Shown in pieces: positions 1 through 64,000 of a stretch of 64,000 nucleotides of DNA. The stretch is taken from the NCBI GenBank assembly GCA_027575765.1, contig JANBPT010000088.1, positions 1 through 64,000 of the forward strand, in the 5' to 3' direction. Position numbers and translations under genes: made by a program. How positions within the stretch are numbered: the first letter of the stretch is position 1; every line of letters starts with the position of its first letter. Under the pieces are notes generated by a model that saw only the letters and a program-made list of their open reading frames with translations, made no database searches and was not told the DNA's origin. Origin of the DNA: Tieghemiomyces parasiticus (Eukaryota; Kickxellomycota; Dimargaritomycetes; Dimargaritales; Dimargaritaceae).

Positions 1-2256
1 ATAGGAGAAAAGGACAGGCAGACTAGCCTCATCCTCCTTCTCCCTGCGTCGCACGGGAACGGTCCACTCGACAGTCGGTTCCCCCCCCCCACGGCCATCC
101 GCCCCCCTTCTTCGGATTCTACAGGCTGCCCACACTCTTTCCGCTCCACTAGTCAGCAGGGCCAACTCGGTTCATCTTGGTGGTACACCGGCTCCTCCCC
201 CCCCCGCCCACTGTTACTGAGCCTGCGATACCCCTTCGCTTCATTCGACTCGCCATGGCCTTATGGGACGGACGCCATCGCGAAAACGCCGGTAAGACAT
301 AGACCGGCGTATGGCCGGCAAGATCGGGCCTTCTTGCGGAACCGTTACAGCTCGGTCTCTGCTTGTTTGCCGCCCGGTGGGCCATGCGGGATAATGCACA
401 CGGCCTGCACTGACTAGAGGGATAATGTGAGGGCGCAGACTCATTATTACCCACGCCGTGCGATTCCATCAACATCCCTCACATAAATTTGACCTCACGA
501 AGCGGCGGTCGGCAGCTCGCCCTCTCCTCAAACTCCGCAGTTTAACCATCAAGGGGCGCGGGGGGAAGGGAAGGGAGACATGAAGACCGTAATGGTCTAA
601 TCCAATGGCGTTCCTCGCTCAGCATCAGCCATTGCGGCCGGCACCTACAGGTGACGACGGCTAGGAAACTAAATGCGAAATATGCGCGACAGTGTCTGGT
701 TGGCAATGTGGTGATTAAAATTAGTGCCAGTGGTCCAATCATCGCTAGCACTGTGTAAGACCAATAAAGGGGACTTGTAGCACTACAGGTGGGGGGGGGG
801 GCAGCGCGGCGATGAAGGGCCACTGACGCGGGAGAGGGAGGTGATGGTCAAGAGCCGCAAGAGGCAAAGACCCTGTGATTAGCACCCGCTCCACGCGTCA
901 ACCGTCCCAATACAAAGAGAACCCCATCACTCTTCCCTCTAGCTTATGGGAGGCCAGGACCAGTGGTTAACCTTAGTGGTGGAAACCCCAGGGATGTGCA
1001 GTGCCCCTCCTGTCCCTTATTTTTTTAAAAAAATAAAAAAAACTGGGGAAAGCCATGACCATTGGAAGGAGTGGCTGGCCAGGGACTAGGTGTAGCCCCC
1101 CTATAGTTGACCTACAAGGCCGCGCTAGGATCGGCCACTTCCCTTCGCCACCCCTCCACCTTCCGATTTACACATTCGCCTTTGGTCAGGGACCCTGACG
1201 CCAGATGTTAAGGTTCGCAGGGAGGAAGCGCGTGCGAAGCGGGGGCCGGGCTGATGCGATGGACTAGGTGAGGAGAAATGATGCTGTAAAGGCCCCTTGA
1301 GGTGCCCCGCCGTCCACGGAGGGAATCCTACACGTCAAAATCAGCCCAAGAGCAGGGCGGCAAGGGCACACCAGTGACAACTTGATGAACCGAGACACCT
1401 CCACGCTGGGGCAGGCTAGACCACGGGCAATCAGTAAACGAGGGGGAGGGGGACGGACCTCGTCCCCCTCTTTCCGGTTAAGGCACGGCCCAATTCGGCA
1501 CCGCCCCTCGCCTCTCAGCCCCTGCCCGCCCTATCCGCTGCCTCAGCTGCCCTGCGGAGACCCGTCTGCCCTGCTAACCGGACGGCAGATTGGATGTGTT
1601 CGCATGATGCCGTTTCTTGTGGCAATAGGATAGCAACCAAGGGCCGCTATAGCCAAGGAGGTGGACCTGGTAACCAACTGGCATCCAGCAGCCTATTCGC
1701 CGATCGATCATACCACCAAGCTGTACCTACACTCCCCCCTTTACCTTCATTTCCGACACAGTCGTCATGACCCAACCGATCGAGCTGTCAGCCAGGTGTC
1801 ACACCCCCCTCCCGTCCACATGGCTACTCCGCCTACCTTTCCGCAGCGACACGGCTCCCCGACGGCCTGTCGTTCCCTGTGCTCCAAACATTGTTCTGGG
1901 TTGGCCGGCCGGATGAGAGAAACCGTGGTCGTGGGGTGGCGGGTTCCCATGGTAGAGCTTTATTAAGATAACAAAACAGGCGGAGTAATAGGCGAGGGCA
2001 CATGGCCAGATGACTGCTTTTGGATTGACTGGCAGGTGGATGAGACGGAGGGCAGGGATAGGCCACCCAGAAGACCCAGACTGGAATGTATGACATGCCC
2101 AACAAGAAAAAGGAACGACCGGCGCGGGTAAAAGTACAGGGGAAAAAGGTGGCGTAAGTGAAAACGTGAGAGGATGATTGTGTAGCTGGAAAGAAGGTAC
2201 GCCTCTGAATGGTATGCGGCTTCAAGGCGGGGGCCAATGTGTAGATGGCTCGGCGG
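1..2256. other. Intergenic, no gene recognised
   Basis: I found no open frame with family resemblance or a consistent exon chain here. The stretch has C-runs near 80-90 and 200-210, an 11-nt G-run at 791-801 and an A/T-only segment at about 1020-1040. The part next to 2256 is the 3' flank of the sulfhydryl oxidase gene on the minus strand. Confidence 0.5.
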
Positions 2257-2986
2257 CTATGACTTGCAGCCGCAGTCGTAGAGCGAGTGGACGGTACTAC
2301 AATCCAGGATGTCCTTGCCCAGCCGGGCGTTGACCTTGTTGTGGGCCTCGCACGCCCACTGCTCGGCTTCGTACCGCGTGTCGATGCGCGGAGGCAGTTC
2401 GTGGAGGAGCTGCTGGAAATGTTCGGCGCTGTTAATATATATATGTATATATTAAGCAAGGCGGGTGGGCGAGCGGTAGGGCCACGGATGTACGTTAGAG
2501 TTGTTAAATTTGCGCCTGAAAGGCTCCGCACGCACGTGGCAGGGCACTATGCCTATTAGGACGCACACGGACCATCGCAGCCACTTACCAGTCACCGCAG
2601 GGGTACAGCCGGGACAACAGAAATATGAACTGGTTGAGCGCACCCTTCTCATTCTCGGTGGGGTGCAGCGGGAACCTCGCCATCGTGGTATGGATGAGCC
2701 GCCAGGTGGACTGGCCGAGCAGGGCACGGGCAGTTTCGTTGCCGAGGGGTTGCGAAATCACATACGAATTCGCCTTGTCGTGGAACAGGGAAAACCGTGG
2801 GTCGCCAAACTCCGAGTAGCGGCCCGCGGCCGAGCCCGCCGAGGCGTCGTAATTGGCGAAATCGCGGAGGCCGCCGGCAGCACCTGGTCGGGATTGGGTG
2901 GTCTGCTGGATCCCGAGCATGATGCCGCCGAAGGCTAGGAAGCCCAGGGCGATCAGCAGAAGGGGGAGGTACCGACGTGTGCTCAT
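2257..2986 (-). CDS. ERV2-type FAD-linked sulfhydryl oxidase
   Basis: Two exons, 2589-2986 and 2257-2428, encode 189 residues. The family passes electrons from thiols through a CxxC-FAD centre to oxygen, forming disulfides. Seen: an N-terminal hydrophobic anchor (residues 6-24), the Erv/Alr core STWRLIHTTMARFP (93-106), the redox motif CGDC (130-133), the structural pair C159/C176 in the usual C-x16-C spacing, and a C-terminal CGC tail (185-187). The membrane anchor and CGC shuttle tail match Erv2 of the ER lumen better than mitochondrial Erv1. The intron splits the codon of the second CxxC cysteine (TG|C), so an unspliced reading loses the motif. I chose the ATG at 2986 over an in-frame upstream one because the anchor follows it directly. 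The family assignment is firm; ER location is inferred. Confidence 0.85.
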
Positions 2987-3868
2987 CGAGAGGATCGTTG
3001 GAGAGGCGGGGTATGTAGAGAGGGGGGGAGGCGAGAGAAGGTGGAGGCTAATGCCGTGCAAAGGGGACCAGGGCCACGCAGCGGGATGGATGAGACGAAG
3101 CAATGGGCTGGGGATGTAAAAGGGCGCAGTAGGGAGAGGGCAGGCGCGGCGGTGAGGGAAGGGAGGAGCACAAGGGAGCCCGGGTGCGGCGGAGCGGGTG
3201 GAGGGGGGTACTCTGTAGAACCGTAATAAGCCTCAGGCCACCGGCAGCGCTGCTGGTGGGGGCGGGGTGGGGCAGGCGTAGGAGTGGATAAGAAACGGCT
3301 TGAATTTGGCTAAATGGAGGGGGGCGCCCTAAACAAAGACGACGCTTCCTGCGGGGTGGCCTATGGAGGTGCAGGGCTGCGCAGGGAATCGGTGGCTATA
3401 GCGAGGGGATGGTGGGTGTACAGATTACAAGGGCAGAGGTTAGAATGACAAGGGCAGTCGATGGTTAGCTATTGAGGAATAGAGGCGGTGGCCGCTCCCG
3501 CTATATAAACCACCATTGTCTGGCGGAATTGACGGGCCTCAAGGCACGGACACTAAAAGACATAGCCAAGGGGTGGTAACAAGGGAGGGAGGGGGGAGAG
3601 AAGTGCTCTCGACGACTTCCGCTAGAGACTGCCCGATTGCCTTCCTACCTTCCACTACCCTTGGTGGTAGCAGTCTGTTCATCGGCCAATCTCGGATCCC
3701 CAAGCCGCGGCAGGACCCCAACGTTCTCCAGCTCAATCGACAAGATCCACCTCCGTCTATTCTTTTCTTGCTGAGGGTTCCTCCCAGATAGTGGCAGGTT
3801 AAACAGTTGAAGCAGTCCCCGCCACGAGATCATGTTTATGTATATATATATTTATATATAAACGGCCG
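2987..3868. other. Intergenic, no gene recognised
   Basis: This spacer separates the sulfhydryl oxidase start from the 3' end of the next minus-strand gene. It should contain the oxidase promoter. A mixed TA-rich microsatellite lies at about 3837-3860. I see no supported coding exon. Confidence 0.5.
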
Positions 3869-5055
3869 TCACTCAATCACGGCCTTCCGTGCCGCACGTT
3901 TCTTAGTAACCACTTTCTTGATCCTGCCACTGGCGACTTCGACGGGCCGAGCTGGCGAAGCCGATAGTGCCGATCGCGGAGACAAGTCCGAAATAGACAA
4001 CGTCACTGAGGATCCGGCAGACGTTGTGGCCGTTGTGGTAACTTGGCCGGCAGAAACCGCGACTGTCGGCGTCTCTAACCGGGATGAGGCCGGAACGGGC
4101 CGGGTTGGCGGCACCGGCCGGAGTGGCAGCCGAGGGGGCGGCGAAAGTCCCTCCGCCTGGTCTATCCCAACCGGAGACCGCTGCTCGCGATCCGTGACCA
4201 CTTCGGTCTGAAGTGGATTAGGAGGTACGCTTGCCGGCAAAATGGTCTGGTCTATTAGGTCCGGGGCCAGCTGGGCAGTGATCTCGCGGTCCAAGCTGCG
4301 TTGCTCCATGGCGAACTGGGTCTTCATACGGTCATAGGCCAGGCGCAGTTCGCGGAGCTTAGCGGACCGAGCATGTAGGTCGGCAGCCGTGCGGTCAGCC
4401 GCGGCCATGCGGCGGCGTAGGTTGGTGAGGCGTTGCGTATAGGCCGGGAGGCGGGCAAGCTAGCGGGAGGTGGGAACGAGCGTTGACGTGGCTGTTAATT
4501 GGGCCCCACACCCACATGGTTAGGACCATTAGCCAGGCCCTGTCCTTGCAAAGGCGAAAGTAGTCTCGTTCGAGCACAGTCCACCAGGCGCTCAAGGGAC
4601 CTGGGTGCCATATGCAACTTGCCATGGGTTCTAAGCGTACAGCATCACCCTTTTCCTCGCCGACTTACCAGTTCATGCTGCTCCGGGCTGACGGCTGTCC
4701 CAGGGTCGGTCTCCTGAGCGACCTGGCCAAACAGCTCACGCAGCCTCATTTGCTTCTCGCTGAAGGGAGGCGGGTAGTCAATGTGTGTGCCATGCTTGGA
4801 CGGTCAGCCATAAGGTCGCTGCGGTCAAGATTGTGTGCCTCGAGCCTCTATCCGTTTCGACGGTGGTACTTACAGTTGGGTTTCGAGGCTAGCGCAGAGA
4901 CTCTCCAGTGGGTCAGCGGCGCGGGTCAGGAAGCCTTGGGCCAATAGGTCTGACCAAGTACCCTCCATGTCGGCGGAAGGGTTCGCTTTGGACAGCGGCT
5001 CAGACGGGTTAGGAGCATGGCTGGCCCGCCGCAGACCAAAGTCAGGTGTAGTCAT
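3869..5055 (-). CDS. Unidentified coiled-coil protein, three exons
   Basis: Exons 4874-5055, 4669-4759 and 3869-4459 join in phase (2, then 0) to give 287 residues. All donors are GTAAGT and acceptors CAG, CAG and TAG. The N-terminal part has an acidic/hydrophobic segment, MEGTWSDLLAQGFL, after a short polar lead. The centre (about residues 60-150) is heptad-like and rich in Leu, Arg and Ala, as in KQMRLRELFGQVAQE and RLTNLRRRM. A proline/serine/threonine-rich stretch follows, then a basic tail (RIKKVVTKKRAARKAVIE). I do not recognise the family. The layout resembles small scaffold subunits of kinetochore or BLOC-type complexes, but that is only an impression. The consistent splice phases make a real gene likely. 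Confidence 0.7.
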
Positions 5056-5991
5056 GCTGCGAGTCGAAAGCCCGGCTGTGGATGGGTGAAAGTCAGGGGG
5101 ATGCAAAAGTGGTATAGGGCAGGATGCCAAAAGTTACCATGGCGAAGAGACGCATGCGGGCTTTGTCGGTATTCAGACATTGAGATGCGTGAGCTAAGTT
5201 AGGTGGGTTTAGGGCTCGGTAGCCTGCTCTGGGAATGGTGCGGCCCCTTATTTGGGCATATACATGGCAGTGTCCGCGGAGTGTGGTGAGTGCTGTCGAG
5301 GAGCTCAGACCCTCGAAGGTCTTTAGTTTTCTTCACTTTTAAGAGCCCACAAAATCTCTCCGCTTGCTTGATAATACGAGGGACTGCGTCAACCCAAATT
5401 ATTAGACGCTCAGAATAGCCGGCTCTCGGTGGTTACAGGCACGATATACCGTTACCAGTCCCACCGCGTCCACCACAGTGAGAGCAGGTTTCAGCCCCCA
5501 GCCGAGGTGTAGCCCGTTCGGAATGTTTCGGGACCATAGTCGGCTAGGCTATCCTCAAGGGTGGGGTGCCCTGAAGAGGCTGGCAGGGCCTACGGATTGT
5601 CCTTCAACGCGCCGATGTTTCCAATGGCGTCGGCCTACCAAGAGCGACCCGACCCTGGATAACTGAAACGGAGGCTGGAAACGGTCTCTTGTCCGATCCG
5701 CCCTTCCTACTAGGCTCAAAATGAGGGTACAGGCAGAGGAGTGGGGGAGGGGGGTTGGGGCTGCTGCGGAACGCGCGCCCTTTTTCTGGAAAAATAATCG
5801 TTTAGGCGTTTACCGCAACCTCTTTTAGTCACAGCAGCACCGTTTCTGGACCCACTCTCCCCCGCCTTGGCCTTGTCCACTTCAAAGGCCCGCCTGTTCT
5901 GCTCACCCGCCATATTTTCCCAAACAAAGCCGTTCGATTGTAACCTTCCACACCCACCACGATTATTTACACAGCCCTCACCACTACCGCC
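5056..5991. other. Divergent promoter region
   Basis: This 0.9 kb spacer lies between the divergent starts of the coiled-coil gene (minus) and COX15 (plus), so it must hold both promoters. I see no convincing TATA box or coding exon in it. Confidence 0.4.
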
Positions 5992-7616
5992 ATGCTCACC
6001 CTGCCCTGCACACGGATCGCGCCGCGAATGCGCCCGACTCGAGGCCCTTGCGGGTTGATCTCCCGCTCCCTGTCGCTCGGACGGTCCCGCCTGGCCACCT
6101 CTCCGATCGCGTCCCCGGCCACCTTGAGCCCCCAGATTCGCCGGTGGACCGGCAGCCTCGACCCCCTGCGCCCGGCCGTCTCGGTACGCCCAGCCTTATC
6201 CTTCACCTCGAGGCTGGGCGGCCTACCTCGCTGCTTGTCCACCGCCACCGATGCTACCACGGCTGCTCCGGTCGCCCCAACCGCCGCGGCCGTCGATCCG
6301 AACTCCGGCACCCACGGGCAGGCCGAACCCACGACACGCAAGGCCGTCGGGTACTGGCTCCTCGCCTCGGCAGCCTCCGTCTTTGGTATCGTGGTGTGGG
6401 GCGGTGTGACGCGGCTCACCGAGAGCGGCCTGTCCATCGTCGAATGGAATCTGATCCGCGGGATGAAACCGCCGACCAGCGAGGCCGAGTGGATCGAAGA
6501 GTTTGAAAAGTACAAGCAGTTCCCCGAGTACAAACAGCTCAACCAGCACATGACCCTGGAGGAATTCAAGTTTATCTTCTTTATGGAGTGGGGACACCGG
6601 ATCTGGGGTCGGCTGATCGGACTGACCTTTATTTTGCCCGGCGCGTATTTTGCGTACAAGGGATGGATGTCGCCCGCCATTAGTAAGCGCGTGGCCATCA
6701 TTGCCGGTCTCATTTGTTTCCAGGTAGGTCCAGGACTCTAGCGGGGCGTGTCGGGGCGGTGCAAGGCTAGGCTAGGCAACCCGACGACCTCGAGCGGGCC
6801 ACCGGCACGGATGATCCGACAGACCAAGTTCGATACTTACCCTCTCCACTTCTCTTCCCCCACTACTTGACTTGCTCTCACGCTTATTCCCTTTAGGGCG
6901 TCCTCGGCTGGTACATGGTCAAGTCGGGCCTGGACCAAGCGCTGCTGGAGAAGCCCGGTGCCGTTCCTCGGGTCAGCCAGTACCGCCTGGCGGCCCACCT
7001 GGGCAGTGCCTTCCTCATCTACACGGGGATGGTAGCCACGGGACTCAGTGTGCTCCGCCAGAACAGTCTCCGCGCGGGCCGCCTCGCCTCACTAGCCCCT
7101 TTACTCAACAGTGCACAGCTGAACCGACTGCGCGGGTCCACCCACGGCCTGGCGATGCTCGTCTTCATCACCGCCATCTCGGGGGCCTTCGTTGCCGGCC
7201 TCGACGCCGGCCTGCTCTACAACACGTTCCCCCTGATGGGCGGCCGCCTGGTTCCGCCCACGGAGGAGCTGTGGGACCCGCACTTCGCCTCGGACCCGGC
7301 CACGCGGTCCGGAATGCTCAAGAATGTGTTTGAGAACCCGACTACCGTTCAGTTCAACCACCGGGTCTTGGCTGTCACCACATTCACTGCCATCACCGCT
7401 GTGTACCTGGCTTCCCGTCGCTTGGCTCTGCCCAAATCCGTCCGGGTTACCCTCCATTCTCTGATGGGTCTTGCCGTCGTCCAGGTTAGCTTGGGTATCT
7501 CCACCCTTATTTACCTCGTACCTACCGAGCTGGCCGCTGCCCACCAGGCCGGATCGCTCTCGCTCCTCACTGCCACCCTCTGTCTCATGAACTTTTTGAA
7601 GCGCGTGCCCAAATAG
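5992..7616 (+). CDS. COX15: Haem A synthase COX15, mitochondrial
   Basis: Two exons, 5992-6723 and 6897-7616, join in phase 0 (CAG|GTAGGT ... TTTAG|GGC) to encode 483 residues, close to the usual length of fungal Cox15. The enzyme oxidises the C8 methyl of haem O to make haem A for cytochrome oxidase, in the mitochondrial inner membrane. Seen: an Arg/Ser/Thr-rich N-terminus of about 100 residues fitting a presequence, then VVWGGVTRLTESGLSIVEW, FIFFMEWGHRIWGR with a haem-ligand His, a second half with GSTHGLAMLVF, and FNHRVLAV with another His. Several hydrophobic segments give the eight-helix bundle typical of the family. The long open frame on the opposite strand is a shadow. Confidence 0.95.
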
Positions 7617-8505
7617 AGAGGGGAGGGTAGCAGGATGTGGAGGTTTTGAAGTTTGGCATGTTGTCGGATCTTGAGTGACCTCGTTTATATCATGCATTAA
7701 AACCCCGTGTAGATAGGCGGGGGTTTATCCGACGGGGATTAGATAAAACTCGGCAGCTGGTCTACCTAACGTTTTGTTTCGCACTCGTGATTTACTGACC
7801 AAACCATTAATGCCAATAAGGCGTGGTACCATCGCTGCTATTTACCGCATCATCTCCGGCATTATCGGCAGTCCAACCCTACCAAGGCGGACCGCCCCGC
7901 CCCGCCCCGACGTTCGATGGCGATGTAACGTTGACCACGGGTGTACGAATTCCAATTATCACCGCCTTGCCATCGTCGCCAGGACTAGCCGAGTGCAGGG
8001 GGAGCGTAGGCCGGCTCGCTTCCATCCTGCACTCGCCTTCGTCGAAGCAGGAGGAAAGGCGAGGTGAACGGAAGAGGTCCACGCGCAATAGACCAAACAG
8101 GTGCAACCTTTGTGTTACCCATCGGCTCACCTTTCCTTTCATCTCCTCTCCGCCGTCCCCCTTGGTCGCTTCCGTTTCCTACCTTCGCTTAGTTGATGTC
8201 TCTCTACCTCGTTTGCTGTTCGTACCTAGCCTTTCCTTTTTCACGCCACCTTGCTGCCACGTCTGGCGGGTGGTTTAAAAAGGCAGCCCGGACACATATA
8301 TCTGCGTCTAACTTCTCTTAGCATGGCACTTGTTGCGTCTATTCTAAACCGGTCAATTTCTGCCTTCGCCGGCGTTTTTTATTTTCTGTTTTTCGTATTT
8401 ATAGCGTAAAAGTTGGTACACTCACTAAAAGAGCATTTGCTGCCACTTATCCGCTTTTATTCCTGTTCATTTTGCAAAGTCTCCTCCTACAGCACCTCAC
8501 GCGCT
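7617..8505. other. Spacer with promoter of the GH18-like gene
   Basis: Follows the COX15 stop and precedes the GH18-fold gene on the same strand. A TATA-like TATTTATAG lies about 100 nt upstream of the chosen ATG. No further gene seen. Confidence 0.4.
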
Positions 8506-9878
8506 ATGCTGCACCTTTCATGGCTGCAATTGGGCGGGCTCGTCTTCCTGACGGTTAACACCGTCAGCTCTGTTCATGGCAACCCCTCGGGAGAGCGCGA
8601 TACCTACATTAACGGCTTTGCCAACCCGGGGGGCTTCACCGTCCCGATTTCGGCGGCGTCCACAAACTCCTTTGCCCACCAGGCGCCCGTCGATGCTATA
8701 CCGGTCAACAAAGGGGACCGCTACTACCGGCGCACCCTCAAGCAGGCGGTGAAGGGCCCTGACGCTGAGGGAAGCGGCCAGAGTGTGGAGGTGACGGCCC
8801 GACGCTCCTTTTTCTACCTCGGTAAGTGTTGTCATAATTAGCTCGACAACGGGTGTCTGAAGGTGTTTGTTTACCCCGCCCCCCGTTGGAAACGGGACGT
8901 CCCTCCGCCATCCTGGATTCCGCATCGGAATGCCTCCTTGCGCTTTTCACTAGGTGAGGGCATTGCATAGTACTGTGTCGGATATCCCTTGGTAAATACT
9001 AACCCTGCAATTTTTATTCGTTCGTCTGCTTGACCTGGATGACAGCCGATATCGAAATCCATAACCTCGAAACCGTGAAGGTCGACCAGGCGACGGTTGT
9101 TTCAGAAAGCGGCGAAACGACCGTACTACGCCTCCACAGCGACCACTCCAAGGCCATGATGATGCTGGCATTTGCGGACCTACACAACACAAATGCACTG
9201 GCCGGAGCCGTGGCTCAAGCCGTCATCCAGTCCGGTGCGGGGGCCCTTGACATCAATGCCGAATGGATCAACCAGGACTTTTTAGGCGGCCAGTACGAAC
9301 CCAATCCCCTGACCCTCAAGGGTCTTAATCAGTTCTTACTGACCCTTAAACACTGTTTTACTGGGACCATACCCCCAGTCCAGGTGATACTAACGGTCGG
9401 CGTCCAGCCCTGGCTGGACATGTGGAACAAAATTAACCACGGTGAGCTGACCGCCCGGGTGGACTACTTGCGGGTGGTGCCGCCGCCGTTTAACCTCAAG
9501 ACCCGGCGCAAGGCCAAGGAGGCTCAGCTGCAGCCTGACCAATATTCCCTGGGCCGCGCCAAAACGTACACCGAAACGCACGCCGGCAAAGATAAAAGTG
9601 ACAAAGTCAAGGGCGTGGACCCTCACAAACTACGGGACGAAATCGCGGTCGACCCCGCTATGTCTGTGCTTCATAAGGAATTGGCCCTGTCCCGACCCTG
9701 GCTGCATGCCGGGTTCCCTCTTGAGCGGTTGCTCATCGTGTACAACTTTGATAATACGTTGGTTAAGGATCGGTCGTTGGGTGGCTCGTCCGCTCCAGCA
9801 CCCGTTATGACACTCACCACATCTCGTCGACCCTATTCGGATCAGTCCCGGAGGGGCCGTGTCTACACGCGTCATTAG
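8506..9878 (+). CDS. Secreted GH18-fold (chitinase-like) protein with altered active site
   Basis: Exons 8506-8821 and 9046-9878 (CTCG|GTAAGT ... ACAG|CC) encode 382 residues. The first 25 form a signal peptide (WLQLGGLVFLTVNTV core). After about 100 residues, TIM-barrel landmarks of GH18 appear in order: MMMLAFADLHN; AGALDINAEW at the DxxDxDxE strand; VQVILTVGV; VDYLRVVPPPF; and HAGFPLERLLIVYNF, matching the late 'GxPxxKLvlG' strand. The motif keeps the terminal Glu and one Asp, but the Asp two before Glu is Asn and the first Asp is Gly. Family knowledge says these residues assist substrate-assisted catalysis, so activity may be weak or lost and the role could be binding. The expected last barrel strand with Trp is not obvious; the tail may be truncated or hold an unseen intron. 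A candidate AATAAA lies at 10068-10073. The family call is moderate. Confidence 0.5.
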
Positions 9879-10394
9879 ACTGCCAAGGACGTTTCTGAAA
9901 CAACGATGGAGGTGGTGGAGCGGGTGGGCTGTCCTGCCTAATACCTCTTGGGGAGGAGGTTCGAAGGGCGAAAAGGGTCAATTAGACGCGGACAGCCTAT
10001 ACAACTTGGGTCACTAACCATTAATTATCAGGGGCTTCCCTCTTTTGTGTCGTTTATATAACCAGATAATAAACGGACCCAACTATAATTTGGAGACGAG
10101 CTGCTGGTTCTATAGCCGGATGATTTGAAATGCCTATCAGGCAAAACCTGACCAAAAGTGGCGAATAGGAAGGCTCTACAATGTACCGTCGAGGACTTCT
10201 TGTCCACTGTGCTTCACGCCAGTGCGGTTGAGTGAGTAACCTTGGCCAACATCCCTCCCACACACTATAGCAAACCCGCTACGCCTTTCAAGCGAACCTT
10301 GCTATCCTCCGTTCTGCATTGCTCCCCTCCTGCCAGCCTCCCTATTTCGAATCGGCACACCCACCTACTTTCGCTATTCGTCGCGGATCCCCCC
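9879..10394. other. Spacer, 3' flank and promoter of Sel1 gene
   Basis: Contains AATAAA at 10068-10073 (possible poly(A) signal of the GH18-like gene) and the upstream region of the Sel1-repeat gene. The reading frame of that gene is open back to an ATG at 10242, so up to 51 extra N-terminal residues are possible. Confidence 0.4.
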
Positions 10395-12425
10395 ATGGCG
10401 TCGCACGGTGCCTCACGCCAGATCCACTCAACTCGCTGGCCGTTAGCATCGCGACCTCTGGGCCCTCATCGTCACCCCCGGGCCGCCTTGCCGACCAGAC
10501 GCCAGTCTACACGAACACTCCATGTTGCCCCTCTAACGACACCAACATCCGAGGGAGGAGTCACTGCTGCCGCGGCGGGGGTTCAGGACCCCGTCGTCGC
10601 CACTCAACGACGGAGTTTCCACGTCACGACCTACTCTTCCTACGCCCAGACCACGTCATCCATTACGCCAAAAACCGCTGCCGCCTCGCCGTCTCCTACG
10701 AACCAAGGACTGCCACTAGTGGCGCTCCCGGAAGACTTGGATGTGGACGACGTGCTCGCCAGTTCACCCGCCGACCTGGACGAGTTTGTCCAGCAGTGTC
10801 CCGGGGAGCTCGTGCTAACGGGCGACACAGCGCGAACTATGATCGAACTGTCCATCACCTACCTAGACCTTCTTCATCAGCTAGCTACTCCGTTGTCGTC
10901 ACTTTCTTCCACTGCCGCCACCCAACGGTCACCTCGGGCGACCAAGGAGTTGATTGCTCAGAAGGTTCAAATTCTCGACCGGCTTTGGACCTTAGCCGAT
11001 CACCACCCACTCCCGCTGACCCACGTGGGCCGGTTCCTACAGTTGGGACCTTACGGTTACCCACTTGCGCTCCCACTCTACCAGTGCGGAGCCACCCGGG
11101 CCACCGTGGTATCCAAGTCATCGCCTTCGTTATCGTCCCACTCCGGTTCGCCGGACGCCGAGATCCGCTACCTCTACTATCATTCCTTGATGGTCCGCCC
11201 CAACGCCCTGTTCGCCGCTGACTCGCGGGGCGCCACGCAAGCCATGGGCTTACTTGCCCGTCAGGGTCATCCGGCAGCCCAGGTCGCCATGGCCGATCTG
11301 TTCTTGGCGTCTGGTCATAATTTAGAGGCCGCCGCGCGGTCCTTGCAGTTGGCCGTCGAGCATGGTTTTCCTCCGGCCTTCGTGCGGCTCGCCCGTATGT
11401 ACGCCGAGGGGTTAGGAGTGGGTAAGGATGCGATTAAGGCTTTGGAGCTTTACGAGGCGGCCGCGGCTAAAGGTAAGGTTGATTAGAGGCGAGTTAAGAT
11501 AATTGTGTAGGGAGAGAGAGAGAGAGAGAGAGAGACGCCCTTAGGAAACATGTGTACGGACGATGTAGTGAAACTTCAAGCTAATGACCGTTCTACTCCG
11601 ACACCCCCCCTTTCCCCGCACTTGCTTTCGACTTTGGCAACATGCCACCAATCTCTAGGCTACCCCAAGGCCCACTATTTCATGGGTAATCTGTACAGCT
11701 CCGGCCACGCATCCGCCGACGGAACTCCCCAACATGATAAGGCCGCCGCGAGTTATGAGAAGGCCGCTGAACTGGGTAAGTGATATCGCTGGCGCCTAGG
11801 CCGTTGTCCCTATGCCCACCATACGGTGCTCATGTGTCTACAACTGACCCAGGAGAAGGGTTCGCTACTTACTTAGCCGTATTTGCTCGTGGGCTAACCA
11901 CACCACCTGCCACTCCAATTCCCCATTTATATGACATGGTAACTCAACCCCATTGTTTAGGCGTCACAGAGGCCCTGCACAACCTGGCCTGTCTCTACCT
12001 CGAAGGCCACGGCGTCGAGAAGGAGGCCATGCGGGCCGCCGAGATTTTCCATATTGCTGCCGAGGCGGGAAATCCCTTTTCCATGGTAAGTCCGTTCGAG
12101 CAACTGGGGGGGGGAGGTACGAGTTAGTACCATGTCCTGACTGTATTCCACGCCTGAAGCCTTCTGGGAAATCGTGGGGGGACACTTGGCTAACTGTATG
12201 ATTTATTGCTCTATCCCTTGTGGATGACCACTTTACAACTCGCAGATCAATCTGGGCAAATTGTACGAGACGGGCCAGACCTTTGACCGCGACCATCAGC
12301 AGGCAGTGCACTGGTACCGCAAGGCAATGGAGACCACCACTGACCCGACACTTAAGTCCCATGCCGAAAGTCTCCTGACACAGGCCAAGAACCGTCCGCT
12401 ACGGTCACGGTGTCAAATTATGTAG
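10395..12425 (+). CDS. Sel1-like repeat protein, probably mitochondrial
   Basis: Four exons, 10395-11472, 11659-11775, 11961-12085 and 12246-12425, join in phases 1, 1 and 0 to encode 499 residues. The N-terminus is Arg/Ser/His-rich with almost no acids for about 50 residues (IHSTRWPLASRPLGPHRHPR), as in mitochondrial presequences. The C-terminal 200 residues carry Sel1/TPR-like repeats: AQVAMADLFLASGHNLEAAA, AFVRLARMYAEGLGVGKDAI, AHYFMGNLYSSG, ALHNLACLYLEGHGVEKEAM and INLGKLYETGQTFDRDHQQA. These helical hairpins bind partner proteins. The start at 10395 sits in CCCCATGGCG; an in-frame ATG at 10242 is the alternative. Intron 1 contains a (GA)12 tract. The fold is clear; the specific role is unknown. 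Confidence 0.8.
11512..11535. repeat. (GA)12 microsatellite in an intron
   Basis: Twelve perfect GA units, inside intron 1 (11473-11658) of the Sel1-repeat gene. Confidence 0.95.
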
Positions 12426-12491
12426 TATGGTAACTCTCTATGGCCAGTAAAAAGAAAACAGAATCTCGCCCTACTCCTTCGATCGTACCGC

Positions 12492-13490
12492 CTAATCGTA
12501 ATAGTCAATATGGCAGCCCGATGTAAAGGTGTTGTCCAGGATGAGATCGACCGCCTTGCGGGCGGAGTCTTCCATACTAACCAAATCGCCCTTCAGTCGG
12601 GGTGTGAGAGGTGGGGGGGTACAGCATGATATGAAAGTGTCTGATTAGTGATTGCCAGCGGGTGAAATGATATTATATTGGGACCAAAGTCCTCTAGCTT
12701 CATTTTCGAAACCTCTCCCGCATCGAGCTTCCTTAAGTACCTTGTCGAACATGTTGGTGTAGAGTAACTTTTGTTCTGGATCGCCTAACGTCTCGCGCAC
12801 AGTGCGCTGCATGTCGTTCGCCAGGGGCCCGGGGGAGTAGCTGAGCACCTTGGTGTAAGCTGGGTCCTCCTCCGCGGCAGCGACCTGGGCAAACATGTGA
12901 CGGGCGGCCTTCGCTGGGGCATAGGCACCCCAGCTGGGAAACGCCTTAACGGCCAGTAAACTGGAGACGTTGACGACGGTCCGGTGGTCACTACATACGC
13001 CGCGGTCCACACGCTTCAGAAAGGCAGTGAAGAAGGCGGTGTAAGCGACAAAATTAACGTCGAAAAAGGTCCGCAATTCCCGCCAGGACCGGTCACGGAC
13101 GGGGAGGGTCACGCCACCCAGCGTCCCAGCGTTGAGGATCAGGGTGGCCCGCGCGTAGCGTGCCGGTCCCGGCGACACGGCGTCAGTGAGGGTGCAGCAA
13201 TTGGTCGTTACCGTGTCGAGCACGCGGTCGACGTTGGCGTCCAGGGCGTCTAGATTCGCAAGATCGACCTCCGCCACAGGGGTCAGGTCGACCCGCGCGG
13301 GGCTGGTTGGCTGACAAGCGTCAGAGGTGGTTTGCAGGTCTGCCTGACGTCGACCTACCAGGACCAGGTGCAGCCGGCGTTCCGCTGGAGTCTGGGCACA
13401 GAACCGCTCGGCGAAGGTCTGGGCTAGTGCTCGGCCAAAGCCGCTGCTGGCACCCACGATGATGCAGAGGTCGCGGACAGGGACGGCCAT
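12492..13490 (-). CDS. Sepiapterin reductase-like SDR
   Basis: Exons 12741-13490 and 12492-12590 encode 282 residues. Seen: the NADPH-binding motif GASSGFGRALAQ near the N-terminus, NAGTLGG, the catalytic Ser in NVSSLLAVKAFPSWG, and YAPAKAARHM giving the Tyr-xxx-Lys pair. SYSPGPLANDMQ and the C-terminus SGCHIDYYD are characteristic of sepiapterin reductase, which completes tetrahydrobiopterin synthesis; other short-chain dehydrogenases lack this tail. The second exon supplies the tail. The intron uses a weak donor (AAG|GTACTT) and a good acceptor (CTGAAG|GGC); reading through the donor ends in a non-homologous tail. It is convergent with the Sel1 gene (about 65 nt between stops) and divergent from the CCDC90-type gene. 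Confidence 0.8.
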
Positions 13491-13995
13491 AACGGGTAGC
13501 AGTGAGGGGTGTGTGTGTGTGAGCGGAGAGAATCGGGTAGATGGGGGGGGGGATCAGGTAGGGGGAATGCGGTGGGTAGAGTACCGCAGAGAGTTAGCGA
13601 TGCGTAGGGGATGAGCACAAGGCTCTGGCAATGAGGGCCAATGGCCGAGGCCCTACAGGAGACTGCTCTGGAGGTTCAGCCGCCTCGGCCAACTGGGGCA
13701 ATCTACAGAGCTGGCGAGGTCAGTTAGTCTACTACCCGCTGCCAGCAGGCACATTCTCCGGTCGGGGCATATACCCGTCCTCCCTCTCTCCTTCCGTGGC
13801 ATAACCTGCTGGAGTATTCCTTGGACCTACGATTACCTTACCGTTCGACCCTAATCACAGTCGCACCAAATATCCTCCGACCACACTAACTAAAGGAGAT
13901 TTCCGTTCTCTGACCACCTGGTTGCCAGTCTACGTTCTCTGAGTGTCCCCATTTGCTTGTTTTCCGCCCCTCCCGTTTTCCTGAACCATCCCGCC
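13491..13995. other. Divergent promoter region
   Basis: Separates the divergent starts of the sepiapterin-reductase-like gene and the CCDC90/Fmp32-type gene. CT-rich, with no coding exon seen. Confidence 0.4.
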
Positions 13996-14992
13996 ATGTT
14001 GCTCCCTGCACGCCACGGCTACCAACGGGTGCCCGCACTGGCCTCCTGGCTAAGGGCCGGTGCGGCCCCCTCTACCCAGCTTATTCCCACCGTTGCTTTC
14101 CGCCGGACCACCCGGGCTCCGTACAGTGCGGCTCCCGAGAACCACTTTGATACGTTTAAGCTTAACCAGAAGCTCCAGGATAGGGGCTTCAGCCCGGAAC
14201 AGTCCGAGGCCGTCATGGGCTGTCTACAAGATGTTATTAAGGACAGGTACGTTAGCCAGGCAAGGTTAGGGCATTACCTAGGCAGGACAAGTCATGGTTT
14301 ATGTGCGACGTGTTTCTGACTATGCTGCAGGCCAGGGCTTCCGCCTAACTGTAACCTCTGCCGACTTGCTTGTCATCCATCCCCCCGTCTATTTAACCGC
14401 CGTCCGCAGCATCCTCAATTTCAAAAAGGAGATGGTGACCAAATCGGATCAAGAAAAGGTAAGGAGGTCTGTCCAAGCTTAAATATGGCAGCATTATCAA
14501 GGCGACCCAGCCGCCGAAGGACTAATCGTACCCATTTATGACGAGCCTGGCTAACCTACTTACCTCCCCTCCCCCTGGCGCCTGCCTTCCCCGCGCACAT
14601 CTTCCCTTCAGAACGTCTACATGTACAAGGTCGACTTTGCCCAGCTCAAATCGGAGATCCAGATGCTCGAGAAGAACGACTACACCATGATGAAATCGGA
14701 TATTACTAAACTCGTGGCAGAGGTCGAGAAACTCAAGCAGAAACTCAAGGAGGAAATTACGCGGTCGCAGGCGGGGGTGCGGCTCGACATGAACCTCGAG
14801 AAGGGCCGAATCCGTGACGAGTCTGGCACCCAGATGCTGCGGGTCAAAGAGGCCAACACCAAAATCGAGGGTGAGATCGCCAACCTCCGCACCCAGATGG
14901 AAACCATCAAGTTCCAGATCCTCCAGTACATGATTGGTACTATCACCGGTACCGGCGCCCTAATCCTGGCCTACATGCGCATGTTCCGCTAA
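13996..14992 (+). CDS. CCDC90/Fmp32-type mitochondrial inner-membrane protein
   Basis: Exons 13996-14246, 14410-14458 and 14612-14992 join in phases 2 and 0 to encode 226 residues. The middle exon is only 49 nt (ILNFKKEMVTKSDQEK). The N-terminus is basic and hydrophobic, fitting a presequence. Then come FDTFKLNQKLQDRGFSPEQ, as in the DUF1640/CCDC90 family, a long coiled coil (about residues 105-195, with KLVAEVEKLKQKLKEEITR) and a single C-terminal membrane helix (YMIGTITGTGALILAYM) ending in a short basic tail. Relatives are Fmp32 of yeast, linked to cytochrome oxidase assembly, and MCUR1, linked to the calcium uniporter in animals. Which role applies here cannot be told. An upstream in-frame ATG at 13957 would add 13 residues. 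Confidence 0.88.
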
Positions 14993-15572
14993 GCAAGGGC
15001 CGTCCTCACATCGTTAGACCGCTTAGCTGGCCATTGTTTTATCTCACAAAACTAATCAAAATGAGATCAGGCCGATATCAAGTTCTCACTGTCAAAATGT
15101 TGTAAAGCCTTATTATGCAAGTAGGTCTTTTTTATCTGACCCCTATTAATTGATGTTTATCTGGTCTCCATGCTACCATCAGCCCTGTGGCGGGTCACAT
15201 GGGGCTGCTGTACGTAACCTGCCAGCCCTTGACCGGAGAGTACCTAGCCGCGTCTCAAAGGCGGAAACAAATGCCCAGGGCGGTGAGAGCGGGGCAGGCC
15301 ATTTGGGGCATCACTATCATCCAATGCATAGTGCACAGGCCGATATGGTGGTAAACTATTTATAAAATAATATTGTAAAGACCGAAGTCCTTGGGTAGAC
15401 TAAAAAGCCGTCTAGAAGGTGTAGATAAGCTAAAACTAAAAGATAGGGGGGGGGTAACGTCCATGTTCGTTGTGAAAGTAAAAGTATGAGAAAAAAAGTG
15501 AAGCGAAAAATATATAAATAAAATGTGCGCGGGGAGGTTGGCGAGAAACCAACAGGCAATGTGAGACCACGT
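14993..15572. other. Convergent 3' spacer
   Basis: Lies between the stops of the CCDC90-type gene and the SLC35F-type gene. AT-rich, with no coding exon seen. Confidence 0.45.
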
Positions 15573-16808
15573 CTACCAGTTGCTCCCTAGGAACCCTAGC
15601 ATGACCAGGGCGGCGCCCACCCAGTAAATAGGGGTCGTGACGAGACCCTTGAGGAAGATGTCGCCTAGAAGGGCCAGTGGATTGGTCAGGGAGATACCCA
15701 AAGTAACGACCAGGGGCGAGGTCATGAGGACGGCCAGCAGCCATAGGTACTCTGACAAGAACGAACCCACCAGGGCGTTAAGGGCGATCATGCCCCAGAC
15801 GATGGCGGTGGGGGGCAGAGCAAAGGTCTCCACACCCGTATAGTGGAAGAGAAAGAAGAGCGGCCAAAGAAGAAAAGTGTTAAAGAGGCCCACAAAGCCA
15901 AGGAAAGTAGGCATATGGATTCGGTCCTCGTTGTCGATCTTGAGCTTGATTAGGATGGTGTAGCAGCCATAGAAAAATGCGCTGGCCACAGCGAGGATGT
16001 CACCAACCAGGTGATTACGTGAGTCGGGACCGTCAGTGGGGGCCTGAACCCCGGTAGTAACGAGGTATACCCCGCCGATGCTGGCAGCCACGGACGCCAC
16101 GCGCAGCCAGGTGAGCCGTTCGACGCGGAACAGGACGCCCAGAATGAGGGTGAAAAGACCCGAAGTGGAACACAAGATAGTGGCGTTGGACACGGTGGTG
16201 TGGGCCAGGGCCGTATTGGACGAGCAGTTGGCGGCGAACCACAGCAGACAGAAGGTAAAACTCAGTTTAGCCGTCTCGCGCGTGGTCAGCTTGTCCAGAG
16301 GAGCCTCCTGCACCAAAACCTCGTCGGTCGTGGGCGACGGCGCACGGGCCCCCTCGTCGCCAAAGGAAGTGTCCGATTCGAGGCTCTGCTTGTCCTGCGG
16401 AGACGGGCAGGTGTCACTGGAGGCCTTCAAGGGCGAACGAGACGTCGGAATCTCCGCGGCAGCAGCGGTGGTGAGCTCTACCGCGCTAGCGGGGCGCTTC
16501 GGCCTCAGGGCGCGGAAGGCAGTCCCGATCAAATAAAACGTAAATGACGCGGTGTTGAGGTAAGTGACGAAAATGGGCTTGTCGTAACTGCTTTCGTTAA
16601 ACATGAAGCTCATGAGGAAAGACGAGCCGACCCAGATGAATACCACGCCGAGCAGGAACACGATGCCGAGAGCATAACGCCCACGGCCCTTTTTGATGCT
16701 GGCACGCAGGCGGGCGGTGAGGCGGGCACTGTGTGAACTGGGCTCCACCGCGGCTGCATACGGCGGCGGCGGCGACTGGGTTGCCAGGGCGGCATACGAC
16801 GGGGGCAT
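15573..16808 (-). CDS. SLC35F5-like drug/metabolite transporter
   Basis: A single exon encodes 411 residues. After a short Pro/Ala-rich cytosolic N-terminus there are about ten hydrophobic helices of the EamA/DMT fold. Landmarks are ALGIVFLLGVVFIWVGSSFL, SYDKPIFVTYLNTASFTFYL, SNTALAHTTVSNATILCSTS, SAFFYGCYTILIKLKI and MTSPLVVTLGISLTNPLALL, which match the SLC35F5 group (yeast YML018C). Substrate is not established for the group; membership suggests vacuolar or Golgi nucleotide-sugar or metabolite transport. A Ser/Pro-rich loop (roughly residues 130-190) with phosphorylation-like sites separates the first helices from the rest. The frame is open further upstream, but MPPSYAALATQ is the natural start. 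Confidence 0.88.
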   Translation of the reverse strand: MPPSYAALATQSPPPPYAAAVEPSSHSARLTARLRASIKKGRGRYALGIVFLLGVVFIWVGSSFLMSFMFNESSYDKPIFVTYLNTASFTFYLIGTAFRALRPKRPASAVELTTAAAAEIPTSRSPLKASSDTCPSPQDKQSLESDTSFGDEGARAPSPTTDEVLVQEAPLDKLTTRETAKLSFTFCLLWFAANCSSNTALAHTTVSNATILCSTSGLFTLILGVLFRVERLTWLRVASVAASIGGVYLVTTGVQAPTDGPDSRNHLVGDILAVASAFFYGCYTILIKLKIDNEDRIHMPTFLGFVGLFNTFLLWPLFFLFHYTGVETFALPPTAIVWGMIALNALVGSFLSEYLWLLAVLMTSPLVVTLGISLTNPLALLGDIFLKGLVTTPIYWVGAALVMLGFLGSNW

Positions 16809-18802
16809 TGCAGTGTGACGGGGAGTGAGGCCAATAATAATAAAAATGGTGAGAACGGGCAGTAAACTCGGGCGGGCTAAGCAAACACTAGCCAGGACGG
16901 GCAGCAGGAAGGGCCAGTGGCGGCGGGCCGAATGAGGCATCCGCAAGGACAGAACGGTTGAACATGAGCAGGGACCCATGCAAGAGAAGGGGAGAAGGGA
17001 TGGACAAGTGGAATGGGCTCCGTACGGCGCACATGAAGGAGGCACGGAGGGCCTACAGCACATTGAAGGCGGCCCTGCCCGTCCCCTTCGTTTCAAGTGG
17101 CCGGGTGACTCTCAAACGACCTGCTGCACAGGACTCGCCAGCTGTCCTGCGATGGCGCCATTAGCGGCCTATATGGCAGTAGCCCCTTACCTGTACTTTT
17201 TCCATAACAGGCGATAATCGGCGGGCGAAATGGCGTGGAGGGGAACGACGCACCCACTCAAATTTCAACCGCGGGCAGGGGGCGCGGCGGGAGGAACGGG
17301 TTAAAAAAAAAACCACTGCAGTTCTGGGGAAATGTCCGATACGCCGGCGGATCGGGCCAGTGGGCGGGGAGCCACGGCGGATGCGTGAGTGCAGGGGGGG
17401 GGGCGATGGAATAAAGAACGGGTATTTAGTAACCGAGGACTGGGGCCATCTAGAGATGGCGCGGTAGAAGCAACTAAAAATACTGCTAAGAGCAAAGCGA
17501 AAAATGGGGGTCCATTTTTACCTGCATTGCTCCCTGCGGACACCGTGGCTTAAATAGTCGTCGGCTTTGTTTTCCATATTGGGTTTCGCCTGGCTGGACG
17601 GCGCCCTAGCCCTACGTTCTTCCCCGACGTGCCCCTCGATTGGCTGACGCGAATATTCTCAGCCTCCCCGCGCTGCCGAGGCAAAGACTGAGCACCATCG
17701 TTGCAAGGGGGAGCAGAGCGAAGGGACAGCTGAACACCCTCGCGGGGCTGCCATGGGGATACGCAAACACGCCGCTGCGGGACGAAGGCGTCGCTCATGG
17801 TTCGGCGTACAAGGGTCGCACCGTTGGGATGCTGGCGACTAGATATCGCCATCTCCATGCCATCCCAGCCAATGGATAGCCTGCTGAATCCGACCGAGGA
17901 CAAGCTCCCTTCGCCCCCCCCAACGCGACCCCCGCCCCCACCAACTTCCTTGCTGAGTTAGAGCGTACAAGAGGGTAGAGTCAAAGGATCAGGTGCTCTG
18001 CGACCTCCTCCTCCCCCTCCCCCTAGATGCCAACGCCAATAAAAGCGGGCCCATTCACCGTGGTAGGCGCAGCAGGCAATCCGGCCGTTGCATACCATGC
18101 CGTGTTCAGAAGACTTGTCCCCACTTCTTCACACGTGAGCCGATCGCAGCGGCGGTCACGGGACCTGTCAGTCGGTGCCCAGCACAAGGCCGTGCATCAG
18201 CGCCGCCAACTATGGAGCAACAGGAGTACTAGCACTTTAGGTGAGATGATCCAGCCGTCGTTGAGTAGGGAGGCGTGGCTGTGATAGTGGGGAGGAGGTG
18301 TCTACTCAACGTCCTAATGCGGTGACCCATTAAGCGTCACAGGGCTGTGCCTGGGAAAACCACTAATGCGGTGGCTCCAGGACGACTTGAGCCGCGTCGG
18401 CCAGAAATCTGGCCCGCCGAGTGTTCAAGTAAACTCCGGCATCATAGAAGGAAAAATATCCACCGTTTCAACAAAAATAGATCTGATACTTCCGGTTACC
18501 TAATCATTCAGATCTATGTCTATCAGCTGAACATGACGTGCTGAGCTAGTCCTTGGCTGCACTTTTCAGCCTTCCTGTGGTCTAGTTACACATCGAAATG
18601 GTGCAGCGATCCTATATGAATATCTTAGGGTATTGTATGGGGCCAATTGCGACAGGTTGAAATCCCCAAAACGCATCTATCAGCCCTTCTAGCCAGGAAT
18701 AAAATGGTAGGAATCCTAGCTGCGACAATGAATGGTACACCTGTTCGACAAGAAGGCAGGCCAGCATAAAAATAGATTCATGTTCTGAAAACATTAAAAA
18801 AT
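16809..18802. other. Intergenic, GC-to-AT transition
   Basis: Upstream region of the SLC35F-type gene followed by a stretch with no recognised gene. A 10-nt G-run lies at 17394-17403. Base composition falls from GC-rich to AT-rich towards the tRNA at 18.8 kb. Open frames here (for example 17550-17903 minus) lack any family resemblance or splice support. Confidence 0.45.
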
Positions 18803-18884
18803 CGTCAGCAGCAGGATTTGAACCTGCGCGGGCGAAGCCCATATGATTTCGAGTCATACCCATTAACCACTCTGGCATACTGAC
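18803..18884 (-). tRNA. tRNA-Ser (anticodon CGA)
   Basis: Reads on the minus strand as an 82-nt class II tRNA: acceptor GTCAGTA pairing with TGCTGAC (one G-U) plus discriminator G, anticodon stem TATGA/TCATA with loop CTCGAAA (anticodon CGA), a variable arm GGGCTTCGCCC, and a T arm GCAGGTTCAAATCCTGC. No intron. It is followed by a T6 run, a good Pol III terminator. It is identical to the plus-strand copy at 22608-22689. Confidence 0.95.
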
Positions 18885-18892
18885 AGCCATTT

Positions 18893-19310
18893 CTGTGTGG
18901 AGCAGAGATAGTATTTGACGGTATTGAATGTACCTGGTATGACAGTACGTTACGAAAGGTCAATCCGACTCAACCTGGTTAGCGGCAAAGGCCAGGGTAA
19001 AGGACTGAGGCCTTGGGAAGGACAACTTTTTGATTATGCGCCCTCCGCCGGTTTCCCACCAGCCGACGGTCCATTATCCCATGACCTAAGCAATTCATTG
19101 TTATACAACTTTTCGATATATTGTGTTTCATATCCTGGAAGGCCAATGGGCGGAATGGAAAACTATGGCGCAGCCAGCAGGACCACAACCTCTTGAAAAC
19201 TCTGAATTACTATTTATAGCCTGAGGTCCAACACTACTGAGCTCGGGGAGTGTTTTTCATTGACCCTGCCTTGGGGTACTCTTTCTATTCAATTAGCTTA
19301 AACCAAGCTA
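18893..19310 (+). repeat. Left terminal inverted repeat
   Basis: Matches the complement of 21215-21635. The best conserved blocks are AAAGGCCAGGGTAAAGGACT (and beyond, to GGACAACTTTT), CCCATGACCTAAGCAAT, and GAGTGTTTTTC followed by CCTGCCTTGGGGTACT. By eye identity is roughly 80%, so the arms have diverged by point changes. Confidence 0.75.
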
Positions 19311-20088
19311 CGTTTTACATTTTGTTATACGCCAGGATTAACATACTATTAGCTGGGTACCTGAGTCCGGTCCTAGACGTTTTGGATATTTTGTTGGCTC
19401 TGGTGACCAACGGATATGGTTGCCAGAAGGAGATTACTTTTTCTTCATAATTTTAGCTACTGTCAACGACAAAACTATGATGATGACTACATTGCAAATA
19501 TACTCAACAATTTAGCAGTAGTCTATTCTATTATATGTATACTGTTCCTGATGCAATTAGTAATAAATTGGAACCTCTTTTTTGTCAAAAAACTTGACAT
19601 TTTAAAATCCTTAATTACCTATCATTGATCTCTTATTGGAACAAGGCACAACATGTTGCGGACACCTGCTTTGGCTCTTGAAGGCAAATTGCGGACGTGC
19701 CAATACTATCACAACATAAACAACAGCCAATTCCCTTAAGTGGGGAAGACTGTTTAAGTTATTAGGCTATGGGCAATATGCAGGGGGATGTAAATCCATT
19801 CCCTTGCACTCGAGTATAAGAAGCAAGCCTGAGCTGATAAGCAAGGGCTTGGCAGTTAAATTTTCGGAATCATGTTCATTTTATTGAGGTCGTTCTTTAT
19901 TTATTTTCCATATTGCTGGGATGCTGTCACGATCCCATACTATTTACATTAACTCCAAGTATAAACAAACCTTATTGCCCCCATTTTGCCGCTGAACCTA
20001 GTCCATTGTTGTGTATGGTTCAACCAAAGTACTTCGCCCAGGGCCTAGCACCACAGACAATTGTGGGGCATCATTATGGTTAGTGTGT

Positions 20089-20216
20089 TGATATTAGGCC
20101 CAAGTCTAATACCATAACCAAAAGGCTATTCTACTATCACAGAATTTATGGTTCTGAAATAGTAGACTTGGACTTTACCCTGGGAAAATCTAATGTGGTG
20201 GTTCCCAATCACCACA
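20089..20216 (+). repeat. 128-bp direct repeat, copy 1
   Basis: Identical to 20762-20889 except for one visible C/T difference. The unit contains several dyads: CCAAGTCTA with TAGACTTGG, TCTACTAT with ATAGTAGA, ACCATAA with TTATGGT, and a terminal TGTGGTG...CACCACA. Together these could fold into one long hairpin plus a short one. Confidence 0.93.
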
Positions 20217-20761
20217 GTTAGCATTGCAGAAAAACTCAACGAAGACCTCTGATTGGTCATTTCCATGTGCCAATCTGCCTGCTATGCCAGTTGGCTTTTA
20301 TGATCCGGCTGACCACCTAATTAGCAACCTTTTAAGTGATAGACATGGTCATAAGCACTATTATTAATACCTTGAGACAGTTTTTCTTAGTTCCAACAAA
20401 AGCTTTGCCTCTTTAAGGTTAATGAGATTACATTCATACCTTAATAAAAGGACAGTTTGTAGAACTTGGCTGGGGGAAGTTTAGTCAAGAACTTCTAAAG
20501 TGGAAGAGCCAGTTAGACATTGGGGATTCAATATACTCTTGGATCTTCTTCAGACTAGTCCTCTAAAATCTATACCCAGTGGCTTAATCCAGCGTTAGGC
20601 AGTGTTTTCCTACAATGCATTCCCATAGTGTATATTGATTATAATTATCTACCAGCCAGCTCTACTCTGTTTGATGACTCTATCTCTTATGTGTCATTAC
20701 CCATGATGGATTTGATTTTGATAGGATCCAGCTTTTCTCTGCCAATAGTTACCTGTTGTGC

Positions 20762-20889
20762 TGATATTAGGCCCAAGTCTAATACCATAACCAAAAGGCT
20801 ATTCTACTATCACAGAATTTATGGTTCTGAAATAGTAGACTTGGACTTTACCTTGGGAAAATCTAATGTGGTGGTTCCCAATCACCACA
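20762..20889 (+). repeat. 128-bp direct repeat, copy 2
   Basis: Second copy of the unit at 20089, 673 bp downstream and in the same orientation. It is far better conserved than the inverted arms of the surrounding element. Confidence 0.93.
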
Positions 20890-21214
20890 CCACTTTTAAA
20901 TTACATGTTCTATTTATTTATCATTATGACTATTGGTCATTATGATAGTAGTGTTCTAGGGGGTGATATTATGATATAATACAATACCACAAACATAATC
21001 ATTAGATTGAATATTTCCATAACTAAACATGTAGGAAAATTTGTATTGGAGATAACTGTGAACCAGCCTATCACTAAACTATAGTTGCAGAAACTCTAGG
21101 CAATGATGCATATATCAATGACCAGCTAATAGGCAAATGGAACTGATCAATCAGAGGTCTTGGTTGCGTTTTTCTGTAACATTAAGAATAGTTTTGCCCC
21201 AAAACAGTTGTGAA

Positions 21215-21635
21215 ACAGTTAGATTAAGCCAATTTTATAGTAAATAGTACCCCAAGGCAGGGTTCATAGAAAAACACTCCCCAAGCTCAGTAGTGTTAGA
21301 GCTCGGGCTATAAATAATAATTCTGAATCCCAAAGAGGTTGTGGCCCCACTGGCTACTCCATAGTTTGCCATTTTGCCTATTGGTCCTCCAAGGATATGA
21401 AACAAAATAAATCGAAAAGTTGTAGAACAATGGATTGCTTAGGTCATGGGACATTAGACCGTCAGCTGGAGGGAAATCTGCGGAGGGTGCATAATTGAAA
21501 AGTTGTCCTTCCCAAGGCCTCAGTCCTTTACCCTGGCCTTTGCGGTTAGTCAGGTTATGTTGGACTGACTATTCCTAACGTTCTAACATACCAGAAATCT
21601 TAAGGAGCCCGAAATACTATCTTGGCTCCACACAG
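21215..21635 (-). repeat. Right terminal inverted repeat
   Basis: Inverted partner of 18893-19310. Its outermost 12 nt (GGCTCCACACAG) are also the start of the first 483-bp tandem unit. Confidence 0.75.
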
Positions 21636-22107
21636 TTGGTAAAGTGGACCAATTTCTGAAGGTCGGTCCCGCTGTCATAAGAACCTCCAAAACGAAGTGG
21701 AGAGTTTGGGAATATGCAGTCGGAGCGGTGGTATCCGAATCTGCAACGAGAAGAGAAATCGGTTAACTATTGACGGAGAAAACCTCACAATAAAATCTAT
21801 AAACGTATACCAACAAGTGAGCTTAGGGAAATATTGGTATTAGACTTTACTAACGGAATAGCACCAACGGATGGCACTATGGGACAAGATACAGGAAAAA
21901 GCTGCTAGGCCATGTGTTGCATACTTGGGCCCGGCTTATATACTATGACTAAATATGAATGATCTACGGTTATTGGTGGAGCGCCTGGCTAGGCCTCCGT
22001 CTCTCCCGGGCCTCTCACAGAGGTCGCCCGGTTGCATTTCTATCTTTTCTTTTGTTATATGTATAGGCGCGGCCTACTACAACTCTTCAAAGCGAAAAAC
22101 CGTGCTC
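21624..22107 (+). repeat. About 483-bp tandem unit, copy 1
   Basis: Directly repeated in 22108-22589 with a period of 484 then 482 nt. Shared blocks include GAGAAAACCTCA, CCAACGGATGGCACTATGGG, TTGCATACTTGGGCCCGGCT (running on into a TATA-like TATATACTA) and GTATAGGCGCGGCCT. There is no coding frame. The size and promoter-like centre suggest an LTR-like or tRNA-associated element, but I cannot place it in a family. Confidence 0.85.
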
Positions 22108-22589
22108 GGCTTCACAAAAATGTAAAGCGGACCGGTATCTGGAAGCCGGTCCCGCCTTCAAAAGAACCTCCGGGTCGAAGTGGAGAGTTCAGGAAAGTAC
22201 AGTCGGACCAGCGCTGTCCGAATCTGTAACGCAAAGTTCGGTAGGTTAACTATTGACAGAGAAAACCTCAAATAAAATCTATGAACGTTTACCAACAAGC
22301 GAGCTTAAGGGAATATTGGTAATAGACTTTACTAGCGAAATAGTGCCAACGGATGGCACTATGGGATAGAAACGGGGGAATAAGCTGCCGGGCCCTGTGT
22401 TGCATACTTGGGCCCGGCTTATATACTATAACTATAATGGATGATCTACGCTAATTGGTGGAGGGCCTGACTGGTCCTCCGTCTCTTCCGGGCCTCTCCC
22501 CAAGGTCGCCCGGTCTCTTTTCTTCTTTTTCTTTTAACGGTTGTATAGGCGCGGCCTTTTACAGTTCCTCAAATCTAGAAGCCGTGCTC
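22108..22589 (+). repeat. About 483-bp tandem unit, copy 2
   Basis: Second tandem copy. It is followed by a third occurrence of the boundary motif GGCTTCAC and, 18 nt after the unit end, by the 5' end of the plus-strand tRNA-Ser. A GC-rich foldback (GGGCCTCTCCC...GGTCGCCCGG) sits near its 3' part. Confidence 0.85.
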
Positions 22590-22607
22590 GGCTTCACCAA
22601 AACGGCT

Positions 22608-22689
22608 GTCAGTATGCCAGAGTGGTTAATGGGTATGACTCGAAATCATATGGGCTTCGCCCGCGCAGGTTCAAATCCTGCTGCTGACG
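22608..22689 (+). tRNA. tRNA-Ser (anticodon CGA)
   Basis: Identical in all 82 nt to the minus-strand gene at 18803-18884, with the same acceptor, anticodon loop CTCGAAA, variable arm and T arm. It is followed by a T4 run. The five nt before it (CGGCT) nearly match those before the other copy (TGGCT), and a repeat boundary lies just upstream of both. Confidence 0.95.
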
Positions 22690-22846
22690 ATCTTTTGTCC
22701 TAGAATAGTTTTGGTAGATGTCGTCAACTTTAGTCCTCCAACATGCTCGTATAGGTTTGAAAGTGTTTTAGTAATGTTTCATAGAGAGAATTCATTTTAT
22801 TGGGTATTGTGGCTCCATCTTCCAATCGCCGGTGTCATGATTAATG

Positions 22847-24189
22847 TCACTCGGCGGGTTTAGGAATCGCCCCTTTGCAGTCCGGCGGAATGTCACTTTC
22901 AGGGTCGATTGGTTCGTGCAGGACTCGGCCTACGTAGTAATACGTGTGGTGATCGTCGTAGAAGCTCTGCCAGCCCTCGACACCCTATCGCGGTGTAGGA
23001 AAGCCCGGGTTTGGAGAAAACAGCGTGGGGCGTGAGTATCGAACGCCGATATGCATAATGATAAGGTAGTCCAGTCTCAGCTTAGTTGTCTGTGTACTGA
23101 GTCATGACTTACCTGGAGTTGCGTTTCGGTCAATCCGCGCAAATCGTGGGTGTAATGGGCTGGAAACCCCAGGCAGTTCGTACCCCAGGCACGGGCCGCA
23201 TCCTTACCAGCGAAGAAATGGTAGGAGCCGCCCTGAGATGGGTGACGAGAGGCAAGGTTTAAGGCGCGGTAGAGACAGATAGGGAACGAATCATGCCCTG
23301 GTTAATAAACGAGTCGACACGGCACGATAGATATGGTCTATAAGGCATTAAGCGCTGCCCCGTTCATTATTGTGTGTTCAAGGCCATGCTTAGTGTGCAT
23401 TAAATTGATTCATATTATAAACTGCTACTTACCGGTCCGTAGTAGTGGTCGCTCTCTGATACGTCGTACACACGTCCGCTGGAATGGGGGACGAGGGCCG
23501 TTGTGGTCGCAGAAATCGAGTCGGGATGAAATTTATAGACAGAGGGTCCATTCGTCAGTCCGAAGTCACCACGCATTGCCGTACAAGTGGTGGTACGTCG
23601 TATGAGCCACTTGATTTGGTGTTTAGCGGCTCATAAAGATCACGAAACGAAAGACTTACTTGATTGCAATGTAGATGGGCAACGAAGGATCCGAACCGTC
23701 ATACCGTGCCAGTTCGGTTCCGTTCAAGACTATCTCTTTGCGCTGAGTCGGCAGGTAAAGGTACATGGATAGCGTGTAAAGGACAGCGACAGGGGTTGAC
23801 AGGCGACATACCGCAACACGGTATTAATTAGTACAATAAATACCACTGGTTAGGCTTAGCCGGGGGGATTTGCGGTAGCACGGAGCGGTGAGATTGGCCC
23901 AAGGTCTCGACCGTAGTATCCTTAGGCTAACAGAAGTGCAATATTCACCCTGTACGCAATTTACACATACCGGAATCCAGTAACGCCAGTTAGTGTAGCG
24001 GCTCTGGTGCTCCCAAAACCAGGTCTCGGTGATAATGTATGACAGGGAGAAAAACAGTACGATGGCAATGGCGATTGCCTGGCCAACCGAGCGTAGGGTA
24101 GCAGATGAAGTGGTTGGTGCATCGTTTGCAGCGACCTTAGCTGAGTTGGCCGGCTTAGCATTCGTTGGGCGTTGGCGTAGGGTGGACAT
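22847..24189 (-). CDS. MAPR-family (cytochrome b5-like) haem/steroid-binding membrane protein
   Basis: Five exons, 23971-24189, 23660-23742, 23433-23478, 23113-23232 and 22847-22984, join in phases 0, 2, 0 and 0 to encode 201 residues. A membrane helix (about 36-55, AIAIAIVLFFSLSYIIT) precedes the domain. The domain shows ARYDGSDPSLPIYIAINGRV, YDVSESDHYYGPGGSYHFFA, GKDAARAWG, then EGWQSFYDDH and YYYVGRV. This is the cytochrome b5-like fold of PGRMC/Dap1 proteins, whose conserved tyrosines hold haem; relatives activate P450s and affect sterol synthesis. The C-terminal EGWQ...YVGRV part marks the longer fungal/plant type. The gene is easily missed because its exons are 46-219 nt and lie in AT-rich DNA beside repeats. 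Confidence 0.85.
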
Positions 24190-27100
24190 GACAGTTAACA
24201 GACGAATATATCAGCATGAAGAAGTGATGTGAAGGCTTAGAGAGTCGACAGCTGTCGCATGTTAATTGGCCATGGGAACAGCCGGAATTGTGGTGATACA
24301 CATGGTTAAAATGTGGGGAGTGGTGATAATGAGCCCCCTCGGTGAGCACTGTGTACTTTATCACGTGGTCCACTGCATAGTGCCACACAGCTGAGGTGTC
24401 CTGGTGGTCCTGTGGTGCAGCGCTGGTAACAGATATTGCGCCTTCGCGTACAATGGCCGATAGGGCAATAGGTGCCACCAAGCCGTGTCATCAATTAATG
24501 ACAGTAGCTTATGACATATTAATGTAAAGAATAAGGTGGATGTAAAAACATCACCTGACCTAGATCATCACCGAGTCAAACTTCGGGAAGAAGCATGAAT
24601 ACGCCAAGTCGTCCAAAAATTGCTAACCGTCGATTATGGAGGTTGTCGTGCCTCGACCCAGTGGAAAGTGAGAATAGTTTAACACGTCAATACCATTTAT
24701 TTATATGAATAAACGCCAGCTATTTAGAATTAGACGTTAGCCGGCACTCCTTGGGTTCCAACCGAGCAGGAACTTTGCGTTGGGGCGAGGTTTACGGTTT
24801 AGCGGAGTCGCTGTCGTGTGTAGTTCGTGATGTTACCTCGGGGTGGCGATGGTTACCGATAGAGTATCGTACCGAGGTCTAACTACTCGCGGGCAAAGCT
24901 ATTCCCAGTTAAGGTGCCTGATTAAGTGGCGTGCTGAGGCACAACAAGGCCGAAACCAAGCCTAGGCTCCAACCCAATGCCACCGTCTGGTGTGGCATTC
25001 TTGTGGGCAGTAATTAGACGTCCAAGTATAATAAGGGATTCGGAAATTTAGTAATAAATAGAGCCGGTATAGGACCTGCCAATAAGTGGTGAGGTGCAAT
25101 CAAGTGGGCAGAAAGCTTAGTTGTAAAATGCGGGGGGTTTATCCGAGGTGTACTATTGCCTACCTTAAGTATACCAATAGCCGCTGTCATGGCTTGAGAT
25201 TGGACAACATCCGAGAGGTTACGCATACTGAACGATGGCGGTGTAAACCAGGCCCAGGGCAATAGGAGATTGGTTGCATAATAACCTTGGGAAAAACCGA
25301 CCATGATTGCATGTTCAAGAACTACAAGTTGAACCTGTGACAGTGTTGTCACCTGAACCGCCACATCTAGCAAGGCCTCGGCTCATTAAACTAGTCGAAA
25401 CGGGATGGTTATCCATGACTTTCATTTCTTAGTAATGTGTGCCATTTCCTGCCTAATAGTTTGCCCTCGCTTGCATCCGGTGTGTTCACCAAGCCAGTCT
25501 GTTCAACAGCGATATATTTCTCTATTAAGGCTCCTATCCCTTTGTTATCTTCTTTTTTCAACACCCTGCGCCGCTGGCTTCGGCAATCAGGTGCTTACCG
25601 GGGATTTCTCTACCCCTAACCCACGCCCTCCTTTGACTGTCGCTCCTCCTACTTGACATTTTGTACCCGACCGATGAAGACCAATGACAACTGCAAGACC
25701 TTCCACCGTATATAGGACCTTCAACCACCGTCCTAGCGATGCATATGCCTCCTAACCACAACGTTCAACATTAGTTCATAATATCACCTTTCTTTCCCCC
25801 GACCTCACAGTTCTCACCTGCCACACGTGAATATTTTCAGTCCCCATGAGGAAAGCTGTATCGAACGGTAGGAGTAGATTAACCCATCCTCGGTGTGTGC
25901 AACCAAGTTGTTTATTGCTTCTACTACACCGGAATTAACCTCCCAAGGGACTCCAAGCTCGGATGACAGCTTCACCCTGATAAACGGACAATCCGGTCCA
26001 GGATGTGGTGGTGGCAAATATTGTCTGGCGCTATGCTGATATCTGTGCTAGCCAAGTCGTGCAGAGCAGACAGTGCCACCTTTGGACGACAATTAGCCGA
26101 GCTGTATAGTCACTGGCCAGCAACTGTCTGCATCAGTTTCGCTCAGGCTAACCCAACCCAGCCCAATCTCCAACCCTTGCTGCTTTGGCCTCTCAATGAC
26201 TGGGACCGATGCGACACTCGATATCCATGTAACTTACACCGCGAAAGGCCTAGGGTGGCTTAAAAACTATACACACTGCCCGACCTGCAAGGTATCCAAC
26301 CCCGTCTCTCCTTAATCACGATACGTCCAAATTGGTAGGGGGCCCTCTAGCCCGGCTTTCGATTGTACGAAGTAGCAGGTGCTTTCTACCATCCCGCAAA
26401 CATCACGATGGGGGTTTTTTTTTGCCCAGAGGGGCATGAAAAGGGGTCGGACTGGCTTTCCATTTTGGTATAATGGCATGGAGAAAAATGGATGGAGAGA
26501 CGCAAGACGGAGGAGGTATTGTAGCGGCAAGGGGCGGTGCCACGGCGGGACAATGTGGGGTAGGGGGGTCTCAGCCCAGTGGCAAACTTTGAACATAACG
26601 TAAAATTCAGGACCTTAGGGTCAACGTCAAAGAGACGGCGCACTCGGGATGCCGACTTTTAAACGGAAGGAGATGAAAAGGTGATAGTTAAACTGTGGCA
26701 TTGAAAATCGGGCGAGCAGAAAAATTGGTTAAGTGACGGTGCCGCTACCTCATCAGTTTGAGGGGTTGGGTGGAAGGGGGGTCGGCAAGGATTATTGGTC
26801 TGTTCAGTCGAACCACAAGGAGTCGAATAGACCCCATCCTAAATCATTATCAAACCTGAATAATGTACATCTGACGATACCATGCCAATGCCCTACTTCA
26901 CGTCGGCTATCCCTTATTGCAGAAATACCTTTCCCCTGAGCGCATTAGGATCTACTATTACGCACCCTTCGATGCCCTTTCCCCATCTCCCGATTTTGAT
27001 GTGCCGCCTAAATTATTTTAAAAGGAATCCTTCCGTTTCGGCCGCCGCGCCTGCCAGATAGTTGACTTGAAGTTATAGTCGCCACTAGGAATCACTCGCC

Positions 27101-29435
27101 AGAAAAAAATCGTCACGTTTCTCTCACTCACCCCCACGAGCGAGCCATGGCCGACTGGATTGTGTTTAAGGTAAAATATATCGTTGTTGGAGGCATAATA
27201 GTATAACGTCACGATGGTCACTCCTAACCCGAGTCGGAATAGCCGCGCCCGGAATTAACAAACTAGCATTAAATAGCCTATATAATCGACCAACTGATGG
27301 AATTAGCTGGTCTCAGCAGCATGACATCGGGACAGAAGATCTGATATACAGACACTAAGGCTTAGCTAGTAAATAAGGAAGGAAAAGCGGCCCTACAAAC
27401 GACTACAAGGGGAATGGGCTTGGTATAAGAGGTAGGTCTCGAAGTCGAAAATGCCAGGAACGAACAGGAATCAATCCTGGTCGTGGAAAAGGCGCAAGTA
27501 ATAAGTGGGTGGGTGGGTAGTATTACCAACAAGAGACAGATAGACGACTAACCAATACAAATAGACCCATACCTAGACGAGATCACCATGCGCCTCGTAT
27601 GCATGCTGCGACTGCCTTTAGCGATTGGTATTCGTTGGAAAGGCCCAAGGTGAGACATTTTAACGTACAGGTGCCGGAATAGCTAAAGAGGGCGATAGTG
27701 GACCAGTGTTGACCATCCAACCGCACCATCCGAGGCAGTAATGTCGAAGACCGACAGTGGGATGATTCAAGCGGTTCGTAGCGCGGTTTATATCTAGAAA
27801 CACCATGAGCGCCATAAACACTGCACGGCACCCTAGAGGATCATTGTGGGGCAACCATCGACCCCTGCTGTTATGTACCTGAGAGAGCCCAGCGAGCCTC
27901 CGCTTGACAGACACCCTCCCACGTACGGCCGAATTTGCCAGCCACCGAAGTCAATTGGGCGGAGGATTACTAAGTCGGAGATTCGGCTAAGACTCCGCCC
28001 ACAGCCAGGTTTCGCTCCTACCTTTCTCCCGTTTCCACAGTGCGTCTATGCGCGATGTTTAGGTTGTCTATTTGCTATTCTACGCCCCCAATATCTCGGA
28101 TCGACTGCGCGAAGAAAAGGTAGAGGTAGCCCGTGCCTGGTGTGCCAAGGCTCGATCCACTATACGGTGGACCAGGCTCCCTATCCCCAAGCACTGTATC
28201 TTTTACCCTTCCAATACTCTATCGTCTTGCCATGCAGCGTTCGGGAGAGATGGTAGCTGCTACCTGTCAAGTGACCCCGCAAGAGGAGATAAGGGGTGCA
28301 GCTCGGGGCCGTTGCAGGGGCCTGTGGAGTGAGGAGAAGGGAAACACGGCGAGTTGTTGAAGAAGGGAGTCTGGATGGCCACTAGTAAAACCTATTTTCT
28401 AGAGAAAAGCGAAAGGCCACGCCATTCATTCATCTCAACCTTTCGACTGCAATCTTTCTCTTCGTCTACCCTTCACTCATCCTCAGCAACCCCAGGTTGG
28501 GATCGAATCGCTGGATAATGCGCCGAAGGATGGACGCACAGCTGGGCCGGAGAGCTGGGATAATGCAATTTTTTCCTAGTGACTGGTCAGCACACTACCC
28601 GAAAAGAAGTGCGTCTGAATTAGCCGAGTGTTGAGCCAAAAGAGGGAGACTTGATTGCTCTCAGGTATACCGAATGGGTACCTGAAACGACCATGGCTCT
28701 GGCCGTTGCAGTCTTTCTCTCCGTGTTTCCCTCCCCCTGTTGTCACAGTGAATAGATTATTCCTGGCCACCCTTGCATCATGAGCGAGCCCAGCCAAAAC
28801 CTAAGGCCTCGAGGGACCTAAAGGGACAACCAAACGAATTGGCATCGCCCAGACTTAGCTGCTTGATTGTAGGCCACTGGGGGGGGGGATTATGGTCATT
28901 CCTGATGTAGGCGGCTGTACAAAGCCATCGGCCATATCGGGGTTCGCAGCCGTCCCAAGGAATGATTAGGTAAGGGGGACGAAGTCGTGGAATTTGTTAC
29001 GTAACCACCATTGGTCGACTGTGCCGCAAGGCCCTCGGGGAGGGGGGGAGAAAAACCGACATGGTAATTCCGTTCATTTACTAGCACATCACACTATTTA
29101 ATCGTGTGTAGGAGGAATGGTTAACGAACAACTAGATTTAACTACGGAGCAAACACATGAATAGACCTTGTGGATACAGACTGACAGACAATTAGCTATA
29201 GTGGGGGATGTACGACTGCCCACTAGTGGGGGGAGCAGATGTAGTAGAGACAGTGCAATTGGAGAGGGGGAAGAAAAAAGGGAGAGAGAGAGAGTAGAAA
29301 GGGTGGTACACTATATGTATAAAGGTGCGAGAGTACAGGGTAGGGTTAGCGGTCGCGGCGAGGGGTGGGTGGCGACGCAGTGGTTGCAAGTGAGGGAGTA
29401 GGGGAAAACAAGTGAGTGGTAATAGGAGACGGTGC
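24190..29435. other. Gene-poor AT-rich interval
   Basis: Over 5 kb without a gene I can identify. Some short open stretches could be exons: minus strand about 25184-25373, ending at a possible GTAGGC donor, and plus strand about 28041-28332 after an acceptor-like TTTCCACAG. Neither resembles a known family, and competing frames are equally open. A 10-nt G-run lies near 28880. Intron-rich or decayed genes cannot be excluded. Confidence 0.4.
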
Positions 29436-30359
29436 TCAGGATGGGCGATAGAACACACCAAAGTTAGGGAGGGGCGAGGTTGGGGGGTCGAACTGATTGG
29501 TAGACCGGTTCATGTGTTCTACGCTAAAGGGCGTCGACGGCACGAAGCCGTTGAGGTAATTAAGTGGAGGCTGCGAGCCGTGCGTGCCGTCACTCAACAC
29601 GGGGCTGGACTGAGAGGGCGATACAAGGTCGTTACCGTGTCCGACCTGAAGGTGTACGTAAGGGAACGACGAACTCGACATTGGGGTAGGGGCAGACACG
29701 GGGGACTCGCTCTGGAAGCCACCGAACCCCGTGGATGGCACGGTGTACACGGGGCGGGCCCATGCTCCCGTGTCGACGTGCAGCGGTGCTGAGCTCGTTG
29801 ACGTCCCGTGGGCATAGTGTGACTCGGGAGGCCCGTACACGTTGATGGTCAAGGGTGTGAGCTCGTTCTCGGTTGGCGGGTGCGGGGAGGAGCGTGCGGA
29901 TAGACTGGTGCCCATAGGGCTCCGCTTATCCTCAGCGGCTCGCTCGCGCTTCATCTTGGCACGGCGGTTCTGGAACCACACTTGGACCTCACGTGGCGTC
30001 ATGCCCGTCTGTTCCGACAGTTGCTTGCGCTTTTCGGCGTTGGGCTTCTGCTCCTTCTGGAACACGCCCAACAGTATGGTCAGCTTCTCGGGCGTGAGGC
30101 GCTTGCGCTTTTTGACCTGCTTGTAGGGTGGGAGCGGCGGTTGGTCAAACTCGTAGTATGGACTCGGCGGGGGCAGGTTCAGGTAGGGTGCCGGAAACTG
30201 AGGGTCGAGTTGAGGCCGTGGCGGAGCTGGCTGATTGAAGATCGGGTGGCTAGGCTCGATACCGAGCACGTCGTTCTTGGTCGAGAAGACGTACGGTAGC
30301 CAACCTTCCTCCATACCCATCATAGGGTAATGATGGCCGTTACCATGGGCGGAGTCCAT
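29436..30359 (-). CDS. Homeodomain transcription factor
   Basis: A single exon encodes 307 residues. The homeodomain spans about residues 82-141: a basic N-terminal arm (VKKRKRLTPEK), helix 1 around LTILLGVFQKEQKP, helix 2 around EKRKQLSEQTGM, and the recognition helix REVQVWFQNRRAKMKRE with the invariant Trp, Phe, Asn and Arg. It is a typical 60-residue, non-TALE type. The flanks are rich in Pro, Ser, Tyr and Gln, as in activation regions, and the N-terminal 80 residues hold many proline clusters. The nearest general type is fungal Phx1-like regulators, but I cannot assign an orthologue. The gene stands alone between two gene-poor intervals. Confidence 0.92.
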   Translation of the reverse strand: MDSAHGNGHHYPMMGMEEGWLPYVFSTKNDVLGIEPSHPIFNQPAPPRPQLDPQFPAPYLNLPPPSPYYEFDQPPLPPYKQVKKRKRLTPEKLTILLGVFQKEQKPNAEKRKQLSEQTGMTPREVQVWFQNRRAKMKRERAAEDKRSPMGTSLSARSSPHPPTENELTPLTINVYGPPESHYAHGTSTSSAPLHVDTGAWARPVYTVPSTGFGGFQSESPVSAPTPMSSSSFPYVHLQVGHGNDLVSPSQSSPVLSDGTHGSQPPLNYLNGFVPSTPFSVEHMNRSTNQFDPPTSPLPNFGVFYRPS

Positions 30360-31167
30360 AGTGGTTAGAGGCGAAAGAAATCGAAGAATAGAAAGTACGG
30401 GTTGAAAATTAAGGAACGGTGATAGCCGTACTAGTGGTTGGGGTATAGGTCAAACGTAGCCAATTAAGCACTAAAAAAATGTTGTTTTAAAAGGTCAAAT
30501 GCCCGGATCGGCTACGGTAAGCAGTGCGGCGAAAGGAGGTGGGAAAAGGACTGGATAGGTCCGTGCGGATGTGGGGCTGCGGCCGAGGGATGGCGGATGT
30601 GGACTGTCGGACCTATATTAGGTGCAGGTGGGAGGGTGGGGAGCGGGGAAACGATGTATGTATATATAGGAGAGGAGGACAGTTAACATGGTTAGCGTGA
30701 CTAGGTTGGTGTGGTTTAAGATAATATGTCGAGCGACTGGAAAATGTGTAGGACCGGCGATCAATGGTTGTGAATATATAATGCGACCAAATCAGCAGCG
30801 CCGCGTGAGCGTGCGGTCGCGTTACGACCGCAGGGTTAAAAGGAGGGGGATGCACACAGCGGCAACCTGCCGTGCTGCTAGGTGTGAGTGGTCAAGGGAA
30901 TAAACGCTGCCTACTGACTTAGGCACCCGACCGAACAAGGTGACGGGCCGGCGCAGGGATGCGTCAGGGGAAGCCAAGCAAGGGAGAGAAGGCGGGTGAC
31001 AGGAGAGAGGAGGGCGATAAAGGTAAACGGTGTAATCGAGGGTGGCTCGAGACACCTACCCTACAGAACCTCCCTCCTTTTTCTTTCCCGTACATCACTC
31101 CCCTTCAGGCTGTCGATAGACCCGTTGGCCGCTAGATCCTAGGAGGTTTAAGAAACCCCGCCCGTGA

Positions 31168-31537
31168 ATGGGACTGCAGCTTGCTGCGCAGCTGACCCAG
31201 GCCGAGTCCGCCGTGGGCCCCCGCCCTCCCAACAATTGGATGCGCAAGGACCTAGACGCCCCGCTGTCGGAGATAGGCGGGGGTTGGCTCTCCACACAGC
31301 GGGTGGCCATCCTGGAAAGGAGAGCTGCACGGGTGGGCTACAGAAAGGAGGGAGAGGGTAGAGAAGGTAGGAGAGGTGGTGATGCCGTCGGCTAATTGAG
31401 GAGAGAAGAATGGCGATACTAGAAAAAAAATCCTCTAACGCTGTGCAGGCCTCTGGTTCGAGGCTTTCCCGCGGGCGGGGCACTCTCGAACCGGGTTCTC
31501 GTCAGCAGAATACCAATCTGGTTGCAGGCCTTTTTGA
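31168..31537 (+). CDS. Weak candidate: small two-exon protein
   Basis: A possible model joins 31168-31357 and 31449-31537 (GAGG|GTAGAG ... TGCAG|GC, phase 1) into 92 residues. The first exon has GC-rich third positions and a protein-like sequence (MGLQLAAQLTQAESAV, NNWMRKDLDAPLSEI, STQRVAILERRAARVGY). A CT-rich stretch resembling a promoter lies upstream at about 31060-31110. Against it: all three frames of the second exon are open, several donors are possible, and I recognise no family. Confidence 0.22.
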
Positions 31538-32574
31538 ATAATAACAATAATAAACATTGGCCGGCCTAACAACCAATGTGCAATGGGTAGTCAAGTGCCA
31601 GCCGCGGCGACCACGGGAAGAGCCCCTTTCTCCCCTGACCCCACATACCCGTTTTCCACACGGCGCTCCCGAGATGGACCTGGGGGTACGAAACCTGCCT
31701 CCCGGGCCGCCATGTGTCGTGAGGACAGTCAAACCCTGCCTATCGACTGTGGGTGGTAGAAACAGGGGTGGGGTAAAGCCCCTTCCAATCCTCCGCCCGA
31801 GTATGACGACTGCACTCCGGCTCTTATCACCCGTACACTACCCACCGCCGCCCGGACGCCACCGACATGCGCATTCTGCGCACTCTCAACCTGGCCACCC
31901 AGGGAGCGGAGATGTAAAGTATGTGTCAAATACTCGTCGGCGTTGCAGAAGGAAAGGCCCGATGCAATGTTTTGTTACAGATTTGTTTACCGAGGAGCAC
32001 TTAGACTGACTTACCTGGCGGGAGGGGAAATGAGGAAGACACGAGCGACGTGGCGTGGACGAGGTTTTGGATGGTTGACGATGATGGTGGGTGACAGTGT
32101 ACGAATAGAGGTCAAAAGGGATAGGGACGGGTAGATGCAAGTGGATTGGAGTACGAATGGGTTACCGCGGTGAATCGGCCACTACGTAGACGAACGATGG
32201 TACGGATCAGGCGATTAAAAATACTGTAGCAGTATGGCTGAGACTGAAACACGGTTATATCGAAAAGTTCGGCTGTGCGATTCGTAACGAGTCCGACCGC
32301 GGAATAAGGTAATGACTAAATGGATCGAGTTGAATTATGGAGGTGAGAAGGAAACTAGGTAACTGTGTAAAATAGTGCGACGGGGGAGCACAGTATGGGT
32401 TAGAGGGGGGACATTTGACTGGAAAATATAGGTCGGAAGGAAACTGGCATGGTCCGCTACCTGTGCAGGTAAAGTGTATCGTTAGTAAAACAAAAAGGGG
32501 TTGGGTTTGAAGGGATGATAAGTAGTACGACGACCATTCTGGATGAGCGTGGTACTGGGTCCGAGGGCAGGGAC

Positions 32575-32592
32575 TATATATATATATATATA
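32575..32592. repeat. (TA)9 microsatellite
   Basis: Nine perfect TA units in gene-poor DNA. Confidence 0.95.
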
Positions 32593-35500
32593 GCATGATA
32601 AGCTCAGGGGACCAGTGAGGGATCCAAGAATAGCGCAAGTGGGAGCGGGCGGAAGGGTGATGGGGAGTTCAAGAGTAGGTAGGCCGCCGAAGTCTATCCG
32701 GACCGCCTGAACGACCAATTGGGTGACGGTGCGACGGTAAGGCGGGGTTTGCCCCCCTCTGTACAGCCGGGGGGTCGGTCTGATAACGGCGAATCTTGGG
32801 GCGGTCAGGATCGAGCACTGAGCGAATTGACCAGATGGATGGGGGACAGTAGACGTGAGCAACTCATAGCGTTGGAGTGGGACGGGAGAGGGCGCACGAC
32901 ACGCCGTCGTTCGACAGGGGGGTGACAAGGATGACTACAATCAAGTATTGGCGGCGTAAAGAGCACCAACGCCCTGCTCAATGACCGTCTCCAAGCCCTG
33001 CTGGTTGTGGGGCTCATGTCGGTTGACGGGAAGCAAGCGGAGAGATGTCGTGTAGCGGTAAGGGAAGGCGGGGAACGAAGGAGCGGCCCAATGATGGGCG
33101 CTTTGGCGAGAGGAGAGCAGGGGGAGAGTGGTGGGCGATCCCTCACCGCGCTGTCAAAGTGGGCGAGAGGAGGGGGAGAGGGTGTTACATATCGCGAGAG
33201 GGGCTTGGCGTGAAAGAATCGACGCAGGATATATCCTTTGTTAGGCCCGCATCTCCACCTACCAGGTATCGGCCAACCGCCACTGACAGACTAGTTCTCT
33301 CTACTTTGCCCCGCTCCCCTCTGCTCGGCGGCTCCGGGCTCAATGTACGTGCACCCATATGAGCGAGAAACTAATGTCAGCCGCGTCCCTTGAGGAGCGA
33401 GGGTCAGTTGTTTTACCCCAGTATGCCTTTCCATGCCACGAAGAGTTTGGGATGGGTTGGAGTGGTGCAGTATCATCGGTACATTTGATGGTGTACATCG
33501 AGCTAGCCCGCGTATGGCGCAGCGTATCGTTTGCCATTAGCGAAGCTGTCCAGCGGCGGCGATAACGACGCGCTGACCGACGCCCCCTCCTCCTAGACTA
33601 TGACCGGAAGGCGCTCCCCGCCCTTGATTCGGTCAGTGACAGCTGAATAGTACGGACAACATGCTCCGATTGCAGTCATCTTTTCGTATCTGGGCCGGGC
33701 CGGCGCGCCCTATCCTCTGCTTGCCCATTCCTGCCGCTTCTCCCTCTGTCCAGGCCCAAAGGGGTTACAATCGGAGTCATAGACCACGTTTTGGGCTTTT
33801 CGACTCCTAATTGGGCGTTGCTTACCGAGAATATCCTGTAAGTCAGCAGAAATGAATGGGCGCTAGTAGCGAAGGGAAGATATATCGTGATTAGAGGATT
33901 TCCTCGCCGAGCGGCCCTACCTGTTCATCTATTAATGGGGCTTTATGGTGCCTCTTAGGATGGCGGCGGCGATTACTGATGTGGCACGCTGGTCCACAGG
34001 CCACAAAATGGACACAAAGCCTTACAGTATTAGGGTAGCGAAAGCGTGGGCCTAACCAGCACATCGCTACCAACGAGCCAATCCCAGGCAGGAGGTGATA
34101 GTGCATGTGGGTGGACTCAGCACATCGAAACTGCAGCCAAGCCTCCGCCGCAGTGGAGGGGCGTTGCCCTACGCCGGCAGGTATCCTCAGCATATCCGGA
34201 GCGACAAGGTCTGCCGATGTCAGGTCCAGTTGACTAGTGCGCTGCATGAAGGCGCACAGCTCCCCCGCACCCTGTGTATCGCGTGTACACCGTCCAACCA
34301 ATACCGGGTTGTCAAGAAATTCATTATCCCCCTGGCCAATGCGGTCTGGCGAACAAACATAGACATATTGTATCGTCTCTCCACTGTATAAATTCTACAA
34401 TATCATTGTCCGTTTTCTCTTGGCAATAATAATATACACCCTATCGGATAATCCCCGCTGGCCCATTTCATTACTGCGCCCCGTGTATCTGAGAACTCAG
34501 GCGGTACGGATGGCTATGTATGGTATAGCTCTTACCGAGCGCCCCGTACTCCTAACCGTATTGTAGAGACAGTCCACTGAGATGGGCGACACGCTGGGCT
34601 ATGCTCGCAGTGCCGCTCTATCTACGGGTAGAGCCCCACCTACCCCGCCATCACAAGTCTCCACCCCGTGACTGCCGACCATGACGACTCCTCCGCCACT
34701 ACGGCGGAGTATCTAATATTGGTAGGAAGGGGCGGATGTAAGGGGCTGGGCTGTCACTATACATAGGAGACGCGGCAGCCGAGCCTAAAAAAGGGGGAAT
34801 ATAGACAGCGGCACTATGAAGCAATCCTTACTGAACATCATCGGCCCAATGTTTAGCTTCGGTGTGTGCCTTGACCTCAAGGGCAGAACAGTATAACCGG
34901 CCAAGCCACCCTCCTTCCCCAATATAAAAATAACTTTGAGTGCCGCATGGTCGAAACCCCAAACTGCCACGGGATCCGCTCGGTTAAGAGACAAACGAAG
35001 ACTACGGCGGACACACGAACGTAGAGGAGTGCCGCGTGAAGAATCTGTGAAGGTGGGGTGTCAATCCCGTGTCTATGTTAGCCTGGATGGATAACGAGTA
35101 CCGGCGGATCGGGCGAACAGCCAGAATTGATGGTAACCGCCGAAGGTGGAACTTGACATTCGTCATGCGGCAACCGGTTGGCAGGAATTGTTCGTAGGCT
35201 ACAAGGGTGGGCCTGGTGGCTGTGCAAAAACATCATCCACTCGACCAACTGGGTCTTATAACGGGTTCGATCACGAAGTGCGGCCGTTACTTCCCGCAAA
35301 GCATTCTCTAGTGGACGTACGCGTCTTGTGGTACGGTCATTAATACGATATGTATTTACAGGCGTAACACAGCGGTCCAGCTTGTCCGTATTACTATTGT
35401 AAAATAGTGTGAGTTGTCAATGTATACTCTCGTCAAAAGACGATGTGGAGTAAAGGATGAGCGGCACCTTAACTATGAACAGTAAAATATCGATAGATGC

Positions 35501-38500
35501 AGGGAGAGCAAGGTAAAATGGGGTATTGGACCTTACGAAATGAGGACTGATGGCTGGCTAGCCCAATCTGTGAAGACCCACCACCTTCATCTGGTACCTT
35601 TGTAGACTCCCCTTCCGGTAGAACGCACCTGGGCCGGAGACAGCGGAGGGATCCGGAGAGACGCTACGTTGGCCAAATGCTCATCCATACGGTGAGAGGT
35701 AGCCCTCTAGGTTACTCACCGGCTACGATACCCCGGTACTTGTCGGATACTTCAACCATTCGGCCGGCGTATCGTGTCATTTTCAACCCCCGCCCTTTCT
35801 TCGCGGCCGGACGAGCCCTAAACGAAAGCAAACCGTCCAATAGAAGTCCTTCCTCCTGACCCCACCTTCGAGCGTGTTAGCGAAACGGTATTGGGTAGTA
35901 AGGGAAGCGTAAGTCCATCAATCGCTCCACGGGAGCGAACCGAACACCGGAAAGATGAGTTTATAAATAGCCTACCAGGCCCATCAGCCGTAGATCTTGG
36001 CCGATATTCTTCTAGGGCAGTGACGCACCATCACTGATCTCGATGGTGATCGGCGACTTGTCGCCAAACGTAATGGTAACTTATAGGGCCAACCAATAGG
36101 CTTATATAGAAGCAGCTGAAAGTTAAGGTGGCTGCTTATGTGGCAGGGTACTTTGGAGGAAACCGGTCCTTACTATCCATTCCGCCGGTGTATTTAGCGT
36201 GCAGGTTTTCGTTGACAACGTGAGTAGGGTACATTAAGAACGACACCTTTGGTATCCACTGGCCCTTCATTATTTGTGGGCAATTACCCACAATGCAATA
36301 CGCTAGGGGCCTGCACTGTTTATTGCATTGAGAACTCGGTACAAGCTAGCGGCTTAAATGTCGTGTAGCTTTGCGGTGGTTTGGTGTCCTACCCTCGGGT
36401 TCCACACAGCTACACACAATAAGCTCGCCGACGGTCCTGGATTTACCAGTTAACTCTAAAGTGTAAACACCGACGCAAGGGTCTCACTCCACCCCCCCCT
36501 CGCAGTTAGATGGATATTGAATAGATCTCGGGATAACCTGCCAGATTCAGACGATGACTACGGCACGAGATCAGGTGAATAGGCTGTATCATACAAGGTG
36601 AAACTCTAAGGATGCTACTAAACTGCCAGAGACGAGTGCCGGGGGGGACCTGACTACAATGGTAGGCCGAAAAATATGTCAGTTCTGCTAGTGTGGTAAA
36701 TTGTATTTATTTCGGAGCCAAATTTTGCAAAAGCCGTCAATAACACTGCTCAGGCCCGCACTTGATCGGCAACGTATATCCTTGGTGTAGCAACTCGGCC
36801 TTTTGGGAACCAACCTCAACCCACTCGATAGCACATCAGCACCATGTTGATACTGTGGCCCGTCTATTGTGACAGTGGTGCCTTATTGTGTCAATTGTGA
36901 CTAAACAATTGACGCGTCCTTGGCCTAGGCCTTGTTGTATAAAAGTTTTATTACTGCTATTAAAACCGCAAACGTCGTCCACGCTATTCCCTCTCTAAAT
37001 ACTTTGTATTATATCTCAAATAATACCAGTACCCGATGGCAATGCACCAATTGGTTACTGTTAGGTAAGTGGGGCTTTGACGGCCGTCCCATTCGCTCTA
37101 TTTCGCACCAACTACTAGTGTAGGGCCGATTACCATAAATTGATGGCGATAAGCAAGTGATAGGCAGCCGGGGGAAGGTTTTATTAGAAATCAGGCCCAG
37201 TGGGCCCTAGTTGATGGACCATCCGATCGTCCTCGTGAAGGCGGGGGAGGGAGGTTGCGGTGGGCCAAGGTGCGGACACCATGGTTAAAAGGATTATAGG
37301 ATTCAGTCTATTGGGACGCTGCCAGTCCTTGCCTACCACCGCTGCACATGAGCCATTGGTTTTAATGTGAACATATGGGACATAAGCCAGGGGGGAGATA
37401 AGAAACAGGACACGGGTATATTTGTGGGCAGTTAGACGAGTCGCCGTTAAAATTTGGGGTCAAGGGGCCCTGGGACTCAGACTACTAATTTCAATAATTA
37501 GGAATATTGTTCCCAGGTTTTAGGGTCATCTAGCTGAACACCGGAAATATACTAGTTAAATTGTCCTGGGACAATCATCTAGAGGTAATAGCGACGTGGG
37601 GTGGTTGGAAGCTAAATTGGTGCCCGGTAATGGAATGGAAAGCACGAAGGGTACTAGGACAGCCCTCAAAAACACTATTCTCCTCCAATCGCGACAGTCC
37701 CGGTTGGAACGGTACTATTGATGGCTATCCGGCGTGACTTGCCGTACAATACAAACGAGGTGACACTTTCATGCAAGCCTAAGGAAAAAAAGAGAGACTT
37801 CATGGCGTAAGTCCCAATACGTGACCTTATATTGTGTGGACGACGCGGGACCAGTCGATGGCTTCAGAATACTACAACTCAGTATAGCCATATAGTTAGC
37901 CACATCCTGAAATTACCATCGACACAATTTAGAGTTGGGCAGCCCTGAATAGCCCCCTGCTTTATTATACGCGTAAAAATCCCCGGATTTAATCAATCAG
38001 TGTGGCGTAGCAAAGCTTCAATCGGACACGCAGTCAAGTGGGAGGGGGAGGGGAGTTCGGCGCTACTAGAAGTCTGGCTATTCTCCCACGATTGCCTGGA
38101 GCAATAGGTACCGGCCGACCATTCCACTGCCCATTGCTAGCCCCAGGTCTTCGTCAGTTTCCAGACCTGCGGGCGCCTCAGCTAGGTTGTCATGTAGCAA
38201 GTTGGAAAAAGGGGACAGATGGAGGTCCGGATTTTCGTTGTCCGAGGCGTCGGCCACCTGCGGTGCGCGGGGAAGTATGGAGGTGTCCTTGGTAAGAAAG
38301 AAATGTGTTTGACTACTCCGACAAGCAGCATTCGAGCCGGCGGGAGACCCTCCCTGGCGGTACACGACCGACCATTCGGTGAAGTCGTGACTATGATTGA
38401 GTCGAGAAGCGGAGTGGTGGGCACATAAGGGGGGGGTGAATATGTGGATGTTAGCCTTGCGGTTGTAAAAAAAGGTACAAGAAAATGAACGTAACCAGAG

Positions 38501-38681
38501 CCACGTCGAATGAGAGGGTTGGGGGCTTGACTCCTGACTGTACATTTCCCACAATTTAGCGCCGGTCTCGGATTGCTGCTGAAAGTTGGCCCGTGAAATA
38601 GGAGGTGTCGTCAGCCCCCAAGACCAGAAACGACAGAAAATGGCACCGGATTACTGCGCCAATCCCCCATCCTGGCATCTG

Positions 38682-41454
38682 TCACCCCACCCACACCTCA
38701 TGTAGTGTGGTGTGCAGGATAGAGGAGCTGGGAGGGGGGGGTGAGAGAAACGACTGTGGCAAACTTACCTTGTGACCAGATTCTCCATCATAGTGTTGGT
38801 ACCATTCGAGAAGCGCGGCATCACGATACGCAGGCGGAGGGGCCGGTCGATCCGAGGATCGCGGGTGGTCTCTTGGCTCTCATCGTCCTCTGCTCCATCG
38901 GACTCGTCAACCGCATCAGACCTGTCTTCCCCACCGCTGGGGCGACTAAAGAAAGTCAGCAAGGCCCCGACGATCTGTCGAAGGCTTTCGTAGGGAAACA
39001 GATGCACCTGGACCTTGATCAGGGCCCACACTTCCAGGCAGCGGTGCAGCTGGCGCAGACGGGTGAGCTGTTCGGCGTGACTGACCTGCCCATCGAGGTA
39101 GTACTCTAGCTGCTGGTGGGTGGCGAAGTGGTGGCCGATCAGGTGGAAACAGTAGTCGAGACGCAGCTTATAGAGACCAATTTCGACCAGAATCTCGAGA
39201 GGCTGTTCCATCCAGTAGTCGAGGGTACTCGCCAGACGGTCCCGCTGTTCCTGGTAATCCGGTACGGTCTCCATTTGCGACAGTTTGATAAAGTCACGGA
39301 TCACCCGGGCGAGACTCGACGGGTTGGCCTTGTCCACCTGAGCGAAGCCAGTCGGGTAGGTCAACGACAGTGGGTTGGCAGTGAGGTTATAGTGAAGTGA
39401 GGAGGAGGGTCCGGAATAATGAAAAGTGATGCAACCAACGGGCTCAGTCTGTTGCCCCGGTGGTGAGCGGGTCGCCCTGGCCTTGTCGAGCATCCAGGAC
39501 GCTTGGTGTTCTTCCATAATCGCTACTTACCACCAGTTTGAGTTTGCCAGCTTCGAGGTGCTCGGCAAGGGCTGAAATGGCCTCGGTAAGGTCGGCCTGC
39601 GACTGGGCCGTCTGGCACAGCTGCCAAAACCGTTCCGTGAAATCCTGGTCCTTACGCGCCGGTAGCTGGTAAAATAGATCCGGCAGGTTTGGATCAGCCT
39701 CTTCACCAGGGCCGACAGTGGCAGGTATATCCTTATCCATGTCACGGCCGTCTTCCGGAGCCAACTCGCTAAAGAAATGATCGACGCGGGTGACGAAGGC
39801 CGGCGAAACGGCACCTGCCGCTTGTTTGCCAGGGTCGCCAGGCACAGTGGGCCAATCCAGATAACCCTGTAGAATGCCATTCCAGATCATGAGGTACTGT
39901 AGCTCGCCCAAAAGCCCCTCGAGTACAGCGTGGGTCTCGCGGTCGATCTGGCCGGGGAAACTAAACACATCCAAAGTGACATGAGCGGAGAGGGGCGGGC
40001 CCCCAATGTGCAGGGGCTCGGCGAGCTGGCCAGTAGGTACATCCCATGCGGCTTCGACGTACACTGTTGAGGTCGACGGGGTTAGGTCGGTCGGAATGGC
40101 CGCAGGAGTATAGAGAGGGCCGCCCACGAGGTAATAGCGGGCCCGACAGGCCACGTGGGGCGGGGCCCCGGCACGGTCAACGGGGCGACTTCTGTGGATC
40201 AGAGCCTCGGCACCTTCACGGCTAAGCACCAGCTTGGTAGGAGTGATCGTCCGGCTGGCGCTGCACACTGCCCGCAGGTCAACGCTGAGCACGCTCGGCA
40301 GGTCCTGCGGCGAGGCTGGATAGCGCAGGCCGAGATAAACCGTGCCGCGTGGGGCCCGCGGGGTTGTGACGGCAGCCAAGACCAACGGGCGGGTGGCGGC
40401 GGCGTCGGCGGTGAGCGACGTGCTCAATTGTGAGAGTCGGTACCGGCCGTCTTCGTACGCGAGCGGCTGGAGAGGGTCGGCCGACCAGTTCACTCGGTAT
40501 CCGAGTGAGGAGGGCGTCTGGCACCGTAGAGAAGCGAGGGGAGGGGAGCGATTCGAACAGAGCACTATGGTTAGAATCAAAACGGGTAATCGCCAGGGCC
40601 CAAGGTAAATGGGAACCGTTCAGCCCGCAACGAACGTCCTACCCTAGCTCCCAAGCCGGTGACCTTCACCACACATGTTACCATTAGACTGACCTGACTT
40701 TCTACCTGACTACTCGTGCGGGTAGCCCTGGTGCTGACACCCAGCCCGTCGATGTGGATGGCATGGAAAGGTTGGACCTGGCGGGTATTTAACTGGGAAT
40801 CGGGATAGGGAAGAGGTAGCGCAGGTAATGTAAGGGATTAGGCCCAACCATCTGCGAAGCTGATCTGGAGGGCCGTGCGTCAAGGGCACTGCGTTTGCCT
40901 AAATCTTACTGACACGGGGTCCAGTTTTCCTAAGTACATACCCCATCCAGGTCTACGGCCGGGGACGTGGGTGCACTAAGAAGGTAGAACTCGGGGGTGC
41001 CGACGAAACAGCGCAGCGGGTGGTCGATGGCGGCGGGTATGTGCCAAACGAGGACGTCCTCGTATTCAATCGGCGTCGGCTCCTAGGTCAAGGAGAGGCG
41101 GCGGAAGTGAGGAAAATAGCCAGGCTATAGATAAGATTGTAAGGATGGTTGGCTGGGTTGGTTATGAGGCTACCGTGTGGTATATTTAGCGGGTCTCAGA
41201 CCGTAAGTCTGGCGCGAGAATAGCAGCGGTCGCTAGCCCCACGCTGCATTCCATACAAAAAAACGATCAGCATACATAAAGCAACTTGGCCCGAGTCATA
41301 GTGTCTCTCCCTTAGGCGGGAATGCCCGAGTTCCAGCGGAGTTTAAAGACCGGGGACGCCCACCTACTTCAAGCTGAGACAGAGATTCGTTGGCTAGGCG
41401 GGCCTGGGCGAGTGCATGCCAGAGGCTGGGCAATGGGGAAGGCTCGGCCAACAT
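38682..41454 (-). CDS. ZWILCH: Zwilch, RZZ kinetochore complex subunit
   Basis: Six exons: 41368-41454, 40942-41082, 40694-40777, 39531-40517, 38769-39337 and 38682-38727, about 637 residues. Zwilch joins Rod and Zw10 at kinetochores to build the corona and recruit dynein and Mad1-Mad2. Family landmarks in order: an early VLVWHIPAAID and GTPEFYLLSAPTS region; AHVTLDVFSFPGQ then LLGELQYLMIWNGILQGYLD; DFTERFWQLCQTAQSQADL; then SSLARVIRDFIKLSQ, PLEILVEIGLYKLRLDYCFH, LIGHHFATHQQLEYYL and LRQLHRCLEVWALIK. The last block matches the best conserved C-terminal part of animal Zwilch. Uncertain: exon 3 may end at 40706, the first exon rests on phase alone, and the last intron is only 41 nt (without splicing the protein ends at 38765). 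Confidence 0.78.
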
Positions 41455-41939
41455 GGCGGACGTCTTATGGGGGCCGTGGGTCTCGTGGAAAGGGAAGCAA
41501 GGGCGGATGTGAAGCCAATGACTTAGGGGTCGTAAACGGAATGTGTTTAACGGTGACAGAACGGTAGTAAACAATACCGGCCCGATAAGCCGTTTAAAAT
41601 ACACTGCGACATATCATTCTTCGGCCAAGTTTTGGCCACAGGTAGGGCAAGGGTACTGGTACAAATAATCAGGTCGACGCCATCAGAAAACCAATAAAAA
41701 AAATCATCAGTCTGAACGAAAGACTAGGTGACAGCGTTGCAACGGTGTTTAGTGCGATGTACAAGTGTGTATAGGAAAAGAGGTTTAAAATTACAGAACC
41801 GGGCATGCTACCCCTCCCAGCTGGCAGTAAGGACAATGCGGTGAAGCGATACTTCGACATCCATACAAGCCAGGGAGAAAAAATAGACGTGGTTACTCAG
41901 GGCCCGTCCAAGCACGAGCTCCTCACGAGGGGAAGGGGG
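41455..41939. other. Spacer between ZWILCH start and ATG4 stop
   Basis: Both neighbours run on the minus strand, so this holds the ZWILCH promoter and the ATG4 3' flank. No coding exon is seen. Confidence 0.45.
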
Positions 41940-44385
41940 TCACTTTTGAACTCGGTACCGGCAATCGGGGACAGCCTTTCGCTGGTTCCGCGGCGTACGA
42001 TTCACTAGGAGGAAACCGGCCGTATCGTCCGCCACGGCGGCTGGTGCGGCCGAGGTGTTGGACGGGGAGGTTTCCGATTCTGACTCGCTCTGCGATACGA
42101 CACCATGATTGTGGACCTCGGCATCATCCTCTAGGTTGGCCAAATCGATGGGGACCGGTGGTTCGGTAGCCTGGGCCTCCGTGACATCAACCAAGTCATC
42201 GTCACCTGAGGGGGCACTACGTGACCCGGTGGGGTAGCGCACGAGGGAGGGCGGGGAACTGGTTGGGGATACAGGCTGCCGGTGGAGGGACGGCCGGGTG
42301 GACGCGACGGACCGGTGGCTAATGTACTCGTAGGTAGACTCATCAGCCTCGGCGTCTGCCGCCGGCGCTCTCGCCGTCATCACTGAGTCAGTAGTAATAG
42401 TAGCAGTACCTTCACCGTTGACCTTGCTGGTGACTCCCCGACTACCCATGCCACCTTCGCTTCCACTGTCCTCCGCTTCCTCCTCATGGTCGGAAAAGCC
42501 TTCTGAGGTGAGGTAGGCTGGCGTGCGCTCAGCGATGGTCACGATGGGCGCACCCTTCTGCTGATGGGCCAACTCGGCGAGCCGGACCTTCAGGTCGGCA
42601 AATTCGGTCGTATTGCGCACGTAAAACCCCAGCAGCATGCATGGGTCGACACGACTCAGCGCCACTTTGTTGGGTGCAACGCAGTGGTAGGAGGGCAGGT
42701 CCGCCGAGTGGGGCAGCCCATCAGCCGGGTCCAATCCCGCAGCCGGCCGAGTGTAGTGTGGATCGAGGAAGATGAGGTCGTTATCCTCAAAGCCAACAAA
42801 GTACGCGGCCGAGGCGGGCTTCCCGCCCGCGATGCCCACGAAGTGCGGCAGGCTGAAGCAGTAATTAACAAAGGGATAGTACACGGGGTTGACCTGATGG
42901 ATACCCAGACGGGTGGATACGAGGATCAGCGTGGGGCCCAGCATCTCACCGTCGTCGTTGTCGTTACCATCCTCGGCCGTGGCACAACATTCGGTAAATA
43001 GCTTGTCTTGGTAGACCACCCCGTCGGTCGCCAGGAAAACGCGCAGGTCGAACGGACGAGACTCGTTGATCAGATCTCTGTGGCATGGAACGTGGACGGT
43101 AAGGAAGGCAATGGGGTCAGAACTAGATGTTTTGAGCCCGGCTCGAGCGGCTGGCATCAGGTGGCGAGGGTAGCGATCAGCCAGAAACCAAGCGCCAAGG
43201 TGCACCGGCCGACTCGCACGCCCGCATTCTGGACTGCTTACCGGATAACGTGACAGGCTAGGTGCGGCCCGAACCACTGGCCCACGGCAACATCGAGGTC
43301 CTGACCGCGCTGGCCCATCCGGTGGACGGAGAGGGCGTACTCGTCACCAGGGTAATCAGCCACCAGTTTTAGGATCTGTGGGTGTGGCGTTGGATTGGTG
43401 GTCCGCGAAAAGGGAAAAGGATATTAGTGAGCAGCGCAGGCCAGTGGATATGCTAGGCGTCCTTAAACCGGCATTGGTTACTAGACCCGACTTACCTGGC
43501 GGTACGTCCGTTCCATTTCGGGTGTCGATGTGTCCAAGGTCCAGTCTGTGATAGATGGGACGTAGAGGAATGCACGAAAGTACTGAAGGGTTAGCGCAGC
43601 AGCGGACGGTAAAACGAGGGGCGTATACGCTCGACTCGCCCGCAATCATCCACTTATGATGAAGCACCACTTACCCCGTCCGAGTAGGTGAAGCACGTAC
43701 GCCTGGGCCACGAGCGACTGTGCGGCACGGAGCATGCACCCCCATCCAGCGTCGCTTGTCAGGCTAGAGTTGGGCAGGGTGGGGAATCCCGACCGGTAAG
43801 TGCACCAGATCCGGCTGCGGAAGTCGGCCAAAAAGGCGCTCGGGTACGGGCGGGCAACAGTGGGCAACCGCGGGGTTTGGAAGGAACTGATGAAACCGTA
43901 AGCCGACTGGGTAAACGTGGAGACCGTGGAGGCCGGGGGCGGGGTGGCCGGTCGCGCTGTCACAGGAGGGTCCGTGGTCTCCGGGTGGCATTGAGGGTCG
44001 GCAGGGGCAGCCACGGCGTCGCTGACGGGTTCAGGGGCGGGCGGGCCGTCGGCGGGCCGCGGATACCGTTTGCCGAGGAGCCAGAGCTCATTCGAGCGTG
44101 GGCCGGCTGGGTAACTCCACTGCTCCACGGTGTTCGATAACGTGTGCAACCAGGTGCGCACGTTGTGACTGACGGCTTCGGTGAGGCTGGTTCCTCCTGC
44201 ACGAACTAAGGTGAGGAAGGGGGAGGAAGGCGGCGCGAAGTCATAGCATAGCGGGGCTGTCAGCCAGGTACGGGGGCGAGTTGAGTGGACGTAGACGGGC
44301 CGGTGCGGCTGCACGAACTGGACAGACACTTACCTGGACTCCGCTCGGGAGACGGTCCGGTGGACTGGTCAGAATGGCTCATCAT
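41940..44385 (-). CDS. ATG4: Autophagy cysteine protease ATG4
   Basis: Exons 44334-44385, 43675-44205, 43496-43545, 43242-43375 and 41940-43122 join in phases 1, 1, 0 and 2 to encode 649 residues. Atg4 trims the Atg8 C-terminus and later releases it from lipid. Seen: WLLGKRYP, RSRIWCTYRSGFPTL, SLTSDAGWGCMLRAAQSLVA with the catalytic Cys (about 174), LLGRDW across a splice, YALSVHRMGQRG, QWFGP, then PHFVGIAGGKPASAAYFVGF and LIFLDPHY carrying the catalytic Asp and His (about 375 and 377), and VDPCMLLGFYV. A Ser/Glu/Pro-rich tail of about 190 residues follows, so the protein is longer than the usual 400-500. Near its end, acidic residues precede GFLLV, a possible Atg8-interacting motif. The start is uncertain: the frame stays open upstream without an ATG, so an unseen first exon is possible. 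Confidence 0.88.
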
Positions 44386-45183
44386 GTCCAAGGGGTCTGC
44401 AACAGTAGCACGGGTGGGGTAGGCCAGGTCAATGGTAGTGGGGGGGACAGACACGGCGAATGCCTGGATAGGTGACGAGTGCAAGAGCTGAATACCTAGG
44501 ATTGCGTCGTCACCGGTCGGAATACGGCTAGTCGGTCCAAAGAAAGGACGGTACCCAAAGCGCGGCGGTCTTCAGGTGGCGAAGGAAATGTCTGAGTGAG
44601 GGGATGGGAAGCTGGGGGGGGCTGGAATGGGAAAGGCCGAATGGAGATTGCGGTCAGGCCTGGTCGCGCATCAGGTGGTGCTGAACCGGAAGGAGTGACA
44701 GATCGTAGCCCTATGATAACCACGGTTTTCAAGCCTAGCTAGCAGCTGGTGCTGGGACATTAGGGCTCTGGAGGCCCAGATGGTAGCGCAGCCAAGGGGA
44801 GGGGGGACAAGGTAGAGAGGAGCGCGTGCCTTGGCAGCTGACTAGCCAGCTGGCAGGGGAGAACTCAGGCCCAGGCTCCCCCAGCTGCTGTCGTCAGGCA
44901 TGTATCGCACTCTGTGGACGTCGCACCGCCTTGGCTACAATGAGGGGTGGATATACAATCCTTGTTTATTGTAATCACCATCTCGAAGGAGGTGGGGGAG
45001 AGTACGGGTCGGGGGGTGCGGCCCGGACGGCCCAGCCAAGGCGCAAAAAATAAAGGTGGGTGAAGAGAGAACAATTTACTTTTGGTGGGGAGGGGAGGTG
45101 TGATATTTAGATGGCTATGCTTTTATGGATGGAGGAGGGGGGAGGGAGGGAGAGATTGAGAGTGGGGCGGACGGCAGGTCCGC
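44386..45183. other. Spacer upstream of ATG4
   Basis: Holds the ATG4 promoter or an unseen first ATG4 exon (the exon-1 frame stays open to about 44.56 kb) and the 3' flank of the malic enzyme gene. No separate gene is seen. Confidence 0.4.
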
Positions 45184-48040
45184 TTATAGGTTGCTGTGGA
45201 CAATGTCCTCGGTCTTCCGAGTGGGCTCCCACATGTTTTCACGGGCATGTTCCCGGAGGGCCTCGGGGGTCTTAAGACGGCGCACCACATCGTCTTTGGC
45301 CACGCCGTCCTTGAGGGCCTGGGTGCAGATGGCCTCAGCCACATCCACGCTGACCTCGCGGATGCGGGTCAGGCGAGGGTAGAGCAGGTTGTGGGCCTTC
45401 TCGTCGTCGTTGAGCGACCCGGCCAGGGACTTGGCGGCGGCGTAGATCATGGTGTCGGTGATGCACTTGGGCTTAGCCAGAGTGGCGCCCAGGCCCAGGC
45501 CGGGGAAGATGTACATGTTGTTACCCTGCCCGGGGACGCGGATCTCGTCCGTACCGGGAACCTGGTAGGACGGAAAGGCGGTACCCGAGGCGAAGATGAC
45601 GCGATTGTCGGTGTGCTTCATGGCGCTGGCGAAGGTGCACTCGGCGTTGTCAAGGGGATTGGACAGCGGGAAAACGATGGGGCGCTCGTTCAGCTCGGCC
45701 ATGCGCTTTAGCACCGCCTCGTCGAAGACACCGGACTGGGCGCACAGGCCAATCAGGGCGGTGGGCTTGACGTAGTCGATGGTCTCGAGCAGGCTCTTGG
45801 ACTGGTGGCCGTCGTTGTCCTCACGGGCAAAGAACACCTTGTGCTGGGCCAGGCGGTCGCCGCGGTCCTTGGTAATGAGGCCCTTGCTGTCGGACAGCCA
45901 AAACTTCTTCTTGGCCTCCTCCTCAGAGTAGCCGTGCTCAATCACGAAGTAGTCCATGAGCTGCTTGGCCACCCCCACCCCGGCGCTGCCCGCGCCGTGG
46001 AACAGGATGCGGTGCTCGCGCGGGTCCACGGGGGCCTGCTGGACGGCATTGATAAAGCCAGACAGGATGACGGCGCCGGTGCCCTGGATGTCATCGTTGA
46101 AGCAAAAGTAGTCGTCGCGGTACTTGGACAGAAGGTCGAAGGCGTGCTCGGACGAGAAATCCTCGAACTGGATGAAGATGTTGGGGAAGTGGCGGGTGAG
46201 GGCCTTCATGACCTTGTCGACGGCGGCGAAGAACTGCTCGTCATCGGGGCGGTGCTGGCGGAGGCCGAGGTAGAGCTTGTCTTCGAGGAAGCGGTCGGTG
46301 TTGGTGCCGAAATCAAGGCAGATGGGCAGGGTACGGCGCGGATCCAGGCCGGCGGCGGCCACGTAGAGCTGCAGCTTGCCGACCGGGATGCCCATGCCGT
46401 TCACACCCAGGTCGCCCAGACCCAGAATGCGCGAGCCGTCGGTGATGACGGTGATCTGCGGGGTGAGCTCGGGCTCGGGCAGAGCTTCGATGTAATTCCG
46501 GAACAGCTCGTCGAGGTTGTCCAGGTCCTTGAGCGAAATGAAGAGGCCGTCAGGCTGGCCGGGCGGAGCAAGGAAGGGCAGGATATGGGAGTACTGCAGA
46601 CAGGCGGAGCCCACGGTGGGCGTGTAAATCAACGGGGTGATTTCCTAAGAGGTGAGGCGGGGGGCAGCAGCCAATGGCAGGGGGGAATAGAGGCTGGATG
46701 AGTAAGGTTTAGGTACATACTAGGCGAGCATTCCCTGTGGCATGTGACCGGCCGGAGCCCAGTAGTCCCTGTGGATCCGGCATGGGCGCCGGAGGGAGGC
46801 TGGCCCGTGACAGATGATAGGATGGGAAGCAAAGGCGGATGGAGGCTGACGGCGTGTGAAGGACCCCTAGAAGGTTGCCAATCCAAGGGCCCGGAAGATG
46901 TCTTGAGGAGTCACCAGCATCCCAAGGGAGGACACGGAGCGACCGCTCTAAGGCACTGAAGGGAAGGCGGGCTAGAGGAGTCAGGAGCGGCAGCGAGGGG
47001 CGAAAGGGGGGCGATATCGCCAAAGGACTACCAGTATATGGTAGGTGGCAATTAATCGACGGTGGGGTACTCACACCCATACACTTGCCCCTCCCGCGCC
47101 GCTACGCAGGGCGCCGCTCCTACGTCCCAATTTGGAAAAAGCCCCCACAACTGGGAGGGGATCGCCGCTTGCGGGCTGCCAGGCAGCAATGGCGTGCCTA
47201 ACACACACACACACACGCATAGGAATGCTGTCTCCCCGCGACAAGGTGTAGTGAATCGCACGAAAGGGGGTGCAGCCGGAAAGGCGTCCAGACGAAGAGG
47301 GAGGGGACGAGGCAGGCTCGCGCCACCTGATATTCCATCGTCTGGGCAGGGCCGTCCGCTACTACCAAAGAAAGAACGGGTCTAGCGCCCGGAAGGCGTT
47401 GCTGGCTTACCTCGAGGTTATCCAACAGCATGCGGTAGAAGAGCTGCAGGTTGGTGTTCTTAAGCCAGGCCAGGAACATGTACTTCTCCAGGTCGGTCTT
47501 CTTGAGACGGAGCTGCTCCATGGCCCGCTCCTCCTGGTTCTCAAAGCTATCGATGCCCGAGGGTACCAGGCCGCGGAGGTGGAGCTTGTCCCGCACGTCG
47601 CTCGGCACGACGGTGCCTGTCGATGGAGGGGTCAGTGGGGGGGAGCATAGGAGGGCGCGAGTCGGCTGTGTGAGTCGACAGGGCCGTAGGCGGTGGACAG
47701 CGGCTGCTGTGCCGGCGCGTCAACGCGAATGCGGCAGCTTACCCTGGTTGTCAAAGCTGGAATGGACCCAGTGGCGGGCAGCCTCCTCGTCCTCAAAGAT
47801 GTTGGGGGAGTGTCTGGAATTCGTCATGGCGGTGGTGGAAGACGAGTAGAAGCGGCTAGCGAAAGAGTGGCAGGCGGGCGTGGGTCGAAGGCAGCGGGGT
47901 GGACGGGTGGCCGGCAGAAGGGTAGAAAAGTGGAGCTGGCCAGGCCGGCGGAGGGCGCCCGGGGCTTTTAATAGGGCGGAGGGAATGTGCAGGCCGCGGC
48001 GAAGCGTCCCGCCATAGAGGGTCAGCGGGCCGGCGGTCAT
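45184..48040 (-). CDS. NAD(P)-dependent malic enzyme, mitochondrially targeted
   Basis: Exons 47743-48040, 47411-47616 and 45184-46644 join in phases 1 and 0 to encode 654 residues. It converts malate to pyruvate and CO2 with reduction of NAD(P). Seen: VPSDVRDKLHLRGLVPSG, EITPLIYTPTVGSACLQYSH with the catalytic Tyr, ITDGSRILGLGDLGVNGMGI, the metal-site signature YFCFNDDIQGTGAVILSGF, the Rossmann loop FHGAGSAGVGVAKQL, and SNPLDNAECTFASAM. The first 70 residues are rich in Arg, Leu, Pro and Ser with few acids, as in a mitochondrial presequence. A second Met (MTNSRHSPN, about residue 72) precedes the conserved part and could start a cytosolic form. I see nothing that decides cofactor preference. 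Intron 2 (46645-47410) is unusually long at 766 nt. Confidence 0.93.
47201..47216. repeat. (AC)8 microsatellite in an intron
   Basis: Eight AC units inside the long intron 2 of the malic enzyme gene. Confidence 0.95.
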
Positions 48041-51000
48041 TGCCAGTAGGAGGGGAGGGGGGTGGGGGCGGAAAAGAGGGAGGGGAGAAGGCGGCGGAGT
48101 GTGTAACGGAAACCCCACGTTGGGAGTGGTGGATGGAGGGGAGAGTGGGCAGGTCTACGTGGAAAAAATTTGGAGGAGCGAGCCTCGCACAAATAAGGGC
48201 CTCAAGCACGGAGGCGAGGTGGTTGTGTGTGTGTGTTTTTTTTTTACGTGAAGGGTCTTCGTGATGCCGACTGCCTAGTATTGCGTCGAGGGTCACGGTG
48301 CAGGAAAATAGCCGCCAGAGTCGGTGGAGCCTACGCAACTCTACAATCCGCGTCTTGCTGGACAAGGGGTTGCGCAATATGATCGGCTTACAAATAGGTT
48401 CCCAAACAAGCCAAATACTTGGCTGGCCTGAGAAATATCTTCAAGGCGTGTCCCACTCAGGAAGCCGGAACCGCCAAAGGAGACCAAGCGGAGGTGGACG
48501 TGGCCCACACTACAATAATGGGGCCGACTGTGGCGATGTGAAAATCAAGAGGGCGTCGTGGCGACCAAAAGCGGGGCTGAGGGACTGAAAATAAGGGGCG
48601 GCTAGCAGGTGGAGGCGCAGTCGGACGATCCACCAGCTTATTAAAAACTGATAAGGCGCGGCGGGATCGTGAACAATGGACGCACAGGCGACGGAGAATA
48701 GCAGCTCCACGGTAGTAGACCAGTCAGTTACCGCGCTGATGAGTCAAAAGGTTCGCGGGGGGGGGGTTGCGGTGGAGGCGTGGCAATTGAGCGAGGCTCC
48801 AGGGGGCGCAAGGCGATAGAAGAGAGTGGCAGGCCAGGAGGACACGGGATGGGCACACACACGCCACTTGTCGGTGGGCTAATAATAGCCGGGTGGGGCA
48901 ATACCCGCGGGAGGTCCCTATAGACAGGGGGACGGTAGGGTAGCAGGGTGAAGCCCTAAATTCTGTAGACGGTATACCTAGCGATGAGGCACTCGCAAGG
49001 TCTTAAGGGCGTCACGTAGAGTCAAACTGTTTAAAGTGGATATAGCAAGCGACAAAGTCAGAGCCACGGTAGGTCCCAGTTCAGTGCGGGGGGGGGGGGG
49101 GGTTTTAAGTGTCCGATCTTGTGGCCGGTGCAGAAAGATGACGGCACGGCTGAGGTCGATGGGGGCGATGAGCTAGAGGCCACGGAATGGGGTAGGTAGA
49201 CCCGGTAACTCCCGGTCCGGTCCGTTCCTTATATACGTAGTGCTATGAAAGGGCGGGATGCCTTACGCCCATCGGGGATTGATACCCCGTAGTCCCAGCC
49301 CCTCCCGCCCGCCTGGGCTGGAGATACCGCCCTTGACAGTGGGATGATAGACACCTTAAACTGCCACTTCTATACAATGGGCGGGTCTCCATTCAGCTTC
49401 ACTGTGGATAGCATGGAAAGGGGAAACGCTCTAGTGATTCATTATGCATTGTCGTTCTAGAGCCCAGGGCTGACCAGGCGACCCGATACGATGATGGGTT
49501 AGTGTGGTACAGACGCTATGAGGAACCAGGTGCCACGGCCTGAGTCGGCTCCTCGCCGCCCAATCGTTCGGCTTGGCACAATCCCCGCATGGGCCAGGGA
49601 AAACCTTTTTTGATCCCCGTATACTTGGCACAAGCCGCTCGACTGACAATTAGGGCTTCCGTACTGACTCACATGGCGTTTACCGTGCCCGATACGCCCA
49701 GCACCCTCGGAATGGGGGTGCGGTACGGCGAGCTTCGAATCTGCGGCCGCCTAATTCCAAGACACGCTACCAGCTACTTCTAAACGTGCCATGTAGTTAG
49801 TTCATCCGCATGGAATCGAGTCGGCCAGCGCTGGCATCGTGGACATGGCCTATTCACTGAGACTATCATCTAAACCGAACAGATAGAACATGGTCGGAGA
49901 CCGTTCTTAAACCTTGTACGTCGCGGCCATAATTCCCTAGTCAGTCGGTCGCTACATGAGTGAAAATGACCTAGAGTCGATTCAGTTTGGTATTTTACTA
50001 AAGGATACCCCGGAACCGAGAACCGTTCATGCCAGGAACATTGATGCTCCCCTCCCGCAGGGGAGTCGGTGATGTAGTTGGTCGCTATATCTCTAAGCAG
50101 GGGGCCTGGGGCTTTTTTTTGGTGAAGGGAATGTAGCCGCATAATTCTACAGTTTGATTGACAGAAGAAGTACAGTGGAAACCAAAATAGGTATGGGCTG
50201 GTAGATACCATTTCTGGGCCCGGCGGCGGGGGGGGGGCTTGAGTGCTGTGTCCAAGAAGTACACGGTGGTCGATGAGCCTAGAAATAATTTGGTGGCCGG
50301 CCTTATTGCTCGTAGAACGCCGGGCAGTGATGGCTAGGTGGCAGTAAACCCCCGACATGTGTGTGGGGGGGGGAGACCTGAGGTACGCTGTGCAATAAAG
50401 AATGCGCCCCCGTGTATTTATGCACTGTAGCTGACATGATAAGCCCGACTATCTGATCCATGCGTGGCCTGATCCGAACCTTCAAACGTGCAATCCATCC
50501 TGAGTTGCCAAGCCACCTATTCCCCGCCCGATCTCGCCCCCCCCACGCCCTTGGGACTGGTCGCTCACCTCCCGCTGCTTTCCACGTAGTATACCAGTCA
50601 CGACGCATCACTGGTTGAGTCACAGCCGATTAGGTTATACGTCAACAGACCTCTTACGCCACAAACTGGGCCTGGGCCCCATGGGTCGATCGACATGCCG
50701 TTCACCATTATTGGTTGGTGACCACCCTTTAATCCTAGAGTTACCAGTACCTCGGGCTCTGGTTAAGGTTTTCCCAAGCGATCATGGTGATCAGCAGCTG
50801 GGTAGCGAGGGGGGAGGGAAGTAAGCGGCCGACGAGTAAGCCACTCCGAATACAGTACATCTTTTACACCTTATATTTTTCATACATTCCACGCTGTGAG
50901 ACTCGCAAAGCTGGCCAACTTGCGACGGTACGCTCTCCAGAGGAGGACTCACCTCGTTAATCCAACAATGCATTCTCGTTAAACGCTCCTCTCTTCCCTC

Positions 51001-51489
51001 CAATGATAAACTCCCTTTATCCTTCTTCCAGTGACTTCATTGATCGGAACCCGATGGAGCCGGTGTCCCAACGGTGATCCTTGGTCACTTAGGAAAATCG
51101 GTAGGTGCAGTTGGGTGTGTGTGGCTCGTCGAGTTGGCCATCAACTCGTAGTGGTTCATTCTAATGCGTCGTATCCGTACACCCCCCCCGTCAATTACGT
51201 ATAGACATGCATGTCTTCTCCGCCGCTGTAGCATGACAAATGGGCAATTTTTACTGTGCTGGTAAGGGTGACAATGAAACCATTGGCAGTGGAGATGATA
51301 AATAAAAACACACAATAGCTGTAAGGTAAACGGAGCTATCGAGTACCAACGAACACGCACAGACGTAGGCAGGTGACCCCAGAGGGCGGGTGAGTGACAC
51401 TCGTGTATCGACGACGAATCCCCCCGGGAAGGACACGTCCTTACAGCAGAAGAAGCGGGCGGTTACGTGTCACCCTCAGCGTCTGTAAC
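48041..51489. other. Intergenic, no gene recognised
   Basis: About 3.4 kb between the malic enzyme start and the PKA regulatory subunit stop. It includes a (GT)n/T-run near 48227-48245, G-runs near 48759, 49088 and 50228, and scattered open frames under 165 codons without family resemblance or splice support. Confidence 0.45.
49088..49102 (+). repeat. 15-nt G homopolymer
   Basis: The longest of several G-runs of nine or more in the spacers of this window. Confidence 0.95.
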
Positions 51490-52827
51490 TTATTCGATGT
51501 AGTTCATGAGCTTATAGTTGACGGTGTTGCGCTTAATAATGTCAACCACGGGGCCGAGCAGCCGCACGAAGGCCTTCTTGCCGAGGGTAGCGCACTTAAG
51601 CCGACCCTTGGCACGGATGGTGGCCTGGCGGGGCTTGTCATTGAGCAGGGCCAACTCGCCAAAGTAGTCGCCCTTCTTAAGGCTCGGGTAGGTGCGCGTG
51701 ATGCCGTTCTCCTCCTTAGTGACGGTGGCCTCGCCCGACTCGATAATGTAAAAATTGTCGCCCACGTCGCCCTGGCGGATCACCACCTCGTTATCCTGAA
51801 AAACTACCGTGTCTAGAGCGTCGGCGATCTTGTGCCGCTCGTAGGGTTCCAGAGACACGAGCAGCGGGACTTCCTCTAGAAACTCCTCGTAGAGGCGTCG
51901 CTTGCGCGAGGTGCGCTCCATCAGTATCCGGCGGAAGGTTACACGGTCCAGCGCCCACACCAGCGCGTCGGAGGTGGCCCGCACCGTGGCCGCACGCGGC
52001 GAGTTGTACATGAGGGCCAGCTCGCCGAAACTTCCGCCGGGTCCGTACTCGTACACCTTGGTCGGCGCGGCCTGGTCCTTGGCTACAAACACCTCGAAGC
52101 TACCCTTTTCGACCACGTAAAAGTAGTCGCCAATATCGCCCTGCCGGATGATCTCCTCACCTTGGGCCATCGACTTCTCGGCCATGGCGTCTACCACGTC
52201 GCGATACTGCTCGTCATCCAGGTTGCGAAACAGAAAGTTGTTGGCGATGGAGGTACGGATACGTGCGCGCTGGTCATCCGACTTGGGGATGACGATCTTG
52301 ACGAACTCCTCGTCTGTGGTGGGGGCCATGGATTCGGCGCTGACGGACGAGCGTCGGCCGCGGTTGTACGCTATCATGGGGTCAACCTCGGGCGGGTGCG
52401 GCTCGTCCTGCATCAGGTCGTCCTCGTTAAATTCGGAACTGGCCCGGCGGGCGGCGTCGTGGGTTGGAGATGTGGTGACCGCCGCCCCGGTCACGACAAG
52501 GGGCTCGGCTTGCTGCCAAGTAGGCGGGGTGGTTTCCGGGAAAGGGCCCTCGCCGAGGGTGGCCGTAGTCAGGGTGGGATGGGTAGCGACGTGCGAGTGC
52601 TGCAGGTTCTGGGTGATGACCGGTACGGTGGCGTTCTCGGGCGCCGGAAGCAGCGGGATGTCACGGAAGTGTGGGTGGTCGTGGGCTAGACCGAGCAGCT
52701 GAGCCCGCTGCTGCGCCAACTTCTCCTGGAAGAAATAGGCGCAGAACTGGTACAGATCCTTGGGCTGGACCTTCAGTAGGGCCTGGTGCAGCTCATCCAG
52801 CACCGCCTGGTGGTCCCCAGAGCTCAT
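51490..52827 (-). CDS. cAMP-dependent protein kinase regulatory subunit
   Basis: A single exon encodes 445 residues (Bcy1/PKA-R type). It binds and inhibits the catalytic subunit until cAMP occupies its two pockets. Seen in order: an N-terminal dimerisation/docking helix region (about 5-45, LDELHQALLKVQPKDLYQFC); a disordered linker; the inhibitor site RGRRSSVSAE (about 156-165), whose Ser at the P-site implies phosphorylation by the catalytic subunit, as in type II and fungal subunits; then two cyclic-nucleotide domains. Their phosphate-binding cassettes are GGSFGELALMYNSPRAATV and GDYFGELALLNDKPRQATIR, each with the Glu and Arg that contact cAMP. Between them lie ALVWALDRVTFRRILME and DNEVVIRQGDVGDNFYIIES. 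All landmarks of a functional subunit are present. A second basic site, RRASS (about 127-131), lies upstream. Confidence 0.96.
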   Translation of the reverse strand: MSSGDHQAVLDELHQALLKVQPKDLYQFCAYFFQEKLAQQRAQLLGLAHDHPHFRDIPLLPAPENATVPVITQNLQHSHVATHPTLTTATLGEGPFPETTPPTWQQAEPLVVTGAAVTTSPTHDAARRASSEFNEDDLMQDEPHPPEVDPMIAYNRGRRSSVSAESMAPTTDEEFVKIVIPKSDDQRARIRTSIANNFLFRNLDDEQYRDVVDAMAEKSMAQGEEIIRQGDIGDYFYVVEKGSFEVFVAKDQAAPTKVYEYGPGGSFGELALMYNSPRAATVRATSDALVWALDRVTFRRILMERTSRKRRLYEEFLEEVPLLVSLEPYERHKIADALDTVVFQDNEVVIRQGDVGDNFYIIESGEATVTKEENGITRTYPSLKKGDYFGELALLNDKPRQATIRAKGRLKCATLGKKAFVRLLGPVVDIIKRNTVNYKLMNYIE

Positions 52828-53849
52828 GGCAGACAGGTGGAGAGATGAGGCGAGTGTGAGGAGGTTTGGGATGGAAGTGAGGGAGATGAGCCAAGTACAA
52901 AGTTGGGCAATGCCTTAGCAGGGGGAGGCTGTTACAGAAGAGAGCCGGTGGCTTGAGGTGGAAGGGCTAGCGACGGGAATGGGCCGTGGCTGCGAACAGG
53001 AAATGCGAGAAATTGTGAAGCAGGTGGCTAGGAATAGAAGGCTAGGGCTCAGCTACGTGGGAGGCTACGCTGGCGAAGGTTATAAACCAGGGGGGACGAG
53101 CTAGGTGGAACCTCCTGGCGTCCGCCCCGCGCGTGCCCTCATGCCTTTACTCTTCGCCCTCGCCGGTGGGCGGGGCCCCGGTGTTAGGGCGCCTTTATGG
53201 TAGGCGCAGGGAGGGAGGAGTCTCTGGCGGCTCTCCGCCATGCCACTACATTCGCAAACTGGGTGCCAGGGCGACGTTAGGTCGGCCGGACAGGCCCTTC
53301 CCGCCCTACTAGGGGGAGCAACAAAGGGGCCTCCACAGTGTGAAACGATATGATGTGCACGCGCGATCTGGCCTTCCCGCGACTCGGGCACAGTTGCGGT
53401 CTCCCTTTGGGGGTAAGAAGGCGGCTCTGGGCCTAATCGTACGGGATGGTGACGGCTGGCCTCAGGCTGCAACGCTCGGAGCCGATCCAAGCCGCACCGA
53501 CCGCCCTCGCTCTGGTCGCGGTAATTCCGTTATCCCTTCCCACAAGTCCCTTATTCCTAGGGGGACCATGGTGCTTCGCAGTCACGGGCGGACGGCGCTG
53601 GGCTATTGGTTGGTTTGCCAGCAGGCGGGGGGGGGGTATAACCACTCCACATTGAGTTTAGCGTCTCCCACAATTCGATTGGGATGCCCAGCCCTGGCTG
53701 GGCCCGCTCCTACGAAGGCATAGGTGGTTACCGTCTACCTCGCGCCAGTCGCCACGCTTGTAAGATCTGTCCACATATCCTCCTTCCACGCGGTGTTATA
53801 TCGCCCAATCTTGTACAGCGCCATTTCACAAGACTCAATACGCTAGCCC
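52828..53849. other. Divergent promoter region
   Basis: Lies between the divergent starts of the PKA regulatory subunit and the Siw14/Oca-type phosphatase. It has a 10-nt G-run near 53629. An open frame at 53340-53723 lacks an ATG start and any family resemblance. Confidence 0.4.
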
Positions 53850-55168
<1,319 letters not shown>

Positions 55169-55759
55169 CAGGCAGGCATTTCTGCTTGCGTTATCAAAGT
55201 TTTAGGCGCCTAGTGTTCACCCACCTTAGTGACCCGTGCCAGCCGCTCGCACCTTAATCGGGCCTGCTGGGCTTGTGGTCCTCTACCTAATGAAATATAC
55301 TGTGGAACTCATACTAAAATTTGCATTTGGTGTTGGCGTGTTTCCCAACGAGCTCCCTAATATTCAGAGACGAAGTTATAATCAAGGACCAAGTGGAACT
55401 CTGAACAGTTACTTATCCACGTCTCTATCATTGGGAGCGAATCATATAATTGACTATTCTGGAACAGGGAAAGGACGGTCAATACCTTATTCCATAGGCA
55501 TCCACAGCGGCCTAGGCAGCACCGCTGGTGTGCAAACAGTTTATTATACGCTCGTGGGCTAGAGGCCCGACTCATGCACGCCACCTCTCATGCACTTTGG
55601 TTTGGAAAGCGCCTCTAGACCTTGTACTAGATCTCGTCATCACTTTGTTGCATGCCCCGTCGTCCGTAGGCTCATTATTGCTTCCTACCTTGCTAAACGT
55701 ACCTTAACCTGCCCCTAGTCCAGCGGAATCTCGAAACTCAAGCCCATTTCCACGACGCC
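55169..55759. other. Spacer upstream of FRG1
   Basis: AT-richer than its neighbours. A frame open over 55236-55562 (first ATG at 55290) codes for up to 91 residues without family resemblance. I do not call it a gene. Confidence 0.4.
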
Positions 55760-56975
55760 ATGGCCGACTACCAGTCCGTGCGGAGTAATCGACTCACGTT
55801 TAAGGGCGACAAGAAGCATAAAAAGTACATACCGGGCCCGTCTTGGCTGGGCAGCCTACGTCGGTCAGGCCCACAGCCTACCGTTGACCGACGACGATCC
55901 GCATACGACACTAGGCCAATCTAACCTGCCATTTACAAACCAATCCCCTTTACCCTTATTGTGCCGTAAACCGTAGGAAGCCCAAGAAGGAGAAGAGCGC
56001 CAAACGCGACCGACCTGAGGCCGAAGAGCCCATCACAGGCTGGACGGCCGTTCAGGAAATGGGCGACCTGGAAGGTCCTGTGTGCCTGTTCTTCCCCAGT
56101 GACCCGGTGCGGTGTCTGGCGCTGAACGAGGACACCCGGGCCATCGAGTGCGTCCAGGTTGGTGAGGCCGGAGCGACACTCCCGACCGTGGAACCCGTGG
56201 CCGTCAACCAGGTATTTGTGATCCACGCCGTGCGCAATACGGGCAGTACCAGTCGGTCGATGTTGGCGACGGGACCGGAACAGGGTGCGGGCGGGTCGGC
56301 AAGCACTTACACCCTCCGGACGTGCGACGGTCGGTACCTAAGCGTCCGGCCCGACGGTATCCTTACTGCTGATGCGCTTGCGGTGGGCCCGCCCGAGATG
56401 TGGGTCCCCGTACTTCGTCCCGAGGGACTGGGTCTGCAAAGCGTGCACGACACATTCATTGGGGTAGACTACGAACCGCAACAGGAAAGTATCGCGGCCC
56501 CCATGGCCGTCGCGTGCCGGGAGGACACCATGGGTTTCTGCCAGACCCTATCCGCCAAATGTCAAGCCCGGACCAAACCCCAGCGTCGGGCTGTTGGCCA
56601 GTCAGGTGATGACGCGACCGTGGACGATCTGGGCGAGTACGAGCTCGATCAAATGTAAGTAACATGGTGAGCGGTCGTCCTCAGCCAGGTGGATGCAGCA
56701 GAGCAGGTATTTATTCACCCAAGAGGGTGAGGGGGGGGGAGTTTTGGCCTACGAAAGCTCTGAGTATTAACCATTCCTGCCAACGCTAATGGTGATTCAC
56801 TCTACGCTGACATGTCGCGAGATACAGGAAAACGTTCCAGAGCCGGACGAACGGCAGCCTGCACCGGGTCGCAGACGCCAGCCGGGTCCTGAAGCGAGCC
56901 CGCAAGGAAGGCCGGGTGGCGGAAGCTCTCCTGGACCGACGGGAAAAGCTCAAATCTGACAAGTTCTGTAAGTGA
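55760..56975 (+). CDS. FRG1: FRG1 homologue
   Basis: Exons 55760-55824, 55977-56654 and 56828-56975 join in phases 2 and 2 to encode 296 residues. FRG1 is a nuclear/nucleolar protein with a fascin-like beta-trefoil, found with spliceosomes and actin. Seen: a short N-terminus, MADYQSVRSNRLTFKGDKK, matching the family's YxxVxxxxLxxKG start; a Lys-rich stretch (KKPKKEKSAKRDRPEAEE); GWTAVQEMGDLEGPVCLFF; a trefoil with CDGRYLSVRPDGILTADA and PPEMWVPVL; then the diagnostic C-terminus KTFQSRTNG, SRVLKRARKEGRVAEALLDR and REKLKSDKFCK. The first donor (AAAAA|GTACAT) is weak, but the joined lysine stretch and phase support it. A homologue of the human facioscapulohumeral dystrophy region gene 1. Confidence 0.9.
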
Positions 56976-57154
56976 CGTGTAAGGATGGCTGCAACGGCCC
57001 ACGCCGTGATTGCCTTTATCATGCTTTGCCGTCACGGCAAATCTCTGGTGTACAAAATGAAAACGATGGCGGTTAGCCGTACAAAAACGATCAGCTTGGT
57101 TCATCTAGTTCATTGTCCTTATCGAAACGTTAGTGTACATAATAATGGCGTGGT

Positions 57155-58423
57155 CTAGTCGTCATGCGCGTGGGGACCAACGTCGAGGGCGTCCATTAGC
57201 CACGTGTCGTTGGAAAAGGTATCGTCGGAGTCATCTGACTGGTCAAAGATGAGGTTGAGCGCATAGAGAAGGATGGTCAGGCAGGTGCTGAGCCACCGCC
57301 ACCAGACGAGGTCGAAGGCCGCCGCTGTGCCAGGATTTTGGAGCAGCGAGTGGGTATAGACCGCCAGCCAGAGCGGGCGAGTAAAGTCGGTCGCCCCGGA
57401 AATCACACCGGTGACGGTGACGGACTGGTTTTCGGACCCGTGGTTAAAGGCCCTACGGTTCCGGCGCCAGAGTCTCTGTACCAGTTTCGTGGCAGTGGCC
57501 AGGATAGCAAGTCGGTACAACATGGCGGCGACCAAGTCAAAGGAGTAGGCCTTGCTCAACTCAACTGCGACGGTGGCGTATGGGAAGGCCATTGAAATTA
57601 GCGGGGTGGCCAGGGTTTGGGCGGTCGAGCGGGCGAGGGAGGCCGGGAGTTTCCAAAGACGATCCCGCAGGCCCCGGAACCAGGGCTGTCGACCAGTTGC
57701 GTACGATGCAGCCGCGGCGGCTGCGGCTGTGGTGGCATTCACGGCCGCAGCCTGCGCAAAGTAAATACCAAGGGTGGTGTGGCCCACGAGGGTCGCCAGT
57801 TCAACCACGTTTCCACGGCCCAGGCCCAGACGGAGTCCGCCCAGGAGGACACTGGCGGTGAGGCAGACGGCGGCCAGGGCTCCCGCAGCGATGGAGGACG
57901 CGTGGGCCGAGTAAAAGGCGTAAATGTAGGTACTGGCGGCGGCCAAGGTCCCTGTGGCCAGAAAGAGTAGAGGCAGGCGGTACCGTTCCTGTGCTTCCTC
58001 GTCGCCCATGCAGGTCAATTCCCGGGTCAGACGCCCCGCCACGCACACCACGAGCGCTGCTGCTAGGGCCTCGAAAAGCAGTGACGCAGGTTCTGCCGCT
58101 CCGAGTCCGTAGGCCCAAAGGCGGGCGGGAAGGTCCAACGCAGCGAGGACGTCCGGTTGGACCAATGCCAGGTACGTTAGTAAGAGGCCTGTGACGGTCT
58201 CGGCGCTGTCTATAGTCTTGCGCACGAACGCCTGGCGTGAGGCGCCATTCCGAGCACGTACGAGGGCGCGAAGGATGCTGCCTACTACGGCCGCCAAGAA
58301 GTAGCCGAACCCGAGTTGCACGGCCAGCCGCCGGTCGGCAAAGGTGGCGGCCACGGGCAGGGCCGCCAGCGGCAGACTGTACAGGAGCGTAGAGAAGAGA
58401 TGGGGGATGAAGAAGAGGAACAT
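57155..58423 (-). CDS. ICE2: ICE2, ER membrane protein
   Basis: A single exon encodes 422 residues with many hydrophobic helices and no soluble domain. Ice2 shapes cortical ER and restrains the phosphatidic acid phosphatase complex Nem1-Spo7, favouring membrane over storage lipid. Seen: an N-terminal signal-anchor-like start (MFLFFIPHLFSTLLYSLPLA); Ala/Leu-rich helices; a short conserved segment ending PLWLAVYTHSLLQNPG; then WWRWLSTCLTILLYALNLIF, which matches the yeast Ice2 C-terminus (a 'YTH.LLQ' helix, then W-rich helix). An acidic Asp/Ser tail follows. I chose the Met at 58423 because the preceding open stretch is hydrophilic and unlike the family. Its stop lies 180 nt from the convergent FRG1 stop. 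Confidence 0.85.
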   Translation of the reverse strand: MFLFFIPHLFSTLLYSLPLAALPVAATFADRRLAVQLGFGYFLAAVVGSILRALVRARNGASRQAFVRKTIDSAETVTGLLLTYLALVQPDVLAALDLPARLWAYGLGAAEPASLLFEALAAALVVCVAGRLTRELTCMGDEEAQERYRLPLLFLATGTLAAASTYIYAFYSAHASSIAAGALAAVCLTASVLLGGLRLGLGRGNVVELATLVGHTTLGIYFAQAAAVNATTAAAAAAASYATGRQPWFRGLRDRLWKLPASLARSTAQTLATPLISMAFPYATVAVELSKAYSFDLVAAMLYRLAILATATKLVQRLWRRNRRAFNHGSENQSVTVTGVISGATDFTRPLWLAVYTHSLLQNPGTAAAFDLVWWRWLSTCLTILLYALNLIFDQSDDSDDTFSNDTWLMDALDVGPHAHDD

Positions 58424-58926
58424 ATTTGGCGGATAATGAGTTGCGGCAGCGACGTGGTGGTTAAAATATTCGGGGTCGTGGCCACCCGAATGCGGCCCAC
58501 TTGTTGGGGTGAGGCATGCGCAGTTGCTGATGTCAACAGCCCTGACATGGACCTCGGCTGGCATTACTGTTCCTGAGTCCCCCATATCGTCGCTGGTCAT
58601 TAATCACGTGACTGTGACGTCTTCCGGTCGGTTGTGGGTAAGGAGAGTGGTGGTCGATCTGATGGCGGTCATTCCCCCAGGTAGCGGGGGGGGGCAGGTT
58701 CTCGGCGCAGTCGGAATAAGTGCTTGACGGTTCACCTCCACCTGCAACAACGTCAGTGCTGACGCCCTCCCTCCCTCATACCCTCCGTCTCATAGCCTCT
58801 TGACGCCGCCCTCCTTGTACAGCTCTAACCGCTCCTGCTCCCACCCACTTCACTACCTGACTTCATCACTCGCTGTTCCTCATTTAACTCACCAGAACAC
58901 CTACCTTCTCCTCCGCGCTATTCACC
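58424..58926. other. Divergent promoter region
   Basis: Separates the divergent starts of ICE2 and SFA1. A G-run lies near 58687. CT-rich sequence precedes the SFA1 ATG. No coding exon seen. Confidence 0.4.
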
Positions 58927-60884
<1,958 letters not shown>

Positions 60885-61569
60885 AGTGGCCAGATCCTAC
60901 CTGCCAGTGGTCGAGGGGACCGTTGATTCCGTTCTTAAAGCTTGCGCCGGCGACTTCACTTTTCCGCTCGACTTACTGAACCCATGCGTAGCATATTTCA
61001 CCGCAATAAAGAATGTATTATGGGAGTTCGGAGGCCAGCCGACAAACGGTACCCAGCCAGGCAGGGTAGGGCCTTGAGGTCAGAGGATAGTTTGTAGATG
61101 CCAGCTATACCTGATGAAGTAATGATATATTCACTCGTCCCCCCTCTCTCCTATTAGCCCGAGGCAACGTAGCCGGCGTAGCCGGAAGGCACACCTTCGT
61201 CTGTCCGTTTACCCCAACCCTCAACCACAGTTGCTGATTATTGGTTGCCAATATAAAGGGTTTACTGACAAACGGGCCAGGGGTGGTTATAGGGAGGGGG
61301 GCAACGGTGACCGGGCTGTCCTTGTAGTCGGGCATACGGCCTATACTGATGATTTTTTTTTTTGGACAGGACGTGCAGACAAGGTCTGCTTCTAACAGTA
61401 TGGGCTCGAAGCGGTGGCCAAGGTAAACTGTGGATCGCACCGTTGTAGCCTTCCCACAAGTCCTTACCCCTTCCAGAGTCCCCCCCTCCCTCCCTCACGC
61501 CCCGGCCTCTCACTCCCCTTGCTCCTCTCACTTCTACTAATCAACTCGAGACGAGAAAAAAAGCAAGCA
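60885..61569. other. SFA1 3' flank and OLA1 promoter
   Basis: Contains AATAAA at 61005-61010 and a CT-rich run before the OLA1 start. No other gene is seen. Confidence 0.45.
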
Positions 61570-62964
61570 ATGTCCTTTCGGCTGATCACCTCCCCCACTC
61601 GCTTCGTCTCCGTCACATCTTTTCGCCGATCCCGGATCGTTGCCCACTTGCCCTCCCCTTCTCCTCTCATCCCTCTATTTAGCCCATCGGCCCTTCACCG
61701 CCCGGCGATCCGTCCGTTCAGCATCACCCCTTCCCTCGCCGCTAAGAAGAAGTCCACCTCCAACGCCAAAATGCCGCCCAAGAAGCAAGTCAAGGATGAG
61801 AAGGTCCTCTTGGGCCGCCCGTCCAACAACCTCAAGATCGGCGTGGTCGGTCTGCCCAACGTGGGCAAGTCCACCTTCTTCAACACGCTCACCAACAGCA
61901 CCTCGGCCGCTGAGAATTATCCGTTCTGCACCATCGACCCCGAAGAGTCCCGCGTGGCTGTACCTGACGCTCGGTTCGACTGGTTGTGCGAGCACTTCAA
62001 GCCCGCCAGCAAAGTGCCTGCCTTTCTCACGGTGATCGATATCGCCGGCCTGGTCAAGGGCGCCTCTTCTGGTGAGGGCCTGGGTAACGCCTTCCTGAGC
62101 CACGTGCGTTCCGTGGATGCCATCTTTCACATGGTTCGCGCCTTCGACGAGCCCGATGTGGTACACGTCGAGGGCGAGGTCAACCCGACCCGCGACATGG
62201 AGATCATCCACCAGGAGCTGCGCCTCAAGGATATTGACTTCCTGACCAAGCACATTGAGCTCAACGCCAAGGCCGCCGGCCGGCAGGGTTCGAGTGCGAC
62301 CCCCGCCGACAAGGCCAAGAAGGAGGAGCTGGAGGTCGCTCAGAAGGTGCTCGACTGGGTCAGTTCTGACAAGGACGTTCGCAAGGGCGAATGGTCCAAC
62401 AAAGAGGTGGAGGTGATCAACCGCCTGCTCCTGCTCACTGCCAAGCCCGTCATTTACCTGGTCAACCTGAGCAAGAAGGACTACATCCGCAAGAAGAATA
62501 AGCACCTCCTGGCCATCAAGGAATGGATAAACCAGAACAACCCAGGCGACCTTCTGATCCCCTTCAGCGGTGTGTTCGAATCCGAGCTTGTCGATATGGA
62601 GCCTGCGGCCCGCGAGGAGGAGCTCAAGAAACTGGGTACCGTCTCGGGCCTGCCCAAGATCATCGTGGCCGGTTACCAGGCCCTGCAGCTCATCTATTTC
62701 TTCACGGGTGGCCCTGACGAGGTCCGTGCCTGGACCATCCGCCGGTTGACCAAGGCCCCGCAGGCTGCTGGGACCATCCATACCGACTTTGAGCGCGGTT
62801 TCATCATGGCTGAGGTCATGCGGTACAACGATCTGGTGGAGGCCGGGTCCGAGAGCGGGGTCAAGGCCGCCGGTAAGTACCTGATGAAGGGCAAGGACTA
62901 CGTGGTCGACGATGGTGACATTATCTTTTTCAAGTTCAACGTTACCGCCAACCCCAAGAAATAG
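61570..62964 (+). CDS. OLA1: Obg-like ATPase OLA1, with possible mitochondrial long form
   Basis: A single exon encodes 464 residues from 61570, or 397 from the second Met at 61771. OLA1/YchF is a P-loop ATPase of the Obg family linked to ribosomes and stress responses. Seen: the G1 motif [40 protein letters not shown]3 [17 protein letters not shown], a helical insertion, the G4-equivalent NLSKKDY, and the TGS-like C-terminus with [32 protein letters not shown] and GDIIFFKFN. The conserved cytosolic protein normally starts at MPPKK, which is Met 68 here. The preceding 67 residues are Arg/Ser/Phe-rich with no acids ([34 protein letters not shown]), a good presequence. The G4 position usually Glu in OLA1 is Lys. 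Confidence 0.95.
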
Positions 62965-63349
62965 GCGTGGAGCTGATGCATTTTTATTTGTAGGGATGCC
63001 ATTCCCAGTTTCCATCGGTTTGTCCGTTAAGTATAGGCCGGAGTATATTTCGAGGTTTTCAACATCACGCCGATCCACCATAAAAAGCTCCATTTTGAGA
63101 CATTCGGTAATTGAATCTGTGGCCGCTCGCCGCTCTTGGTTTAGTGCCAGGCGAAAACTGTCACCCTCTCCTGCCGTAGTCGGCAGCGCCTTGAGTGGGT
63201 TTGATCACTCAGTTCATTAATCCGAACAGGCCACTGGGCAGTATAAAGTTGATGGGAGTAATTATAGGGCAAACGAAAGCCAAGAAGTAGCGAGAGTAAG
63301 GGCTGGATGTAGCTGGTAAAAGGGGCAGTTGGATATTAAGCCTGCAGGA
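62965..63349. other. Convergent 3' spacer
   Basis: Lies between the stops of OLA1 and the small SPT subunit gene. No gene seen. Confidence 0.5.
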
Positions 63350-63745
63350 TTATATGGTCGTGTATTCGGTGACTTTGCTGGCAAAGTGACGGGCGTAGGT
63401 GGGAAAGTAGGTGTAGGCGGTGTAGCCCGAGAAGAACAGGCCAATGATCAGGATGGTGTTGAGGATGGACTTCTCCCAGGGCTCCAGCATATAGATGCCG
63501 GTGGTGACCTCGTACCGGTAGATACCTAGCCGCGCGGTGTGGTACAGTTTGCTTAGCGGGCCGCTGGTGGCGGGTGCGGACGGGCCCGGGGAGAGGATAT
63601 CGCTGACGGGAGGCGCTGCTGTGGCCTTGCGTTGGCGGACCTGATGTCCAGACGTGGCGGGCTCGCCGCCGGAGCTCGGTGGGCTGGGACGGTTGGTCTC
63701 CGTCTGGCTCTGGGAGGCCGCAGGGGTCGCTAGGGTAACGGGCAT
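63350..63745 (-). CDS. Small activating subunit of serine palmitoyltransferase
   Basis: A single exon encodes 131 residues. The first 75 are Pro/Ser/Thr-rich and probably disordered. The end holds the small SPT subunit signature: LGIYRYEVTTGIYMLEPWEK, with the Tyr-Met-Leu-Glu-Pro-Trp-Glu core, directly followed by a membrane helix (SILNTILIIGLFFSGYTAY) and a short tail. Such subunits (ssSPTa/b in animals, Tsc3 in yeast) sit in the ER membrane beside the LCB1/LCB2 catalytic pair, raise its activity and help set acyl-CoA chain length. The sequence is closer to the animal-type core than to yeast Tsc3. I chose the ATG at 63745; upstream in-frame sequence is low-complexity. Confidence 0.85.
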   Translation of the reverse strand: MPVTLATPAASQSQTETNRPSPPSSGGEPATSGHQVRQRKATAAPPVSDILSPGPSAPATSGPLSKLYHTARLGIYRYEVTTGIYMLEPWEKSILNTILIIGLFFSGYTAYTYFPTYARHFASKVTEYTTI

Positions 63746-64000
63746 GGCCGCAACAAATGATAGGTGCGGGATGATGACGTGTGGAAGGGGAAGCTGGGAC
63801 GAAAGGGCGTATGGGGAAGGTCCGGAACCTGAGTCTGAACACGTGCGGGGGAGAAATGCGCGAAGGACGGGCACGCTGGAATGCGGCGATGGCGGGTTAT
63901 GAGGGCGTAACCAAAGGGGAAAAGAGTGGGTATGTCGCAGCTGCAATGAAGAGAGTGGAAGGGGAGGGGGGATCAAGCGACTTCTACTAGTTGGCCATTG

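Follow-up and report, generated by a model that had tools for sequence, protein, structure and literature searches.

A six-exon Zwilch gene in Tieghemiomyces parasiticus, with genes for ROD and ZW10 in the same genome

Introduction

Do fungi of the order Dimargaritales keep Zwilch, and with it the three-subunit RZZ complex of animals, in which Zwilch and ZW10 are bound on ROD? The question was raised by a stretch of Tieghemiomyces parasiticus DNA, here called the window (64,000 nucleotides at its full length), in which a reading of the sequence had predicted a fungal Zwilch gene of six exons and, from it, an RZZ kinetochore complex. The literature on fungi, as given in the text of the papers cited here, has several strands. 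A survey from 2006 reported Rod and Zwilch as absent from every fungus examined (PMC1557759). Van Hooff 2017 found that the phylogenetic profiles of ROD and Zwilch correlate (r = 0.859) and that ROD, Zwilch and Spindly form a module apart from ZW10 (PMC5579357), and Wu 2023 (PMC10630089), citing that study, refers to a full RZZ–Spindly set in fungi and animals. The original prediction assumed that yeasts as a rule lack RZZ, and this fits what the text of published surveys says.

In the literature that we searched on Zwilch in fungi, taken as text apart from figures and supplementary species lists, nothing concerned Dimargaritales, and a search for T. parasiticus and its genome returned no paper.

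The Zwilch gene model

The gene lies at 41454-38078 on the minus strand of the window (Table 1), and its spliced product has 726 amino acids. All five introns (285, 164, 176, 193 and 378 bases, 5' to 3') are of the GT-AG type and the exon phases join; with the match to the Zwilch family profile PF09817 reported below, these features bear out the predicted six-exon gene. The three landmarks that had been named for it, DFTERFWQLC, LEILVEIGLYKLRLDYCF and FATHQQLEYYL, all fall within the gene and in the claimed order. The interval first proposed, 41454-38682, was exact at its start and wrong at its end: position 38682 lies in the last intron, intron 5, so the last exon had been misplaced, and the gene truly ends at 38078.

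Our model agrees with deposited P0001 (IWQ60_002358, 691 aa, entered as a 'hypothetical protein' of Tieghemiomyces parasiticus) except at one place: where the model has exon 3 followed by the initial nine codons of exon 4, P0001 has two other residues instead. Judged by its sequence, exon 3 is the part of the model in which we have least certainty; it is identical to three relatives (Dispira parvispora, D. simplex and Dimargaris verticillata, each deposited as one protein) at 5, 3 and 2 of its 28 residues, and all three have residues there, with no gaps. At the start of exon 4, P106 and Y111 are invariant in all four aligned Zwilch proteins, this one and the three relatives, and exon 6 is identical to the relatives at 18, 20 and 21 of 104 residues.

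Table 1. Exons of the Zwilch gene, its neighbours in the window and the two ZW10 genes of the same genome (window positions, except in the ZW10 rows)
Feature	Position	Strand	Description
Zwilch exon 1	41368..41454	-	ATG at 41454; 29 codons; start identical in deposited P0001
Zwilch exon 2	40942..41082	-	47 codons
Zwilch exon 3	40694..40777	-	28 codons; absent from deposited model; least certain exon
Zwilch exon 4	39531..40517	-	329 codons; holds DFTERFWQLC
Zwilch exon 5	38769..39337	-	holds LEILVEIGLYKLRLDYCF and FATHQQLEYYL; conservation highest among exons
Zwilch exon 6	38078..38390	-	stop codon 38078-38080; residues as in deposited P0001; beyond the interval first proposed
ATG4-type cysteine peptidase (Peptidase_C54)	41940..44329	-	directly upstream of Zwilch, same strand; at least two frames; unrelated to RZZ
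Homeodomain protein	29436-30449	-	Pfam
Malic enzyme	45184-46644	-	Pfam
PKA regulatory subunit	51490-52914	-	Pfam
ICE2-type protein	57155-58603	-	Pfam
ZW10-A	C1121:16754-19501 (L016:1754-4501) and C555		four exons, 777 aa
ZW10-B	C76 (L018:2706-5756) and C850		five exons, 810 aa

Identity of the protein

The profile search that the original prediction had proposed as its check placed the spliced protein at 61.2 bits against PF09817 (E 8.7e-17, residues 385-537 of 726), far over the curated cut-off of 25 bits. Unspliced, the open frame around exon 4 reached 16.1 bits and that around exon 5 reached 33 bits, so splicing adds profile signal. When the single protein was searched against the sequences of the PDB, human Zwilch came first (7qpg_B, E 2.4e-11, 45.9 bits) and second (3if8_B, E 6.4e-9), and further matches had E values of 0.66 or more; the aligned core spans residues 239-538 here and 208-475 of human Zwilch (7qpg_B).

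PF09817 is also matched individually by all four dimargaritalean proteins of our alignment, and a profile of these four sequences finds 7qpg_B at E 9.5e-18. A profile made from the three relatives only gave the spliced Zwilch 600.7 bits (residues 8-663), whereas 200 shuffles reached 6.7 bits at most; one reversed-sequence control did not appear in the best five rows of that search. The N- and C-terminal parts are linked to Zwilch solely via the relatives, which have them in the same order. Two protein searches, their reach narrowed by a word filter, matched 2 of 7993 and 4 of 7995 candidates, every match being dimargaritalean, a result that does not bear on other fungi. An AlphaFold model from the four-sequence alignment had a mean pLDDT of 38.8 and a pTM of 0.29, values too low for the model to be of use.

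On the strength of these sequence comparisons, the protein is the Zwilch of a fungus. It resembles human Zwilch (PF09817; 7QPG chain B, 3IF8 chain B) in its conserved core, in landmark order and in co-occurrence with ROD, whereas it is longer (726 versus 591 residues), has poorly conserved ends and carries an acidic stretch near residues 568-595 that was spotted by eye and is unaligned to the human protein.

A second copy of the locus

The genome holds a second Zwilch copy on contig C896 (pair C1231/C896), which aligns at 93.45% identity over about 10 kb, introns and flanks included, without a break. Here the six exons stay in frame with every splice site preserved, and the sole exon gap is 3 bases. 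Between the copies there are 78 exon substitutions, which fall at codon positions 1, 2 and 3 in the numbers 16, 9 and 53. Exons are 94.1-97.7% identical and introns 91.5-96.0%, and because these ranges overlap, the argument for the gene model is the third-position bias and not identity. By this comparison the Zwilch gene is intact, with a purifying pattern between its two copies.

A pair of contigs was found for each of Zwilch, ROD and the two ZW10 genes described below, ZW10-A and ZW10-B (C1231/C896, C643/C507, C1121/C555 and C76/C850, respectively). Because all four aligned pairs are 93.5-95.6% identical with their flanks, the assembly seems to hold two haplotypes; duplication of the genome or of segments was weighed as the alternative source of the double matches. 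RINT1, MadBub, Mad1 and a Sec39 candidate likewise gave paired rows, judged from the search rows without alignment.

ROD and two ZW10 genes in the same genome

As a further check, a search of the same genome for Rod and Zw10 had been proposed, and it turned up a ROD gene and two types of ZW10 gene, which puts genes for all three RZZ subunits (Zwilch, ROD and ZW10) in one genome. ROD appears, unspliced, as two consecutive open frames of 2207 and 304 aa. It matches Rod_C (133.6 and 53.5 bits) and KNTC1 ARM domains 1-3 (71.6, 91.5 and 100.3 bits) in Pfam and 7qpg_R in the PDB (E 9.6e-61), with the N-terminal domain KNTC1_N below threshold (22.3 against a cut-off of 27.1 bits). Its two contigs are 95.6% identical, and 161 of the 252 substitutions in the frame between copies are at third positions.

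The two ZW10 genes are distinct, both full-length and each on two contigs. ZW10-B exceeds the Pfam cut-offs for ZW10_C2 (61.6 bits), ZW10_C (55.2 bits) and Zw10_middle (39.7 bits), with Zw10_N and Dsl1_C under theirs, and its best PDB match is 7qpg_W at E 8e-37. ZW10-A has the same best PDB match at E 8e-14, matches ZW10_C only in Pfam (52.4 bits, cut-off 25.8) and has no match at E 1 to Zw10_N, Zw10_middle or ZW10_C2; its relatives in two Dispira species match Zw10_middle as well. Profile searches of the genome with PF06248 (Zw10_N) and PF20665 (Zw10_middle), run without a control match, returned nothing, and the PF20665 search evidently misses ZW10-B, since spliced ZW10-B matches that profile at 39.7 bits.

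An alignment of the two proteins covers about 350 positions at 24% identity (E 1.9e-7); given this divergence, and with no DNA match at E 1e-5, we reject the view that the two are haplotypes of one gene. Along residues 9-739 of ZW10-A, identity to proteins of the two Dispira species is 35-36% (E below 1e-151), whereas ZW10-B is 23-24% identical to these same ZW10-A-type proteins (E 6.5e-6 and 1.1e-5). Because ZW10-A is closer to the Dispira proteins than ZW10-B is, it looks older than the split between Tieghemiomyces and Dispira. In these comparisons ZW10-B is the canonical gene, and ZW10-A is divergent and common to Dispira. With exon phases applied, third positions account for 52 of 83 substitutions between the copies of ZW10-A and 46 of 70 between those of ZW10-B, and from this bias both genes look functional. 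A protein search with both paralogues matched 3 of 7994 candidates, all of the ZW10-A type; ZW10-B, which the genome does encode, was not among them, and this is not evidence of absence.

In the deposited annotation, the divergent ZW10-A (P0005), whose sole Pfam match is ZW10_C, is entered as 'ribosome biogenesis protein ytm1'. Just downstream of ZW10-A in T. parasiticus is an AMP-binding enzyme frame (L016:5373-6500, 190.5 bits), and a deposited Dispira parvispora protein, P0007 (IWQ62_000526, 1405 aa), fuses ZW10-A with an AMP-binding enzyme. The fusion in D. parvispora may be an annotation error; because the enzyme adjoins ZW10-A or is fused to it, the ZW10-A neighbourhood is common to the two species.

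In the literature searched we found no pair of ZW10 paralogues divided between RZZ and NRZ, and such a pair may be in print in figures or supplements. On copy numbers, the text of van Hooff 2017 names ROD and others and not ZW10 (PMC5579357), and that of PMC8290106 has lineage-specific duplicates of other CATCHR genes, without a ZW10 example.

Checkpoint and tethering genes

Mad1 is present in the genome (99.3 and 87.9 bits; the same search also gave matches under the cut-off in 2 of 14 control genomes). MadBub (Mad3_BUB1_I) occurs as two gene types, at 133.4 and 90.4 bits and on two contigs each (C460/C36 and C486/C102), so that Bub1 and BubR1/Mad3 may each have a gene of their own in this fungus. 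A genome search with the SKA1 profile, run without a positive control, gave no match.

RINT1 is present at 218.5 bits, and the best genome match to Sec39/NAG, a pair of rows, is below threshold (E 0.063, 15.7 bits against a cut-off of 22). Compared with the NRZ/Dsl1 tether (NAG, RINT1 and ZW10), T. parasiticus is thus alike in having RINT1 and a ZW10-B with three of four ZW10 Pfam models over the cut-off and Dsl1_C below, and differs in that NAG/Sec39 appears below threshold only.

Discussion

We think it very probable that this lineage has kept an ancestral RZZ module that yeasts lost, with an intact Zwilch alongside ROD and ZW10 and with RZZ at unattached kinetochores as in animals. Zwilch, ROD and a ZW10 would assemble as their animal counterparts do; the complex would sit on unattached kinetochores in mitosis and would help to bring Mad1–Mad2 and dynein there, thereby running the spindle checkpoint and then switching it off. 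The step from the Zwilch gene to a complex, which the original prediction took, is reasonable because ROD and ZW10 genes lie in the same genome. Relative to animal RZZ (ROD/KNTC1, Zwilch and ZW10), the same three subunit genes are present, and ZW10 is represented by two full-length genes.

There is a small chance that the protein is a true Zwilch orthologue in a ROD–Zwilch–ZW10 assembly that has no kinetochore role in this fungus and works elsewhere, for example with dynein or in interphase membrane tethering. We know of no trafficking role for ROD and Zwilch. ZW10 does have one, in NRZ (PMC5579357), and the presence of RINT1 and of the sub-threshold Sec39 pair would suit a tethering function; however, in the text of the same study the ROD and Zwilch profiles match each other far better than ZW10 matches either, and the genome has the checkpoint genes Mad1 and MadBub, which points back to the kinetochore.

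That the Zwilch exons come from separate transcripts, or are what is left of a decaying pseudogene, is very improbable. The deposited model does omit exon 3 and splice differently there, but the two copies agree in frame and splice sites and differ mainly at third codon positions, and the profile of the three relatives, each one protein as deposited, runs along nearly all of the spliced product (residues 8-663). The window comes from a genome assembly of 1363 contigs (46.5 Mb), yet it is scarcely credible that the sequence is contaminating DNA of an animal or of a different fungus: the closest relatives found, in Dispira and Dimargaris, are 38-42% identical, human Zwilch scores just 45.9 bits against 415 for Dispira, and a second copy aligns across introns and flanks.

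The two ZW10 genes raise a further possibility, which we hold tentatively and think rather doubtful: that the double life of ZW10 has been split in Dimargaritales, with ZW10-B serving the NRZ/Dsl1 membrane tether and the fast-diverging ZW10-A acting only at the kinetochore and evolving in step with ROD and Zwilch. If true, this would be a natural separation of two functions that one protein carries in animals, and if the genes do divide the labour, a kinetochore ZW10 could be studied without disturbing membrane traffic.

The original prediction gave the locus more weight than it can carry. Because fungal RZZ genes are already in print, as the text of two papers indicates (PMC10630089, PMC5579357), this gene is a further case of retention rather than evidence of a new kind; the module is the same as in the fungal RZZ–Spindly sets of Wu 2023 and van Hooff 2017, whose text passages name no dimargaritalean species. 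What the locus adds is placement: an RZZ gene set is now located in a Kickxellomycota lineage, the Dimargaritales. The Zwilch proteins are deposited as 'hypothetical' and ZW10-A under another name, so surveys by name would miss them. Their recognition extends by one lineage the record of where fungi kept or lost kinetochore corona machinery.
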